DNA of 64,000 nucleotides from Diaphorobacter sp. HDW4B (GTDB lineage: Bacteria; Pseudomonadota; Gammaproteobacteria; Burkholderiales; Burkholderiaceae_C), in contig NZ_CP049905.1 of NCBI RefSeq assembly GCF_011305535.1, positions 3,780,001 to 3,844,000 on the forward strand. The letters run 5' to 3'. How positions within the stretch are numbered: the first letter of the stretch is position 1; each line of letters begins with the position of its first letter. This document shows, one piece after another, positions 1 through 64,000 of the stretch. The notes beneath the pieces were generated by a model. That model ran no database searches. It saw only the letters and a list, made by a program, of their open reading frames with translations, and was not told the DNA's origin. The translations under genes and the position numbers were made by a program.

Positions 1-231
1 TCCGGTGTGAGGTGGTGGTGGGCGCAGCAATCGGTTCGATGCTTGTGATGTGGTTTTGCGAGCCTGTTTTGTGTCAGGGTGTTCTCCTGCGTGGGCGGAA
101 TTTGCATTGATTTACGCTGGGACGCACCTGCAAGGCGCTGTCCTACAGGGATCTTGGCAACCGCCTTCCACACTCCGTCGATCCGTCAGGCATCCCTTGG
201 CGGTTTCAAAATCAACCCTAGGAGTGCGGAC
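1..231. other. Left-edge non-coding stretch
   Basis: I see no convincing gene here. The open frames that cross it have no plausible ribosome binding site and run into the start of the OmpA-domain gene. It probably holds the upstream region of that gene, but I could not pick a clear -35/-10 pair. Its left context is outside the window. Confidence 0.4.
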
Positions 232-1314
232 ATGCTGGACAACCTGATTCGAGAGATTGGTAGCCGCTTTGGTCTGAGCGGGGACCAAGCGAAATCCATC
301 GCGCAGATGCTGCTGGCCTTCGTCACCAACCCATCTTCCGGTGGCATCTCCGGGCTGCTGCAGCGCTTGCGCGGCGATGGTCTGGAGGGCATGGTGCAGA
401 GCTGGCTCGGCAATTCGTCGACCCCGCAAGTGCCCAGCAACGCGCAAGTGGAATCGATGTTCGGCACCGGTGCAGGTGGTGGACTGCTGGCCACCATCGT
501 GTCGCGCCTGGATCTGCCGCGCGACAAGGTGGTGGGCATCGTCGGCGCCCTGCTGCCCAAGCTCATTTCCTATCTGACCCCAGGCGGCTCGGTGCCTTCC
601 GTGCTGCCTGCCGACGTGGCTTCGCTGGCCGAAGGTGGCCGTGGGCTGCTCGGATCGGCCTTGGCGGGAACGGCCGCTGCCGCAAGCGCAGGAGCCGCGA
701 GTGTGTCTTCAGCCGCATCGCAAACGGCTGCGGCCGCTGGCAGCGCAGGTGGTGGATTGGCCAAATGGCTGCCATGGATCATCGGTGCGCTGATCGTCAT
801 CTTCGGCATCAACTACTGCAGCAAGAAAAAACCTGACGCACCAGCGCCCACACCGGCAACCACCTCTGCTCCGGCAGCCGTCACGCCGCCTGCTTCTGTG
901 GAAGCCGCTCCGGCACCGATGCCCGCACCGGCAGCCAGCGAGGCCGCTGTGGGCGTGCCTACCGGTGCTGCGGTGATCGACAGCGTCGCGCAGGATCTGC
1001 CGATGCTGCGCGTGTTCTTCGATTCCGGCAAGACCGATGTAGCGGCCGAGTTTGGCGACAAGTCCAAGGCGCTGGTCGAGTACCTCAAAGCCAATGCTGG
1101 CGCGAAGGCCGTGATCTCCGGCTTCAACGATCCTACGGGCGATCCGGTCAAGAATGCAGAACTGTCCAAGCAGCGTGCGCAGGCGGTGCAGTCCGCACTC
1201 GTGGCAGCGGGCATTGCAGCGGATCGTGCCGTGCTTGAAAAGCCCGCAGAAACCAGCGACACCGGTGCCAACAATGCCGCATCGCGTCGTGTGGATGTCG
1301 TGATCCGCAAGTAA
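232..1314 (+). CDS. OmpA-domain envelope protein with N-terminal DUF937/YidB-like helical region
   Basis: A 360-residue protein that probably links the inner membrane to peptidoglycan. Residues 1-120 are a Gly/Leu-rich helical region resembling DUF937/YidB proteins. An Ala-rich linker follows, then one membrane segment near residues 179-196 (core WIIGALIVIFGI) ending in Cys-Ser-Lys-Lys-Lys, and a Pro/Ala linker. Residues 280-360 form an OmpA-like peptidoglycan-binding domain (FFDSGKTDV near its start, RRVDVVI at its end). I chose this ATG because AGGAG lies 7 bases upstream; the longer frame adds 51 unlikely residues. It is followed by a perfect hairpin shared with the convergent tetR gene. 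The OmpA assignment is firm and the DUF937 part is inference. Confidence 0.8.
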   Translation: MLDNLIREIGSRFGLSGDQAKSIAQMLLAFVTNPSSGGISGLLQRLRGDGLEGMVQSWLGNSSTPQVPSNAQVESMFGTGAGGGLLATIVSRLDLPRDKVVGIVGALLPKLISYLTPGGSVPSVLPADVASLAEGGRGLLGSALAGTAAAASAGAASVSSAASQTAAAAGSAGGGLAKWLPWIIGALIVIFGINYCSKKKPDAPAPTPATTSAPAAVTPPASVEAAPAPMPAPAASEAAVGVPTGAAVIDSVAQDLPMLRVFFDSGKTDVAAEFGDKSKALVEYLKANAGAKAVISGFNDPTGDPVKNAELSKQRAQAVQSALVAAGIAADRAVLEKPAETSDTGANNAASRRVDVVIRK

Positions 1315-1335
1315 CAGTCAGGCGAGCGAGTGAAT

Positions 1336-1371
1336 GACAAGGCCGCCGGGCGCTCGCTCGGCGGCCTTGTC
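1336..1371. terminator. Terminator-like hairpin between convergent genes
   Basis: A perfect 12-bp inverted repeat (GACAAGGCCGCC and GGCGGCCTTGTC) with a 12-base loop sits in the 66-bp gap between the OmpA-domain gene and the convergent tetR gene. The T-run is short, so termination strength is uncertain. Confidence 0.7.
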
Positions 1372-1380
1372 GTTTGTGGA

Positions 1381-1965
1381 TCAGTCGGGCTGGGCAAGCA
1401 ATTCGTTTTTCACCGCGTTCAGCACTTCATTGGCCAGTTGCGGATTGTTGACTGCACGGGCCAGCGTCAGCGCACCGACGGCAGTCGACAACAACATGAT
1501 CGAGCGTGCACGTGCCGGTGCGCCCGAAGCATCATCGGACGGCGTCCAGTCGAAGGACTCGGCCATCTTCTCGATCATCTGCTCGAGCGCTTCGGTGAAA
1601 CCATCTTGCAATGCGTCGCTGCGAGCCACCTCCGCGCCGAGAGAAACCAGCGGGCAGCCGTCGCCCGGATCGTTCAGATGCGCGCGATTCAGATAGCGCT
1701 CGACAAAGCGCTGCTTGAGGTCCTCGTCGGCATGGCGCTTGCGAAAAAGCCGTTTCTCCGATCGCGCGAAGGCGCGTGCCAGCGCCTCGGATGCCAGCGC
1801 CTCCTTCGACGCAAAGTGGGCGTAGAACGCGCCGTGCGTCAAGCCAGCGGCCTGCATGACTTCGGCCACGCCCACACGATCGAAGCCGCGTTCGCGAAAG
1901 AGACGGGCGGCCTCATCCAGAATGCGTTCGCGTTTCTGGGCGGTTTCGTTGGCGGGGTAACGCAT
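1381..1965 (-). CDS. TetR/AcrR-family transcriptional regulator
   Basis: A 194-residue TetR-type repressor. The N-terminal helix-turn-helix spans about residues 10-55 (RERILDEAARLFRERGFD, then GLTHGAFYAHF, the recognition-helix pattern of the family). The C-terminal ligand and dimer region is of TetR_C type, with a CPLVSLGAEVA segment. I took the ATG at MRYPANETAQK; an upstream start would add 24 His/Asp-rich residues and run into the operator. The gene is divergent from the MaoC-like hydratase, and the 121-bp spacer carries two copies of a 14-bp palindrome. Autoregulation and control of the neighbour are therefore likely. The ligand is unknown, possibly an acyl-CoA or related compound. Confidence 0.88.
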   Translation of the reverse strand: MRYPANETAQKRERILDEAARLFRERGFDRVGVAEVMQAAGLTHGAFYAHFASKEALASEALARAFARSEKRLFRKRHADEDLKQRFVERYLNRAHLNDPGDGCPLVSLGAEVARSDALQDGFTEALEQMIEKMAESFDWTPSDDASGAPARARSIMLLSTAVGALTLARAVNNPQLANEVLNAVKNELLAQPD

Positions 1966-2017
1966 GGTGGGCGGTGACGAATGGCGATGCCCTGCAGTGT
2001 AGTGCGGTTCGTCGATG

Positions 2018-2057
2018 GCATGATGATCATCATGCATTGAAGTATGATGGTCATCAT
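2018..2057. promoter_or_regulatory. Tandem palindromic operator between tetR and maoC-like gene
   Basis: GCATGATGATCATCATGC (2018-2035) is a perfect 18-bp palindrome. ATGATGGTCATCAT (2044-2057) repeats its 14-bp core with one central mismatch. The two centres are 24 bp apart, so both sites lie roughly on the same DNA face. The position between a divergent TetR-type regulator and its neighbour is typical of operators of this family. That the local TetR protein binds here is inference. Confidence 0.75.
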
Positions 2058-2086
2058 GAATAACGGAGATTCAGGAGACCACTTTC

Positions 2087-2539
2087 ATGAGCGACAAGCT
2101 ATACCTTGACGACCTCGTCGTCGGTCAAAAATTCAAGAGCCGCGAGTACCTGCTGGACGCCGAGCAGATCATGACCTACGCACGCGAGTTCGATCCGCAG
2201 CCGTTCCACACCGATCCGGAACAGGCCAAGAACACCTTTTTCAAGGGCTTGGCCGCAAGTGGCTGGCACACGGCGTCGATCACCATGAAGCTGGTGGTGG
2301 AGAGCCTGCCGATGTCTGCTGGCGTGATCGGTGCCGGTGTCGAGGAACTGAGCTGGCCGCTGCCGACGAGGCCCGGTGACCGGCTGCATCTCGAATCCGA
2401 GGTGCTGGAAATCATCCCCTCGCGTTCTAGGCCCGAACGCGCCATCGTCCGCATCCGCTGCGAAACCAAGAACCAGAACGGTGACGTGGTGCAGAGCTTC
2501 ATCCCCAAGCTGCTGGCGTTCAAGCGCGGCGCGGCCTGA
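2087..2539 (+). CDS. MaoC-family (R)-specific enoyl-CoA hydratase-like protein
   Basis: A 150-residue single hot-dog-fold protein of the MaoC dehydratase family, which hydrates enoyl-CoA or related acyl thioesters. The hydratase-2 motif is visible near residues 38-50 (FDPQPFHTDP, with Asp and His as the expected catalytic pair), followed by the GLAASGWHT helix. AGGAG precedes the ATG. It is transcribed away from the tetR gene, and its start lies 30 bp beyond the second palindrome, so the TetR protein probably controls it. The physiological substrate cannot be read from the sequence. Confidence 0.85.
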   Translation: MSDKLYLDDLVVGQKFKSREYLLDAEQIMTYAREFDPQPFHTDPEQAKNTFFKGLAASGWHTASITMKLVVESLPMSAGVIGAGVEELSWPLPTRPGDRLHLESEVLEIIPSRSRPERAIVRIRCETKNQNGDVVQSFIPKLLAFKRGAA

Positions 2540-2689
2540 TCGACGGATGCACTGACATCGCTGGCAGGGGCGGCTGCCTTCGCCAATGGGCGCGGCGGGG
2601 CAGCGGCTGCGCGGCTATGCTTGCAGGCTTCGCCGCCATCGTTGTCATCATCGATGTCGGCTGCCTCGTTTCTTGAAGTCTGCCCACCC

Positions 2690-3640
2690 ATGTCCACTGC
2701 TCCGCAAGCCGCCTCCATCCTGACCGAACACGCTTGGCTGTGGGTGCCCGTGGTGCTGTTTGCGGCGCTGGCGCAGACCGTGCGCAACTCGGCGCAGCGC
2801 TCGCTCACGCAGGAGCTGGGAACGCTCTCGGCCACGCTGGTGCGCTTTCTGTATGGCCTGCCGTTCGCGGCCATCTGGCTGTGGCTGCTGTATGTGCTGC
2901 CATCGCAGACGCCGTCGACCCCCCACATGAGCGGTGCCTATTTCGGCTGGATTGCACTGGGCGCGTTCTTTCAGGTGGCGGCGACTGCGGCGTTGCTGCT
3001 CGCGATGAAGGAGCGCAACTTTGCAGTCGCCATCACGCTGTCCAAAACCGAGGTGCTGCAGGTGGCCTTGTTCGGCGCGATTTTTCTGCACGAGCTGCCC
3101 ACGCCTTGGGCGCTGTTTGCCATGGTGCTGGCGACCGTGGGTGTTTTTCTGCTTTCGCTGCCACCGCGCGGGCAACTGTTTTCGCTTTCTGCATGGTTCA
3201 GCAAGTCGGCGATGTACGGCGTCATCTGCGGTGCCTGCTTTGCAATCGCGACCATCGGCTTTCGCGGCGCGGCCATTGAGCTGAACGCCGAAACGCCATG
3301 GCTGTCCGGTGCATGGGGCGTGCTGTTTGCGCAGGCCATGCAGACCATTGGCCTTGGCGCATGGGTGCAGTTCAAGACCGAGCGCGGTCTTGCACCGCTG
3401 TTTCGTGCCTGGAAGATTTCCATGATCGCCGGCTCCATGGGCGCGGCCGCGTCGCTCGCCTGGTTCACTGCCTATGCCATGCAGAGCGCCGCATCGGTAA
3501 GGACCCTCGGCATGGTGGAGGTGGTGTTCAGCTACATCGTCTCGCGCAAGTTTTTCAGCGAATCGTTCTCGCGGCCCGAGAAGATCGGCATCTCGCTGGT
3601 GCTGGTCGGACTGGTGCTGATCTGCTCGCTGGGAAGCTGA
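2690..3640 (+). CDS. EamA/DMT-family transporter
   Basis: A 316-residue inner-membrane protein with about ten hydrophobic segments and two EamA-type halves (about residues 15-150 and 170-310). Members of the drug/metabolite transporter superfamily export small metabolites. I chose the ATG giving MSTAPQAAS; an upstream frame adds 23 residues without a membrane segment. The C-terminal half carries a VVFSYIVSRKFFSE segment resembling the EamA helix around the usual E-x-[LV] motif. The substrate is unknown. It lies 48 bp upstream of dinB on the same strand. Confidence 0.85.
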   Translation: MSTAPQAASILTEHAWLWVPVVLFAALAQTVRNSAQRSLTQELGTLSATLVRFLYGLPFAAIWLWLLYVLPSQTPSTPHMSGAYFGWIALGAFFQVAATAALLLAMKERNFAVAITLSKTEVLQVALFGAIFLHELPTPWALFAMVLATVGVFLLSLPPRGQLFSLSAWFSKSAMYGVICGACFAIATIGFRGAAIELNAETPWLSGAWGVLFAQAMQTIGLGAWVQFKTERGLAPLFRAWKISMIAGSMGAAASLAWFTAYAMQSAASVRTLGMVEVVFSYIVSRKFFSESFSRPEKIGISLVLVGLVLICSLGS

Positions 3641-3688
3641 TTTCCCCTGCGTTGAAAACGCCGCCCCATTGCGGCAACAATAGCGGCT

Positions 3689-4897
3689 GTGCCATCTCCA
3701 GAGCAGCCCATTCGCCGTATCGCCCACCTCGACATGGACGCGTTCTACGCGTCCGTGGAGTTGCTGCGCTATCCGCAATTGAAGGGGCTGCCGGTGGTGA
3801 TTGGCGGCGGGCGACGCTCGGAAGATGATGCGCTGGTCGCCCGGTATGGCGACCGGCTTGACGAGATTCCGGTGGCCGAATTCCCTTTGCTCAAGGACTA
3901 TGTCGGGCGCGGCGTGATCACCACGGCCACCTATGCCGCAAGGCAGTTCGGCGTGGGCTCGGCCATGGGCATGATGAAGGCCGCGCGGCTGTGTCCGCAG
4001 GCCATCATGCTGCCGGTGGATTTCGCGCAATACCGCAAGTTCTCGCGGCAGTTCAAGGACATCATTCTGTCCATCGCCCCGCGCATGGAAGATCGCGGCG
4101 TGGACGAGGTCTACATTGACTTCACCGACGTGCCCGGAGGCCAGCGCGAAGCAGGCAGGGTGCTCGCGCGCCTGATGCAGAAGACGATTCACGATGCGAC
4201 GGGTTTGACCTGCTCGATTGGCGTAGCATCCAACAAGCTGATCGCCAAGATGGCCAGCGAATTCAACAAGCCCAACGGCATCTCCATCGTGCACGAGAGC
4301 GATCTGGAACCCATGATCTGGCCGCTGGCCTGCCGCAAGATCAATGGCGTAGGTCCCAAAGCGGACGCCAGACTCAAGGACCACGGCATAGAAACCATAG
4401 GCCAACTGGCAGCCAAACCCCGCGATTGGCTGATCGCCCACTTCGGCAAAAGCTACGGCGCATGGCTGCACGACACCGCCTGGGGCCGCGACGACCGCCC
4501 GGTGGTGACCGAAAGCGAACCCGTCTCCATGAGCCGCGAAACCACCTTCGACAGCGACCTGCATGCCGTGCACGACAAGGCCGAACTGGGCCGCATCTTC
4601 ACCGAACTCTGCGTGCAAGTGGCGGCCGACCTGAAGCGCAAAGGCTACGCCGGAAAAACCATAGGAATCAAACTGCGTTACGACGATTTCAAAATCGCCA
4701 CACGCGACCAAACCATAGACATCCACACGCAGGATGCCGCAACGATCAGGAAATACGCAGGCCAGTGCTTGAAGCGCGTACCCCTGCAAAAGCGACTTCG
4801 ATTGCTCGGAGTGCGAGTAGGAAACCTGCTCCCACAAGATGAAGTAGAGCAAGCACTAGAAGAAAAGAGAAGCGGCGAAAGCGCGTCGCTTTTCTAA
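3689..4897 (+). CDS. dinB: DNA polymerase IV (Y-family translesion polymerase)
   Basis: A 402-residue error-prone polymerase that bypasses lesions during stalled replication. Visible parts are the N-terminal catalytic motif AHLDMDAFYASVE (first metal-binding Asp), GVDEVYIDFTDV (the second acidic pair, usually SxDE), the fingers and thumb, a helix-hairpin-helix segment (INGVGPKADARLKDHGI), and the little-finger domain. It starts at GTG. Compared with E. coli DinB there is about 30 extra residues after the GGGRR turn (residues 42-70, acidic, containing DRLDEIPVAEF), which I believe occurs in other Burkholderiales. The SxDE motif reads VDE here. No LexA box was obvious in the short upstream gap. 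Confidence 0.93.
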   Translation: MPSPEQPIRRIAHLDMDAFYASVELLRYPQLKGLPVVIGGGRRSEDDALVARYGDRLDEIPVAEFPLLKDYVGRGVITTATYAARQFGVGSAMGMMKAARLCPQAIMLPVDFAQYRKFSRQFKDIILSIAPRMEDRGVDEVYIDFTDVPGGQREAGRVLARLMQKTIHDATGLTCSIGVASNKLIAKMASEFNKPNGISIVHESDLEPMIWPLACRKINGVGPKADARLKDHGIETIGQLAAKPRDWLIAHFGKSYGAWLHDTAWGRDDRPVVTESEPVSMSRETTFDSDLHAVHDKAELGRIFTELCVQVAADLKRKGYAGKTIGIKLRYDDFKIATRDQTIDIHTQDAATIRKYAGQCLKRVPLQKRLRLLGVRVGNLLPQDEVEQALEEKRSGESASLF

Positions 4898-5100
4898 ACA
4901 GGCACGAGCGAAGCGAAGTGCCGTAACCACCTCTTCAAAACTGACTTCCGGCGGTTGTCCGAGCGGAGCGCGCAGCGCGAAGTCGAGTTCTGCCGGAGGT
5001 ATTCAAAGCGATTTTTGGTGACTTTTTGGCGCAAGCAAAAAGTTACTCCGCCGCCGGGCGGAACTCCCGGCCAGCCCAACTCAACCCCTCAGCCGAAGGT
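4898..5100. repeat. Candidate dispersed intergenic repeat downstream of dinB
   Basis: This spacer between convergent dinB and queF has no real gene. It contains short inverted repeats (TCCGGC and GCCGGA about 40 bp apart) and an AT-rich hairpin. Similar spacer sequences, recognisable as spurious proteins of the type VTFxLRQKVTK, are to my recollection scattered through Comamonadaceae genomes. The dispersed status is from memory and cannot be confirmed in this window, which has one copy. Confidence 0.4.
5021..5043. terminator. Bidirectional terminator-like hairpin (dinB / queF)
   Basis: ACTTTTTG and CAAAAAGT form an 8-bp stem around a 7-base loop. The stem itself provides T-runs on both strands. 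It lies between convergent dinB and queF, so it could end transcription from either side. The stem is AT-rich, so it may be weak. Confidence 0.5.
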
Positions 5101-5111
5101 TGAAAAAAGAC

Positions 5112-5963
5112 TCACTGCCGCGCATTCCTCAAATTCTTGGGCAGTGCCTGCGGATGGCTGGTCCGCAGAGGATTGATATCCAACCCACCCCGCCGCGTAT
5201 ACCGCGCATAAACCGACAACTTGATCGGTTTGCACCGAGCCCAGATATCCATGAAGATCCGCTCCACACACTGCTCATGAAACTCGTTGTGATTGCGAAA
5301 ACTCACAATGTATTGGAGCAGCCCCGCCTGATCGATCTGCGCGCCGCTGTAGCTGATCTGCACGCTGCCCCAGTCGGGCTGGCCGGTCACGAGACAATTG
5401 CTTTTCAGCAGATGGCTCACCAGTTCTTCGCTCACGGGCGCTTCATCATGGTTGGCTGTCAGCAGCGAAGGATCGGGCGTGTACTGATCGCATTCGATGT
5501 CGAGGCGGTCCAGCAGCAGGCCGCTCAACTCGCCCATCCGTTCGGTCTCGAAGCCTTCGGCCAGCACCAGTTTCAAACCAATCGTGCGCGGTGCATCGCT
5601 GCCGCGCCAGACGGCTTCGCTCACATCGGCGCGGATGGCGTCGCGCACTTCTTCCACGCTGGTGAAACGGCTGTTGTTGAAGCTGTTGAGGTACAGCTTG
5701 AACGACTTGCTCTCCACGATGTTCGGGCTCTCGCACGGAATGGTGAAGTGCGCGAGCGCCACCTGCGGCTTGCCCTTGGCGTTGAGCCACGAGACTTCAT
5801 ACGCCGTCCACAGATCGGCTCCGAAGAAGGGCGGAGCCTTGTCGTCCACACCGATCTCCTTGCGCTTGGTCTCGCGCGGAATGGGGAAGAGCAGCGTGGC
5901 GTCGTATTGGTCCGCATAGGCGGATGATTTGCCGAGCGGGGATTGTTCTGGGGAGGATGACAT
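5112..5963 (-). CDS. queF: NADPH-dependent 7-cyano-7-deazaguanine reductase
   Basis: A 283-residue bimodular QueF. It reduces preQ0 to preQ1 in the cytoplasm during queuosine tRNA modification. The QueF motif [12 protein letters not shown] is in the N-terminal half, and the catalytic cysteine lies in [15 protein letters not shown] in the C-terminal half. The length matches the E. coli long form (282). I used the ATG giving [13 protein letters not shown] because it aligns with the usual N-terminus; a TTG 33 bases upstream is also possible. It sits 25 bp downstream of the oxygenase gene on the same strand, so the two are probably cotranscribed. Confidence 0.93.
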
Positions 5964-5988
5964 TGCAGATAGAAAAAATGGGGAGGGC

Positions 5989-6879
5989 TCAGACAAATTC
6001 GCCTTGCCTGAGCCATTTGGTGGCGATCCACTTTTCGCCCTCGATCACCGGCGAGCCGCCATGCAGCGTCTTGGTGCTGGTGTGCGGACGGTCGTAGCTG
6101 AAGAACACCGCATTGCCCTGGCGCGGACCGACTTCGAGGTGGATGTCGGGAAACACCGTGCCGCCGCCCTTGGTCGGGTTGTTCAGATAGACCACGAGCG
6201 TGCCGACGCGCTGGCCGCCGCGCTTGATGATGGTGGCGGTGCCGGGTTCGGCCGGGTCGAAATAGTCGTAGTGGGGCTTGTATTCCGCGCCGGGACCATA
6301 GTGCAGGATCTGCAGGCCTTCGCCGTTTTCAAGCGGCCAGTTCACGAGCTTGGCGATGCGGGCTTCGAGCTTCTTGACGATCTCGTTTTCGCCGCGCTGA
6401 AAGAACATGCCTTCGCTGGTGCGGCTGGCGTTGACCTCTTCGCCGCCGGTCTTGGTCTCCACCGTCTTGGAGCGCGCCATGCGGGGTTTGGCTTCGCCGA
6501 TCAGCGTTTCGCATTCCTCGCGCGAGAGCAGGTTGCCGAACAGCACGATGCGCGGATTGGCGATTTCCAGCAGCACTTCCACCTGACGATCACCGACATC
6601 GACGAACAGCGGCGACTCTTCAAGCTGCGGCTCGGGAACCGGGGTGGCTGTGGGCAGACCGTTCTGCACGGCGACCGCGTTGAGATGCTCGCGCAGCACG
6701 ACTTCGAGCGCATCGATGGCGACGTCTTCTTTCCAGCCCGAATCGGTCATCGACTTGAGCAGCGAAGGCGCGGCAAAGCCTGCCTGCGCCTGCGCAATGA
6801 TCCACTGGCGCAACTCGGGCGTGATGGGTTGCTGCTGCTTGGTGGCGACGCGGTTCTGGGTGGTCGAAGTGGAAGGCAT
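5989..6879 (-). CDS. 2OG-Fe(II) oxygenase, prolyl 4-hydroxylase family
   Basis: A 296-residue protein whose C-terminal ~190 residues form a P4Hc double-stranded beta-helix oxygenase. Iron ligands are the His and Asp of KPHYDYFDP and the distal His of TLHGGSPV; the Lys in EKWIATKW should bind 2-oxoglutarate. The N-terminal ~90 residues are helical and not typical of the catalytic fold. Bacterial relatives hydroxylate prolines in proteins (EF-Tu has been reported for one Pseudomonas enzyme); the substrate here is unknown. It lies between yaaA (42 bp) and queF (25 bp) on the same strand. Confidence 0.87.
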
Positions 6880-6921
6880 GGTGCTCGGGTTCCTTCGTCT
6901 TGTGTGTGGCGGTTTACTTCC

Positions 6922-7704
6922 TCAATTCTCCGCGAGCTTGCGGCGAAACACCAGCCGCTCGGGCGAGGAGGATGCAGAGTGCAAAGCATAACCTTCGAGA
7001 TCAAAGGCTTCGAGCTGGTGCGGCGTGGTGACGCGGTTCTCGATGGCGTAACGCGCCATGAGCCCACGTGCGCGCTTGGCGTAGAAGCTGATGATCTTGT
7101 ACTGGCCGCTCTTGAAGTCCTCGAACACGCATTCGATCACACGGGCCTTGAGGGTCTTCAGATCCACCGACTTGAAATATTCCTGCGACGCCAGATTGAC
7201 CACGACGGGCGTGGTGTCGGCCTGCAGCCGCTTGTTCAGGTACTCGGCGATGCGCTTGCCCCAGAACTTGTAGAGCGTGCCACCGGCGCTGGTTTCAAGG
7301 CGTGTGCCCATTTCGAGACGATAAGGCTGCATGCGGTCCAGTGGGCGCAGAACGCCGTACAGGCCGCTCAGAATCGCCACATGGTCCTGTGCCCAGGTCA
7401 GTTCATCGGCAGACAGCTTTTGCGCTTGCAGGCCCTCGTACACATCGCCGTTGAATGCCATCACGGCCTGACGCGAATTCTTGGCCGTGAACTTGGGACT
7501 CCAGGCCGCGTAACGCGCCACGTTCAGACCGGCGAGCGTGTCGCTGATGCTCATGAGCGACGCGATTTCCTGCGGCGACTTCTGCTTGAGCACGTCGATC
7601 AGCTTTTGTGAATCGGGCACGAACTGCGGTTGGGTGTGTGCGAGTTCGGGCGGCAGCGGCGTGTCGTAATCCAGCGACTTGGCGGGGGAGAGGAGAAACA
7701 GCAT
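6922..7704 (-). CDS. yaaA: Peroxide stress protein YaaA
   Basis: A 260-residue YaaA/DUF328 protein. The N-terminus [13 protein letters not shown] and the internal [10 protein letters not shown] and [13 protein letters not shown] blocks are diagnostic. In E. coli, YaaA limits intracellular free iron and so Fenton damage during peroxide stress. The length fits the family (about 258). It is downstream of rne on the same strand, but a strong terminator hairpin lies between them, so it probably has its own promoter in the 180-bp gap. The sequence alone says nothing about OxyR control. Confidence 0.93.
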
Positions 7705-7795
7705 GGCTGCATTTTCGCCTGCAATTGGATTTCGTCACGGCACGACAGGTTGATTCCCTGATCGAGGCATTGCAGCGCGATTTGCACGCACCATG

Positions 7796-7832
7796 AAAAA
7801 CACCCCGACATGCCGCAAGGCGTTCGGGGTGT
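7796..7832 (-). terminator. rne terminator
   Basis: Read on the minus strand, ACACCCCGA and TCGGGGTGT form a 9-bp stem followed directly by a T5 run. It is a standard intrinsic terminator 52 bp past the rne stop codon. Confidence 0.88.
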
Positions 7833-7883
7833 CTGGCTTTGGACCGCCCGGATTGATTGGTTCCGGGCTTCAGCGAGCGCTTT

Positions 7884-10800
7884 TTACTGCTGCTGTTGTT
7901 GCTGTTCCTGATCGAACGGCAGGCGCATTTCGCTCAGGTCGCGGCGGGTTTCGACCAGCACCAGCGGGCCTTCGTCGGTCACCACGACCGGAGGACGCTC
8001 GCGCGGCACATGCACCGGCTTGGGTTCGGCAGCGATGGCGGCCTGGACGGTTGCGATCTTGTCCGCGTCGGAGTTCACCCACTGCAGGCCCGAAGCGCTT
8101 GCCAGATCGTTCAGCGACTGCATCGGCAGTTGGTAGCTGCCAATGCGCGGCATGCCGACTTCCTGAGCCACTTCTGCGACCACATTGACGACCTTGGCGA
8201 CCACCACAGGCTGCGCGGCCGGAACCACGATGGCTTCTGCGGATGGCGAGACCACGATGGTGGCTGGCGCGGCTTCCTGCACGGGAGCCGGTGCTGCCAC
8301 CGGTGCGGCTGCAGGTGCTGGAGCGGCAACAGGCGCAGGCTCGGCTGCCACTGCCGCGACCGTGGTGGTGGTCTGCGAGAAGTAGCTGCGGCGTGCGGGC
8401 TCTTCAGACGACGTGGAGGCGTCGGACGCAACCACGGTTTCCGTCGACGTCGCGGCGATCACCGCATTGTCTTGCGTGTCGGATGCGGGTGCTCCTGCGT
8501 CGGTGCCACCTTCGGCACCACCGTTGTTGCGACCGCGACGATCACGGCCATAACGGTCGCGTGAGCGGCGCTCGCGGCGCTCGCCGTCGGCAGCCGGAGT
8601 CGTCGACGTGCCTTCTGCGTTGACGTCGGCTGCACCGCTGTTCAGCGACAAGTCGATGTCGGGCATGGGCAGCAGCAACGACTGGGCGTCCGCCACAGGT
8701 GCTGCGGCGTTGGCGTCGATGGTGCGCGGAGCGCGTTCGCCGCGTTCACGGCGCTCGCCACGTTGGCCGCGTTCTCCGCGGTCACCACCTCGTTCGCCAC
8801 CACGATCACCGCGCTCGCCACGTTCACGACGTGGGCGATCTCCGCTCATTGCGGATGCGTCGTCCTGCGCAGCGCCTGTCGAGGCGTCCATGGCGGGGTT
8901 CGCATTGCGTTGCTCGTTGTTGTTGCGGTCACGGCCGTTGCGTGGTTCGCGGCGGTTTTCGCCTTCTGGGCGCTCGCTGCGTTCACCACCGCGCTCGTTG
9001 CGGCGGTCGTTGTTGCGACCTTCGCTGCCTTCGCGTGGCTGACGGGGCTCGCCGTTGGCGTTGCGATCATTGCGGCGACCGTTGCGGCCTTCGTTGCGCG
9101 ATTCGCCGTTGGCGGCCTCGTTGCGGTTGCCATCGCGGCCACCTTCACGATTTCCGTCGCGGTTGCCATCACGGTTGCCGTTGCGCTCGCCACCACGGCG
9201 GCGGTCGTTGTTGCCACGGCCTTCACGGCGCGGTTCGCGGCCTTCGGCGGCTGGTGCGGGGGCTGCCACCGGTGCGGGAGCTGCCACGGGCGCTGGGGCC
9301 GGGCCAAAGCCGAACAGGCTCTTGATCCAAGCGATGAAGCCCATTTCCTGCGGACGTGCAGGCGCTGCCGGAGCGGGCGTGGGCGCTGGAGCCGGTGCGG
9401 CAGGTGCGCCTGTGCCAGCGCTGGTGCGTTGCTGCTGACCGTTGGCGCGGGCTGCGGCGCGAGCGGCTGCGTCGGGGCGTGGCTCGACCTGCGGAGCGGG
9501 TGCATCGGGCAGCACGCCCTTGATGACAGGAGTCTGCTTGTTGGTCGGCTCCTGCGAGCGACGTGTCACCTTGGTCTGGTCTTCGACTTCTTCGGCGAGC
9601 TGGTAGCTCGACTGCAGGTCTTCCAGACGCGGGTCGTCGTGCTTCAGGCGTTCGAGCTTGTAGTGCGGCGTTTCGAGCGACTTGTTCGGAATCATCAGCA
9701 CGTTCACGCGCTGCTTGAGTTCGATCTTGGCGATTTCGGTGCGCTTTTCGTTGAGCAGGAACGAGGCCACTTCCACCGGCACCTGGCAGTGCACGGCGGC
9801 GGTGTTGTCCTTCATGGACTCTTCCTGGATGATGCGCAGGATCTGCAGCGCCGAGCTTTCCGTGTCGCGGATGTGGCCGGAGCCGCCGCAGCGTGGGCAG
9901 TTGATGTGCGCACCTTCGGACAGCGCGGGCTTCAGGCGCTGACGGCTCATTTCCATCAGACCGAACTTGCTGATCGAGCCGAACTGCACGCGGGCGCGGT
10001 CCTGGCGCAGCGCGTCGCGCAGGCGGTTTTCCACTTCGCGGCGATTCTTCGACTCTTCCATGTCGATGAAGTCGATCACGATCAGGCCGCCCAGATCGCG
10101 CAGGCGCATCTGGCGGGCCACTTCGTCGGCGGCTTCGAGGTTGGTGCGGGTGGCGGTCTCTTCGATGTCGCCGCCCTTGATGGCGCGGGCCGAGTTCACG
10201 TCCACCGACACCAGCGCTTCGGTGTGGTCGATCACGATGGCGCCGCCGGAAGGCAGGGTCACCACGCGCGAGTAGGCCGATTCGATCTGGTGCTCGATCT
10301 GGAAGCGGCTGAACAGCGGCGCGTCATCGCGGTAGCGCTTGACCTTGTTCGCGTGCTCGGGCATCACGTGCGCCATGAACTGGTGAGCCTGCTCGAAGAT
10401 GTCGTCCGTGTCGATCAGGATGTCGCCGATGTCGCCGTTGAAATAGTCGCGGATCGCGCGGATCACAAGGCTCGATTCCTGATAGATCAGGAACGCGCCA
10501 CGGCCCGACTTGGCAGCGCCGTCGATGGCGGTCCACAGCTTGAGCAGGTAGTTCAGGTCCCACTGCAGTTCGGGCGCAGTGCGGCCGATGCCGGCGGTGC
10601 GCGCGATGATGGACATGCCCTTGGGGTACTCGAGCTGGTCCATCGCCTCCTTGAGTTCGGCGCGGTCTTCGCCCTCGATGCGGCGCGAGACGCCACCGCC
10701 ACGGGGGTTGTTGGGCATCAGCACGACGTAGCGGCCCGCCAGCGAGATGAAGGTGGTGAGAGCCGCGCCCTTGTTGCCGCGTTCTTCCTTTTCGACCTGA

Positions 10801-11102
10801 ACGATCAGTTCCTGGCCTTCACGGATCACGTCCTGGATCTTGGCCTGGCTGGGCGAGACGCCTTCGGCGAAATATTGCTTGGAGATTTCCTTGAAGGGCA
10901 GGAAGCCGTGGCGGTCTTCGCCGTAGTCCACAAAACAGGCTTCCAGCGAGGGCTCCACGCGGGTCACGACCGCCTTGTAGATGTTGCCCTTGCGTTGTTC
11001 GCGTCCCTCGATCTCGATTTCGTAGTCCAGCAGCTTCTGGCCGTCGACGATGGCCAAGCGGCGTTCTTCGGGCTGCGTGGCGTTGATGAGCATCCGTTTC
11101 AT
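7884..11102 (-). CDS. rne: Ribonuclease E
   Basis: A 1072-residue endoribonuclease that initiates mRNA decay and matures rRNA and tRNA at the membrane-associated degradosome. The N-terminal half is canonical: S1 domain (about 36-120), catalytic Asp301 (VSVDVNSARA) and Asp344 (LIVIDFID), and the zinc-link CPRCGGSGH at 402-410. After about residue 520 it is disordered, with Pro/Ala runs, a long Arg/Gly/Asn/Glu-rich stretch with short repeats of the GERGERGG type, then a Pro/Ala/Val region. These are the expected RNA- and partner-binding tails. I chose the ATG giving MKRMLINATQ, with AAGGAAA upstream. A group II intron lies about 600 bp upstream in the same orientation. Confidence 0.96.
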   Translation of the reverse strand: MKRMLINATQPEERRLAIVDGQKLLDYEIEIEGREQRKGNIYKAVVTRVEPSLEACFVDYGEDRHGFLPFKEISKQYFAEGVSPSQAKIQDVIREGQELIVQVEKEERGNKGAALTTFISLAGRYVVLMPNNPRGGGVSRRIEGEDRAELKEAMDQLEYPKGMSIIARTAGIGRTAPELQWDLNYLLKLWTAIDGAAKSGRGAFLIYQESSLVIRAIRDYFNGDIGDILIDTDDIFEQAHQFMAHVMPEHANKVKRYRDDAPLFSRFQIEHQIESAYSRVVTLPSGGAIVIDHTEALVSVDVNSARAIKGGDIEETATRTNLEAADEVARQMRLRDLGGLIVIDFIDMEESKNRREVENRLRDALRQDRARVQFGSISKFGLMEMSRQRLKPALSEGAHINCPRCGGSGHIRDTESSALQILRIIQEESMKDNTAAVHCQVPVEVASFLLNEKRTEIAKIELKQRVNVLMIPNKSLETPHYKLERLKHDDPRLEDLQSSYQLAEEVEDQTKVTRRSQEPTNKQTPVIKGVLPDAPAPQVEPRPDAAARAAARANGQQQRTSAGTGAPAAPAPAPTPAPAAPARPQEMGFIAWIKSLFGFGPAPAPVAAPAPVAAPAPAAEGREPRREGRGNNDRRRGGERNGNRDGNRDGNREGGRDGNRNEAANGESRNEGRNGRRNDRNANGEPRQPREGSEGRNNDRRNERGGERSERPEGENRREPRNGRDRNNNEQRNANPAMDASTGAAQDDASAMSGDRPRRERGERGDRGGERGGDRGERGQRGERRERGERAPRTIDANAAAPVADAQSLLLPMPDIDLSLNSGAADVNAEGTSTTPAADGERRERRSRDRYGRDRRGRNNGGAEGGTDAGAPASDTQDNAVIAATSTETVVASDASTSSEEPARRSYFSQTTTTVAAVAAEPAPVAAPAPAAAPVAAPAPVQEAAPATIVVSPSAEAIVVPAAQPVVVAKVVNVVAEVAQEVGMPRIGSYQLPMQSLNDLASASGLQWVNSDADKIATVQAAIAAEPKPVHVPRERPPVVVTDEGPLVLVETRRDLSEMRLPFDQEQQQQQQ

Positions 11103-11702
11103 GATGCGTTTCCTTCTCGTTGTTGTATGCGGGCCGACGCGCTGCGTGATCGCAAGCTGCTCGCCCCGCCAAAGTTCCATGACAAAAACAGGCTCACTCA
11201 AGGAGCCGCCAATGCCTGGCCAACGCAGAGAAACGAAAGGAATTGCCGAAGTTCTACGGCCGACGCGTCAAAGTGGTATCAATGACTGGCGCGTCGGGCG
11301 CAAAGGGGGGGCATGGATGAAGGCGAAGCGGAACGCGCGCTGCTTTACCGTGAAGAAAACAGCCTTGGGCACGATCCGAATGAAAGATTGCGGCGCAGGC
11401 AACGCCACTGCCAAAGGCTTGAACCTTTGACTCAGTGACATGATCCAGGCCGTCAAAATCCACATATTTGTTATCGCTTTGTCCGCTGGTCACCGCGCCT
11501 CACAATATCCAGGCCGGGACCAACTCAGATTCCGTATTCAGTGTTTCAATGTGTTAGCCACTGACATCCAACGGGTTTTAAACGGGCAATCGCCAACAAT
11601 TTTTACGCGTAGGACGCCTATGGGCATCAACCATACTGCGCGACTCACTGGGCTGGGTGGACTAAACTCCAGACAAATCAACCACTTACACATTCGTCGC
11701 GC
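11103..11702 (-). other. Upstream region / probable 5' leader of rne
   Basis: A 600-bp stretch without a convincing gene between rne and the 3' end of the intron. RNase E genes in other bacteria have long, structured leaders used for autoregulation (well established in E. coli), so part of this is probably leader RNA. One clear hairpin is listed separately. I could not identify a strong sigma-70 promoter; a TTGATG-N18-GTAAAA pair near 11,620 is only weak. Open frames on both strands here lack start signals. Confidence 0.5.
11406..11437 (-). promoter_or_regulatory. Two-part hairpin in the rne leader region
   Basis: On the minus strand CACTG..CAAAGG-TTCAAG-CCTTTG..CAGTG folds as a 6-bp apical stem with a 6-base loop, a small internal loop, and a 5-bp lower stem. 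It lies about 300 bases before the rne start codon. By analogy with the rne leader hairpins of E. coli it could be an RNase E autoregulatory element, but no sequence identity is claimed. Confidence 0.4.
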
Positions 11703-11742
11703 AGGCGGGTAGGGACAGTTCATTGCTGAACCATCCCCCCCT
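11703..11742 (-). ncRNA. Group II intron domain VI with branch-point adenosine
   Basis: On the minus strand GGGGGGATGGTTCA pairs with TGAACTGTCCC around a GCAA tetraloop. The next A (complement of 11710) is bulged before CCC, as expected for the lariat branch point. Confidence 0.75.
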
Positions 11743-11744
11743 TA

Positions 11745-11778
11745 GAACCGGACTTGCGACTTTCACCGCATCCGGCTC
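11745..11778 (-). ncRNA. Group II intron domain V (catalytic)
   Basis: Exactly 34 nt. It starts GAGCCGGATGCGG, has the GAAA tetraloop, and ends CGCAAGTCCGGTTC. This is the most conserved part of group II ribozymes and has the expected size, stem and loop. Confidence 0.92.
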
Positions 11779-11835
11779 AAGCACAACATGTCCAACCTCA
11801 TTGGGACATTCTATGTCAAGATTTGAAAGTTGAAC

Positions 11836-13539
11836 TCAGGGCTTCTTTCTAGAGGCCGGTTTCGCTACGTGTAGGCCTAAGGCATGCACTCTTACGTGAC
11901 AAGCCGGATGCAAAAGCACCCGATTTGAAAGGGCTTCTGACCCGCCGTGCACCTTGTGAACAAGGTGATGTTCGTGCCATCCGCTGTCATAGTCCAGAGG
12001 TTCCGTACACAAGGCGCAGTGCCCTGCTTGGGATACATACAGTTGCACGGTTTCGGCCTTATGCGCGATGCTCTTGAGCATACGTTTCGTCCTCAACTGT
12101 TCTCCATACACCTCCCACGATGGATCAAACGGGTTGTAGCCCCCTTTGATCTTCTCGTGTCTCACGATCTCTGTCTCGGCAAGCCTCAACAGTTTGACCG
12201 GGAAGGGACCATCCTCCGTCCGTATAGTTGCAGCAAACTCATCCCGGTCCCTGATGCTTTGCCAGTAACGGCTTTTGCACCAAGGGCGGGGTTTATTCGG
12301 ATGCCGCCTTCTCGCCCAGCGCACGAGTCGCCAGTAAATCAGGTGGTCCATCCGATTGAAGGTTTCTTTCGCCACCACCGGGCGGTGGTACTGCGCCCAG
12401 CCCCGAAGGACTGGGTTGAGTAGAGCGATGAGATCTTCCTGCTTCACTGATGAATGCGTTTTGACGATCTCCCTGACCTTGCGGTAGAACGCTTGCACAT
12501 TCTTTTTGCTCGGTTTGATGAGTAACTTCCCGTTGTATTTGCGGAAGTTCCATCCCAAGAAATCGAAGCCTTTGTCGATGTGTATGACTTTCGTCTTTTC
12601 CAGCGATAGTCGCAGACCCCGTTGTGCGAGGAACGCTTCTACCCATGGCCTGATTTCTTCTTCCAGAAGCTCTTGAGAGCAACCGGTGATGACAAAATCG
12701 TCGGCGTACCGGATCACATTGACTTTGAGCCCTTTGAGCTTTGACTTCCCGTGCTGCGCCACCAAGTGCGCCATCAGGTCGGTTTCCAGCCCGTTCAAAC
12801 ACATATTCGCCAAGGTTGGCGAGATGATTCCGCCTTGCGGCGTTCCTTCATCGGTCGGCGACAGGCGGCCCTTGTGGACCACTCCGGCTTTCAACCACTT
12901 TCGCAGGATCGTCTTGTTCATGGGAACATGACTCACCAGCCATTCGTGATTGATGTGATCGAAACAACCTTGAATATCCGCCTCCAGCACCCATCGAGCC
13001 GAGACCCGCTGGGAAGTGCAGACGAATATTTGTCCCATGGCGTCTGCCGTTGAGCGGTTTCTCCTGAAGCCGTAGCTGTTCGGATCGCTCGTGGTTTCTG
13101 CCACTGGTTCAAGCCCCAATAAGTGCAGAGCCTGCATTGCCCGGTCGAACATGGTCGGGATGCCCAGAGGGCGTTCCTTTCCGTTCGCTTTGGGGATGTA
13201 GACCCGCCTTAGCGGAAGAGGTCTGTAGCCTCTTTGCTGCTTCAATCTATCAGTCGCCGCCCGTTTCAGGGCAGGAGTTTCCCAAAGCTGGCGGTCGACC
13301 CCTGCCGTTCGCTTGCCTTGGTTTTCAGTCACTCGCCTCACTGCCAGAGCTCTGGCAGAAAAGGAGTGGTTCAAAGACCGTTGCAAGGCTTTCACCCTGC
13401 GCCAATCTTTTTCCAGCGTAGCCTTCGCTATACGTTGCTGAGTCGTTCGCACGAACTGCTCGACTCGATGCCAATCAATGGCATGCCAGTCTTGCGGCTC
13501 GCGTGAGGACGCAGAACCACCGGAGGTGATTTTTCTCAT
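11836..13539 (-). CDS. ltrA: Group II intron reverse transcriptase/maturase with HNH endonuclease domain
   Basis: A 567-residue intron-encoded protein. RT blocks are visible in order: KERPLGIPTMFDR (121-133), EADIQGCFDHI (186-196), EGTPQGGIISP (231-241) and the catalytic RYADD (277-281). The maturase (thumb, domain X) region follows, with RPVVAKETFNRMDH and GGYNPFDP. The C-terminal ~50 residues are an HNH endonuclease with two Cys-x-x-Cys-type sites (CALCTEPLD) and HEHH...HPACH. The start is the ATG at MRKITSGGSA, behind GAAAGAGGAAAG; an upstream ATG adds 21 residues. No frameshift is seen, so the protein looks functional for splicing and retrohoming. Codon use and GC are lower than in the neighbours, as expected for a mobile gene. 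Confidence 0.95.
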   Translation of the reverse strand: MRKITSGGSASSREPQDWHAIDWHRVEQFVRTTQQRIAKATLEKDWRRVKALQRSLNHSFSARALAVRRVTENQGKRTAGVDRQLWETPALKRAATDRLKQQRGYRPLPLRRVYIPKANGKERPLGIPTMFDRAMQALHLLGLEPVAETTSDPNSYGFRRNRSTADAMGQIFVCTSQRVSARWVLEADIQGCFDHINHEWLVSHVPMNKTILRKWLKAGVVHKGRLSPTDEGTPQGGIISPTLANMCLNGLETDLMAHLVAQHGKSKLKGLKVNVIRYADDFVITGCSQELLEEEIRPWVEAFLAQRGLRLSLEKTKVIHIDKGFDFLGWNFRKYNGKLLIKPSKKNVQAFYRKVREIVKTHSSVKQEDLIALLNPVLRGWAQYHRPVVAKETFNRMDHLIYWRLVRWARRRHPNKPRPWCKSRYWQSIRDRDEFAATIRTEDGPFPVKLLRLAETEIVRHEKIKGGYNPFDPSWEVYGEQLRTKRMLKSIAHKAETVQLYVSQAGHCALCTEPLDYDSGWHEHHLVHKVHGGSEALSNRVLLHPACHVRVHALGLHVAKPASRKKP

Positions 13540-14140
13540 GCTTTCCTCTTTCCGGGTTAACCCCTTCGGAAGACGCACTTCTCCCCCGAAGGGATGAAGC
13601 ACATCCCTTCGGGGCGGTTTGAACTATTGCAGTCGTCAACGACGGTTGCACCAAGTGGAAGTGGGCACGCTTTCACGTCAGGGCAAATCTTGAACCCCTA
13701 TGCCGCCGATTACAGGTAGCCATTCGCTTTTTCCACGATCCCATACCCCCTCATCCAACAGGTTGCCTTGCGGCTTCCCTGCCCGCGCGTTTACACACGC
13801 TGGCGAATAGTGGGGCTTACCACGTTCCCTGATCTGCCGACATGGACGATTCCCATCGCTACATGTCTATCCGGTTAGGACTCATCTTTCCTGGAGTTGC
13901 GATGTGACGACGTGTGTGAATTCACCACTCACACAGCCTGCAACGTACCTTTTGGTTATGGCCTATCAGCAGATTTGGCCATTCAATGTTTACCCAGGTT
14001 CGGGCGATGATTCACTTTACGTTGTCCATTTGGAACTAGCCTGGCACCTCGACCGCCTTTCTGCTGGCAGTGTCCAAACCTCATCTTGCGAGTGAGGTTC
14101 ACCGCTTTCGCGGGGTTACGTTGTCAGGTGAGCTTCACAC

Positions 14141-14611
14141 AACTGCATTGCTGCTGCTGCATGCCACCGTAGGCTACTCATGGTCGTACATGAGGTCGCA
14201 GCGGCCCATTGCTGGGTGTGCGACAAGGCAGATCAGAGCTTACGCTCTGCGGAATACTGATCAATTGATTGTCAAGTTTGTACACGCAAGACGATTCCAC
14301 ACCGCATCAGGGATGTAGTTGTTGGATTCATCGGATTTCATCAGTTAGCTACGTGTGGTAGCTGTCTTTGAAGCGTTCACCATGTTTATCTACGGATTGC
14401 GTAGAGCCATGGCGAAGCAAGGCAGCCCTGTAGGAACTACCAAGCAGACTAGAATGACCAGCATGCTGGTATTCAATGACGGATGTCGAAAATGCCGAAG
14501 CGATTAAACGACAGATTGAAAAGTATGTACCCTAAGCCGTCTCCTTTGGAGAGAACAGCCGTTCGGTTGTCAAGGGTTGAACCGACGCAGAGCGACACTG
14601 CGTGTCGCACG
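14141..14611. other. Unexplained spacer upstream of rluC
   Basis: A 470-bp, comparatively AT-rich region between the intron 5' end and rluC. It holds a perfect 14-bp palindrome ACCAGCATGCTGGT (14457-14470), a CAGAGC/GCTCTG hairpin near 14,240, and presumably the rluC promoter and possibly the rne promoter on the other strand. A plus-strand open frame beginning at 14483 runs into rluC but its first 43 residues do not resemble RluC proteins. I see no tRNA or other gene. Confidence 0.4.
14592..14608 (+). promoter_or_regulatory. Hairpin immediately before the proposed rluC start
   Basis: GCGACAC-TGC-GTGTCGC is a perfect 7-bp stem with a 3-base loop, ending three bases before the GTG start. It occupies the position where the ribosome binding site should be, so it may restrict initiation or indicate a different start. 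Confidence 0.5.
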
Positions 14612-15637
14612 GTGAAACACATTATAGAGGGCAAACCGGCAAAACAGGCCGCCCCAATAGCCACATCGGCAGTACGCATCGTTGAAGTCGATGCGGAATA
14701 TGCCGGTCAACGCCTGGATAACTTTCTGATACGCCAGCTCAAAGGCGTTCCCAAAACCCTTGTCTACCGCATCATTCGCAGTGGCGAAGTGCGGGTGAAC
14801 AAGGGGCGCGCGAGCGCAGATACCCGGGTCGAAGCAGGGGACCTGGTGCGCGTGCCGCCCGTTCGGGTTTCCGAAAAAATCGCCGAGAAGGCCGAACGCC
14901 CCGCGCCACCTAGGGAATTTCCTGCGTTGCTGGAAGACGACCAGATCATCGCCATCGACAAGCCGGCCGGCGTGGCCGTGCATGGCGGCAGCGGCGTGAG
15001 CTTCGGCGTGATCGAGCAGCTTCGGCAGGCGCGGCCCACGGCCAAGTTTCTGGAACTGGTGCACCGGCTCGACCGCGAAACCTCGGGCATTCTGCTGGTC
15101 GCCAAGCGGCGCTCGGCGCTCGTGGCGCTGCAGGACCAGTTCCGCGAGCGCGAGACCGGCAAGACCTATCTGGCGCTGGTGACCGGCGCCTGGCCGGCCA
15201 AGCTCAAGGTGATCGACACGCCGCTGCACAAATATCTGCAGGAAGACGGCGAGCGCCGCGTGCGCACCACCACCAAGGAAGACCCGGACGGCATGCGCTC
15301 GATCACGCTGGTGAAGGTTCGCTCGACCTACGCGCCGCGTCCCATGCAGGGGCTGCCCGCGATGAGTCTGCTCGAAGTCACCATCAAGACCGGACGCACG
15401 CACCAGATCCGTGTGCATCTCTCTAGTCAGGGCCACCCGATTGCGGGCGACGACAAGTACGGCGACTTCGATCTGAACAAGCGGCTGCAGAAGCAGGGGC
15501 TCAAACGCATGTTTCTTCATGCATGGCGGCTACAGTTCAATCACCCGGCGACCAGCGAGCGGTGCGAGCTGCGTGCCGAGTTGCCACCCGAACTGGCCGA
15601 TTTTCTGAGTACCGAACCTGCTTCCTCCAATGTCTGA
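14612..15637 (+). CDS. rluC: 23S rRNA pseudouridine synthase, RluC/RluA family
   Basis: A 341-residue enzyme converting uridines in 23S rRNA (positions 955, 2504 and 2580 in E. coli) to pseudouridine. An N-terminal S4 RNA-binding domain (AGQRLDNFLIRQLKG onward) precedes the catalytic domain with HRLDRETSGI, whose Asp is the nucleophile, and a C-terminal GRTHQIRVHL motif. The adjacent divergent rne gene is the usual neighbour. The start is uncertain: I chose GTG (VKHIIEGKP) because homologues begin near this block; an ATG at 14483 would add 43 atypical residues. The next gene overlaps its end by 8 bp. Confidence 0.9.
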   Translation: MKHIIEGKPAKQAAPIATSAVRIVEVDAEYAGQRLDNFLIRQLKGVPKTLVYRIIRSGEVRVNKGRASADTRVEAGDLVRVPPVRVSEKIAEKAERPAPPREFPALLEDDQIIAIDKPAGVAVHGGSGVSFGVIEQLRQARPTAKFLELVHRLDRETSGILLVAKRRSALVALQDQFRERETGKTYLALVTGAWPAKLKVIDTPLHKYLQEDGERRVRTTTKEDPDGMRSITLVKVRSTYAPRPMQGLPAMSLLEVTIKTGRTHQIRVHLSSQGHPIAGDDKYGDFDLNKRLQKQGLKRMFLHAWRLQFNHPATSERCELRAELPPELADFLSTEPASSNV

Positions 15638-16298
15638 ACCACATCACCGACGCTTTGACCTGATCGCCTTCGACTGGGATGGCACGCTGTACGACTCCAC
15701 CGCCTGCATCGTGCGGAGCATTCAGGAGGCTGTTCGCGACGTGGGCGGCACCGTGCCCAGCGACGAGGATGCCGCCTGGGTGATCGGCATGGCGCTGGAG
15801 CCTGCGCTTGCCAAGGCGGCGCCCGACGTGCCGCCCGAGAAATACCCCGAGCTGAGCAATCGCTACCGTTATCACTACCTCCAGCACCACGACGACCTGA
15901 ACCTGTTCGACGGCGTGATGCCCATGCTCGACGACCTGCGCCAACGCGGCTATCTGCTGGCGGTGGCCACCGGCAAGAGCCGCCGTGGGCTCGATCACGT
16001 ACTGGATTCCAAGGAACTGCACGGCGTGTTCGACGGCTCGCGCACGGCCGACGAAACGGCGGGCAAGCCGCATCCGCAGATGCTCAATGAGCTGATGGAG
16101 CAATGGGGGATCGAGCCCGAACGCACGCTGATGATCGGCGACACCACGCACGACCTGCAAATGGCCGTGCTGGCTGGTTGTGCGAGCGTCGGCGTGGCCT
16201 ACGGCGCGCACGACACAGACGGCTTTGCCGAGTTCCATCCGCTGTATGTGGCCGAAACTGTTGCTAATTTGCATCAGTGGTTGTTGAACAATGCGTGA
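15630..16298 (+). CDS. HAD-IA family phosphatase (phosphoglycolate phosphatase-like)
   Basis: A 222-residue haloacid-dehalogenase hydrolase. Motif I is FDWDGTLYDS (nucleophile and general acid Asp), motif II lies in VATGKSRRGL, the conserved Lys in AGKPHPQML, and motif III/IV in MIGDTTHDL. A helical cap lies between motifs I and II, as in Gph-type enzymes. Gph-like proteins remove phosphate from 2-phosphoglycolate or similar small phosphates; the exact substrate is not readable here. It overlaps rluC and precedes the Rieske gene by 18 bp, suggesting one operon. Confidence 0.87.
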   Translation: MSEPHHRRFDLIAFDWDGTLYDSTACIVRSIQEAVRDVGGTVPSDEDAAWVIGMALEPALAKAAPDVPPEKYPELSNRYRYHYLQHHDDLNLFDGVMPMLDDLRQRGYLLAVATGKSRRGLDHVLDSKELHGVFDGSRTADETAGKPHPQMLNELMEQWGIEPERTLMIGDTTHDLQMAVLAGCASVGVAYGAHDTDGFAEFHPLYVAETVANLHQWLLNNA

Positions 16299-16316
16299 CC
16301 AAACGGTGACTACAGC

Positions 16317-16697
16317 ATGAACACAACTGAAGGCAATTCCAGCATCGAACTTTGCGCCAGCACAGAGCTGGCGGATGGCGGGCGCGCTGTTTCGTTCGAT
16401 GTGCGCTTTGCGGGCGAAAACTGCCGCGCGTTCGCGATCCGCTTCGAGGGCCGGGTGCACGCTTTTCTCAACCGCTGCACGCATGTCCCCATGGAAATGG
16501 ACTACCAGCCGGATCAGTTTTTCGACGACACTGGCCAATGGCTGCTGTGCGCAACCCATGGCGCGGCCTATCGGCCCGACACGGGCGAGTGCGGCGGCGG
16601 CCCGTGCCGTGGCGGCCTGGTGAAGATCCCTCTCAGCGAGGCGGAGGGCATTGTCCGCTGGCACACCGCAGATAACTTGCAACCAGTAGAGTTTTGA
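16317..16697 (+). CDS. Rieske [2Fe-2S] domain protein
   Basis: A 126-residue stand-alone Rieske protein. The two cluster-binding motifs are C-T-H (RCTHVPMEMD) and C-x-x-H (LLCATHGAAYRPDTG), giving the expected two Cys and two His. No oxygenase or membrane part is present, so it is a soluble ferredoxin-like electron carrier or a regulatory or assembly factor. It is four bases upstream of the S49 peptidase gene and downstream of the HAD gene on the same strand. The electron partner is unknown. Confidence 0.88.
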   Translation: MNTTEGNSSIELCASTELADGGRAVSFDVRFAGENCRAFAIRFEGRVHAFLNRCTHVPMEMDYQPDQFFDDTGQWLLCATHGAAYRPDTGECGGGPCRGGLVKIPLSEAEGIVRWHTADNLQPVEF

Positions 16698-16700
16698 CAG

Positions 16701-17756
16701 ATGACTGATCCCACGCGTCCTGATTCCCCCGGGTCACAGAGCTCCGAGCCTGCCGCCCCGGATCTGTGGGGCAGTCCAGAGCCCGCCAGCAAACCCGCAT
16801 CTGCCAAGGCCGCGCCCGCATCCGGCGCGCCGGGATGGGAGCGCGATGTGCTTGAAAAGCTGGTTTTCTCCACGCTCAAGGAGCAGCGCTCGGCCCGCCG
16901 CTGGCGCAACTTCATGCGACTGGCCTGGCTGCTGGTGATCACCACCATCGCGGTGATCCTGTTCTCCAAGGAAACCAGCTCCACCAGCAAGACCACGCCC
17001 CACACGGCGGTGGTCGACATCAAGGGCGAGATTGCCGCGGGCAACGAAGCCAGCGCCGAATTCGTCGTCGCCGCCATGCGCAGCGCGTTTGAGGACTCGG
17101 GCGCGCAGGCCGTTGTGCTGCTGATCAATTCGCCGGGCGGCAGCCCCGTGCAGGCGGGCATCATCAACGACGAAATCGTGCGCCTGAAGGCCAAGCACAA
17201 GAAGCCGGTCTACGCGGTGGTCGAGGAAACCTGCGCGTCCGCTGCGTACTACATCGCTGCTGCGGCTGATGAGATCTATGTGGACAAGGCCAGCATCGTC
17301 GGCAGCATCGGCGTGCTGATGGATGGCTTTGGCTTCACCGGCACCATGGAAAAGCTGGGCGTCGAGCGCCGTCTGCTCACTGCTGGCGAGAACAAGGGCT
17401 TTCTTGACCCATTCAGCCCACAGACCGAGCACCAGCGCGAATATGCGCAGCAGATGCTCAACCAGATCCACCAGCAGTTCATCACGGTCGTGAAGGCCGG
17501 TCGCGGTGATCGCCTCAAGGAAACGCCTGATACCTTCAGCGGCCTGTTCTGGACGGGCCAGCAAGCCGTCGAAATGGGCTTGGCCGACAAGATGGGCAAT
17601 CTCGACTACGTCGCCCGCGAAGTGGTCAAGGCTGAGGAAGTGGTGGACTACACCCGCAAGGACAATGTGGCCGAACGACTGGTCAAGCGCTTTGGTGCGG
17701 CGATGGGCGCGGGCGCGGCCAAGGCGCTGCAATCGTCGTCATTGCAACTGCGCTGA
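16701..17756 (+). CDS. sppA: S49 family signal-peptide-peptidase-like serine protease (SppA type)
   Basis: A 351-residue inner-membrane protease. A soluble, Pro/Ala-rich N-terminus is followed by one membrane segment (about residues 72-90, LAWLLVITTIAVILF) and an S49 protease domain. The catalytic Ser lies in ETCASAAYYIAAAAD and the likely catalytic Lys in GENKGFLDPFSP, the B. subtilis SppA pattern for the short, single-domain form. SppA enzymes degrade cleaved signal peptides. It ends with a long, perfect terminator hairpin, closing the rluC-HAD-Rieske-sppA group. Confidence 0.88.
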   Translation: MTDPTRPDSPGSQSSEPAAPDLWGSPEPASKPASAKAAPASGAPGWERDVLEKLVFSTLKEQRSARRWRNFMRLAWLLVITTIAVILFSKETSSTSKTTPHTAVVDIKGEIAAGNEASAEFVVAAMRSAFEDSGAQAVVLLINSPGGSPVQAGIINDEIVRLKAKHKKPVYAVVEETCASAAYYIAAAADEIYVDKASIVGSIGVLMDGFGFTGTMEKLGVERRLLTAGENKGFLDPFSPQTEHQREYAQQMLNQIHQQFITVVKAGRGDRLKETPDTFSGLFWTGQQAVEMGLADKMGNLDYVAREVVKAEEVVDYTRKDNVAERLVKRFGAAMGAGAAKALQSSSLQLR

Positions 17757-17774
17757 AATATTTCGCTGAAAACA

Positions 17775-17810
17775 AAAAACGGCGCGGCCTTCAAAGGCCG
17801 CGCCGTTTTT
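17775..17810. terminator. Strong bidirectional terminator (sppA / rsmI-like)
   Basis: AAAAACGGCGCGGCCTT and AAGGCCGCGCCGTTTTT are perfect complements, giving a very GC-rich stem flanked by A5 and T5. It lies between convergent genes and should stop transcription in both directions. Confidence 0.93.
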
Positions 17811-17835
17811 CATTGGGTTGGATTGATTTGCCGGA

Positions 17836-18624
17836 TCAGGTGCCGATCAGAAACACCGTTGGCGTGCGGTTGTCCACCGGGCAGGCCAGATTGCGCCACT
17901 GGTTGACCGCGCGGCTCTGGATGTTGGCGGTCTCCAGCGTCAATCCGCTGGCGATGGCCAGACGGGTGTTGGGCTGCAGTCCTTGCAGCAGCGCCTGCCA
18001 GATGGCGGCATTGCGGTAGGGCGTTTCGATGAAAAGTTGGCTTTGGCTGTGCTTGACGGCCAGCGTCTCCAAGTCTTTCAGTCGCTTGGCGCGCTCGGCG
18101 TTGTCCTGCGGCAGATAGCCGACGAAGGCAAAGTTCTGGCCGTTCAAGCCGCTGGCGGCAATCGCGAGCAACAGTGAAACCGGGCCCACCAAAGGCACGA
18201 CCTTGATGCCCAGATCATGCGCCGAGCGCACCACGGAGCTGCCGGGGTCGGCCACGGCGGGCATGCCGGCTTCGCTGATCAGGCCGATGTCGCTGCCCGA
18301 GAGCGCGGCGGCCAGCAGCGGCTTGGCATCCCATTGCGCGCTGCCTTTTGCGCCGTGATCGCCTTTTTTGTGCACTTCGCGCGGCAGCTCGGTGATCTGC
18401 TGCTCCTGCAGTGGAGCGGCCAGCGGGAGCAGGGCGTCGATGCGCTTCAGATACGCGCGGGTGCTTTTGGCGTTTTCGCAGATCCAGTGGGTGAGTTTTG
18501 ACGCCGTCAACAACGTGCCTTGCGGCAGTACGGATTCGAGCGAGGCCTGAATGTCGCAGCCGAAATCAAGCGGTGCAGGAACGAGATACAGCGTGCCTTT
18601 GACGGATTGGCTTTGCGAACTCAT
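17836..18624 (-). CDS. SAM-dependent methyltransferase, RsmI/tetrapyrrole-methylase superfamily
   Basis: A 262-residue protein of the COG0313 type. The N-terminus GTLYLVPAPLDFG and the central IGLISEAGMPAVADPGS and VPLVGPVSLLLAIAASGL blocks match RsmI-like methyltransferases. Canonical RsmI 2'-O-methylates C1402 of 16S rRNA, but this protein has a longer, divergent middle (residues 50-95) and resembles the second paralogue seen in Burkholderiales, so I do not name it rsmI. Its ATG overlaps the maf stop codon (ATGA), indicating translational coupling. Confidence 0.8.
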   Translation of the reverse strand: MSSQSQSVKGTLYLVPAPLDFGCDIQASLESVLPQGTLLTASKLTHWICENAKSTRAYLKRIDALLPLAAPLQEQQITELPREVHKKGDHGAKGSAQWDAKPLLAAALSGSDIGLISEAGMPAVADPGSSVVRSAHDLGIKVVPLVGPVSLLLAIAASGLNGQNFAFVGYLPQDNAERAKRLKDLETLAVKHSQSQLFIETPYRNAAIWQALLQGLQPNTRLAIASGLTLETANIQSRAVNQWRNLACPVDNRTPTVFLIGT

Positions 18625-19220
18625 GGCAGCATCAATCCGGCGGCGCGCAGCATCTGGCAAGTGCGGATCAGCGGCAGGCCGATGAGCGCGGTGGGGTCGT
18701 CGCTTTCGATGGCGTCGAGCAGCGAAATGCCGAGGCCTTCGCTCTTGGCGCTGCCCGCGCAGTCATACGGCTCCTCGGCGCGCAGATAGCGCTCGATTTC
18801 CGCATCGCTCAGGTCACGAAAGCGCACATGCACCGGCGCGAGATCGACCTGGCTGAAACCGGTTTCAAGGCAGACCACCGACACGGCGGTGTGAAATACC
18901 ATGGCGTGGCCGCGCATTTCCTGCAGTTGCTCGGTGGCGCGCTCGTGATTCCCGGGTTTGCTGAGGGGTTTGCCGTTCAGGTCCGGTACCTGGTCCGAGC
19001 CGATCACGATGGCATGGGGGAATTGTTCGGCCACGGCGCGGGCCTTGGCGGATGCCAGGCGCAGCGCGAGCTCGCGCGGGGCTTCGCCGGGCAGTGGGGT
19101 TTCGTCGACATGCGGAGCCGACACATCGAACGGCAGGCGCAGGCGCTCCAGCAACTCGCGGCGGTAACGCGATGTGGAGCCCAAAATCAAGGGGCGGGGC
19201 ATGGAAGTGGATTGCTGCAT
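18621..19220 (-). CDS. maf: Maf-family nucleoside triphosphate pyrophosphatase (YceF-like)
   Basis: A 199-residue Maf protein (house-cleaning pyrophosphatase for modified nucleotides; the YceF group prefers m7GTP). Motifs: LILGSTSRYRRELLERL near the N-terminus, VDETPLPGE, IGSDQVPDLNGKPLSKPG, and the C-terminal CAGSAKSEGLGI and GLPLIRTCQML. The close match to E. coli YceF across these blocks supports the YceF subgroup. A second ATG six codons in would give the usual N-terminus. Its start lies only 25 bp from the divergent yceD start, so the promoters must lie inside the coding sequences. Confidence 0.9.
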   Translation of the reverse strand: MQQSTSMPRPLILGSTSRYRRELLERLRLPFDVSAPHVDETPLPGEAPRELALRLASAKARAVAEQFPHAIVIGSDQVPDLNGKPLSKPGNHERATEQLQEMRGHAMVFHTAVSVVCLETGFSQVDLAPVHVRFRDLSDAEIERYLRAEEPYDCAGSAKSEGLGISLLDAIESDDPTALIGLPLIRTCQMLRAAGLMLP

Positions 19221-19245
19221 GCCCCGATTCTCTTACACTGCTTGC

Positions 19246-19797
19246 ATGACCAAGGAACACTCCCCCGATCGGCTGGACATCAAGGCCTTTGCACAGGCTG
19301 GTGGACATCTGTCCGGCCACGACTCACTGCTCAAGTACAAGCGTCTCGCGGAGGAAGCCAAGGGCCTGCATCCCGATCTGCTGGTGGATTGGCAGGCTGA
19401 CGGTGAAGTCCGCACCGTGGCAGGGCTGGGAGCGCAGATCTGGCTCAAGCTCAAGGTGCATGCGACCGTGCCCATGCAGTGCCAGCGCTGCCTCGGAACG
19501 GCCGATGTGCCCCTCGACATTGATCGGGAATTCCGCTTTGTGGCGGATGAAGCCACGGCGGAAGCGCTCGACGACGAGTGCGACGAAGACCTGCTGGCGC
19601 TGAGCCGCGAATTCAATCTGCGCCAGCTCATCGAGGATGAGCTGCTGCTGGAGCTGCCCGTGGTGCCGCGCCACGACGAATGCCCGACACAGGTGGAAAT
19701 GAGCTCGTCCGACGACGACTTCGAAGAAGCCAACGAGCAGAAACCCAACCCGTTCGCGGCGTTGGCGGGCCTGCGCAAGGACGACAAGAAGTCCTGA
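19246..19797 (+). CDS. yceD: YceD/DUF177 family protein (23S rRNA accumulation protein)
   Basis: A 183-residue DUF177 protein, normally encoded just before rpmF, as here. A conserved CQRCLGTADVPLDID block and an acidic C-terminal half are typical. Homologues in E. coli and plants affect 23S rRNA accumulation; the biochemical role is not settled. I chose the ATG giving MTKEHSPDRLDIKAF; longer starts would overlap maf. It lies 159 bp upstream of rpmF, with a separate promoter in the gap. Confidence 0.88.
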   Translation: MTKEHSPDRLDIKAFAQAGGHLSGHDSLLKYKRLAEEAKGLHPDLLVDWQADGEVRTVAGLGAQIWLKLKVHATVPMQCQRCLGTADVPLDIDREFRFVADEATAEALDDECDEDLLALSREFNLRQLIEDELLLELPVVPRHDECPTQVEMSSSDDDFEEANEQKPNPFAALAGLRKDDKKS

Positions 19798-19843
19798 TCC
19801 GTTTGATTTCGGTGCCTGAATGGCGCTTTCTCAAGAGCAGTAT

Positions 19844-19872
19844 TTGAGTGCCCAAATCATTTCCGCTATAAT
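19844..19872 (+). promoter_or_regulatory. Sigma-70 promoter for rpmF-plsX-fab operon
   Basis: TTGAGT (19844-19849) and a perfect TATAAT (19867-19872) are separated by exactly 17 bp. It is the best promoter match I found in the window and lies 85 bp before the rpmF start. Confidence 0.85.
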
Positions 19873-19956
19873 CAATGGTTTCGCGCGAAATCCCCTCGTG
19901 TCTTTAATGGGCTGATCGCGTTTTTTACCAACCCTTTTCAGACCCTAGGAGCCATC

Positions 19957-20139
19957 ATGGCTGTTCAGCAAAACAAGAAGTCCCCCTCCAAGCGCGGTAT
20001 GCACCGTTCGCACAATGCCCTGACTACACCGGGCACTGCCGTGGAACCTACCACCGGCGAAACACATCTGCGTCACCACATCAGCCCCAACGGTTTCTAC
20101 CGCGGCCGTCAGGTGCTGAAGAACAAGTCTGAAGCCTGA
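19957..20139 (+). CDS. rpmF: 50S ribosomal protein L32
   Basis: A 60-residue L32. It begins [19 protein letters not shown] and ends with the [12 protein letters not shown] block expected of proteobacterial L32. It contains no cysteine, so it is the zinc-free form. AGGAG is placed just upstream of the ATG. It is the first gene of a fatty-acid synthesis operon, an arrangement conserved from E. coli to Burkholderiales. Confidence 0.97.
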
Positions 20140-20160
20140 TCGAGGTTTCAACCAATCCTG

Positions 20161-20197
20161 GGCCCGCTGCTACTCGTTGGTAGCGCGGGCCTTTGTC
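20161..20197 (+). terminator. Hairpin after rpmF (partial terminator or attenuator)
   Basis: GGCCCGC-GCTAC pairs with GTAGC-GCGGGCC with one bulged base, followed by TTTGTCGTTTTT. It probably terminates part of the transcripts so that L32 is made in excess of the downstream enzymes; read-through would supply plsX and the fab genes. Confidence 0.7.
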
Positions 20198-20254
20198 GTT
20201 TTTGACATTCATCTTTTTTCATTCGGGCCTTTGCTTGTCCGAATACTCGCCTAA

Positions 20255-21286
20255 ATGATCACACTGGCTGTCGACTGCATGGGGGGCGATCATGGCCCTG
20301 GTGTCACGCTTCCCGCGTGCCGCCAATTTCTGGAGCATCATCCGGATGCCCGACTGATTCTGGTCGGGCTGGAAGCCAGTCTGCGGGATTTCAAACACGA
20401 GCGCGCCACCGTGGTTCATGCCACGGAAGTGGTTGCCATGGACGACGCGGTGGAAGTGGCCCTGCGTCGCAAAAAAGATTCTTCGATGCGCGTGACCATC
20501 GCCCAGGTCAAGGATGGCGCTGCGCAGGTGGCGGTTTCCGCCGGCAATACCGGCGCGCTGATGGCGATTGCGCGCTATCTGCTCAAGACGCTCGACGGCA
20601 TCGACCGTCCGGCCATCGCAACCCAGATGCCCAACGACACGGGTGGTGCCACCACCGTGCTGGATCTGGGTGCCAATGTGGATTGCACGGCAGAGCATCT
20701 GCTGCAGTTCGCGGTGATGGGCTCGGCGCTGGTGTCGGTGCTGCAGGACTGCGATCAGCCCAAGGTCGGTCTTCTCAACATCGGCGAAGAAGTCATCAAG
20801 GGCAATGAAGTCATCAAGCGCACGGGCGAGCTGCTGCGTCAGGCCGGTGCGAATGGCGATCTGAACTTCTACGGCAACGTGGAAGGCAACGACATTTTCA
20901 AGGGCGTGGTGGACATCGTGGTCTGCGACGGCTTTGTCGGCAACGTGGCGCTCAAGGCGACCGAAGGCGTGGCCTCGATGATCGTGGGTGGCCTCAAGCG
21001 CGAGTTCAAACGCAACATCTTCACCAAAATGGCGGCCATCGTGGCTTATCCGGTGCTATCTGCGCTGATGAAACGCATGGATCACCGTCGCTACAACGGT
21101 GCTGCGTTGCTGGGTCTGCGCGGCCTGGTGTTCAAGAGCCATGGTTCTGCCGATGCAGTGGGCTTCGAGCATGCGCTCAACCGGGCGTATGATGCGGCAC
21201 GCAACAATCTGCTTGACCGTGTCCGGACCAAGGTTGCCCACGCGGCTCCGCTGCTGGCGACTGGTGCGGCATCCGCATCTGTTTAG
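20255..21286 (+). CDS. plsX: Phosphate acyltransferase PlsX
   Basis: A 343-residue enzyme that converts acyl-ACP and phosphate to acyl-phosphate, the donor for PlsY in phospholipid synthesis. The N-terminus [14 protein letters not shown], the [14 protein letters not shown] block, and the [13 protein letters not shown] segment are diagnostic. The length matches the family. It sits between rpmF and fabH, the conserved order, and works at the membrane surface linking fatty-acid and phospholipid synthesis. Confidence 0.96.
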
Positions 21287-21318
21287 TTAGTTCGATATAC
21301 AACGTCGGCCGCATATTA

Positions 21319-22296
21319 ATGAGACGCTTTTCACGTATTACGGGCACAGGCAGCTATCTGCCGCCTCGCCGTGTGACCAACGATGACTTCGTGGCCCAAC
21401 TGGCCGAACGAGGCCTCGAGACATCCGATCAATGGATCGTCGAACGTACCGGCATCCGCGCACGCCACTTTGCCGAACGCGATGTGGCCAGCAGCGATCT
21501 GGCACTGGAAGCCGCACGCAAGGCCATCGAGGCTGCGGGCATCACGGCCGAAGACATCGACCTCATCATCGTCGCGACGTCCACGCCCGACATGGTGTTC
21601 CCGTCGACCGCCGCCATTTTGCAGGGCAAGCTCGGCATCCATGGCTGTCCGGCATTCGACGTGCAGGCCGTGTGCAGTGGTTTCGTCTACGCGCTGACCG
21701 TGGCCGATTCGATGCTGAAGTCCGGGGTCGCCAATCGCGCGCTGGTCATCGGCGCGGAAGTCTTCAGCCGCATTCTCGATTTCAACGACCGCACGACCTG
21801 CGTGCTGTTCGGTGATGGCGCAGGTGCGGTGGTGCTCGAAGCCTCGGACGAGCCGGGCATCCTCGCCTGCGATCTGCATGCCGATGGCCGTCACGTGGAC
21901 ATTCTCTGCGTGCCGGGCAACGTCTATGGCGGCCAGATTCTGGGCGATCCATTGCTCAAGATGGACGGTCAGGCCGTGTTCAAACTGGCGGTCGGCGTGC
22001 TCGAAAAAGCCGCGCGCGCCACGCTGGAAAAGGCCAACATGACGGAGGCCGACATCGACTGGCTGATTCCGCATCAGGCCAACATCCGCATCATGCAAAG
22101 CACAGCGCGCAAGCTCAAGCTGTCCATGGACAAAGTCATTGTCACCGTGGATCAGCATGGCAACACGTCGGCTGCATCGATTCCATTGGCGCTCGACCAT
22201 GGCGTTCGCTCCGGTCAGATCAAGCCCGGCCAGACGCTGCTGCTCGAAGGCGTGGGCGGTGGTTTCGCCTGGGGCGCCGTGCTGCTCAAGCTGTGA
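21319..22296 (+). CDS. fabH: 3-oxoacyl-ACP synthase III
   Basis: A 325-residue condensing enzyme that starts fatty-acid synthesis from acetyl-CoA and malonyl-ACP. The catalytic Cys is in [14 protein letters not shown], the His in [10 protein letters not shown], and the Asn in [14 protein letters not shown]. The N-terminal motif is [15 protein letters not shown]. It lies 32 bp after plsX and 77 bp before fabD in the conserved fab order. Confidence 0.97.
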
Positions 22297-22373
22297 GTCA
22301 GGGACTGCCCGGAACCCACCCTTGAGGTAGGTTCGCGGGCGGATTCGAACAACTACAAAAATACCAATTCAAG

Positions 22374-23327
22374 ATGTCCAAAACCTTTGCATTCGTATTT
22401 CCGGGCCAGGGCTCGCAATCCGTCGGCATGCTCGACGGCTGGGGCAACAACGCCATCGTCGCAGAGACGCTGCGCGAAGCCTCCGACGCACTTGGCGAAG
22501 ATGTCGCCAAGCTGATCCATGAAGGTCCCAAGGAAGCCTTGGCGCTCACCACCAACACCCAGCCCGTGATGCTGGTGGCCGGTGTGGCAGCGTGGCGCGT
22601 GTGGCGTGCCGAAGGCGGTGCACTGCCTGCAGCCGTGGCAGGTCACTCGCTCGGCGAATACTCGGCGCTGGTGGCCTCTGGCGTGCTGACTTTGTCGCAA
22701 GCCGCGCCGCTGGTGCGTCTGCGCGCAGCAGCCATGCAGGAGGCCGTTCCTGTGGGCGTGGGCGCGATGGCGGCGATTCTGGGTCTCGACTCGGCCAAGG
22801 TCGTCGCTGGCTGTGCGGAAGCCACCGCCAGCTTTGGCGCAGACTCCAAGGAAGTCGTGGAGGCTGTGAACTTCAACGACGCGGCGCAGACCGTCATTGC
22901 CGGTACCAAGGCCGGTGTGGACAAGGCCTGCGAAGTGCTCAAGGCTGCAGGTGCCAAGCGCGCGCTGCTGCTGCCGGTGTCGGCGCCATTCCACTCCAGC
23001 CTGATGAAGCCCGCTGCTGAAAAGCTGCGCGAGGCACTGGCAAAGATCGAACTGGCCGCTCCGCAGATTTCCGTGGTGAACAATGTGGATGTGGCCGTCG
23101 AAACCGATGCCGACAAGATCCGCGATGCGCTGTATCGTCAGGCCTTTGGCCCGGTGCGCTGGGTGGAGTGCGTTCAGGCGCTCAAGGCGCGCGGTGTGAC
23201 GCATATCGTCGAATGCGGCCCCGGCAAGGTGCTTGCGGGCATGACCAAGCGCATCGATCCAGAATTGGTGGGCGCATCCATTTATGATCCGGCCACATTG
23301 GCAGAAACCAAAGAATTGCTGGCATGA
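22374..23327 (+). CDS. fabD: Malonyl-CoA:ACP transacylase
   Basis: A 317-residue transacylase that loads malonate onto ACP. Visible are FPGQGSQSVGM (oxyanion loop), the nucleophile Ser in AGHSLGEYSALVA, and the catalytic His in SAPFHSSLM. Its last four bases overlap the start of fabG, indicating translational coupling. Confidence 0.97.
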   Translation: MSKTFAFVFPGQGSQSVGMLDGWGNNAIVAETLREASDALGEDVAKLIHEGPKEALALTTNTQPVMLVAGVAAWRVWRAEGGALPAAVAGHSLGEYSALVASGVLTLSQAAPLVRLRAAAMQEAVPVGVGAMAAILGLDSAKVVAGCAEATASFGADSKEVVEAVNFNDAAQTVIAGTKAGVDKACEVLKAAGAKRALLLPVSAPFHSSLMKPAAEKLREALAKIELAAPQISVVNNVDVAVETDADKIRDALYRQAFGPVRWVECVQALKARGVTHIVECGPGKVLAGMTKRIDPELVGASIYDPATLAETKELLA

Positions 23328-24070
23328 GCGAAACAACCACTACAACACCCCAGATTGCACTGGTCACCGGCGCAACCCGCGGCATTGGCGCGGCCATTGC
23401 AGCTGAGCTGGCAGAGCGCGGCTACCGCGTGATCGGCACCGCCACTTCCGACGATGGCGCAGCGCGCATCAACGACGTTCTGTCGGCCAAGGGCGGCAAG
23501 GGCGTGAAGCTCGACGTGACCGACGGCGCGGCCGTGGATGCGTTGATCGACGCCACAGTCAAGGAATTCGGTGGCCTGCATGTCCTCGTGAACAACGCGG
23601 GTATTACGCGTGACACCTTGGCCATGCGCATGAAGGACGACGACTGGGATGCCGTCATCGACACGAACCTGAAGGCTGTTTTCCGAGTAAGCCGTGCGGC
23701 TATTCGCCCGATGATGAAGCAGCGCTTTGGCCGCATCATCAGCATCACCAGCGTGGTGGGTGCGTCCGGCAATCCGGGGCAGGCCAATTACGCTGCCGCC
23801 AAGGCAGGCGTGGCCGGTATGACCCGCGCGCTTGCCCGGGAATTGGGCAGCCGCAACATCACCGTGAATTGCGTGGCGCCGGGCTTCATTGCGACCGACA
23901 TGACGGCGAGTCTGCCGGACGAGCAGAAGTCGGCGCTCAAATCTCAAATTGCCATGGGCGATCTGGGTCAGCCAAGTGACATTGCGCACGCGGTGGCTTA
24001 CCTGGCTTCCAAGGGTGCAGGCTACGTGACGGGGCAGGAGTTGCACGTCAACGGCGGCATGTACATGTAG
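23324..24070 (+). CDS. fabG: 3-oxoacyl-ACP reductase
   Basis: A 248-residue short-chain dehydrogenase that reduces 3-oxoacyl-ACP with NADPH. The cofactor loop is TGATRGIGAAIA, the NAG motif is LVNNAGITRD, the catalytic Ser is in ITSVVGASGN, and YAAAKAG holds Tyr and Lys. The C-terminus ends TGQELHVNGGMYM, typical of FabG. It overlaps fabD by four bases (ATGA) and is followed by a separate promoter for acpP. Confidence 0.97.
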   Translation: MSETTTTTPQIALVTGATRGIGAAIAAELAERGYRVIGTATSDDGAARINDVLSAKGGKGVKLDVTDGAAVDALIDATVKEFGGLHVLVNNAGITRDTLAMRMKDDDWDAVIDTNLKAVFRVSRAAIRPMMKQRFGRIISITSVVGASGNPGQANYAAAKAGVAGMTRALARELGSRNITVNCVAPGFIATDMTASLPDEQKSALKSQIAMGDLGQPSDIAHAVAYLASKGAGYVTGQELHVNGGMYM

Positions 24071-24106
24071 TACAAACCAGTTGGTGCCGTGTCGTCCGTA
24101 CGGCGG

Positions 24107-24412
<306 letters not shown>

Positions 24413-24450
24413 TCAGGTTTTTTGAAAAGATCAGCAGAAAGTTTGAACGC

Positions 24451-25695
24451 ATGAGCCGTCGTCGCGTTGTCGTGACCGGTCTGGGCTGCATCTCTCCCGT
24501 GGGCAACACGGTGAGCGAAGCCTGGACCAACCTCCTTGCCGGCCAGTCCGGCATTGATCTCATCACCAAGTTCGATACGTCGAACTTCTCCTGCAAGATT
24601 GCAGGTGAGGTCAAGGGTTTCGATGTGGAGAAGTACATGAGCGCCAAGGATGCGCGCACCATGGACACCTTCATCCACTTCGGCATTGCGGCTGCGGAGC
24701 AGGCGGTGCATGACTCCGGTCTGCCCCTCGGCGAAGCCCTGTCGGATGATCTGGCCACGCGCATCGGTTGCGTGATCGGCTCCGGCATCGGCGGACTTCC
24801 GCTGATCGAAAATACCCACGCAGAACTGGCAGCTCGCGGCCCCCGCCGTGTGACGCCGTTCTTCGTGCCTGCCTCCATCATCAACATGGTGGCGGGCCAC
24901 GTGTCCATGCGATTCGGGTTCAAGGGCCCCAATCTGTCGGTGGTGACGGCCTGTACTACAGGTCTGCATTGCATCGGCGAAGCAGGGCGCATGATCGAAT
25001 ATGGCGATGCCGATGTGGTGGTCGCTGGTGGTACGGAGTCCACGGTGTCTCCGTTGGGCGTGGGCGGCTTTGCCGCGATGCGCGCTCTGTCCACCCGCAA
25101 CGACGACCCCAAGACGGCCTCGCGCCCCTGGGACAAGGACCGTGATGGTTTTGTTCTGGGTGAAGGTGCAGGCGTGATGGTGCTTGAAGAGTACGAACAC
25201 GCCAAGGCGCGCGGTGCCAAGATCTACGCCGAACTGGCTGGATATGGCATGAGCGCCGATGCAGGTCACATGACCGCTCCCAACATGGATGGCCCACGCC
25301 GCGCAATGCTCAACGCGATGCGCAATGCGGGCATCAATGCCGATCAGGTGAACTACCTGAACGCGCACGGCACGTCCACGCCGCTGGGTGACATCAACGA
25401 AACCAATGCCATCAAGGCGGCTTTCGGCGATCACTCCAAGAGCATGGTGGTCAGCTCCACGAAGTCCATGACCGGTCACCTGCTGGGTGGCGCGGGCGGC
25501 ATCGAGAGCGTGTTCACCGTGCTGGCGCTGCGTGACCAGAAGGTACCGCCGACCATCAACATCTTCGAGCAGGACCCCGAGTGCGATCTCGACTACTGCG
25601 CGAACACAGCCCGTGACATGAAGATCGATGTGGCCGTGAAGAACAATTTCGGTTTTGGCGGCACGAACGGCACCCTGGTTTTCAAGCGCGTCTGA
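24451..25695 (+). CDS. fabF: 3-oxoacyl-ACP synthase II
   Basis: A 414-residue elongating condensing enzyme. The catalytic Cys is in [13 protein letters not shown], the two His residues in [13 protein letters not shown] and [13 protein letters not shown], and the [11 protein letters not shown] tail is typical. It extends acyl-ACP chains and carries the temperature-sensitive elongation step in E. coli. It is 38 bp downstream of acpP, the usual pair. Confidence 0.97.
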
Positions 25696-25767
25696 CGACG
25701 TGCTGACGGGTGAGGTGGGCGTGCAGATTTCGCTGGTTCACCTTTGCGGCTTCTGCGTCGCGGCAAG

Positions 25768-26247
25768 ATGATCGCTTCGCCGCGCCACCGCCCGCATCTG
25801 CACGCACCGGCGCTGCAGTTTGCGCTGCGGCGATCCGTGCGGCTCGGGCTGATTCTGGCGAGCCTTTCCGCGCTGCAGCTGGGGCTGCTGCTCTGGTGGG
25901 CCTTGAGCGATTCATCCTCGGTGGCAACACTCAAGCTGGCCGTCTCGATTTCCACCTGGTTACTGACGACGGCGAGTGCCGCTCACTGGTGGTGGCATTC
26001 CTGCCGAGGCTCCATCCACTGGGATGGCCTGACGTGGGAGTGGCAGCAGCCGTCAGGCGAGACTTTTTTGCTGGAAGCGCTGCAGGTGCGACTCGACTTC
26101 CAGTCGCATCTGTTGGTGCAGACCCGGTATTTCGGTTCCCCGCGCAGCATCCATCTGTGGCTGGAGCGTCGGGCAGACCCGCTGCATTGGCTGGCCTTGC
26201 GACGTGCGGTATATTCGCGCGCCGTCGGTGAACTTTCCGCGCGCTGA
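25768..26247 (+). CDS. Small membrane protein, YgfX-like (unconfirmed)
   Basis: A 159-residue protein. Two adjacent hydrophobic segments (about 26-48 and 54-77) are followed by a Trp-rich soluble C-terminal half (GSIHWDGLTWEWQQP). Size, topology and location before rpoE recall YgfX/CptA-family proteins, which bind cytoskeletal or flavinylation-related partners in enterobacteria, but sequence evidence is weak and I do not assign a function. The start is the ATG giving MIASPRHRP; a TTG eight codons upstream is possible. It lies 58 bp before rpoE. Confidence 0.6.
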   Translation: MIASPRHRPHLHAPALQFALRRSVRLGLILASLSALQLGLLLWWALSDSSSVATLKLAVSISTWLLTTASAAHWWWHSCRGSIHWDGLTWEWQQPSGETFLLEALQVRLDFQSHLLVQTRYFGSPRSIHLWLERRADPLHWLALRRAVYSRAVGELSAR

Positions 26248-26305
26248 CCGATCAGGTTGGACCAAGAACGATGCCAGATTCATTCTGCGCGACAACGACC
26301 AGTAC

Positions 26306-26938
26306 ATGACCTCATCTCAAACCGAGCAGGCTCCCGAAACCAACAGTGATCTGCAACTGGTGGAGCGCACGCTTGCGGGTGATCAGCGCGCCTACGAGAT
26401 GCTGGTGATCAAGTACCAGCGCCGCATCGAGCGCCTGATTGGCCGCATGGTGCGGGATGTGGATCTGATCCCGGACATCGCGCAGGAAACCTTTCTGCGC
26501 GCCTATCGTGCGCTGCACCAATTCCGGGGCGACGCGCAGTTCTACACCTGGCTCTACCGCATTGCGGTGAACACGGCCAAGAAGGCGTTGGTCGATCTCA
26601 AGCGCAATCCCATCATCACCGAGACCGCTTTGCGATCAAATGATGACGAGGATGAAACTTCTGGCAATCCTTTTGAACTAACCACGGACGAGACCCCCGA
26701 AACCGTGCTGGCTGCTCAGGAAATTGCAGCAGCCGTGAACGCAGCCATGGATGCTTTGCCCGAAGATTTGCGTCAGGCAGTGACGCTGCGGGAAATCGAG
26801 GGGTTGAGTTACGAGGAAATTGCCGAGGCCATGAATTGTCCGATCGGCACAGTGCGCTCCCGCATTTTCCGGGCGCGCGAAGCGATTTCGGCGCGCGTGC
26901 GACCGCTTCTGGAGAAGCAGTCGGGCAAACGTTGGTAA
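26306..26938 (+). CDS. rpoE: RNA polymerase sigma factor RpoE (AlgU-type, sigma-E)
   Basis: A 210-residue ECF sigma factor for envelope stress. Region 2 is visible as AYEMLVIKYQRRIERLIGR and DIAQETFLRAYRAL; region 4 as GLSYEEIAEAMNCPIGTVRS. The linker is acidic, as in AlgU. The true start is the ATG at MTSSQTEQAPE; a longer frame runs back into the upstream gene. It is directly followed by its anti-sigma factor and periplasmic regulator, so control is by regulated proteolysis of RseA. I did not find a clear GAACTT-type sigma-E promoter upstream. Confidence 0.94.
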   Translation: MTSSQTEQAPETNSDLQLVERTLAGDQRAYEMLVIKYQRRIERLIGRMVRDVDLIPDIAQETFLRAYRALHQFRGDAQFYTWLYRIAVNTAKKALVDLKRNPIITETALRSNDDEDETSGNPFELTTDETPETVLAAQEIAAAVNAAMDALPEDLRQAVTLREIEGLSYEEIAEAMNCPIGTVRSRIFRAREAISARVRPLLEKQSGKRW

Positions 26939-26970
26939 GGCATGTCTGAACAGTGAATGCAGGTGACACC

Positions 26971-27663
26971 ATGAATGGCGATGTAGTGATGCGTGAGCAG
27001 TTGTCGGCGATGGTCGACGGCGAGCTCGTGAGCGCGCAATGCGCGCAGGTAGTTGCATACGTGGACTCGGAGGAGGGCGGTGCCGCGTGGCACGAGTTCC
27101 ACCTCATCGGCGATGTGCTGCGCTCTTCGGAGTTGGCGCGCCCAGTGAGTTGCGATCTGGTCTCGCGACTGCGAGCGCAACTGGCCGAAGAAGCCCATGC
27201 TGCGCTGTTGCAGCGCGGCGAGACCGTGCAGGTCGCACCAACCGTGGGCGAACCCGTGGTGCGTCCAGCAGTCAAACCAAAGCAGGCCGCCGTGCCGGTC
27301 ATGGTCGAACATGCTCCCGAAGCGGCGAACAACGAAGTCTTCCGCTGGAAGATGGTGGCGGGCTTTGCTTCGCTGGCGGCGGTCGCCACGATTGGCTGGA
27401 ATGCCTACACAGGCCTGGGCGCCACGCAACCCGGCGCGCCCGCAGGCATGCAGTTGGCTGCCGCGCCGGTCGTCGCCAATCAGAACGCTGCGACTCAGAT
27501 CGCCGTGAACCAGCCCGTGACGAACGCGCAGGGTCAGGTGATGATCCGCGATCCGCGTCTGGACGAGCTGCTCGCGGCTCACAAGCAATACGGCAGCACA
27601 TCTGCCCTGCAGATGCCGGCCGGCTTCCTGCGCAACGCCACTTTCGAGGCACCAGCTCGTTGA
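26971..27663 (+). CDS. rseA: Anti-sigma-E factor RseA (MucA-type)
   Basis: A 230-residue single-pass inner-membrane protein. The N-terminal cytoplasmic domain (REQLSAMVDGEL, then WHEFHLIGDVLRS) is the RseA sigma-binding fold. One membrane segment lies near residues 122-142 (VAGFASLAAVATIGW), followed by a periplasmic Ala/Gln-rich tail. It should hold RpoE at the membrane until cleaved by DegS/RseP-type proteases, neither of which is in the window. The start is uncertain between ATGs 18 bp apart and an upstream GTG. Confidence 0.87.
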   Translation: MNGDVVMREQLSAMVDGELVSAQCAQVVAYVDSEEGGAAWHEFHLIGDVLRSSELARPVSCDLVSRLRAQLAEEAHAALLQRGETVQVAPTVGEPVVRPAVKPKQAAVPVMVEHAPEAANNEVFRWKMVAGFASLAAVATIGWNAYTGLGATQPGAPAGMQLAAAPVVANQNAATQIAVNQPVTNAQGQVMIRDPRLDELLAAHKQYGSTSALQMPAGFLRNATFEAPAR

Positions 27664-27689
27664 AGATGGAATTCTGAGCTTTGAGACGA

Positions 27690-28838
27690 ATGCAAAGCGG
27701 TGTGTGGATGAGCCAGTGGATGGAATCGCGGATGGGAATCTGGCTGCAGGCCGGATGGATGTTCGCAAGAAGCATCTGCATCGCCAGCATCACCTGCATC
27801 GTTGGTATTGCCGCACTTCCGCTGGTGGCAGCGGCTGCTGCGAATCCGGCTCAAAGTGCCACTGCCTGCAATCTTCCCCAACTCACTGCAGAGCAACTGC
27901 AGCGGCTCGATGTGCTCGGCTGGCTGGAGCGCATGCGCCAGGCCACGGATCTGGGCACCTACAGCGGCAATTTCGTGGTGATGTCGTCGTCGGGCGTGAT
28001 GAGCAGTTCGCGCGTCTGGCATGTGTGCGACGGCCATCGCCAGATCGAGCGACTCGAAGCATTGAATGGCACGCCGCGCATCGTCTATCGCCAGAACGCC
28101 GAGGTCCGCACTTTCTCCCCCAATGACCGCACCGTGCGCATCGATTCGCGCGAGATGCCGCGCAAGCTGCAACGTGCCGAGGGCATCCGCGGCGAATTGC
28201 TGCTGGCGCATTACGCGGCGCTGTGGAGTGGCCGTGAACGCATTGCGGGCAAGGAGGCCGATCTGCTGCAATTGCGCCCGCGTGATGCGTGGCGCTTCGG
28301 TTATCGGGTCTGGCTCGATCACGCGAGTGGTCTGGTGCTCAAGTGGCAGACCGTCACGCCCGGCGGCCGCGTGCTGGAGCAAGCGGCGTTCTCGGAATTC
28401 GAGATGGGTGCTCCCGTGAGTGGCACGCAGATCGAGTCCATGATGAATGATGTCGTGGGTTATCGGGTCATCACCGCATCGCGCGCGCCCACCTCGCTCG
28501 AAGCCAACGGCTGGGTGCTGCCGATTCCTGTGGAGGGTTTCGTGCTGCTCAGTTGCGCTGAAAAGCAAAAACTCAAGGAAGTGGCGAAGGCCCAGACGCA
28601 GCCGTTGCGCATTGCCGGCGTGCAGTGTGTCTATTCCGATGGGCTGGCCAGCATCTCCGTGTTTCTGGAGCCCTACAGCGAAGAGCGCCACGCATACAAC
28701 GGTCAGGAGTTGCGGCTGGGTGCAACGCACACGCTGTCCGGACGCGTGGCGGGGGACGGCTGGGTCACCATGGTTGGCGAAGTGCCACTTGCCACGCTGC
28801 GCCTCTTTGCTTCGGCTATAAAGCAGATACCGCATTGA
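27690..28838 (+). CDS. rseB: Sigma-E regulatory protein RseB (MucB-type)
   Basis: A 382-residue periplasmic protein with an N-terminal signal sequence (hydrophobic core ICIASITCIVGIAALPL, cleavage probably after the AAAA run). The large N-terminal domain (LGTYSGNFVVMSSSG, IVYRQNAEVRTF) matches the lipoprotein-like fold of RseB, followed by the smaller C-terminal RseA-binding domain. RseB protects RseA from cleavage and senses mislocalised lipids or LPS. Start codon choice among nearby TTG and ATG codons is uncertain. Confidence 0.88.
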   Translation: MQSGVWMSQWMESRMGIWLQAGWMFARSICIASITCIVGIAALPLVAAAAANPAQSATACNLPQLTAEQLQRLDVLGWLERMRQATDLGTYSGNFVVMSSSGVMSSSRVWHVCDGHRQIERLEALNGTPRIVYRQNAEVRTFSPNDRTVRIDSREMPRKLQRAEGIRGELLLAHYAALWSGRERIAGKEADLLQLRPRDAWRFGYRVWLDHASGLVLKWQTVTPGGRVLEQAAFSEFEMGAPVSGTQIESMMNDVVGYRVITASRAPTSLEANGWVLPIPVEGFVLLSCAEKQKLKEVAKAQTQPLRIAGVQCVYSDGLASISVFLEPYSEERHAYNGQELRLGATHTLSGRVAGDGWVTMVGEVPLATLRLFASAIKQIPH

Positions 28839-28978
28839 TCGGTGCGCGCTCCTGCGTGGAGCCGTGCCGCAGTTCAATGCCGAAAATGACCGCGCGGCGG
28901 GAACCAAATGGCGTCTTGTCCTTCACAGGGTAAGCGACTCGTTTGCTAACGTCCAAATGAATACCTTGAGAGGTTCAG

Positions 28979-30457
28979 ATGTTGAGGATTGAACAGAAAA
29001 CATTGCATGGTTATGCGCTCGCGGTCGCCACGGCGCTCACGCTCGGCGTGGCCATGGCACCGGTTCAGACAGCCGTGGCGCAACCTGCCGCTGCTGCGCG
29101 CGGCCTGCCGGACTTCACTGATCTGGTGGATCAGGTCGGCCCGGCGGTGGTGAATATCCGCACGACCGAGCGCGTGACACCGGGCGAGTCCAACACCGGC
29201 ATGGACGAGGAGATGCGCGAGTTCTTCAAGCGTTTCGGCGTGCCCATCCCCAACACTCCCAAGCAGCAATCGCCACAGCGTCGCAACCAGCAACCCGAAG
29301 AGCAGCCGCGCGGCGTGGGCTCGGGCTTCATCCTGAGCGGCGATGGCTTCGTGATGACCAACGCGCACGTGGTGGAGGGCGCTGACGAGGTGATCGTCAC
29401 GCTGACCGACAAGCGCGAGTTCAAGGCCAAGATCGTGGGTTCGGACAAGCGTTCGGACGTGGCGGTGGTGAAGATCGATGCGACCGGCTTGCCCGCTGTG
29501 AAGGTGGGTGATGTGAATCGCCTGAAGGTCGGCGAATGGGTGATCGCGATTGGCTCGCCATTCGGTCTCGACAACACGGTGACTGCCGGCATCGTGAGCG
29601 CCAAGCAGCGCGACACGGGCGACTATCTGCCGCTGATCCAGACCGATGTGGCGGTGAACCCCGGCAACTCTGGTGGGCCGCTGATCAACATGCGCGGCGA
29701 AGTGGTCGGCATCAACAGCCAGATCTATTCGCGATCGGGCGGTTTCATGGGCATCTCGTTCGCGATCCCGATCGACGAAGCGATCCGCGTGAGCGATCAG
29801 CTGCGCGTGAGCGGTCGCGTGACACGTGGTCGCATTGGCGTGCAGATCGAGCAGGTCTCCAAAGACGTGGCGGAATCGCTGGGCATGCCCAAGGCGCAGG
29901 GCGCATTGGTGCGCGGCGTCGAAGTCGGCTCGCCTGCCGAAAAGGCGGGCATCGAAGCCGGTGACGTGATCACCAAGTTCGATGGCAAGACTGTCGAGAA
30001 GACTGTCGATCTGCCGCGCCTTGTCGGCAATACCAAACCAGGAACGAAGTCCAGCGTGACGGTGTTCCGTCGCGGTCAGTCGCGCGATCTGCCGATCACG
30101 ATTGCCGAGGTCGAGCCCGATGAAAAGACGGCAGCGGCCAAGAGCGGATCGGGCAACGCCAAGCCTAAAGCGTCGGCGGCTGCAGAGCAGTTGGGTTTGA
30201 TGGTCGCCGACCTCACCGATGCGCAGCGCAAGGAGCTCAAGATCAAGGGCGGCGTGCGCGTGACGGAAGTGGCCGAAGCGGCTGCACGTGCCGGATTGCG
30301 CGAGGGCGATGTGATTCTGAGCGTGGCCAACACCGAGGTGCACAGCCTGAAGGAATTCGACGCGGCGCTCGCCAAGGCTGACAAGACCAAGCCGATCAAC
30401 GTGTTGTATCGCCGTGGCGAATGGGCCCAGTATGCGCTGATCCGTCCCTCGCGCTGA
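28979..30457 (+). CDS. mucD: Periplasmic serine protease DegP/MucD (HtrA family)
   Basis: A 492-residue HtrA protease-chaperone. A signal peptide (core ALAVATALTLGVAMAP) leads to the trypsin-like domain with catalytic His in MTNAHVV, Asp in RSDVAVVKID and Ser in NPGNSGGPL, then two PDZ domains (about 280-370 and 400-490). It degrades misfolded envelope proteins and, in Pseudomonas, dampens the AlgU pathway. It is the fourth gene of the sigma-E module and ends at a terminator hairpin. AGAGG precedes the ATG. Confidence 0.95.
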   Translation: MLRIEQKTLHGYALAVATALTLGVAMAPVQTAVAQPAAAARGLPDFTDLVDQVGPAVVNIRTTERVTPGESNTGMDEEMREFFKRFGVPIPNTPKQQSPQRRNQQPEEQPRGVGSGFILSGDGFVMTNAHVVEGADEVIVTLTDKREFKAKIVGSDKRSDVAVVKIDATGLPAVKVGDVNRLKVGEWVIAIGSPFGLDNTVTAGIVSAKQRDTGDYLPLIQTDVAVNPGNSGGPLINMRGEVVGINSQIYSRSGGFMGISFAIPIDEAIRVSDQLRVSGRVTRGRIGVQIEQVSKDVAESLGMPKAQGALVRGVEVGSPAEKAGIEAGDVITKFDGKTVEKTVDLPRLVGNTKPGTKSSVTVFRRGQSRDLPITIAEVEPDEKTAAAKSGSGNAKPKASAAAEQLGLMVADLTDAQRKELKIKGGVRVTEVAEAAARAGLREGDVILSVANTEVHSLKEFDAALAKADKTKPINVLYRRGEWAQYALIRPSR

Positions 30458-30502
30458 TGGTTTGGGAGTCGGCGGGCCAACCCGAAAAGCGGGCTTTCAA
30501 GA

Positions 30503-30532
30503 CCCCATCCCGATCTCGGGAGTGGGGCTTTT
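30503..30532 (+). terminator. mucD terminator
   Basis: CCCCA and TGGGG close an outer stem around an inner CCCGA/TCGGG pairing, followed by CTTTT. It lies 46 bp past the mucD stop codon. Confidence 0.75.
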
Positions 30533-30650
30533 GAGGGATTTGGGAAGGGTGCCTGAGGGGGATTGGGGGTTTTTTGCGGTTTCTGCCACGCAGCCCAATA
30601 AGTTTCTTTCTGCGAATTTCTATAGAATAGCGCCGACTCTACAATCAATA

Positions 30651-30775
30651 TGTGTATAAATGATCTGAAATCCCTCATGATGTGGGATGAGGTGAAGTGA
30701 TGCACAAGCAGTCCACAGATCACGCACAAGTTGTTCAGGAAGATCGTGGTAGAATTGTTGATAACCTGTGAATAA
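30651..30775 (-). promoter_or_regulatory. Cluster of DnaA-box-like sites
   Basis: On the minus strand there are two exact TTATNCACA matches: TTATACACA (30651-30659) and TTATTCACA (30767-30775). TTATCAACA (30756-30764), one mismatch from TTATCCACA, is 11 bp from the second, that is one helical turn. A weaker CAGTCCACA (30709-30717) and two GCACAAG repeats (30702-30708, 30724-30730) lie between. No dnaA, dnaN or gidA gene is nearby, so I call this a candidate DnaA-binding cluster, not an origin. Confidence 0.45.
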
Positions 30776-30824
30776 ACACCCCCGTTGCAATGCGGCAACG
30801 ACCCTCCTCTGCAGTCGGATGGGC

Positions 30825-30852
30825 TTCCCGAACAGGCCTTTTTGCCTACAAT
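30825..30852 (+). promoter_or_regulatory. Putative lepA promoter
   Basis: TTCCCG (30825-30830) and TACAAT (30847-30852) are 16 bp apart. A start near 30,859 would give a leader of about 110 nt that contains the strong terminator hairpin before lepA. The -35 match is only moderate. Confidence 0.5.
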
Positions 30853-30892
30853 GAAGCTCCAACTATCGCAGTTGCCAAAGATTGTTGGTTTA

Positions 30893-30923
30893 GGGCGCGT
30901 CGCTATTTGACGCGCCCTTTTTT
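30893..30923 (+). terminator. Intrinsic terminator inside the lepA leader
   Basis: GGGCGCGTC and GACGCGCCC form a perfect 9-bp stem with a 7-base loop, followed by T6. It stands 45 bp before the lepA ATG and downstream of the putative lepA promoter, so it either ends a small RNA or works as an attenuator. Confidence 0.88.
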
Positions 30924-30967
30924 CTTGTGCGCGTCCTTGCAATTCAAATACTTGTCGTTTTCCGTTG

Positions 30968-32776
30968 ATGAACCACATCAGAAATTTTTCGATCATTGCC
31001 CACATCGACCACGGCAAGTCCACGCTCGCTGACCGTCTTATTCAGCGTTGCGGAGGTCTTGCGGAACGTGAGATGGAAGCTCAGGTGCTGGACTCGATGG
31101 ACATCGAGAAAGAGCGTGGGATAACCATCAAGGCGCAGACCGCTGCGTTGCAGTACAAGGCCAAGGACGGCAACGTCTACAACCTCAACCTCATCGACAC
31201 GCCCGGTCACGTCGACTTCTCGTATGAGGTGTCGCGCTCGCTGTCCGCGTGCGAAGGCGCGTTGCTCGTCGTCGATGCATCGCAAGGTGTGGAAGCGCAG
31301 ACCGTCGCCAACTGCTACACCGCGCTCGACCTTGGCGTGGAAGTGCTGCCGGTGCTCAACAAGATGGATCTGCCGAACGCCGATCCTGAAAACGCGAAGG
31401 CCGAAGTCGAGGACGTGATCGGCATCGACGCGACTGACGCGATCCCTTGCTCGGCCAAGACGGGCATGGGCATCGATGAAATTCTCGAAGCCGTCGTCGC
31501 CAAGATTCCTCCGCCAAAGGGCGACCCCACGGGCCCGCTGCGCGCGATGATCATCGACAGTTGGTTCGATACCTATGTCGGCGTCGTGATGCTGGTGCGT
31601 GTGGTCGATGGCGAGCTCAAGAGGGGCGAGCGCTTCAAGATGATGGCGACCAACGCCGCATATGAAGCCAACAACCTGGGTGTGTTCACGCCAGCCGACC
31701 TGCCGCGCGATTCGCTCAAGGCGGGTGAGGTGGGCTACATCATCGCCGGCATCAAGGAACTGAAGGCGGCGAAGGTGGGCGACACCATCACGCTTGAAAA
31801 GAAACTGCCGAACAATCAGGGGCCTGCCAGCACAGCGCTGCCGGGCTTCAAGGAAATCCAGCCGCAGGTGTTTGCGGGTCTGTATCCGACCGAAGCCAAT
31901 CAATACGACGCGCTGCGTGACGCGCTCGAAAAGCTGCAGCTCAACGATTCATCGCTGCGCTACGAGCCCGAAGTCTCGCAGGCGCTGGGCTTTGGTTTCC
32001 GCTGCGGCTTCCTCGGTTTGCTGCACATGGAAATCGTGCAGGAACGTCTGGAGCGCGAGTTCGACCAGGACCTGATCACGACCGCGCCCAGCGTGGTCTA
32101 CGAAGTGGTCAAGGCCGACGGCGAAGTCATCATGGTGGAAAACCCATCGAAGATGCCGGAGCAAGGGCGCATCGAGGAAATCCGCGAACCCATCGTGACC
32201 GTGCATCTCTACATGCCGCAGGACTATGTCGGCCCGGTGATGACACTGGCCAACCAGAAGCGCGGCGTGCAGATCAACATGGCCTACCACGGTCGTCAGG
32301 TGATGCTCACCTACGAAATGCCGCTGGGCGAAATCGTGCTCGACTTCTTCGACAAACTCAAGTCGGTGTCGCGTGGCTATGCCTCCATGGACTACGAGTT
32401 CAAGGAGTACCGCGCGTCCGACGTGGTGAAGGTCGATATTCTTCTGAATGGCGAAAAGGTCGATGCGCTGTCCATCATCGTTCACCGCTCGCAGGCCACC
32501 TACCGTGGTCGTGCCGTGGCAGCGAAGATGCGCGAAATCATCAGCCGCCAGATGTTCGACGTGGCGATTCAGGCGGCCATCGGCGCCAACATCATCGCCC
32601 GCGAAACCATCAAGGCACTGCGCAAGAACGTGCTGGCAAAATGCTACGGCGGCGACATCACCCGCAAGCGCAAGCTGCTCGAAAAGCAGAAGGCCGGCAA
32701 GAAGCGCATGAAGCAGATCGGCTCGGTCGAAGTGCCGCAGGAAGCATTCCTCGCGATTCTGCAGGTGGAAGATTAA
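30968..32776 (+). CDS. lepA: Elongation factor 4 (back-translocating GTPase LepA)
   Basis: A 602-residue translational GTPase. G1 is [12 protein letters not shown]2 includes [11 protein letters not shown]3 is DTPGHVDF, G4 is NKMDLP. The EF-G-like domains II, III and V and the LepA-specific C-terminal domain (ending [14 protein letters not shown]) follow. The length matches E. coli LepA (599). I took the ATG after an in-frame TTG. It heads the lepA-lepB-DUF4845-rnc-era-recO-pdxJ-acpS-nagZ gene string. Confidence 0.97.
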
Positions 32777-32797
32777 GCAAGAACAAGGCAAGGGCCC

Positions 32798-33766
32798 ATG
32801 CAAGTTTTGACATCTCTGATCCTCGCGGCCTTTGTGGGCTACATCGGTGCCTGGTATGTAGGCGCGATCGAGGGTAATTTTGCACTGCTGCTGCTGCTGG
32901 CAACGGTGGTGACGGGGGCCTACTGGCTGGCCGAGCGCTTTTACTTTCTGCCGCGGCGCAAGCAAGCCGCCGAGGTGTTTGCCGCTTCCACGTCGCAACG
33001 CCGCGAAGAACTCGAACGCATGGGCATCCGTCCAGATGCTGCAGAGGATCTGAAGGAAGCCCAACAGAAGCTGATCATGCAGCCCTGGTGGCTGGATTGG
33101 ACTGCGGGCCTGTTCCCGGTGATTCTGGTGGTGTTCCTGCTGCGCTCGTTCCTCTTCGAGCCGTTCAAGATTCCCTCGGGCTCGATGTATCCGACGCTGT
33201 GGGTGGGCGACCTGATCCTCGTGAACAAGTTCACCTACGGCCTGCGACTGCCGGTGGCCAACACCCGCGTCACCGAGGGCAACAAGCCCAAGGCGGGCGA
33301 TGTGATCGTGTTCCGCTACCCGCCGCAACCCAGCGTGGACTACATCAAGCGCGTCGTCGGCACACCGGGTGATACGGTGGCCTATCTGAACAAGCGCCTG
33401 ACCATCAATGGCAAACCGGTTCCGACCACAAACCTGCCCGATTTCTTTGAAGAAGACGCAATGCGCTACTTCAGCCAGTTCCAGGAAAAAATTGGCGAGA
33501 AGCCGCACAACGTGCTCAACAACAAGGACGTACCGGCCTTCGTGCAGGGTGCCAGCAACTTCGCGCACCGTGACCTGTGCAACTACAGCGTCGAAGGCGT
33601 GACCTGCAAGGTGCCCGAAGGCCAGTATTTTGTGATGGGCGACAACCGCGACAATTCGCTGGATTCGCGTTACTGGGGATTCGTTCCAGAAGGCAACATC
33701 GTTGGTCGCGCCTTCTTCATCTGGATGAATTTCGGTAACTTCAAGCGCATCGGTTCGTTCAACTGA
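32798..33766 (+). CDS. lepB: Signal peptidase I
   Basis: A 322-residue inner-membrane protease that removes Sec and Tat signal peptides. Two N-terminal hydrophobic regions (about 3-45) and a third (about 103-118) precede the periplasmic catalytic domain. The nucleophile is Ser129 in IPSGSMYPTL and the general base Lys184 in DYIKRVVGTPGD; the box E motif is MGDNRDNSLDSRYWG. It lies 21 bp after lepA, the conserved pair. Confidence 0.96.
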   Translation: MQVLTSLILAAFVGYIGAWYVGAIEGNFALLLLLATVVTGAYWLAERFYFLPRRKQAAEVFAASTSQRREELERMGIRPDAAEDLKEAQQKLIMQPWWLDWTAGLFPVILVVFLLRSFLFEPFKIPSGSMYPTLWVGDLILVNKFTYGLRLPVANTRVTEGNKPKAGDVIVFRYPPQPSVDYIKRVVGTPGDTVAYLNKRLTINGKPVPTTNLPDFFEEDAMRYFSQFQEKIGEKPHNVLNNKDVPAFVQGASNFAHRDLCNYSVEGVTCKVPEGQYFVMGDNRDNSLDSRYWGFVPEGNIVGRAFFIWMNFGNFKRIGSFN

Positions 33767-33813
33767 GGTTGAATCGCAGTTTTCATATTTCAATTCAAGA
33801 GGGAATCACAGAC

Positions 33814-34179
33814 ATGGCAATGCACCGCATCTCCGCTCCACGCTCGCGCCAGCGCGGGTTGTCGTTCATCAGTCTGGTTTTCATTCTGGTTGTGTTTGTG
33901 TCCATCGGCTACGTGGCGACAAAGTCACTTCCATTGCTGATGGAGTGGCAGGCGGTTCATAAGGCTGTAAAGAAAGCTGCCGGAGAAACTACAGTCGATG
34001 GGGTGCGTGCTGCGTTTAATCGTGCCGCGTCAATCGACGACATACGGTCAATTTCGGGAAGCGATCTTGAGGTAACCAAAGAAAATGAGAAGGTCGTTGT
34101 TACCTATGAATACACCAAAGAAATTCCTTTGTACGGACCGGCATCCTTGCTTTACCGGTTCCAAGGTTCATCAAAGTAG
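33814..34179 (+). CDS. DUF4845 family membrane protein
   Basis: A 121-residue protein with a basic N-terminus, a single membrane segment (about 17-37, LSFISLVFILVVFVSIGYVA), and a small extracytoplasmic domain. Its place between lepB and rnc, and the RQRGLSFISLVF start, are typical of DUF4845 proteins in betaproteobacteria; the N-terminus resembles a type IV pilin-like prepilin segment. The function is unknown. The start is the ATG behind AAGAGGGAA. Its TAG stop overlaps the GTG start of rnc. Confidence 0.85.
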   Translation: MAMHRISAPRSRQRGLSFISLVFILVVFVSIGYVATKSLPLLMEWQAVHKAVKKAAGETTVDGVRAAFNRAASIDDIRSISGSDLEVTKENEKVVVTYEYTKEIPLYGPASLLYRFQGSSK

Positions 34180-34865
34180 TGCTATCAACTGAACTTCAAT
34201 CGCTGCAGAGTCGTCTGCAGCATTCATTCAAGGACTCCGCGCTGCTGCAGCGCGCGGTCACTCATCGCAGTTTCTCCGCCGATCACAACGAGCGCCTCGA
34301 ATTTCTGGGCGACTCGGTGCTGAGTCTGGCGGTTTCCACCATGCTGTACCAGCGCCTTCGGGATCTTCCCGAGGGCGATTTGTCGCGCATGCGCGCGAAT
34401 CTGGTGAAACAGGATTCCCTGCACCGCATCGCCACGCGTCTGAAGCTTTCCGACGTGCTGCGTCTGGGCGAGGGCGAGTCCAAGTCGGGCGGAAAGCTGC
34501 GGCCTTCCATTCTTGCGGATGCGGTCGAGGCGCTGATTGGCGCGGTCTACCTGGATGCCGGTTTTGAAACCGCGCAGGCCATGGTGGATCGCTTCTTCGA
34601 AGGCGTCGATCTCAGCCCTGAAAAGCAGGCTGCGGCCAAGGATTCCAAGACCGCCTTGCAGGAGTGGCTGCAGGGTCGCAAAATGCATCTGCCTCAGTAC
34701 CGCGTGGTGGGAACGGCAGGTGCCGCGCACAATCAGACGTTCGACGTGGAATGCCAGATTGTGGAACTCGGTCTGATCGAACACGGAAAAGGCGGATCGC
34801 GCCGGGCGGCCGAGCAGGCTGCGGCCGGCGCGCTGTTCGCCAAACTGAAAGCAAAACACGCATGA
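34179..34865 (+). CDS. rnc: Ribonuclease III
   Basis: A 228-residue double-strand-specific endoribonuclease. The signature [14 protein letters not shown] holds the catalytic acidic residues, with a second acidic site in [17 protein letters not shown]; a C-terminal dsRNA-binding domain (about 155-226) ends [14 protein letters not shown]. It matures rRNA and cleaves structured mRNAs. It starts at GTG overlapping the upstream stop (TAGTG) and ends in an ATGA overlap with era. Confidence 0.96.
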
Positions 34866-35893
34866 CGAATGCATCAAAACCTCCGGCGCCCAAGGGCTCG
34901 GAACCTTCCACCGATTCGCTGAATCCCGATCTGGACGCCATGCTGGCCGGTGCCAAGCCGGGTGCGGGTGCCGTTGCTGCGGCTCCCGTCGACACATCCA
35001 AGCAGCGCTGCGGTCTGATCGCCATCGTCGGCAAGCCCAATGTGGGCAAGTCCACGCTGATGAACGCGCTCGTCGGTCAGAAGATTTCGATCACCTCGCG
35101 CAAGGCGCAGACCACGCGCCACCGCATCACCGGCATCCGCACCAAGGACGACACGCAGTTCGTGTTCGTCGACACGCCCGGCTTCCAGACACGTCACAGC
35201 ACGGCCCTCAACAAGTCGCTCAACAAGACGGTGATGGGCGCGATCGGCGATGTGGACCTGATCCTGTTCGTGGTCGAAGCTGGCAGCTTCACACTGGCCG
35301 ATGCCAAGGTGCTGAGCCTGTTCAAGCCCGGCATTCCCACGCTGCTGATCGCCAACAAGCTCGACACCGTGCACCGCCGCGCCGAAATCGCGCCGTGGCT
35401 GCGTGACATGCAGGAGCGCCATCCGTTCGCGGAGTTCGTGCCCATGTCGGCCAAGAACAAAGGCGACATCGATCGACTGTTCGACATCGTCGGAAAATAC
35501 CTGCCCGAGCAGCCTTGGTGGTACTCGGAAGACGAGCTCACCGATCGCAGCGAGAAGTTCCTCGCTTCCGAGACCGTGCGCGAAAAGCTGTTTCGCTTCA
35601 CCGGCGACGAGCTGCCCTACACCTCGACGGTCGTCATCGACAAGTTCGAAGAGGAAAAGAGCAAGCAGCACAAGCGTTTCATGAAGATCGCCGTGACCAT
35701 CGTGGTCGAGCGCGATGGCCACAAGGCCATGGTGATCGGCGAGGGTGGCGAGCGCCTGAAGCGCATCAGCACCGAAGCCCGTCAGGAACTGGAAAAGCTC
35801 ATGGACGCCAAGGTCTTCCTCGAAGTCTGGGTGAAGGTGCGCTCCGGCTGGGCCGACGACGAAGCCCGTGTGCGCTCGTTCGGCTACGAATGA
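34862..35893 (+). CDS. era: GTPase Era (16S rRNA / 30S assembly)
   Basis: A 343-residue GTPase that binds the 16S rRNA 3' end during 30S maturation. G1 is [16 protein letters not shown]2 IT in RHRITGIR, G3 VDTPGFQ, G4 IANKLD, and the C-terminal KH domain carries [13 protein letters not shown]. The N-terminus has about 45 extra Pro/Ala-rich residues before the G domain compared with E. coli Era (301). Translation is coupled to rnc by the ATGA overlap. Confidence 0.96.
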
Positions 35894-35943
35894 TGTTTCT
35901 CGCGGGCTGGCGGCATTTCCTGTCGCGGCTCGCCTAGCTTTCC

Positions 35944-36717
35944 ATGGCCACCAAGCGCATCAGCGATGAACCGGCGTTCATCCTCCATCAATATGACTGG
36001 AGCGAGTCGAGCCTGATTCTGGAAGTGTTCACGCGGCACTATGGCCGCGTGGCGCTGGTCGCCAAGGGCGCGAAAAAGCCCACCTCCAACTTCCGCTCCG
36101 TGCTGCTTGCGCTGCAGCCGCTGCGCGTCACCTACACGATCTCCGGCGAAGGGCATGGCGACATCCATGCACTCAAGGGCGCTGAATGGGCCGGTGGCCA
36201 CATCATGCCCTCGGGCGATGCGCTGCTCTCGGGCATGTATCTCAACGAGCTGCTGATGCGACTGCTTGCGCGCGAAGACACGCATGCGCCGCTCTTCGAT
36301 ACCTATGCGGGCGTGGTGCGCGTGCTCGCCAGCCAGCATGGTGATGCGCTGGAGCCGGTGCTTCGCAGCTTCGAGCTGGTATTGCTGCGCGAGATCGGCC
36401 TGCTGCCTGACCTGCACGTCGAGACCTCCACACTGACCAGTCTGGATGCCGAACGGCGCTACACCCTGATCGCCGATGGCGGCCTGCGTGCGGCGGTGAC
36501 GGCGGACCGCTCCGCACTTGCCGGATCGAATTGGCAGAGCCTGCAGACGGCTCTGTGCGACGACAACAATTATCTGGCGACCTTTCGGGCGCTGGTGGGC
36601 GATGGCGCGCAAATCGCCAGCGACCTCAAACCCCAACTGCGCGCGCTTCTGCAATACCATTGCGGAAGCCCGATGCTGCGCACCCGCCAGCTCATGATGG
36701 ATCTGCAATCGTTATGA
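35944..36717 (+). CDS. recO: DNA repair protein RecO
   Basis: A 257-residue recombination mediator that helps load RecA at gaps together with RecR (RecF pathway). The N-terminal OB fold shows [20 protein letters not shown] and [13 protein letters not shown], followed by the helical C-terminal domain. The rnc-era-recO order is conserved in proteobacteria. It ends in an ATGA overlap with pdxJ. Confidence 0.94.
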
Positions 36718-37484
36718 CGACAACTCTTTCTCCCCGGACCGCGCTGTCGGTCAACGTCAACAAGGTCGCGCTGGTGCGCAACACGCGCCATCTGGGCATT
36801 CCCAGCGTGACGCGTGCATCGCAGCTGTGCCTCGAAGCGGGCGCCCAGGGCATCACGATCCACCCGCGTCCCGACGAGCGCCATATCCGCGCGAGCGATG
36901 TGTATGAACTCGCCGAACTCATGAAGCAATGGCCGAAGGCCGAGTTCAACATCGAAGGCAATCCCACGCAGAACCTGATGGAGTTCATCCGCCAGACGCG
37001 CCCGCATCAGGCCACCTTTGTGCCCGACAGCGAAGACCAGTTCACGAGCGACCATGGCTGGACTTTCCCGCAGGATGCTGAACGCCTCAAGCCGCTGATC
37101 GCGGAGTGCAGATCGCTGGGTGTGCGCGTGAGCCTGTTCATGGACCCCGTGCCCGAGCAAATGGCTGCGGCCAAGGCTGTCGGCGCGGATCGCGTGGAGC
37201 TTTACACCGAACCCTATGCTGCTGGTTGGGGCACGGCGGACAAGGAAGCGCAGTTGCAGATCTACGCACAAGCCGCGCAGGCCGCGCTCGACGCGGGTTT
37301 GGGCATCAATGCTGGCCACGATTTGAACCGCGACAACCTGCCCGAATTCGTCACTCGCGTTCCCGGGCTGCTCGAAGTCTCCATCGGCCACGCGCTGATC
37401 GCCGATGCGCTGGAAATGGGCTACGCGGAAACCGTGCGCGCGTATCAGCGCAGCATCGACGTCGGCATGGCGGCCAAGCGATGA
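36714..37484 (+). CDS. pdxJ: Pyridoxine 5'-phosphate synthase
   Basis: A 256-residue TIM-barrel enzyme that condenses 3-amino-1-hydroxyacetone phosphate with deoxyxylulose 5-phosphate in vitamin B6 synthesis. Motifs are [42 protein letters not shown] and GINAGHDLN, all typical of PdxJ. The frame extends far upstream, but the ATG overlapping the recO stop gives the normal length. The downstream end overlaps acpS by four bases. Confidence 0.96.
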
Positions 37485-37891
37485 TCTACGGCATCGGTAC
37501 CGACATCTGCGATGTTCGCCGCATTCGTGCGAGCCTCGAACGCCATGGCGATCGCTTCGCCGAGAAGGTGCTGTCGCAGGCCGAACTCGCCACCTGGCGC
37601 GCGCGCAGCAAGCGCTGGCCCGAGCGCGGCATTCGCTATCTCGCCACCCGTTTTTCCGCCAAGGAAGCCTTCAGCAAAGCGGTCGGCATGGGCATGCGCA
37701 TGCCGATGACGTGGCGCAGTTGCGAAATCTCCAAGTTGCCCAGCGGTCAGCCGGTGATCGTGCTGCACGGCGAACTCAAGACCTGGTTTGAAGCCAAGGG
37801 CCTCAAGGCCCACATCACCGTGACGGACGAAACCGACTACGCCGCGAGCTTCTGCGTGGTCGAATACGAAGACCCATCGCGAACCCACTAG
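37481..37891 (+). CDS. acpS: Holo-ACP synthase
   Basis: A 136-residue phosphopantetheinyl transferase that converts apo-ACP to holo-ACP using CoA. The metal-binding motif is [13 protein letters not shown] and the second is [12 protein letters not shown]. It activates the AcpP encoded in this window. It overlaps pdxJ (ATGA), the same pdxJ-acpS pair found in E. coli, and lies 22 bp before nagZ. Confidence 0.96.
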
Positions 37892-37913
37892 AGCAAGACC
37901 GAACACATTCATC

Positions 37914-39014
37914 ATGAACTCTCCCGCCATGCACGCTCCCCTGATCATCGACGTCGCCGGAAAGCAGCTCACCGATGTGGACCGCCAACGCCTTGCGCAT
38001 CCGCTGGTCGGCGGTATGATTCTGTTCACCCGCAACTGGGAAAACCGCGATCAGTTGCTGCAACTGTGTGCCGACATCAAGGCCGTGCGCGCCGATCTGC
38101 TGATCAGCGTGGACCACGAAGGCGGTCGCGTGCAGCGCTTCAAGACCGACGGCTTCACGCACATTCCCTCGATGCGCGCATTCGGCGAGATGTGGATGGA
38201 CGACGGCAAGGGCAGCAAGCATCGCGAAGGCTCGGGCGCCATGCGAGCCATGGACGCGGCCACTGCCGCAGGCTATGTGCTGGGCAGCGAACTGCGTTCG
38301 TGCGGCGTCGATTTCAGCTTCACGCCCGTGCTCGACCTGGACTGGGGCGAGAGCGGCGTGATCGGTGACCGCAGCTTCCATCGCGACCCGCGCGTGGTTG
38401 CAACGCTCGCGCGCAGTCTCATGCATGGCCTGCTGCAAGCGGGCATGGCCAACTGCGGCAAGCACTTTCCCGGTCACGGTTTCGTGAAGGCCGATTCGCA
38501 TGTCGACATCCCCGTGGACAAGCGTGCGCTCAAGGCAATTCTGGCCGACGACGCAGCGCCATACCCGTGGCTTTCCAGCGTGCTCACCGCCGTGATGCCA
38601 GCGCACGTCATCTATTCCAAGGTCGATGCCAAGCCTGCGGGTTTCTCCATCAAATGGCTGCAGGACATTCTGCGTGGCGACCTGCGTTATGACGGCGCGA
38701 TCTTCAGTGACGACCTGAGCATGGAAGCTGCACGCCGCATCAACGGCTCGGTGCTGAGCTACGCCGAGGCCGCATGCGCAGCGCTCAATGCCGGTTGCGA
38801 CATGGTGCTGCTGTGCAACCAGAGCGTGGGCGATGGCAAGATCGTCGATGACTTTCTGGCCGACATGGACAAGGCGCTGGCGAAAGGCCAATGGAAGTCG
38901 GATGAAAACAGCGAAGCACGCCGCGTGGCGCTGCTGCCTGAAACGCTGCCCCAGCCGTGGGATGAGTTGATGATTCAGCCTGCTTACATGCACGCGCTGG
39001 ATTTGCTGCCCTGA
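37914..39014 (+). CDS. nagZ: Beta-N-acetylhexosaminidase NagZ
   Basis: A 366-residue cytoplasmic GH3 enzyme for peptidoglycan recycling that removes GlcNAc from anhydromuropeptides. Visible are LISVDHEGGRVQRF, the acid/base loop CGKHFPGHGFVKADSHVD (Asp-His dyad), and the nucleophile Asp in GAIFSDDLSMEAA. In other bacteria its product can signal AmpC induction; no ampR/ampC pair is seen here. Its 3' end overlaps the convergent lysR gene by 31 bp. Confidence 0.95.
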   Translation: MNSPAMHAPLIIDVAGKQLTDVDRQRLAHPLVGGMILFTRNWENRDQLLQLCADIKAVRADLLISVDHEGGRVQRFKTDGFTHIPSMRAFGEMWMDDGKGSKHREGSGAMRAMDAATAAGYVLGSELRSCGVDFSFTPVLDLDWGESGVIGDRSFHRDPRVVATLARSLMHGLLQAGMANCGKHFPGHGFVKADSHVDIPVDKRALKAILADDAAPYPWLSSVLTAVMPAHVIYSKVDAKPAGFSIKWLQDILRGDLRYDGAIFSDDLSMEAARRINGSVLSYAEAACAALNAGCDMVLLCNQSVGDGKIVDDFLADMDKALAKGQWKSDENSEARRVALLPETLPQPWDELMIQPAYMHALDLLP

Positions 39015-39934
39015 TCGGCCTCCTGCTTGATCCACTCGATGAAGCGGGTGAGCGCTGCGTTGGATGCGGCGTCGCTCGTGTCCTTGGCGCGTACGTCGGC
39101 AAAGTTCACTAGCCAGTAGCTGAACGGGCTGAGACGCGCGTCCGGCTCGCCGATGGCTTCAAGCCGTCCGTCCTGCAGCATCGGCTCGATGAGCTCACGG
39201 CGTCCAATGGCAACGCCTTGGCCGGCAATCGCGGCTTGAATCACCTGATCGTATTGGTTGTAGTGCTGCGTGCGCTGATTGCGCGGCAGCTCGACGCCGT
39301 GTGCCGCACACCAACCGTGCCAGTGCAGCCATTGGCGACCGGGCAGATCGAACTCCAGCAGCACCTGCTTGGCAAAATGTCTTTGCGTATTCAGCCGCTG
39401 CACCTTGAGCGATGGGTGGGCCACCGGCACCAGCGTCTCGCCAAACAGGCGCAGCGCACCCTTGGGCACATCGCGCGGAGCACCGTAGCGGATGGCCAGA
39501 TCGATGCCCGGCGTGTTCACGCTCAGCATCTTGGTGTCGGCCGCCACGCGCACATCCACGTCGGGGCATTGCTGCTGAAAGCGGATCAGGCGCGGCAGCA
39601 ACCACAGTGCAGTGAAGCCAATGCTGGCCGTGATCGTGACCGTCTTGCGCTGCTGCTGCACGTCCAGCACTTCGAGCACGTCCTGCAGCTGCCGGAGGCT
39701 GCTGTCGGCGCTCTGGAACAGTCGCTCGCCCGCCGCAGTGAACTGAATGCTGCGATGACCGCGCACGAGCAAGGGCGTGCCGATGGCTTCTTCGAGTCCA
39801 CGAATCTGGCGACTGACCGCGGACTGTGTCACGAACAGATCTTCTGCCGCCAGTGTGATGCTCATGCGCCTGCCGACAGCCACAAAGCTGCGGATCAGAT
39901 CGAGCGATGGAATTTTCGAGAGCGGTTTTGACAT
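38984..39934 (-). CDS. LysR-family transcriptional regulator (GcvA-like)
   Basis: A 316-residue LysR regulator. The N-terminal winged HTH (SLDLIRSFVAVG, then TQSAVSRQIRGLEEAI) and the periplasmic-binding-like effector domain (about 95-300) are clear. The pattern RLNTQ...WLHWHGWCAAHG resembles GcvA-type members. It is divergent from the alpha/beta hydrolase across 112 bp, the usual LysR arrangement, so it probably controls that gene. The inducer is unknown. Confidence 0.9.
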   Translation of the reverse strand: MSKPLSKIPSLDLIRSFVAVGRRMSITLAAEDLFVTQSAVSRQIRGLEEAIGTPLLVRGHRSIQFTAAGERLFQSADSSLRQLQDVLEVLDVQQQRKTVTITASIGFTALWLLPRLIRFQQQCPDVDVRVAADTKMLSVNTPGIDLAIRYGAPRDVPKGALRLFGETLVPVAHPSLKVQRLNTQRHFAKQVLLEFDLPGRQWLHWHGWCAAHGVELPRNQRTQHYNQYDQVIQAAIAGQGVAIGRRELIEPMLQDGRLEAIGEPDARLSPFSYWLVNFADVRAKDTSDAASNAALTRFIEWIKQEADQGSKSSACM

Positions 39935-39969
39935 TCCTGTAGCGCATGTGAATGCGGCGAAAAGATCGT

Positions 39970-39998
39970 TTGAGCATCTGGCCAGTACTCAGTGTAAT
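39970..39998 (+). promoter_or_regulatory. Putative promoter of the alpha/beta hydrolase gene
   Basis: TTGAGC (39970-39975) and TGTAAT (39993-39998) are 17 bp apart, about 48 bp before the hydrolase ATG and inside the spacer shared with the divergent lysR gene. Confidence 0.55.
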
Positions 39999-40046
39999 CA
40001 CCTCATGCAGAGCCCGAAAAGTGCTGAAGAAAAGGAGCAGAGCAGC

Positions 40047-41039
40047 ATGAGAAAACACAGCAATGCCGATGGGCCGCACGAGATTCACATTCCCACGGGG
40101 GATGGCCATGTGCTGAAAGGCCATTGGTGGCGGCATGCGGAAAGCACCGACCGCACCATGGATGTGCCAGTGGTGGTGATCAATCCCGCGACCTCGGTGG
40201 CGGCGCGTTACTACTACCGCTTTGCCGCGTATCTCCAGCACCATGGCATGGATGTGCTGACTTACGACTATCGCGGTATCGGCCTGTCGCGGCCCGAGGA
40301 ACTGCGAGGTTTCGAGGCGGGTTGGCTCATCTGGGGTGAACGCGATTTCGAAGCCGTTCTGCAGTGGTTGAGCGCGAATCGTCCGGGACGTTCGGTGGAC
40401 GTCGTTGCGCACAGTGTGGGCGGTTTCGTGACGGGATTGGCCGCATCCGCGCACCGCGTTCGTCGCGTGTGCATGGTCGCTGCGCAACTGGGTTATTGGC
40501 GAGATTTCCATCCCGCTCACCGCACGCGCATGTGGTGGAAGTGGCAGTTCGTGATGCCGCTGCTTGCGACGCTCTTGGGCTACTTTCCGGGCCAGCGACT
40601 GGGCTGGCTGGAAGACACGCCCAAGGGCGTGGTGTGCGATTGGACGCAGAAGATGCGTCGTCTCGAAGACGCCTGGGGTTGCTCCGGACCCGAGCGCTTG
40701 CTGGCCGAGCGCAAGCAACTGGTGGAGCGCTGCGCGAACATGCGGGCACCGATTCTGTCGATTGGCATCGAAGATGATGCGTTCGGCACCAGGTCGGCTC
40801 TCGAACGCCTGCTGGGCTACTTCCCTTTCACGGAGCGAGTCCATGTTCGCGTTGCGCCCGAGTCGGTCGGCGCATCCCGCATCGGACATTTTGCGTTCTT
40901 TCATGACCGCTTCGAGCACAGCCTCTGGCCGCTGGCGCTCGGTTGGCTGCAGTCGGGCGAGTTGACGGCGGCGATGCAACAGGCCGCGCCGCACCACGTT
41001 GTGCCTGCTTTGCGTTGTCCGTCGCTGGAAGCGTATTGA
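40047..41039 (+). CDS. Alpha/beta hydrolase
   Basis: A 330-residue alpha/beta-fold hydrolase. The oxyanion-side motif is VVINPATSVAARYYYRFA, the nucleophile elbow VVAHSVGGFV (Ser), and the late His is likely GHFAFF near residue 290. It resembles the YheT/serine aminopeptidase S33 type with an SxGG elbow. AGGAG lies 8 bases before the ATG. It is divergent from the LysR gene and 79 bp upstream of the ABC transporter gene. No signal peptide is visible, so it is probably cytoplasmic. The substrate is unknown. Confidence 0.85.
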   Translation: MRKHSNADGPHEIHIPTGDGHVLKGHWWRHAESTDRTMDVPVVVINPATSVAARYYYRFAAYLQHHGMDVLTYDYRGIGLSRPEELRGFEAGWLIWGERDFEAVLQWLSANRPGRSVDVVAHSVGGFVTGLAASAHRVRRVCMVAAQLGYWRDFHPAHRTRMWWKWQFVMPLLATLLGYFPGQRLGWLEDTPKGVVCDWTQKMRRLEDAWGCSGPERLLAERKQLVERCANMRAPILSIGIEDDAFGTRSALERLLGYFPFTERVHVRVAPESVGASRIGHFAFFHDRFEHSLWPLALGWLQSGELTAAMQQAAPHHVVPALRCPSLEAY

Positions 41040-41118
41040 AAGAAAGCGGTTTAAGCTTCGCCTCAGACTACCGCGCCATGCTGGGTGCCGGGCCAGAATC
41101 AGCACAACAAGGAAAGCC

Positions 41119-42873
41119 ATGAGTCTGAAACAGAAGCTGCGCAACGCCGCACATGTCACGCGTCAGGCGTTCGATCTGGCGCGTCCTTATTTTGTGTCGG
41201 AGGAAAAAGGCAAGGCATGGGGGCTGCTCATCGCCATCATTGCCTTGAACCTCGGCACGGTCTACATGCTGGTGCAGCTCAACGAGTGGAATCGCGTGTT
41301 TTACGACGCGCTGGAGAACAAACAGGCCGATGTGTTCTGGCAGCAGTTGTGGAAGTTCTGCTGGCTCGCGGCGATCTATATTGTGATCGCTGTCTACAAG
41401 TTCTATCTCACGCAACTCCTTCAATTGAATTGGCGGCGTTGGCTGACCGACCGGATGCTTTCGCGCTGGCTGGCGGCCAAGGCGTTCTATCGGCTGGAGC
41501 TGACGCGCTTTGGCGGCGGCAATGTGCCGGATAACCCCGATCAGCGCATTCAGGAAGACCTGAACCTGTTCACCACTTACACCGTCTCGCTCGCCATGGG
41601 GCTGCTCAACGCGGTGGTCACGTTCGTGAGCTTTGTGGGCATTCTCTGGGGCTTGAGTGGGGTGATGGACGTGGCCGCGCCCGAGGCGCTTGGTGGAGGC
41701 ACGTGGCAAGTCACCGGCTCCATGGTGTGGATGGCGGTGCTGTATTGCATCGTCGGCACGGCCATCACGTTCTGGGTGGGCGCGCCGCAGGTGTTGCTCA
41801 ACAACCGGCAGCAGCAGTTCGAGGCCAACTTTCGCCACTACATGATCCGCGTGCGCGAGCATGCCGAGGCGATTGCGCTGGATGGTGGCGAACGCGTGGA
41901 AGGCGAACGTCTGAGCCTGCGTTTCGGCGATGTGCTGAGCAACTATCTGGTGCTGATCCGCAAGCAGAAAAATCTGATTTGGTTCACCACCTTTTTTGGT
42001 CAGGCGGCGGTGGTGTTCCCGTTCATCATTGCCGCGCCGCGATTCTTCAGTGGCGCGATTCAGCTCGGGCAACTGATGCAGATTTCATCGGCGTTTGGAC
42101 AGGTGTCGGATTCGCTGAGCTGGATCGTGACCAACTATCAAGACCTGGCGGCATGGCGCGCGACCACGCAGCGTCTGGCCGGTTTCGACGAGAGCCTGAA
42201 ACAGCAGGGTGAACATGCGCGGGACGGTGCCGAGTGGACGACCGGCGACCATGTGCAGACGACGTCACTTGAAGTCGATCTGCCCAACGGCGAGGTGATT
42301 GTGGCGAATGCCGCGTTGCGTGTCGGCCCCGGTGAACGCGTGCTGATCAGCGGCGCATCGGGCAGCGGAAAATCCACGCTGATGCGCGTCTTTGCAGGCA
42401 TCTGGCCTTTCGCAAAGGGACGGGTGGAACGACCGCAGGATGCGATGTTCATTCCGCAGCGGCCGTATTTCCCGGAAGGCTCTTTGCGTGATGCGCTGGC
42501 CTATCCGGAACCGGCTTCGCACTACTCCGATGAGCAGTTTGCGCAGGTATTGGAGAACGCCAAATTGCCCAAGCTGCGCGCGCGGCTCGACGAAAACAAT
42601 GTCTGGAATGCGGTGCTTTCAGGCGGCGAGCAACAGCGACTGGCGATTGCGCGCGTGCTGCTCAAGCGACCCGCTTGGGTGTTTGCCGACGAGGCCACCA
42701 GCGCCATGGACAACCCGACGGAGGCGCATGTTTATCAGCAATTGGTTCGACTGGTGGACGAGCAAAAGGGCGGGTTGGTTTCGATTGCGCACCGCGACAG
42801 CGTGCATGCATTCCACAACCAGCGCTGGACGCTCGATCCGGAGCACAAGCGCATCGACGCGACGGCCGTTTGA
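41119..42873 (+). CDS. ABC transporter permease/ATP-binding fusion, SbmA/YddA family
   Basis: A 584-residue half-transporter. The N-terminal ~340 residues are an SbmA/BacA-like membrane domain (FDLARPYFVSEEKGKAWGLL, then NPDQRIQEDLNLFT), and the C-terminal part is an ATPase: Walker A SGASGSGKST, signature LSGGEQQRLA, Walker B WVFADEAT, switch His SIAHRDS. Relatives (YddA, and Rv1819c-like proteins) export or import peptides and cobalamin-like compounds. AAGGAAAG precedes the ATG. The cargo cannot be deduced. Confidence 0.88.
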   Translation: MSLKQKLRNAAHVTRQAFDLARPYFVSEEKGKAWGLLIAIIALNLGTVYMLVQLNEWNRVFYDALENKQADVFWQQLWKFCWLAAIYIVIAVYKFYLTQLLQLNWRRWLTDRMLSRWLAAKAFYRLELTRFGGGNVPDNPDQRIQEDLNLFTTYTVSLAMGLLNAVVTFVSFVGILWGLSGVMDVAAPEALGGGTWQVTGSMVWMAVLYCIVGTAITFWVGAPQVLLNNRQQQFEANFRHYMIRVREHAEAIALDGGERVEGERLSLRFGDVLSNYLVLIRKQKNLIWFTTFFGQAAVVFPFIIAAPRFFSGAIQLGQLMQISSAFGQVSDSLSWIVTNYQDLAAWRATTQRLAGFDESLKQQGEHARDGAEWTTGDHVQTTSLEVDLPNGEVIVANAALRVGPGERVLISGASGSGKSTLMRVFAGIWPFAKGRVERPQDAMFIPQRPYFPEGSLRDALAYPEPASHYSDEQFAQVLENAKLPKLRARLDENNVWNAVLSGGEQQRLAIARVLLKRPAWVFADEATSAMDNPTEAHVYQQLVRLVDEQKGGLVSIAHRDSVHAFHNQRWTLDPEHKRIDATAV

Positions 42874-42924
42874 GTCGTGGGATGATGCACTCATTTGTTT
42901 GAATGAACCATGGAGAGCATCGCG

Positions 42925-43980
42925 ATGCGCGTTGGGGTTTTGACGGGTGGTGGAGATTGTCCGGGGCTGAATGCGGTGATCCGCGCGGTGACCAAGTCGC
43001 TGATCGGCCAGGGGCAGTGCGAGGTGCTTGGCATCGAGGATGGCTTTCAGGGCCTGATGGAAGCAACGCCGCGCGTGCAGGCGCTTTCGTGGGATCAGGT
43101 CTCGGGCATTCTGCATCGCGGCGGCACGATTCTGGGCACCAGCAACAGCGCCAATCCACTGCGTGACGCGGCCACCAAGGAGCTGGTCGCGCGCAACGTG
43201 AAGGCACTGGGTCTCGATGTGCTGGTCGTCATCGGCGGCGACGGCACCATGTCGCTTGCGCATGGCCTGGAGAGCGTGGGCCTGCAATGCGTGGGCGTGC
43301 CCAAGACCATCGACAACGACATCGCACATTGCGAGCGCAGCTTTGGTTTCGACACGGCGGTGGCGACGGTGACGGATGCGCTGCATCGCATCGAAAGCAC
43401 GGCCTTCAGCCACCACCGCGTGATGATCGTCGAGACCATGGGGCGGCATGCCGGATGGATTGCATTGGAGGCGGGCATCGCAGGCGCTGCCGACATCATT
43501 GTGCTGCCCGAGATCGACTACGACCTGCAAGCCATCGTCGACCGCTGCCGCGAGCGCGAGCAGCGTCAGCGCTACACCATCATCTGCATTGGCGAAGGGG
43601 CGAAGGAAAGCGGTGCCAGCCTCACGGTGCGCGAGCACGTGGAGGGCAGTCCCGACCCCGTGCGTCTGGGCGGCGTGGCGCATGTGCTGCGCGAGCGCTT
43701 GCAACCGCATCTGAAAAGCGAAGTGCGTGCCACGGTGCTCGGCCACTTGCAGCGCGGCGGAGATCCGACTCCGTTCGATCGCGTGCTTGCCACCCGCTTT
43801 GGTCACCGCGCCGCGCAACTGGTGCTGGCGCGCGAGTGGGGGCGCATGGTCACCTTGCAGCACGGCGAGATCGGCAGCGTGGCGCTGGGCGATGTGGCCA
43901 ACACGCAGCGCACGGTGCCGCTGGATCACGACCTTGTCACCACGGCGCGCGACATCGGCATCTGCTTCGGTGATCGTTGA
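42925..43980 (+). CDS. pfkA: 6-phosphofructokinase (mixed-substrate type, group III-like)
   Basis: A 351-residue phosphofructokinase. The N-terminus is MRVGVLTGGGDCPGLNAVIR. The phosphoryl-donor loop is GGDGT (104-108, Gly as in ATP-dependent enzymes) but the next motif is PKTIDND (126-132, Lys where ATP-dependent E. coli PfkA has Gly), the pattern of the mixed-substrate subfamily. The donor could be ATP or pyrophosphate. METMGRHAG-type and LPEIDYD motifs bind fructose 6-phosphate. I chose the second ATG because GGAGAG is 7 bases upstream of it; the first ATG (42910) adds five residues. Confidence 0.88.
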   Translation: MRVGVLTGGGDCPGLNAVIRAVTKSLIGQGQCEVLGIEDGFQGLMEATPRVQALSWDQVSGILHRGGTILGTSNSANPLRDAATKELVARNVKALGLDVLVVIGGDGTMSLAHGLESVGLQCVGVPKTIDNDIAHCERSFGFDTAVATVTDALHRIESTAFSHHRVMIVETMGRHAGWIALEAGIAGAADIIVLPEIDYDLQAIVDRCREREQRQRYTIICIGEGAKESGASLTVREHVEGSPDPVRLGGVAHVLRERLQPHLKSEVRATVLGHLQRGGDPTPFDRVLATRFGHRAAQLVLAREWGRMVTLQHGEIGSVALGDVANTQRTVPLDHDLVTTARDIGICFGDR

Positions 43981-44055
43981 GCGAAGCTTGTCGCATTCGA
44001 CCTGAATTTGCGAGTGCGGATAACATGCGCTTCATCACGACAACGGGAAGCGTTC

Positions 44056-45213
44056 ATGCATCGCAGAGTGGCAATCCTTCGAGGTGGAAAGTGGTTGGGC
44101 GCTTCGGCATTGGCGCATCTGGTGCCACCAGCGGCTTGGGCGGCGGATGCGGTTTCTCCCGCGCCCAACGTTGCGCTTGAAGGCGCCGGTTGGGTGGCAA
44201 TCCATCCATGGTTGGACAAGGGCGATGAACTTGAGGCGAGCTTTCTTGCCGATGGCAAACCGCTTGGAAAGCTCCAGTTTCGTGACTCGCCCGGTATCAT
44301 GCGGCGCGATCCTGCCTTGAAGTTCCAATGGCCCAAAGGTGCGACCAAGCTGGCGTTCGAGGCGCGATTGACATCGGCAAAAGGCAAGAGCCGCACGTTC
44401 AAGCGCACCATGAGCGTCTTCGATGTGGGTGCATTCACCAGCGGGCTGTATGACGAGTCGCTGGAGTTCGATCAACGCCTTGACAAGCTGATTGCGCAAA
44501 TGGATCAGTTGATCAAGCAGACGGGCGGCATGGACTACAAAGGCGCGGACCTGATCAAGATGAAGCCGCAACCCGCGAGCGCTGCTGCACAGATTGCGGC
44601 CTTCGAGAGCAAGAACAAACTCAAGCTGCCGCAGCCCGTGCATGCGCTGCTGCGAAATACGGTCACCTTGGGGGACTGCTATTTCACGACTCCCAAGAAT
44701 CTGGGCATGCTGAGTGAAGATATCAAGCAGTGGGGCGACCCGTTCGACAAGTTGTCCAAGCGCGTGCAGGAGCGTTACTCGCGCAGCGTGGCGGTGTTTT
44801 TCGAAGTGGGTGATGGCATGGGCGCGCTGGCGTGGGACCCTCAAGGCGTGACGGCGGGTGAGCCCGGCAATGGGCGACTGGATACCAACGAGGTTCGCGC
44901 GCAGCCGGGCAAACCGGGCGAGGGCGTCTGGTTCTGGATGCATGAGGAAAAGCTGTTCGAGCCGGAGTTGCTCCTCAACAGCCGCATGCAGCCCGCCAGT
45001 GCATCGCAGGCGCTGGTCAATGCCGTGCAGTGCTACGCGCTGGATTCGCTGGCAGACGATGTGCGTGAGAACCGCAAACCGGCACCGGACATCATCTTCG
45101 ACAGCAGCAACCCGTTGCTGCATTTGCAGATGTTCGTGGAAAACACTTCACGCATGACGCTGTGGCAGCGCAGTTATGAAGGGCATGGACCGCTCAACCG
45201 GTTGCCAGCATGA
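44056..45213 (+). CDS. Exported protein with SUKH (SMI1/KNR4)-like domain
   Basis: A 385-residue protein with an apparent signal sequence (HRRVAILRGGKWLG, then LAHLVPPAAWA with likely cleavage after AWA; the paired Arg may indicate Tat). The middle of the protein (about 170-345) looks SUKH-like: LPQPVHALLRNTVTLGDCYF followed by VFFEVGDGMGALAWDP and GVWFWMHEEKLF. SUKH proteins are usually cytoplasmic immunity or regulatory proteins. No toxin gene is adjacent. Function unknown; the SUKH call is by pattern and not certain. It converges with mscS (16-bp gap). Confidence 0.6.
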   Translation: MHRRVAILRGGKWLGASALAHLVPPAAWAADAVSPAPNVALEGAGWVAIHPWLDKGDELEASFLADGKPLGKLQFRDSPGIMRRDPALKFQWPKGATKLAFEARLTSAKGKSRTFKRTMSVFDVGAFTSGLYDESLEFDQRLDKLIAQMDQLIKQTGGMDYKGADLIKMKPQPASAAAQIAAFESKNKLKLPQPVHALLRNTVTLGDCYFTTPKNLGMLSEDIKQWGDPFDKLSKRVQERYSRSVAVFFEVGDGMGALAWDPQGVTAGEPGNGRLDTNEVRAQPGKPGEGVWFWMHEEKLFEPELLLNSRMQPASASQALVNAVQCYALDSLADDVRENRKPAPDIIFDSSNPLLHLQMFVENTSRMTLWQRSYEGHGPLNRLPA

Positions 45214-45229
45214 GGGTTCACTGACACCT

Positions 45230-45889
45230 TCAGGGAAATGTTGCCGCTTTGGGCGCAGGCGTAGGTTCCGAACCGTTGGCTGACGCAGCGGGCGCAGGCG
45301 GCTGGTGCAGCTTGTTCTGCGGCAGCGGCTTGCCTTCAGGCCAGCGGCGCACCACGCGCTGAAAGATCAACGCATTGGGAATCTGCAGCAGCGTGCCGGG
45401 CTCGGGCGCGGTGGAGTCTTCGAGCGTGGTGTAGAGCAGGTTGATGTCCACCACCTTGCCGACCGCACCGAGCTTTTCGGCGGTGTCCAGTACCTCGATG
45501 TGATCGCCCACGCGGAACGGGCCGACCACGAAGATCAGAAACGCGCAGAACAGATTCGAGAGCACGCTCCACGCCGCAAAGAACGCGACCGCGCCCACGG
45601 TGGCAAAGCCGGTGAACGCCGTCCAGAGCACGGAGGCCGACACGCCCAGACGCTCCAGCACGAACAGCAATGCGCTGATGATGATGAGCCAGCGCACCAC
45701 CACGGTGACCGGCATCGTCAGCTCGTGCGGGAACTGGTAGTGCTCGCCCGCACGCTTCATGACCCGCTTGAACATGGTGTGCAGGAGGACGGCTCCTGCA
45801 ATGATCAGGATGATTTGAAAGCCGGGGATGATCAGATCCAGCGAGTCCTGCGTCCAGTCGGGCAGGTAAGTTCTCCAGCGAAGGGCCAT
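45230..45889 (-). CDS. Small-conductance mechanosensitive channel, MscS family
   Basis: A 219-residue inner-membrane protein. Three hydrophobic segments (about 18-38, 60-82, 88-125) precede a beta domain (PFRVGDHIEVLDTAEKLGAVGKV), and the third, Gly/Ala-rich one (TGFATVGAVAFFAAWSVLSN) matches the pore-lining helix of MscS. The C-terminus is short and Pro/Ala-rich, lacking most of the MscS cage. It would act as an osmotic release valve. The upstream region contains a repeat pair and no clear promoter. Confidence 0.85.
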   Translation of the reverse strand: MALRWRTYLPDWTQDSLDLIIPGFQIILIIAGAVLLHTMFKRVMKRAGEHYQFPHELTMPVTVVVRWLIIISALLFVLERLGVSASVLWTAFTGFATVGAVAFFAAWSVLSNLFCAFLIFVVGPFRVGDHIEVLDTAEKLGAVGKVVDINLLYTTLEDSTAPEPGTLLQIPNALIFQRVVRRWPEGKPLPQNKLHQPPAPAASANGSEPTPAPKAATFP

Positions 45890-45961
45890 GTCAGGTACTA
45901 AGTCTCAAAGCAAATTCAAAACCGGACCATACCATTTTTGTGTGTGATTTCTTCTGGGGGG

Positions 45962-45990
45962 TACGAAGCCTTGCGGCTTCGATTGGTACT
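45962..45990. repeat. Short hairpin upstream of mscS
   Basis: GAAGCC-TTGC-GGCTTC is a perfect 6-bp stem with a 4-base loop, flanked by GTAC on both sides. It lies 72 bp before the mscS start and could be leader structure or part of the neighbouring repeat region. Confidence 0.4.
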
Positions 45991-46010
45991 TCTTTTGAAG
46001 ACGCCGATAT

Positions 46011-46085
46011 AGCCCTTCTGACTTTGTTGCGCGGCCTTGCCGTATGAACATACTGTCTGCGCCCGCGCGTCGCGTCATAAGGGCT
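46011..46085 (+). repeat. Palindromic repeat copy A (REP-like)
   Basis: AGCCCTT (46011) pairs with AAGGGCT (46079-46085), enclosing GCCTTGCCGTATGA..CATACTGTCTGCG. It can fold into one long imperfect hairpin. A second copy lies 130 bp away in the opposite orientation. Confidence 0.7.
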
Positions 46086-46142
46086 GTCTCGTCGTTGTGG
46101 TGGTGGAGTAGATACCCCTAATTTTGCTTAAGCCCGCTCCAA

Positions 46143-46156
46143 GAATTCCGGAATTC
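46143..46156. repeat. 14-bp palindrome between the repeat copies
   Basis: GAATTCCGGAATTC is a perfect palindrome located near the midpoint of the two inverted repeat copies. An 8-bp inverted repeat TTCAAACA / TGTTTGAA flanks its right side. Its meaning is unknown. Confidence 0.6.
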
Positions 46157-46211
46157 AAACATCAAGCTACGCAGCGTGCAGAGTGTTTGAACCGTCAACC
46201 CCAATGACGAG

Positions 46212-46290
46212 ATAGGCCCTCAGGCGCGACGCAAAGCCGCAGACAGTATGGTCATACGGCAAGGCTTTGCAACAAAGCATGAGGGCCTAT
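46212..46290 (-). repeat. Palindromic repeat copy B (REP-like, inverted)
   Basis: ATAGGCCCTCA (46212-46222) pairs perfectly with TGAGGGCCTAT (46280-46290), with GCAAAGCC/GGCTTTGC and GTATG/CATAC inside. Its reverse complement matches copy A over about 95 bases, including a 28-base core (46034-46061 versus 46238-46265) with one mismatch. Confidence 0.75.
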
Positions 46291-46373
46291 ATCGTCACCC
46301 CAAAACGAAAACTCTCAAAACAAGCGAAGTCGCCAATTCGTCACGCGACTGAAGCAACCCGAACAACGAAAGC

Positions 46374-47414
46374 TCAGCGCTTTCGCTGCTCAATGGTGTC
46401 CATCTGCATTTCGAAGCTGAAGAAACGATCTCGGCCTTGGGCTTTGGCGGCGTAGAGGGCTTCGTCGGCCCGCATCACCATCGTGATCGCGCTCGTGGTG
46501 TCGTCCGGCACGCAGGTCGTGATGCCGCCCGACAGGGTCAATACTGGCCCGATGGGCGAGTCGGGGTGCGCAATGTCGCGCGCCTTGAGCAGCCCGCCGA
46601 GCGCGCGGGCAAAGGTCATCGCTCCGGCTCTGGGGGTGTTGGGCAGGATGAGCGCAAATTCTTCGCCGCCGTAGCGCGATGCCACGTCGCGCGGGCGCAC
46701 GCAGACTTCGCGCAGCACGCGGGCGACTTCGCGCAGGGCGGCATCGCCTTTGACGTGGCCTGCGGTGTCGTTGTAGCGCTTGAAGTGGTCCAGATCGCAC
46801 AGCATCAGCGTGAGCGGTGCGTGGTCGCGGCGGGCGGCCGTGATCTCGGTGTGCAGGATGCGGTCGAAACCGCGCCGGTTGACCAGACCCGTGAGCGGGT
46901 CCATCTCCACCATTTCGTTCAGGCGCTGATTGGCCACGTGCAGTTCGTCGGTCAGCGTGACGAGGCGGCGGCGCATTTCGTGCAGGCGGCGCATGGCGCG
47001 CAGCTTGGCGGCCAGAACAATCGGTTTGACGGGTTTGACGAGGTAGTCGTCGCCGCCCGACTCGATGCCGCGCCAGACGTCGAGATCGCCATCGAGGCCC
47101 GAGAGAAAGATGATCGGTGTCCAGCCGCCGGGCTCCAGCTCGCGCATGCGCTGGGCAACCCAGTAGCCGTCATGCGCGCCGGGCAGGCGGATGTCGAGCA
47201 GCACCATGTCCGGGCGGCGCAGCTTGAACAGCCGCAGGGCGGGTTCGGCGTCGGAGGCTTCGAGCACTTCGGAGACGCCCGCTCGGCGCAGCTCGTTCGC
47301 CAGTTGGGCGCGAACGGACGCAAGGTCCTCCACCAACAGCACCGAGAAGGGGCGATCGGCAGAGGAAGACGACTGGGCTGTGCTCAAACTGGGTTCGTTG
47401 AGTAGCTGGCTCAT
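46374..47414 (-). CDS. Response regulator diguanylate cyclase (REC-GGDEF)
   Basis: A 346-residue PleD-like protein. An N-terminal receiver domain (about 22-150) has the acidic pair in LLVEDLASVR, the phospho-acceptor Asp in MVLLDIRLPG, and the Lys in VKPVKP. A coiled linker follows, then a GGDEF domain with RYGGEEFALIL (catalytically competent form) and DLDHFKRYND. No EAL domain. It should make c-di-GMP when phosphorylated. The kinase is not in the window. Start uncertain: I took ATG at MSQLLNEPS; an ATG 78 bp upstream adds 26 residues. Confidence 0.9.
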   Translation of the reverse strand: MSQLLNEPSLSTAQSSSSADRPFSVLLVEDLASVRAQLANELRRAGVSEVLEASDAEPALRLFKLRRPDMVLLDIRLPGAHDGYWVAQRMRELEPGGWTPIIFLSGLDGDLDVWRGIESGGDDYLVKPVKPIVLAAKLRAMRRLHEMRRRLVTLTDELHVANQRLNEMVEMDPLTGLVNRRGFDRILHTEITAARRDHAPLTLMLCDLDHFKRYNDTAGHVKGDAALREVARVLREVCVRPRDVASRYGGEEFALILPNTPRAGAMTFARALGGLLKARDIAHPDSPIGPVLTLSGGITTCVPDDTTSAITMVMRADEALYAAKAQGRDRFFSFEMQMDTIEQRKR

Positions 47415-47575
47415 GGGTTCTCGCGGCGGGATTCGCGCAGGCGTTGGCATGGCACCGAGGCTGCGTTGCCCCATGGGGGGCGTGGCAGTCATCGGCGATG
47501 TGAACGTTTGCGAACGTCGGAGAACCAGTGTAACCGGCTCTGCCCAGTTTTGTTACTGGTTGCTTTACGGTGGTT

Positions 47576-49114
<1,539 letters not shown>

Positions 49115-49268
49115 AAAGAATTCGGTGGTTGCCCGGAAGGGTGACAATAGCGGCAGTCAAAGCTCCGTTGCCGGGGCGACGTGCGCTGGAAAACCCTCAA
49201 TTTTAAGTCCAAGCGCGCAAAACGGGCTGGCAAGGGCTTTCGACTTCCATTGTTGCGAGCAGAAGTTT

Positions 49269-50636
49269 ATGAAAATCACCATTGTTGGCGCGGGCTACGT
49301 AGGCCTCGTGTCGGCGGCATGCTTTGCGGAACTGGGCAATCAGGTACTCTGCGTGGAGCGTGATACGGCGCGTGTCGAGCGCCTGAAAAATGCCGAAGTC
49401 CCGATCTTCGAGCCGGGTCTGTCCGAGCTGATTGCCAAGAATCTGGCGGCCGGGCGTCTGGTCTTCACCACCGAGATGAAGGCTGGAGTTCGCCATGCGG
49501 ATGCCCTTTTCATCGCCGTGGGCACGCCGCCCAAGGGCGATTCGAGCGCCGACACCAGCCAGGTGCTGGCCGTGGCCGAGCAGATCGGCGCGCATCTGTC
49601 GCGCTTTCTGGTGGTGGTGGACAAATCCACCGTGCCTGTGGGTACGGCCGACAAGGTACGGGAAACCATTGCGCGAGCGCTGAAAAAGCGCACCGATCTG
49701 GCCAAGAAAGCGCCGGACTTCGCCGTGGTCTCCAATCCCGAATTCTTGAAGGAAGGCGCGGCTGTCGAAGACTTCATGCGCCCGGACCGTGTGGTGATCG
49801 GCGTGAGCGACGACGCGGCGGGCCGCAAGGCCGAGACGCTGCTGCGCCAGGCCTACGCGCCGTTCAACCGCAATCGCGAGCGCCTGATCGTCATGGACGT
49901 GAAAAGCGCAGAACTGACCAAGTACGCGGCCAACGCGCTGCTGGCCACCAAGATCAGTTTCATGAACGACATGGCGAATCTGGCCGATGCGCTGGGTGCC
50001 GACATCGAACAGGTGCGCAAGGGCATTGGCTCGGATCGCCGCATCGGCTACGACTTCATCTACGCGGGGCTGGGCTACGGCGGATCGTGTTTTCCCAAGG
50101 ACGTGGCCGCCATCTGCCACACCGCCCGCGAGGCCGGTGAGCGCATGCGCGTGGTCGAGGCGGTGCGCGCCGTCAACGAAGGGCAGAAGGAGCGCTTTGT
50201 CGATCGTGTGATCGCGCATTTCGGCGGCTCGCTCAAGGGCCGCACGATTGCGGTCTGGGGATTGACCTTCAAGCCCGCGACCGACGACGTGCGTGAAGCG
50301 CCCAGCCGCCACATCGTGCGCAAACTGATCGCGGCTGGTGCCAAGGTGCAGGCGCATGATCCACAAGTGCAGTCGCTCGCGCAGCTCATGCCTGGCGAAA
50401 ACGTGGCGCGGTTGCAGGCGGACATCGCGTTCGTCACGAACCCGATGGAAGCGGCCAAGGGCGCGGATGCGCTGCTGATTGCGACCGAATGGAAGGTCTA
50501 TCGCAGTCCGGACTTTGCGGCGCTGAAGAAGCTGCTCAAGAAGCCGGTGATCTTCGATGGCCGCAATCTGTTCGAGCCCGCAGACATGAAGCGCCTTGGC
50601 TTTCAATACCAGGGCGTGGGCCGACGCACGGCCTGA
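49269..50636 (+). CDS. ugd: UDP-glucose 6-dehydrogenase
   Basis: A 455-residue NAD-dependent enzyme that oxidises UDP-glucose to UDP-glucuronate. The Rossmann motif is IVGAGYVGLVSAACFAELG, the catalytic Cys is in GLGYGGSCFPKD, and WGLTFKPATDDVREAPS is the C-terminal NAD-domain motif. It is the first gene of the surface-glycan cluster and provides a uronic acid donor. The ATG is the one giving MKITIVGAG. Confidence 0.96.
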   Translation: MKITIVGAGYVGLVSAACFAELGNQVLCVERDTARVERLKNAEVPIFEPGLSELIAKNLAAGRLVFTTEMKAGVRHADALFIAVGTPPKGDSSADTSQVLAVAEQIGAHLSRFLVVVDKSTVPVGTADKVRETIARALKKRTDLAKKAPDFAVVSNPEFLKEGAAVEDFMRPDRVVIGVSDDAAGRKAETLLRQAYAPFNRNRERLIVMDVKSAELTKYAANALLATKISFMNDMANLADALGADIEQVRKGIGSDRRIGYDFIYAGLGYGGSCFPKDVAAICHTAREAGERMRVVEAVRAVNEGQKERFVDRVIAHFGGSLKGRTIAVWGLTFKPATDDVREAPSRHIVRKLIAAGAKVQAHDPQVQSLAQLMPGENVARLQADIAFVTNPMEAAKGADALLIATEWKVYRSPDFAALKKLLKKPVIFDGRNLFEPADMKRLGFQYQGVGRRTA

Positions 50637-50641
50637 ACGCG

Positions 50642-51892
50642 ATGGCGAGCGCTCCGGCCGACTCCGCGAATCATGCTGCCAGCCCGCATTGGGCACGCAG
50701 CGTGGGCGGGGCCGCGCTCTGGACGCTGGCGCAGCACGGCTCGTTTTTCGCATGCGCCTGGTGGGTGTCGTGGTGGGCTGGGGCAGAGCGTTTTGGCGCG
50801 TTCGGGCAGGGACTGGCGCTGTCGGCCATGCTGTCGGCGGCGATCACTTTTCGGCTGGAGTACGCTGGGCAGCTTGAGCGCAGGCAGCGACGCGCGGCTT
50901 CGCTTTTTGCATTGGCGCAGCGCAGCGCGTGGGTGATCTGCGCGTTGCTGCTGGTGGCGCTGGCGGTGGTGCATCAATGGGTGCCCGTGCCGCTCTGGCT
51001 GTGGGCCAGCACGCTGGCGCTTGGGCCGCAGGCGGGCACGCTGGTGCTGGCGTCCGGCATGGCACGCAGCGGTGATGTGGTGCGCGCGGCGGCGCTGCGC
51101 AGTGGCCCGGCCATCATCATGGTGGTGGTTCTGCTGCTGGCTTGGGCGCTGGGTTGGCAGGACGGCATCGAATGGTCTATTCCGCTGGCCGCGTGGATGG
51201 GCTGGATGGCGGCACGGCTTTTGGCTTTGGCGAACAATTCAGGGGTGGCCGTGCGAAAGACGGACACGCAAAAGCTCGCCGCTTTTCATCTGCCGTTTGT
51301 GCGGGCCGAACTGCCGGGTTTTCTGCTGAACGTGAGTGCCAATCACGGACAGGTGCTGTTGATTGGCGCGTTGGGCGGAGATGCCGCTGCGGGCACGGCC
51401 GCGCTGGCGCTGCGCATTGCGATGCTGCCGACCAGCCTGTTCGGTCTGGCGCTCGCGGATCGATTGCGTTCGCGCGTGGTGGCGTTGAGCTCGAATGCTG
51501 ATTTGATGGGCCTGCTGCGGCAGGCGATCAGGCGCATGGCGGGGCTGTCGTTGGCAGCGCATGCGTTGGCCGCGGTGTGCGTGCCTTTGCTGCTGCCGCT
51601 GGTGTTTCCGTCGCAGGGTGCGGTGCTGGTGCAGATGGTGATGTGGCTGCTGCCGCTAGGCGTGATTCGGCTGGTGGCGAGTCCGCTTGCGTTCATGCTG
51701 CCGTGGCGCGGATGGCTGGGTTGGAGCCTCGTCGGCCAATGCCTGCTGTTTGCGTGTGCGCTGCTGTCGGTATTGTTGGTTTTTCCCATCAGCGGATTGA
51801 TCGGTGTGGCCGTTGCCTACGCGATCAGCGCCGCTGGGGTGTATCTGGGCTATCTCGTTATGGCATGGGCTGCGGCGCGAGCGGATACTTGA
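50642..51892 (+). CDS. Polysaccharide flippase-like membrane protein (Wzx/MATE-type)
   Basis: A 416-residue integral membrane protein with about 12 hydrophobic segments and few charged residues, in the arrangement of oligosaccharide flippases. Its position just after ugd and before glycosyltransferase genes fits a lipid-linked oligosaccharide exporter. Sequence motifs of Wzx are weak, so the family is inferred from topology and context. It starts five bases after ugd. Confidence 0.7.
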   Translation: MASAPADSANHAASPHWARSVGGAALWTLAQHGSFFACAWWVSWWAGAERFGAFGQGLALSAMLSAAITFRLEYAGQLERRQRRAASLFALAQRSAWVICALLLVALAVVHQWVPVPLWLWASTLALGPQAGTLVLASGMARSGDVVRAAALRSGPAIIMVVVLLLAWALGWQDGIEWSIPLAAWMGWMAARLLALANNSGVAVRKTDTQKLAAFHLPFVRAELPGFLLNVSANHGQVLLIGALGGDAAAGTAALALRIAMLPTSLFGLALADRLRSRVVALSSNADLMGLLRQAIRRMAGLSLAAHALAAVCVPLLLPLVFPSQGAVLVQMVMWLLPLGVIRLVASPLAFMLPWRGWLGWSLVGQCLLFACALLSVLLVFPISGLIGVAVAYAISAAGVYLGYLVMAWAAARADT

Positions 51893-51913
51893 GGTTTGTT
51901 GAAACGGGACTTT

Positions 51914-52579
51914 ATGAGCAGACAAGGCAAGGTGGGCGCGCAGCGTGAAGCGACGCTTTCGCGTTCGCACTACACGGACGACAGCAACTTCACGCCCGAG
52001 CATCTGTACTCCATGTCGTACCAGATCCGGCAGATTCGCAGTTTCCGTCCGCAACGCGTGCTGGAGATCGGCATCGGCAACGGCTTTGTCTCGACCTTTC
52101 TGCGTCAGTCCGGCATCGAAGTGGTGACGGCCGACATCAACCCCGAACTCAAGCCCGATGTGTGTGCGCCGCTGCATGAATTGCCGCAGCATCTGAAAGG
52201 CGAGCAGTTCGATGTGGTCTCCTGCTGCGAGGTGCTGGAGCACATGCCGTTCGATCAGTTCGGCCCGAATCTCGACACCATCCGCAGCCTTGCACCCGAG
52301 GCCTTCATCTCGCTGCCGGGGCATTTCCCGTGGGCGGGTTTCATGGGCCGCTTCGGCATTCACAACCGCTTCATCGATCTGTCGCTGGGCATTCGCATTC
52401 CCTGCCGTCGGCGTTTGACGGACGGACATTTCTGGGAAATCGCATCCGAATGGCAAACGCGCCGCTCGGCGCTGGTCGGTCATATGCGCGAGCGTTTTGC
52501 CAAGGTGGACAGCGGCGTGTTTCCCATGCATCGCTACCACTACTATTTCCGCTGCTCCGACAAGAAGGAGGGCGCGTGA
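51914..52579 (+). CDS. Class I SAM-dependent methyltransferase
   Basis: A 221-residue methyltransferase. The SAM-binding motif I is RVLEIGIGNGFVS, motif II lies in VVTADINPEL, and the region CCEVLEHMPFDQ resembles glycan or small-molecule methyltransferases. It is encoded in the glycan cluster and overlaps the next gene (GTGA), so it probably methylates a sugar or its lipid carrier, but the substrate is not evident. Confidence 0.82.
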   Translation: MSRQGKVGAQREATLSRSHYTDDSNFTPEHLYSMSYQIRQIRSFRPQRVLEIGIGNGFVSTFLRQSGIEVVTADINPELKPDVCAPLHELPQHLKGEQFDVVSCCEVLEHMPFDQFGPNLDTIRSLAPEAFISLPGHFPWAGFMGRFGIHNRFIDLSLGIRIPCRRRLTDGHFWEIASEWQTRRSALVGHMRERFAKVDSGVFPMHRYHYYFRCSDKKEGA

Positions 52580-53607
52580 AGCTGCAGCCCACTGTTGCCC
52601 AACTGCTGTCGGTGATCGCGCCGTGCCGCAATGAGCGCGAGCACATCGTCGCCTTCTGCAGCAACGTGGCGGCCATGCAGTTGCCCGAGGGCTGGCAGAT
52701 CGAGGTGCTGATTGCCGATGGCGCAAGCGATGACGGCACGCGCGAGTTGCTGGGCGACTTCTGTGCGAAGGATGCGCGCTTTCGCTGGATCGACAATCCG
52801 CTGCGCATCGTCTCACCGGGACTCAATCGCTGCATTGAGCAGTCGCGTGGCGAGATCATCGTGCGGCTCGACATCCACAGCGAATACGCGAGCGACTACT
52901 TCGTGCAATGCGTGAACACGCTGGCGCGCACGGGTGCGGACAACGTGGGCGGAGCCTGGCATGCGCAAGGCCGCACCTTGATGCAGAAGGCCGTGGCAGC
53001 CGCGTTCCAGTCGCCTTGGGTGGCGGGCGGTGCGCTGTCGCGCAATCTCGAATATGAAGGCGAAGTGGACACGGTCTACCTCGGCTGCTGGCCGCGCGCG
53101 ACTTTTGAAAAAGTGGGTGGCTTTGACGAGCAACTGGTGCGCAATCAGGACGATGAGCACAACCTGCGCTTGAAGAAAAACGGTTGCCGCATCTGGCAGA
53201 GCAAGACGATCCGCTCGACCTACTTTCCGCGCGGCAAGCTGTCACAGGTGTTCAAGCAGTATTCGCAATACGGTTACTGGAAGCCGTTCGTGATGAAAAA
53301 GCATGGGCAGGCTGCGGCGCTGCGGCATCTGGTGCCAGCGGCGTTCGTGATCGCACTCATGATTGCGCTGGTGCTGGCGTTCACCGTTTCTGCGTGGCCT
53401 CTGGGTTTGTTGGTGGCGGCCTATGCATGTTTGCTGGCGCTGGCGTTGTCGGGCATGCGCGCGCAGTTGGAGCCGGGTATGGCAACACGCGTGGTGGGCG
53501 TGATTGCGGCGTATCACTTTGGCTACGGTTGGGGCTCGCTGTGCGGTTGGCGCGATGTGTTGCTCGGTCGTGGCCCACAGCCGCAGTGGGGAGCGCTCAC
53601 GCGATGA
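52576..53607 (+). CDS. Glycosyltransferase family 2 (ExoA-like, membrane-anchored)
   Basis: A 343-residue GT2 protein. The N-terminal GT-A domain has VIAPCRNEREHIV, the nucleotide-sugar site IADGASDDGT, the metal site RLDIHSEYAS (DxH rather than DxD), and a GGFDEQLVRNQDDEHNLR acceptor loop. Two or three hydrophobic segments lie at the C-terminus (about 265-305), as in ExoA-type transferases. It starts at GTG behind AGGAGG, overlapping the previous stop, and ends in an ATGA overlap with the next gene. Confidence 0.87.
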   Translation: MKLQPTVAQLLSVIAPCRNEREHIVAFCSNVAAMQLPEGWQIEVLIADGASDDGTRELLGDFCAKDARFRWIDNPLRIVSPGLNRCIEQSRGEIIVRLDIHSEYASDYFVQCVNTLARTGADNVGGAWHAQGRTLMQKAVAAAFQSPWVAGGALSRNLEYEGEVDTVYLGCWPRATFEKVGGFDEQLVRNQDDEHNLRLKKNGCRIWQSKTIRSTYFPRGKLSQVFKQYSQYGYWKPFVMKKHGQAAALRHLVPAAFVIALMIALVLAFTVSAWPLGLLVAAYACLLALALSGMRAQLEPGMATRVVGVIAAYHFGYGWGSLCGWRDVLLGRGPQPQWGALTR

Positions 53608-54335
53608 AGGACACTTCCTCTTCATCTTCGTCCTCCTCCAATCGCGAAGCCGCGAACGTGCGCGATCGCTATGCGCGCCGTGATGTGGGGCGCGACGCCA
53701 ATCGCTACAGCCTGAGCGATCCGTATGCGCTGGCTGCGTGGCAGGAGCGTCAACGCAAGATGTTGTCGATGCTGGCCGATGCGAAGCTCAACGATTTCAG
53801 CGCGCTTGATGTGCTGGATGTGGGCTGTGGAAGCGGTGGCAATCTGCTCGATCTGCTGCGGCTTGGTGTGGACCCTGAACGCCTCCAAGGCATTGAGCTT
53901 TTGCCAGAACGTGCGGAAGCTGCGCGCGCTGTTTTGCCCGCGATTTGCCGTATCTGGAACGAGGATGCGCTGGCTCTGCAGATTCCTGCCGCGAGCCAGG
54001 ATGTGATCGTGCTGTTCACCGTGTTCTCGTCGATTCTCTCCGATGCTGTGCAGCAGCAATTGGCCGCGCAGGTCTGGCATTGGCTCAAGCCCGGCGGAGC
54101 GGTGCTCTGGCACGATTTTGTCTACGACAATCCGCGCAATCCCGATGTGCGTGCCGTGCCGCTCCAACGTGTGCGCGAGCTGTTTCCCGAAGCGCACATG
54201 CGCAAGCAGCGCGTCACGTTGGCGCCGCCGCTGGGACGCGCCGCTTGCCGAGTGAGCCCTGCGCTGTATCCGTTGCTCAATGCCGTTCCGCTGCTGCGCA
54301 CGCATGTGCTGTGCACGTTGGCCAAACCCTTGTGA
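53604..54335 (+). CDS. Class I SAM-dependent methyltransferase (second in cluster)
   Basis: A 243-residue methyltransferase. A Ser-rich N-terminus precedes the SAM-binding motif [17 protein letters not shown]; motif IV region is [12 protein letters not shown]. The region around [14 protein letters not shown] is typical of small methyltransferases. It overlaps the GT2 gene by four bases and lies 16 bp before the aminotransferase, so it belongs to the glycan operon. The acceptor is unknown. Confidence 0.82.
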
Positions 54336-54351
54336 TGAAAAGAATTCTGCG

Positions 54352-55515
54352 ATGACCGAACCACAGACCCTGTTGCCGTTTGCCTTGCCCGATGTGGGCG
54401 AGGAGGAGATCGCCGAAGTCGTCGACACGCTGCGCTCGGGCTGGCTCACGACGGGCCCCAAGACCAAGCGTTTCGAGCAGGCGTTTGCGGAGTTTCTGGG
54501 CGATGCAACGCTTGAAGCCGTGGCGGTGAATTCGGCGACCGCAGGTCTGCATCTGGCGCTTGAAGCTGCAGGCATCGGACCCGGCGATGAGGTGATCACC
54601 ACCACGCACACCTTCACCGCAAGCGCCGAGGTGATCCGTTATCTGGGTGCCGATCCGGTGCTGGTGGACATCGAGGAACACAGCCTGTGCATCGACCCAC
54701 GCGAGATCGAAAAACACATCACTGCGCGCACCAAGGCGATCATTCCGGTGCACTTTGGCGGGCGCAGTGCGGACATGACTTCCATTCTCGCCATCGCCAA
54801 GCGCCATGGTCTCAAGGTGATCGAGGATGCGGCCCACGCGCTGCCCTGCACGCATCGCGGCGAGATGATCGGCACGCTTGCGAGCGACGCGACGGTGTTC
54901 AGCTTCTACGCCAACAAGACCATGACGACGGGCGAGGGCGGCATGCTGGTCACGCGCGATGCGGCGCTGGCCAAGCGGGCGCGCACCATGCGCCTGCATG
55001 GCATAGACCGCGATGCGTTTGCGCGCTTCAATTCCAAGGTGCCTGCGTGGCGTTACGACATCGTCGCGCCGGGCTTCAAATACAACATGACGGACATTGC
55101 CGCGGCGATTGGACTGGTGCAGCTCAAACGCGTGCGCGACATGCAGCAGCGGCGCGCCGAGATCGCGCGGCAGTTCGATGCGGCGTTTGCATCGATGAAT
55201 GTCGGTCGTCCTCCGCAGGCGGAAAACGGCGATGTGCATTCGTGGCATCTGTATCCGATTCTGGTGCCGCAAGGAGTGGACCGTGATCGCTTCATCGACC
55301 GCATGTTCGAGCAGGGCATCGGCATGAGCGTGCACTACATTCCGCTTCACCAGCAAAGCTACTGGCGCGAGTCGTGCAAGCTCGATGCCAAGGACTTTCC
55401 GGTGAGTCAGTCGGTCTACGAACGTACGGCCTCGCTGCCGATCTACACGCGCATGAGCGATGCGGATGTGGCGCGCGTGGTGGCGGCGGTGCGCAACGCG
55501 CTGGAGACTGCGTGA
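54352..55515 (+). CDS. DegT/DnrJ/EryC1/StrS sugar aminotransferase
   Basis: A 387-residue PLP-dependent aminotransferase. The PLP-binding Lys189 is in [15 protein letters not shown], the Asp159 pairing with the pyridine nitrogen is in [10 protein letters not shown], and [15 protein letters not shown] is the family motif. It should aminate a 4-keto nucleotide sugar to a 4-amino-4,6-dideoxy sugar, such as that produced by the PglF/WbpM-like protein downstream. It overlaps the next gene (GTGA). Confidence 0.93.
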
Positions 55516-56123
55516 GCGCCAAACGCATCATGGATCTGCTGGGCGCGTCGCTCGGGCTGCTGGTGTTTTCGCCGGTGCTGCTCGCGTGCGCGGTGGCGGT
55601 CAAGCTGAGCTCTCCGGGGCCGGTGTTTTTCCGGCAGGAACGCGTGGGGCTGCATGGCAAGCCGTTTCGCATCCGCAAGTTCCGCACGATGCGGGTGACG
55701 GATGGTTCGGACCTGCAGGTCACGGCAGCGGGTGATGCGCGCATCACCGCTGTAGGACGACTGCTCAGGCGCAGCAAGCTCGACGAGCTGCCGCAATTGA
55801 TCGACGTGTTGGTGGGTAACATGAGCATCGTGGGGCCAAGGCCCGAGGTGCCGCGCTATATGGCGCAGTATCCGCAGGTGGCGCGCGAGCGGATTCTGTC
55901 GGTGCGCCCCGGCATCACCGACAACGCGGCGATTGCGTTCCGTGACGAGGAGCGCATGCTGGCGGCAAGCAGCGATGTCGAGCGCACCTATGTCGAGGAG
56001 ATCATGCCGATCAAGCAGCGCTACTACCTCGACTATGTGGCGCATCAGAGCGTGGCAGGTGATCTGGCGATCATCGCCCGTACGGTTTGGACAATTGTGG
56101 GTCCGCAGAGGCGGCAATCATGA
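55512..56123 (+). CDS. Phosphoglycosyltransferase, PglC/WcaJ-type bacterial sugar transferase
   Basis: A 203-residue enzyme that transfers a sugar-1-phosphate from a nucleotide sugar to undecaprenyl phosphate, starting lipid-linked glycan synthesis. An N-terminal re-entrant hydrophobic segment (about 8-30) precedes the catalytic core: [31 protein letters not shown] and [12 protein letters not shown]. The short, monotopic form is PglC-like. It starts at GTG and ends in an ATGA overlap with the next gene. Confidence 0.93.
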
Positions 56124-57979
56124 GTGTGAATGGAATTCATTGGAGTCGCGACAAGGTGTTGTTCGCGCTGGCAGACATCGTCATGGTGGCGCTGGCATGG
56201 GGCATTGCGTTCTGGCTGCGTTTCAATTTTGAGCTGCCGGTCGAGTACCGCTCGATGGCGCTGGACACCATGCCATGGGCCGTCGGCTGCATGGTCGTCG
56301 GTTTGGCCGTGGCGCGCGTGCAGCGTCAGGCGTGGCGTTATGTGAGTCTGGCCGATCTGCGGCAACTGGCGTGGGGCGTGCTGCTTGGCGTGCTGGCCAC
56401 CGTGGCCTGCGTGATGGTGCTGCGTTATCCGGGGTTTGCGCGGTCGGTGTTCCCGATCTTTGGTCTGCTGGTGCTGGCGATGCTCTCGGGCGCGCGTGCC
56501 ACTTGGCGCTCGATTGCCGAGCAGCGACACGCGCGCGGTGGTGCGGGCGGACAGTCGTCGCTCATCATCGCGGGCACGCTGGAAGAGGCCGATCAGGCGC
56601 TGCGCACCCTCAAGGGATCGCACGACTGGCAGGTCGTCGGCATCGTGTCGCCGCGCGAGCAGGACGTCAAGCAGAGCCTGCAGAACGTGAGCGTGCTGGG
56701 CACGATCAATCAGTTGGGCCATCTGGCCGAAGCGCATGGCGTGCATTCCGTGCTGCTGGCCAGCGCACCCGGCTCGGCGCTGCGCCGCGAGGTGCTGCTG
56801 CGCTGGTCGGGCTCGCAACTGAATCTGCTGACCATGCCGACGGCGGACCACTGGCTCAACACGCCCGCCACCGATCTGCGGCAGGTCGATCTGGAGGATC
56901 TGCTGGGCCGCACGCCTGTGGTGCTCGATGCGGGCGATCTGGCGGAATGGCTGTCGGGGCAGACCGTGATGATCACCGGTGCGGGTGGCTCCATCGGTTC
57001 GGAGCTGTGCCGTCAGGTGGCGCGTTTTGGCGTGTCGCGGCTGGTGTGCGTGGACGTGTCGGAGGCGGCCATCTACACGCTGGAGCAGGAGCTGCGCATC
57101 GCGCATCCCGAGATGCTGGGCAACTACTACACGGCCAATGTGCGCGAGTATGAGCGCCTGCTGGCGATCGCACAGAAGCACCATCCGGTGGTGATCTTCC
57201 ACGCGGCGGCTTACAAGCATGTGCCGCTCATGGAGGAGAGCAACGAGGTCGAGGCGCTGCGCACCAACGTGCTTGGCACGCTGAACGTGGCGCGCGTGGC
57301 GGGCGAGTGCGGAGCGCAGCGCTTCGTGCTGGTCTCCACCGACAAGGCCGTGAATCCCACGAGCATCATGGGCGCGAGCAAGCGGCTTGCCGAGCGCGTG
57401 GTGCAGGCCATGGCGGATCGTTATCCGTCAACCGAATACGTGGCGGTGCGCTTCGGAAACGTGCTGGGTTCGAGCGGTTCCGTCGTGCCGTTGTTCACGT
57501 CGCAGATTGCACGCGGCGGGCCGGTGACGGTGACGCATCCGGACATCGTGCGCTACTTCATGACGATTCCCGAAGCCGCGCAGCTTGTGGTGCAGGCGGG
57601 GCGTCTGGGGCAGTCGGGGCGTCTGGGGCAGTCGGGGCAGATCTATGTGCTCGACATGGGCGAGCCGGTGAAGATCGTCGAACTCGCGCGCCTGCTGATT
57701 CGCCTGTCGGGCCGCACCGAGACGGAAGTGCCCATCGTCTTCACGGGCTTGCGCCCCGGCGAAAAGCTGTTCGAGGAATGGCTGGCGAACGACGAAACGA
57801 CTTCGGCCACCAGCCATCCACAACTGCGTGTGGTGCATCAGACGGCGGTGGTGCTGTCGCTGTACGAGCTGGAGCGTCTGCAGGGCTGGGTGGAAGACCT
57901 TGGCCCAGCACCCTCACCGAATGTGCTGCGCACGGGCTTGCATGGTTATGTGCAGGAGTACCGCGTGCGCGGGGCTTGA
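56120..57979 (+). CDS. Nucleotide-sugar 4,6-dehydratase, PglF/WbpM/CapD-like
   Basis: A 619-residue membrane enzyme. Four N-terminal hydrophobic segments (about 12-120) and a Rossmann-like middle domain precede an extended SDR domain with the cofactor loop ITGAGGSIGSELCRQ and catalytic SIMGASK, where Met replaces the usual Tyr, as in PglF/WbpM-type 4,6-dehydratases. HAAAYKHVPLMEES is also typical. It makes UDP-4-keto-6-deoxy sugars for the aminotransferase upstream. A perfect 18-bp tandem duplication inserts GRLGQS twice in the C-terminal part. Confidence 0.92.
   Translation: MSVNGIHWSRDKVLFALADIVMVALAWGIAFWLRFNFELPVEYRSMALDTMPWAVGCMVVGLAVARVQRQAWRYVSLADLRQLAWGVLLGVLATVACVMVLRYPGFARSVFPIFGLLVLAMLSGARATWRSIAEQRHARGGAGGQSSLIIAGTLEEADQALRTLKGSHDWQVVGIVSPREQDVKQSLQNVSVLGTINQLGHLAEAHGVHSVLLASAPGSALRREVLLRWSGSQLNLLTMPTADHWLNTPATDLRQVDLEDLLGRTPVVLDAGDLAEWLSGQTVMITGAGGSIGSELCRQVARFGVSRLVCVDVSEAAIYTLEQELRIAHPEMLGNYYTANVREYERLLAIAQKHHPVVIFHAAAYKHVPLMEESNEVEALRTNVLGTLNVARVAGECGAQRFVLVSTDKAVNPTSIMGASKRLAERVVQAMADRYPSTEYVAVRFGNVLGSSGSVVPLFTSQIARGGPVTVTHPDIVRYFMTIPEAAQLVVQAGRLGQSGRLGQSGQIYVLDMGEPVKIVELARLLIRLSGRTETEVPIVFTGLRPGEKLFEEWLANDETTSATSHPQLRVVHQTAVVLSLYELERLQGWVEDLGPAPSPNVLRTGLHGYVQEYRVRGA
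57601..57636 (+). repeat. 18-bp tandem duplication within the PglF-like gene
   Basis: GCGTCTGGGGCAGTCGGG occurs twice, back to back, in frame. It adds six residues (GRLGQS) to the dehydratase without disrupting the frame. The perfect identity suggests a recent slippage event or an unstable locus. Confidence 0.85.
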
Positions 57980-58001
57980 TGGTGGCGTGAACGAATGAGA
58001 A

Positions 58002-58026
58002 ACCGGAATCAGCGCGAGATTCCGGT
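58002..58026. terminator. Terminator-like hairpin at the end of the glycan cluster
   Basis: ACCGGAATC and GATTCCGGT form a perfect 9-bp stem with a 7-base loop, overlapping the last codons of the convergent LON-domain gene. T-runs are weak on both strands. Confidence 0.5.
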
Positions 58027-58647
58027 CTTCTCGAGAATGTCGCTGACCAGCTCCAGACGCGCGAGCGGATTGTCGAGCGACATCATGCGCTGCTTGAGCT
58101 CCAGCGGCATCGGCAGCAGTTCGCACCAACGGTTGGACACCCAGGCGCAGTCGTTCAATTGCGCAGCGGTCGGCGTGGTTTGAATCACAGACGAATCGGG
58201 CGCGCGCTCACGCAGCGATTGCAGTGCGTTGGCCAGCAGGTCGGCGCAGCTTTGCAGCTCGTCGGGAACGGCGACGATCTGGTCGGCAGGCATCATGGTC
58301 ACATCGGCTACCCAGAGGCCATGGCCGAGCAGGCGCTGGCTGGCGATGTGAAAGCGTTCGCTGCCTTTGCAGCGCACCGTCAGCAGTCCCGCCTGCGGGG
58401 TTTGCAGCTCTTCGATGTTGGCGAGCGTGCCGACGTTGTGGAGCTGCTCCTGCGGCGCACCGGCCTTGCGCACTTCCGTGCCGCTTTCAAGCGCCACGAC
58501 ACCGAAGGGCGCGCCCGCCTGATGGCACTTGCGCACCATGTCGAGATAGCGCACTTCGAACACGCGCAGGGAGAGTTCGCCGTCGGGAAAAAGAACCGTG
58601 CCGAGCGGGAACAAGGGCAGGGAAGACAGTGTCAGTTGTTGGGACAT
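58009..58647 (-). CDS. LON substrate-binding-domain protein (COG2802)
   Basis: A 212-residue stand-alone LON N-terminal domain protein. The start region LSSLPLFPLGTVLFPDGELSLRVF and the VRKCHQAGAPFGVVAL block match this family. It lacks the ATPase and protease parts of Lon, so it is not a protease by itself; its role is unknown in general. It lies opposite the glycan cluster and divergent from the YggT gene. Confidence 0.87.
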   Translation of the reverse strand: MSQQLTLSSLPLFPLGTVLFPDGELSLRVFEVRYLDMVRKCHQAGAPFGVVALESGTEVRKAGAPQEQLHNVGTLANIEELQTPQAGLLTVRCKGSERFHIASQRLLGHGLWVADVTMMPADQIVAVPDELQSCADLLANALQSLRERAPDSSVIQTTPTAAQLNDCAWVSNRWCELLPMPLELKQRMMSLDNPLARLELVSDILEKTGISR

Positions 58648-58731
58648 GAGGGGTAGATGCGATCTGCATCGCTATCATCCCACGTTGCGTGAGCCCATTG
58701 GGGCCGTCACGCGGAATTAGTTTGGATCACC

Positions 58732-59292
58732 ATGCTCTTAGATATTGTTTCCCTGCTGCTGGACGTCGTCTGCGGACTGTTCTCTGGCGCTTGCCTGCTC
58801 AGGCTGTACATGCAGATGCAGCGCATTCCGTTCGCCAATCCGATTGGTCAGCTTGTGTTTGTGTTGACGGACTGGCTGGTGATTCCGCTGCGCAAGATCC
58901 TGCCATCGGCGGGGCGTTGGGATCTGTCCTGCCTGATCGGTGCATTCCTGGGGCAACTGGTTCAGCACCTGATTCTGGCGCTGCTCATGGGCTTCCTGTC
59001 CTTGATCGTGTTTGCGCCGCTGGAAGCTGTTTTCGGCATGGTGCGCGTTGCTCTGTCGGGGATGATGATGATGCTCCTCGTGAGCGTGGTTCTGTCATGG
59101 GTGCAGGCCGATTCGTCCATTGGCAGCGCGCTGAACCGACTATGCGAGCCGGTGCTCAGGCCCATCCGTCGGGTTGTGCCGATCATGGGCGGATTCGATT
59201 TCTCGCCGCTGGTGGCCATGGTGATTTTGCAGGTGCTGCTGATCGTGCTGAAACATCTGCGCACGACGGTGCTGAGCATCGCCATCGCCTGA
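58732..59292 (+). CDS. YggT family integral membrane protein
   Basis: A 186-residue protein with two YggT repeats: IPFANPIGQLVFVLTDWLVIPLRKILP in the first half (shown by the segment around residues 30-60) and LCEPVLRPIRRVVPIMGGFDFSPLV in the second, each following a hydrophobic region. YggT proteins are linked to osmotic or cell-division-related functions in other bacteria, but the activity is unknown. The gene stands alone and ends at a strong terminator. Confidence 0.85.
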   Translation: MLLDIVSLLLDVVCGLFSGACLLRLYMQMQRIPFANPIGQLVFVLTDWLVIPLRKILPSAGRWDLSCLIGAFLGQLVQHLILALLMGFLSLIVFAPLEAVFGMVRVALSGMMMMLLVSVVLSWVQADSSIGSALNRLCEPVLRPIRRVVPIMGGFDFSPLVAMVILQVLLIVLKHLRTTVLSIAIA

Positions 59293-59315
59293 GTTCACGT
59301 CTTTTTTCAGCCATG

Positions 59316-59354
59316 AAAAAACCGCCAGATCCTTGCGGAGACTGGCGGTTTTTT
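59316..59354. terminator. Strong bidirectional terminator (yggT / accD)
   Basis: AAAAAACCGCCAG and CTGGCGGTTTTTT are perfect complements around a 13-base loop. It separates the convergent yggT and accD genes and should work on both strands. Confidence 0.93.
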
Positions 59355-59389
59355 TGTGAGCACTGAAAACTGAGTTTCAGATCACCTGA

Positions 59390-60262
59390 TCAGGCAACGG
59401 AATCGGCTGGCAAGCGTTGCAGCATGGCCAGCGATTGCGCGATGGTCTGGCGCAGTTCGCGGCGGTCGCAGATGAAGTCGACGGCACCCTTGGTCTGCAG
59501 GAACTCGGCGCGCTGGAAACCTTCGGGCAGCTTCACGCGCACGGTGGATTCGATCACGCGAGGGCCGGCAAAGCCGATCAGGGCCTTGGGTTCGGCGATC
59601 ACGATGTCGCCCACGAACGCAAAGCCAGCCGAGACGCCACCCATGGTCGGGTCGGTCAGCACGCTGATGTAGGGCAGGCCCTTCTTCGCCAGACGCGTGA
59701 GCGCTGCGTTGGTCTTGGCCATCTGCATGAGCGACAGCAGGCCTTCCTGCATGCGCGCACCGCCGGTGGCGGTGAAGCAGATGAAAGGCACCTTCTGCTC
59801 GATGGCGGTTTCGACGCCGCGCACAAAGCGCTCGCCGACCACGGAGCCCATGGAGCCGCCCATGAATTCGAACTCGAAACAGGCAGCGACCACGTTGATG
59901 CTCTTGACGGCACCGCCCATGACGATCAGCGCATCGGTCTCGCCGGTGTGCTCCAGCGCTTCCTTCAGACGCTCTGGGTACTTGCGGCTGTCCTTGAACT
60001 TGAGCGGATCGACCGGCAGGACTTCCTGACCGATCTCGTAGCGGCCTTCCGGATCGAGGAACGCGTCCAGACGGGCGCGCGCGCCGATGCGGTGATGGTG
60101 ACCGCAGGTCGGGCAGACCATCTGGTTGTGCTCCAGATCGTTCTTGTAGAGCACGGATTCGCAGCTGGGGCACTTGATCCAAAGGCCCTCGGGCATTTGG
60201 CGGCGTTCAGCGGGGTCGGTCTGCTGAATCTTGGAAGGCAGCAGTTTTTCGAGCCAGGACAT
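59390..60262 (-). CDS. accD: Acetyl-CoA carboxylase carboxyltransferase subunit beta
   Basis: A 290-residue subunit that, with AccA, transfers CO2 from biotin to acetyl-CoA for malonyl-CoA. An N-terminal Cys4 zinc finger uses Cys31, Cys34, Cys50 and Cys53 (CPSCES and CPTCGHHH), followed by the carboxyltransferase domain with [13 protein letters not shown] and [15 protein letters not shown]. The start is the ATG giving [12 protein letters not shown]. It is the last gene of the truA-trp operon, supplying malonyl-CoA for the fab genes. Confidence 0.97.
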
Positions 60263-60336
60263 AGGTTTCCTTTCCAATACGCAAGCGCCGCGGCTCATTT
60301 CATTTTGAGAAAAGCGAGCCGGGCGTGATGGCGGGA

Positions 60337-61146
60337 TTATGCGTCCATTGCCTTGCGCACGCCGCGCAGGAAATCGACGGTCAGGGGAATGATCTTTTCG
60401 TGGGGCTGATCTTCGAGCAACTGGATGATCTTGCTGCCGATGATGACCGCGTCGGAGAACTTGGCGATCGTGGCCGCAGTCTGCGCATCACGAATGCCGA
60501 AGCCCACGCCCACGGGGATCTTCACGTGCTCGCGGATCTTGGGCAGCATGGCTTCGACGGCTGCGGTGTCGAGCGCGCCGGAGCCGGTCACGCCCTTGAG
60601 CGACACGTAGTACACGTAGCCGCTGGCCACATCCGCCACCTGCTGCATGCGCGCAGGCGTGCTGGTGGGGGCGAGCAGGAAGATCAGATCGATGTTCTTC
60701 GCGCGCAGCTTGGCGGCGAACTCGGTCACTTCTTCGGGCGGGTAGTCGACGATCAGCACGCCATCGACGCCAGCTTCCGCAGCATCGTTGACGAAGGCGT
60801 CGACGCCGTGGCTCTGGTCGTAGCGTTCCACCGGGTTGGCGTAGCCCATCAGCACCACGGGCGTGGTCTGGTTGCGCTGGCGGAACTCGCGCACATAGGC
60901 GAGCACCTGCTTGAGGTTCACGCCGTTGGCGATTGCGCGGTCACCGGCTTTCTGGATCACGGGGCCGTCGGCCATCGGGTCGGAGAACGGCACGCCGAGT
61001 TCGATCACGTCGGCACCGGCCTCGACCATGCCGTGCATGAGCGAAGGCGTGATCGCAGCGAACGGGTAGCCTGCGGTGATGTACGGAATCAGGGCCGAGC
61101 GGCCTTCGGATTTGAGTTTTTCGAATGTGGTGTCGATGCGGCTCAT
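60337..61146 (-). CDS. trpA: Tryptophan synthase alpha subunit
   Basis: A 269-residue TIM-barrel enzyme that splits indole-3-glycerol phosphate. Catalytic Glu49 and Asp60 lie in [18 protein letters not shown], and the phosphate loop is [15 protein letters not shown]. It channels indole to TrpB. Its ATG overlaps the trpB stop codon (ATGA), so the two subunits are translationally coupled; a longer upstream frame overlaps trpB and is not real. Confidence 0.97.
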
Positions 61147-62411
61147 GCTGCAGGACCTCCCTTGACGGTATGACCGCGCATGCTGGGGCGGTCGTAGTAA
61201 TCGCTGCCGGAGAGATCGGCCACGGTGCCGATGTCCTTGTCGCCGCGGCCGGACAGGCACACGAGAATGGACTCGTCCTTGCGCATTTCCTTGGCGAGTT
61301 TCATCGCGTAGGCAAAGGCGTGGCTCGATTCGAGCGCGGGGATGATGCCTTCGGTGCGGCACAGGTAGTGGAATGCGTCGAGCGCTTCCTTGTCGGTGAT
61401 GCCGACGTATTGCGCGCGTTTGATTTCCTGCAACCAGGCGTGCTCGGGGCCGACGCCCGGATAGTCCAGACCCGCGCTGATGCTGTGCGTTTCGGTGATC
61501 TGGCCGTCTTCGTCCTGAAGAATGTAGGTGCGGTTGCCGTGCAGCACGCCCGAGGAGCCGCGCTGCAGCGAAGCGGAATGCTTGCCGCTCTCGAGGCCTT
61601 CGCCCGCCGCTTCCACGCCGATCAGACGCGTTTCTTCATGCGGGATGTAGGGGTAGAAAATGCCCATGGCATTGCTGCCGCCGCCCACGCAGGCGACGAC
61701 GGCGTCGGGCTGCTCGGCGGCGCTCTTCTGGTCCTTGAGCATCTCGGGCATCTGCGTGAGGCATTCATTGCCGATCACGCTCTGGAAGTCGCGCACCATC
61801 ATCGGATAGGGGTGCGGACCGGCCACGGTGCCGATGATGTAGAACGTGTTGTCCACGTTCGCCACCCAGTCGCGCATGGCTTCGTTGAGCGCGTCCTTGA
61901 GCGTCTTGCTGCCCGACTCGACAGGCACGACGGTCGCGCCCAGCAGCTTCATGCGGTAGACGTTGGGGCTTTGGCGTTTGACGTCTTCGGCACCCATGTA
62001 GACCACGCATTCGAGGCCGTAGCGCGCGCAGATCGTCGCCGTGGCAACGCCGTGCTGACCTGCGCCGGTTTCGGCGATGATGCGCGGTTTGCCCATGCGC
62101 TTGGCGAGCATGGCCTGGCCGATCACGTTGTTGATCTTGTGCGCGCCCGTGTGGTTCAGGTCTTCGCGCTTCAGATAGATCTGCGCGCCGCCCATTTCCT
62201 CGCTGGTGCGGGCAGCGTGGTAGACGGGTGAGGGACGGCCCACGAAGTGCGCCAGTTCGTAGCGGAATTCACGCAGGAACTCCGGGTCGTTCTGGTACTT
62301 GGCATAGGCCTTACGCAGTTCGTTGATCGCGTGGGTCAGCGTTTCGCTGGCGAAGGTGCCGCCATAGGGCCCGAAGTGGCCCAGGGCATCTGGGTAGTTG
62401 TATGGGGTCAT
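61143..62411 (-). CDS. trpB: Tryptophan synthase beta subunit
   Basis: A 422-residue PLP enzyme that makes tryptophan from indole and serine. The PLP-binding Lys92 is in [11 protein letters not shown], the Gly-rich phosphate loop is [12 protein letters not shown], and [14 protein letters not shown] follows the N-terminal region. It forms the alpha2-beta2 complex with TrpA. It lies 19 bp after trpF, with no leader peptide visible. Confidence 0.97.
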
Positions 62412-62430
62412 GGTCTAAAGAATTCTTCAA

Positions 62431-63156
62431 TCAAGCGGTTGCTGCATCGGCGGCGCGAACGGCGGCGATGAAGCGATGGATTTTGTCGGCGTCCTTGATG
62501 CCCTTGAGCGTTCCGCCCCCGGGTGCATCGGCTTCGACGCCGGAGCTCACATCAACGGCCAGCGTCAGGCAACGCGGCTTCACCTGCAAAATGCCATCGG
62601 TCACGTTTGCAGGCGTGAGTCCACCAGACAAAACGAGATGAGAGGCTACGCTTGGTGGAAGGAGTGACCAATTGAATGTTTTGCCGCCGCCACCGAATCC
62701 GTCGACATGAGCGTCAAGGAGGATGGCCCGGGCTTGAGAGTGATCTTCCGCGTATTTTACGAGGTTGAAGGAAGCCGCACCATCACCCAATGGAATTCTG
62801 GCTGCGCGCAGGTAGGGGCGATGGCCCTGGCCGCTCGCCAGCCAGCAGGCTTCGGGCGTTTCATCGCCGTGAAATTGCAGCATGGAGCCGGGAATCCGGT
62901 CGCTGGCGGCAATGACTTCTTCAGCCGGAGCATTCACGAACAGCAACACGGGCGTGACGAAAGGCGGCAGGCGGCGTGCCAGCTCGGCCGCTCGTTCGAC
63001 CGAAACGGCACGCGGGCTCTTGGCGTAGAGCACAAAACCGATAGCGTCAGCGCCAGCGAAGACGGCGGCATCAACGTCCTGCTCGCGCGTGAGTCCGCAG
63101 ATCTTGATGCGGGTGCGGGCGGCAACGTTGGTGGAAACGGAGGAATTCGAACTCAT
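62431..63156 (-). CDS. trpF: Phosphoribosylanthranilate isomerase
   Basis: A 241-residue TIM-barrel enzyme of tryptophan synthesis. The catalytic Cys is in IKICGLTREQDV and the catalytic Asp in ILLDAHVDGFGGGGKTFNW; LSGGLTPANV and VDVSSGVE are also typical. I chose the ATG at MSSNSSVST, which overlaps the truA stop (ATGA), over a TTG three codons upstream. Its separation from trpC/trpD/trpG is normal for betaproteobacteria, where trpF-trpB-trpA form their own cluster. Confidence 0.95.
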   Translation of the reverse strand: MSSNSSVSTNVAARTRIKICGLTREQDVDAAVFAGADAIGFVLYAKSPRAVSVERAAELARRLPPFVTPVLLFVNAPAEEVIAASDRIPGSMLQFHGDETPEACWLASGQGHRPYLRAARIPLGDGAASFNLVKYAEDHSQARAILLDAHVDGFGGGGKTFNWSLLPPSVASHLVLSGGLTPANVTDGILQVKPRCLTLAVDVSSGVEADAPGGGTLKGIKDADKIHRFIAAVRAADAATA

Positions 63157-63989
63157 GGGAGCCAATCATACGCAGCCGTGCGGGTGGGAAGTCCCCATTT
63201 CTCGTCATAGACCGGGCCCAAAAAGTAAAGACCTGCCGGAGAAAAAGTGGGGGCTGCCGCATCACGCGACCGGGCGGCCAGCACGTCCAGCATCCATTCC
63301 GGCTCTTGATTTCCTTGGCCGACCGCGATCAGGCAGCCCATGATGTTGCGGATCATGTGATGCAAAAACGCATTGGCTTCGAACTCGAAGCGCCAGTAGC
63401 AGGGCGTGAAATGGTGCAGGTCGCTGCGTTCGTCTTCATGCAATGGCGCGGCTGGGCCACGGCGCGTGATGGCGATGCGCTGCATGGTTTTGATCGGTGA
63501 TTTGGCCTGACAGGCCGAGGCGCGAAACGAGGTGAAGTCGTGTTCACCCAGAAGGTAAGAGGCGGCGCGCTCCATTGCTCCGCCATTCATGGGGTAGAAC
63601 ACCCAGCCCACGCGGCCTGCATCCACGCTGGGGCGCACAGGGGACTGCAGCAGCACATAGGCGTAGCGGCGTGCCGTGGCGCTGAAGCGTGAGTGAAATT
63701 CCTCGGGCACGGGCTGCGCCCATTGCACGGCAATGTCGGGTGGCAAAAATGCGTTGGTACCACGCACCCATGAAGAGGGTGTGCGCTGCAGTTCGGTGTC
63801 GAAGTGCACCACTTGCATGAGTCCGTGCACGCCAGCATCGGTGCGGCCTGCACAGGTCGTTGCTACCTTATGAGTAGCAAAGCGGCCCAGGGCCGCTTCG
63901 AGATGATCCTGTACGGTGTTGCCGGACAACTGGCTTTGCCAGCCGCTGTAGGCCTGACCGTTGTAACTTACGCCCAATGCGATCCGCAT
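63153..63989 (-). CDS. truA: tRNA pseudouridine(38-40) synthase
   Basis: A 278-residue pseudouridine synthase acting on positions 38-40 of tRNAs. The catalytic Asp51 is in AGRTDAGVHG, and FLHHMIRNIMG is a second conserved block. The ATG is preceded by AGGAG in the last bases of the window, so the gene is complete. In related genomes the genes upstream are usually fimV, asd and leu genes; here the operon continues beyond the right edge. Confidence 0.96.
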   Translation of the reverse strand: MRIALGVSYNGQAYSGWQSQLSGNTVQDHLEAALGRFATHKVATTCAGRTDAGVHGLMQVVHFDTELQRTPSSWVRGTNAFLPPDIAVQWAQPVPEEFHSRFSATARRYAYVLLQSPVRPSVDAGRVGWVFYPMNGGAMERAASYLLGEHDFTSFRASACQAKSPIKTMQRIAITRRGPAAPLHEDERSDLHHFTPCYWRFEFEANAFLHHMIRNIMGCLIAVGQGNQEPEWMLDVLAARSRDAAAPTFSPAGLYFLGPVYDEKWGLPTRTAAYDWLP

Positions 63990-64000
63990 CGAAATCTCCT

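Follow-up and report, generated by a model that had tools for sequence, protein, structure and literature searches.

Group II introns of the CL1 (IIB1) type that carry a large 5′ insertion were reportedly treated by Michel et al. in 2007 (Biochimie 89:542-553), as cited in PMC4028801 and PMC4465626. In the accessible portions of PMC4028801 and PMC4465626, a CL1/IIB1 subset with a long 5′ insertion is known, and a CL1/IIB1 member is found at the groEL stop codon. EcI5 and TeI4h encode proteins related to the one described here; according to the accessible text of PMC2882425, the EcI5 protein recognises A-15, upstream of IBS2, and that of TeI4h, which sits in a tRNA-Ile gene, recognises both A-15 and C-16. 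As far as the consulted sections of a 2015 review go (PMC4424553), bacterial group II introns have three target types, namely homing sites, terminators and attC; class C (IIC) introns use terminators or attC and do so without En. No report of promoter-targeting group II introns was found in the openly licensed literature, a body of work that does not reach Michel et al. 2007.

The intron upstream of rne in Diaphorobacter sp. HDW4B is a known kind of element whose target habit appears to be new. It resembles the CL1/IIB1 introns with a 5′ insertion in having a large stretch of about 340 nt of fast-changing sequence near its start and an HNH-bearing protein; however, most members of the lineage counted here are at −10 boxes rather than at a stop codon. 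L043, the one with a groEL-like stop at its site, is placed apart from the promoter clade by a quick tree that has open forks. The lineage has T-16 where the TeI4h protein recognises C-16. Like class C introns it targets an expression signal and not one gene, but the intron at rne carries an HNH domain and its 5′ exon ends in TATAAT-N10, with no terminator-like site listed nearby on the minus strand.

Within the window (the whole 64,000 nt stretch of DNA that was analysed), the element upstream of rne is, on its sequence, a genuine and complete group II intron on the minus strand, codirectional with rne (Table 1). The initial annotation had placed a group II intron in the sense orientation here, with a full RT-maturase-HNH protein and a 34-nt domain V, and each of these is borne out by Rfam and Pfam profile matches, including one of 60.5 bits to domains V-VI (RF00029, 11780-11704) and the RVT_N, RVT_1, GIIM and HNH domains of the intron-encoded protein (IEP), which is encoded in domain IV, retains YADD and matches TIGR04416 with 380 bits. 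The GTGCG at 14610 is a GUGYG-type 5′ end. The branch-point A of that annotation corresponds to a candidate A in domain VI, chosen from the nucleotide sequence only, and a CTACCC near the 3′ end is conserved in relatives. The best solved-structure match of the protein is 6me0_C (E 9e-172), which we take to be the TeI4h intron of Thermosynechococcus. A DNA search finds a single copy of the intron in its own genome.

The limits first given for the intron, 11703-14140 (2,438 nt), required correction. The annotation had proposed a comparison with close relatives, and the rne-rluC spacers of all five congeners (L143-L147) prove to be empty sites that join window position 11703 straight to 14611; the intron therefore runs from 14610 to 11704 on the minus strand and spans 2,907 nt, which puts the earlier 5′ end 470 nt off and the earlier 3′ end 1 nt off. 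The same join is seen in three more genera (L148-L150) among the matches listed. The intron begins with GTGCGACACG and ends with CTACCCGCC, and both ends are common to relatives. A 5′ end at 14140 is ruled out by these empty sites, by the Rfam domain I match and by homology to other introns; the position lies inside domain I, since the Rfam match begins at 14195 and homology to other introns, those of Comamonas and Acidovorax among them, stops only near 14250. Past the terminal hairpin, the sequence from 14590 to 14252 has no clear counterpart in relatives; the segment 14613-14250 folds with z −3.54.

Table 1. Features of the intron-bearing rne locus, in positions of the 64,000 nt window
Feature	Position	Strand	Basis
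Complete group II intron, 2,907 nt	11704..14610	-	Empty sites in five congeners; ends shared with relatives
Predicted rne −10 box (TATAAT) within the 5′ exon	14621..14626	-	Identical in 15 aligned relatives
IBS1 (TTCACC), 5′ exon −6 to −1	14611..14616	-	6/6 pairing with EBS1
IBS2 core (AATGT, exon −13 to −9), overlapping the −10 box	14619..14623	-	Watson-Crick pairing with EBS2; covariation
Predicted transcription start, 7th-8th nt after the box	14613..14614	-	Inferred from spacing
Fast-changing ~340-nt stretch inserted close to the intron start	14252..14590	-	No clear homology except terminal hairpin
Domain I core (RF02012)	14045..14195	-	113.9 bits, E 7e-24
EBS2 (ACATTG)	13984..13989	-	Covariation with exon
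EBS1 (GGTGAA)	13921..13926	-	Covariation with exon −6 to −1, z 12.4
Intron-encoded protein, 588 aa, RVT_N, RVT_1 (YADD), GIIM, HNH	11836..13602	-	Pfam, TIGR04416
Domain V, 34 nt	11745..11778	-	Rfam alignment
Domain VI, candidate branch A at 11710	11704..11743	-	RF00029; conserved CTACCC
Native rne leader (3′ exon), ~600 nt, conserved blocks	11103..11703	-	Alignment with 15 relatives
rne (RNase E)	7884..11102	-	Pfam RNase_E_G, 331 bits

The 5′ exon at rne reads CTATAATGTGTTTCACC and is followed by the GTGCGAC of the intron, which starts 10 nt after a TATAAT that is identical in all 15 aligned spacers of relatives; these are 15 of 20 fetched spacers, with L156, L158, L159, L160 and L162 left out. 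Both CTATAATGT and TTCAC are invariant in this alignment, and the ~60 nt downstream of the junction are well conserved; upstream of the box ~13 nt are moderately conserved, after which conservation drops until the coding part of rluC. Two of the five unaligned spacers (L159 and L162) carry TATAATGT..TTCACC, which was not seen in the other three (L156, L158 and L160). As the intron starts 10 nt past a conserved −10 box, the predicted rne promoter lies upstream of it, and this is most likely where the rne promoter is; if transcription starts 7-8 nt past the box, the intron is predicted to begin at about +4 or +5 and would thus be nearly the first part of the rne transcript. No −35 hexamer is evident at rne, and no minus-strand terminator-like site is listed near 14611.

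It is doubtful that the intron is neutral for rne owing to another promoter in the 600-nt leader or in the intron's 3′ end: a consensus promoter scan of 11100-14760 gave no promoter-like site and the invariant TATAAT of the aligned spacers is upstream of the intron, although such a scan would miss −10-only promoters and the leader has conserved blocks of its own. Two of these blocks, at 11640-11703 and 11225-11251 in the native rne leader of relatives, are without an Rfam match and represent a possible undescribed rne leader element; a search of window positions 6000-20000 for a known rne leader element gave no Rfam match at E ≤ 0.1.

The initial annotation had left open on which side of the intron the rne promoter lies, and had reasoned that an upstream promoter would make splicing necessary for a normal rne leader. 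The conserved TATAAT favours the upstream side; the need for splicing is weakened, as the predicted transcript from this promoter holds only 3-4 nt of 5′ exon and so includes IBS1 in part and IBS2 not at all, which makes normal splicing from it doubtful. The rne coding region begins ~600 nt past the intron, so that unspliced mRNA could still be translated, and translation of rne could be independent of splicing. E. coli RNase E is autoregulated, and the sense position of the intron in the leader of a self-regulating gene speaks for a reading in which the intron has been drawn into rne control, the RNase E level being set by how efficiently it is spliced or by RNase E cleavage of the leader that carries it; this is nonetheless very unlikely, as the intron is absent from five congeners and the same lineage occurs at many unrelated genes, so that nothing is special to rne. 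On the other side of the site, the divergent rluC is deprived of its native upstream sequence, a candidate GTG start (14612) lying one base from the intron site. In the stretch 14483-14612 the reading frame of rluC now begins inside the intron, at ATG 14483, and most protein matches in relatives begin near codon 38.

The insertion sites of the lineage point to a habit that extends well past rne. The 5′ ends of relatives were placed at GTGCGAC-type starts, near-identical sites were removed, and loci were retained at an IEP identity of at least 53.5%, a cut chosen after the data were seen; loci without a resolved 5′ end were dropped, including 7 of 56 in the later set and many distant ones in the earlier set. 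The 92 resolved sites yield 55 distinct ones, the 70% identity rule having also merged L234 and L259 with L020. TAnnnT starts 14-18 nt before the 5′ splice site in 39 of 41 distinct sites of the first set. The later set, collected once the promoter idea existed, comes from one further genus, in which 27 of 60 genomes carry the intron in up to six copies, and from a class sample with 3 positives among 369, and it omits one place, G1208:C2; the 49 of its 56 places with a resolved 5′ end form 17 site clusters, four of which repeat earlier sites (three from one earlier set, one from another), and the box is present in 16 of the 17.

When pooled, 51/55 distinct sites have TAnnnT starting at −18 to −14, compared with 1.6% expected from each site's upstream flank. 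The spacing from box to splice site is 10 nt in 33 sites, 11 nt in eight, 9 nt in seven and 12 nt in three; the hexamer is an exact TATAAT in 15, matches at five positions in 26 and at four positions in 10. Hexamers of the −35 type show no enrichment in the first set, where 513 of 2,000 random draws did as well, and only slight enrichment in the enlarged set (44/2,000), which speaks against promoters as targets; L041 and L043 were left out of the first −10/−35 test and are both scored as misses in the later box counts. The frequency and register of the box support the view that the intron is a complete retro-intron whose lineage quite likely homes to sigma70-type −10 boxes and inserts 9-12 nt beyond them, in the sense orientation, which would be near +3 to +5 of the host transcript. 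Intron-free promoters of pyrG (9 genomes) and guaB (10 genomes) retain TATAAT or TACAAT among the matches listed, and the joined intron flanks align to them (the pyrG alignment is without L192).

There is no box at 4/55 sites (L041, L043, L032 and L238), the first three of which look like stop-codon insertions. In Xenorhabdus, L032 and L035 are apparently inserted at or next to a stop codon, the L032 junction being TATTTATAA|GTGCGACG; both lie inside the clade of the promoter group, so the specificity would either not be absolute or have been lost there. The window itself has TCTCTTACACT-N6-ATG at 19229-19248, at a yceD-like gene; this resembles the ATG-type 5′ exons at yceD-like genes (L027, L125) and is likely an empty homing site.

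Genes downstream of the introns were called by codon-position GC at the 45 of 55 sites with a resolved 3′ end, three of which gave no downstream call; there is none at L216. Downstream, the gene called first has the sense orientation at 40/42 sites; upstream, the closest call shares the strand at 17/40. Two downstream genes were called antisense: at L007, where a sense tRNA-Leu precedes the called gene, and at L026, where the sense frame joined at the ATG stays open over 247 codons and is without a Pfam match. Pfam gives a family match at E ≤ 0.001 for 39 of 40 submitted downstream proteins; two of these matches (EamA at L264 and YceD at L125) fall under the cut-off that Pfam itself sets. The families comprise CTP synthase, IMP dehydrogenase, S15 (twice), L31, LptA, LptD N-terminal, BamE, phosphatidylserine decarboxylase, DapA-type, LipB-type, FtsY-type, SecB, DarP, RibF-type (twice), ornithine carbamoyltransferase, polyprenyl synthase, ErpA-type, RpiA and glutamyl-tRNA synthetase-type proteins, and others; host genes include pyrG, guaB, rpsO, ftsY, secB, gltX and tRNA genes, the short names being read from family plus sequence. 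The intron of L007 ends 6 nt before tRNA-Leu and that of L009 2 nt before tRNA-Tyr, gaps too short to accommodate a promoter ahead of the tRNA. The called start is more than 100 nt away at L127, L175, L222, L223 and in the window. A sub-lineage inserts right after an ATG; the box-to-ATG distance is six nt in 8/10 such loci, and in 7/9 with a resolved 3′ end the frame that continues from the joined ATG has more than 100 open codons, which suggests that these are leaderless genes.

Base pairing through EBS1 and EBS2 tracks the variable bases of the exon. At rne, EBS1 pairs with IBS1 throughout, and EBS2 pairs with IBS2 through five Watson-Crick pairs and one G-U. Across 22 introns, 98% of exon positions −6 to −1 are paired with EBS1 as compared to 48% with exons shuffled among introns (z 12.4), and 82% of positions −14 to −9 are paired with EBS2 as compared to 59% when shuffled (z ~8). 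Positions −13, −12, −10, −9 and all of −6 to −1 beat every one of 500 shuffles; position −11 is paired in 18/22 introns, without informative variation, and −14 (14/22), −15 (5/22) and −16 (12/22) are paired at the shuffled level. T-16 and A-15 are nevertheless among the most conserved exon bases, at 38/55 sites each; since their pairing with the intron does not rise above chance, it is probably the intron protein that reads this TA of the −10 box, in line with the recognition of A-15 by the related TeI4h and EcI5 proteins. In promoter coordinates the unwound target would then lie between roughly −9 and +4.

The sequence of events may be pictured as follows: the protein would read T-16 and A-15, the first two bases of the box, and open the DNA there, after which EBS2 and EBS1 would pair with the opened strand. 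The opened stretch, about −9 to +4, would be nearly that of a transcription bubble, and the strand entered would be the non-template strand. In the window, transcription from the host promoter would then take in the intron practically from its 5′ end and run on through the ~600-nt leader into rne, with rne being expressed from precursor or spliced RNA; the intron would gain a conserved promoter ahead of a gene that the host can hardly lose.

Ordinary site-specific homing is a competing account, in which a preference of the protein and EBS2 for an A/T-rich TA...T sequence is combined with survival mainly at harmless places just upstream of genes and the likeness to a −10 box is a by-product. 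It agrees with the weak −35 signal, with the coverage of part of the box by EBS2 and with the preference of related IEPs for A or A/T at −13 to −16 given in the accessible text of PMC2882425. Survival alone, however, does not account for the 9-12 nt register, and it leaves unexplained the sense bias downstream as opposed to upstream, the insertions in tRNA leaders and the recurrent six-nt spacing at ATG-type loci; this account is considered unlikely. Homing to −10 boxes remains the preferred reading, and a further step, in which the RNP invades the non-template strand of the open bubble, homes to active promoters as such, and the introns are spliced from 5′ exons of 3-5 nt, is tentative and at present rather doubtful. 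Copies of IBS1 within the 5′ insertion, as a replacement for the missing exon, find no support: six are found in 22 introns, 3.2 are expected, and 104 of 1,000 shuffles are as good.

If bubble invasion is true, the protein would read the same −10 bases as sigma while EBS2 and EBS1 would pair with the stretch melted by the polymerase. Promoters of housekeeping genes would be a fourth target type for bacterial group II introns; targeting them would explain how the introns live beside indispensable genes, as a conserved promoter is taken and coding sequence is mostly left unbroken. A further puzzle is how an intron could splice when its 5′ exon measures only 3-5 nt, and such insertion is a possible tool for marking promoters.

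Several relatives have unusual arrangements. Related introns split a tRNA-Gly(CCC) gene after the anticodon at L132 (279-3170), L133, L138 and L177; at L132 an intact tRNA-Gly(CCC) lies ~830 nt into the intron (1110-1183), as if a replacement had been brought along, and the introns of L133, L138 and L177 also contain a tRNA-Gly(CCC) according to ARAGORN. CP075775.1 (L206 1-2837), a 2,837-bp circular Pseudomonas aeruginosa 'plasmid', is exactly one intron of the lineage, from GTGCGAC to CTACCCGAC, with no flanks; it is probably a collapsed assembly repeat, and possibly an intron circle. The intron of L069 is 3,366 nt long with its homology in pieces, and that of L010 has ~500 extra nt between the protein and domain V; both likely hold nested insertions.
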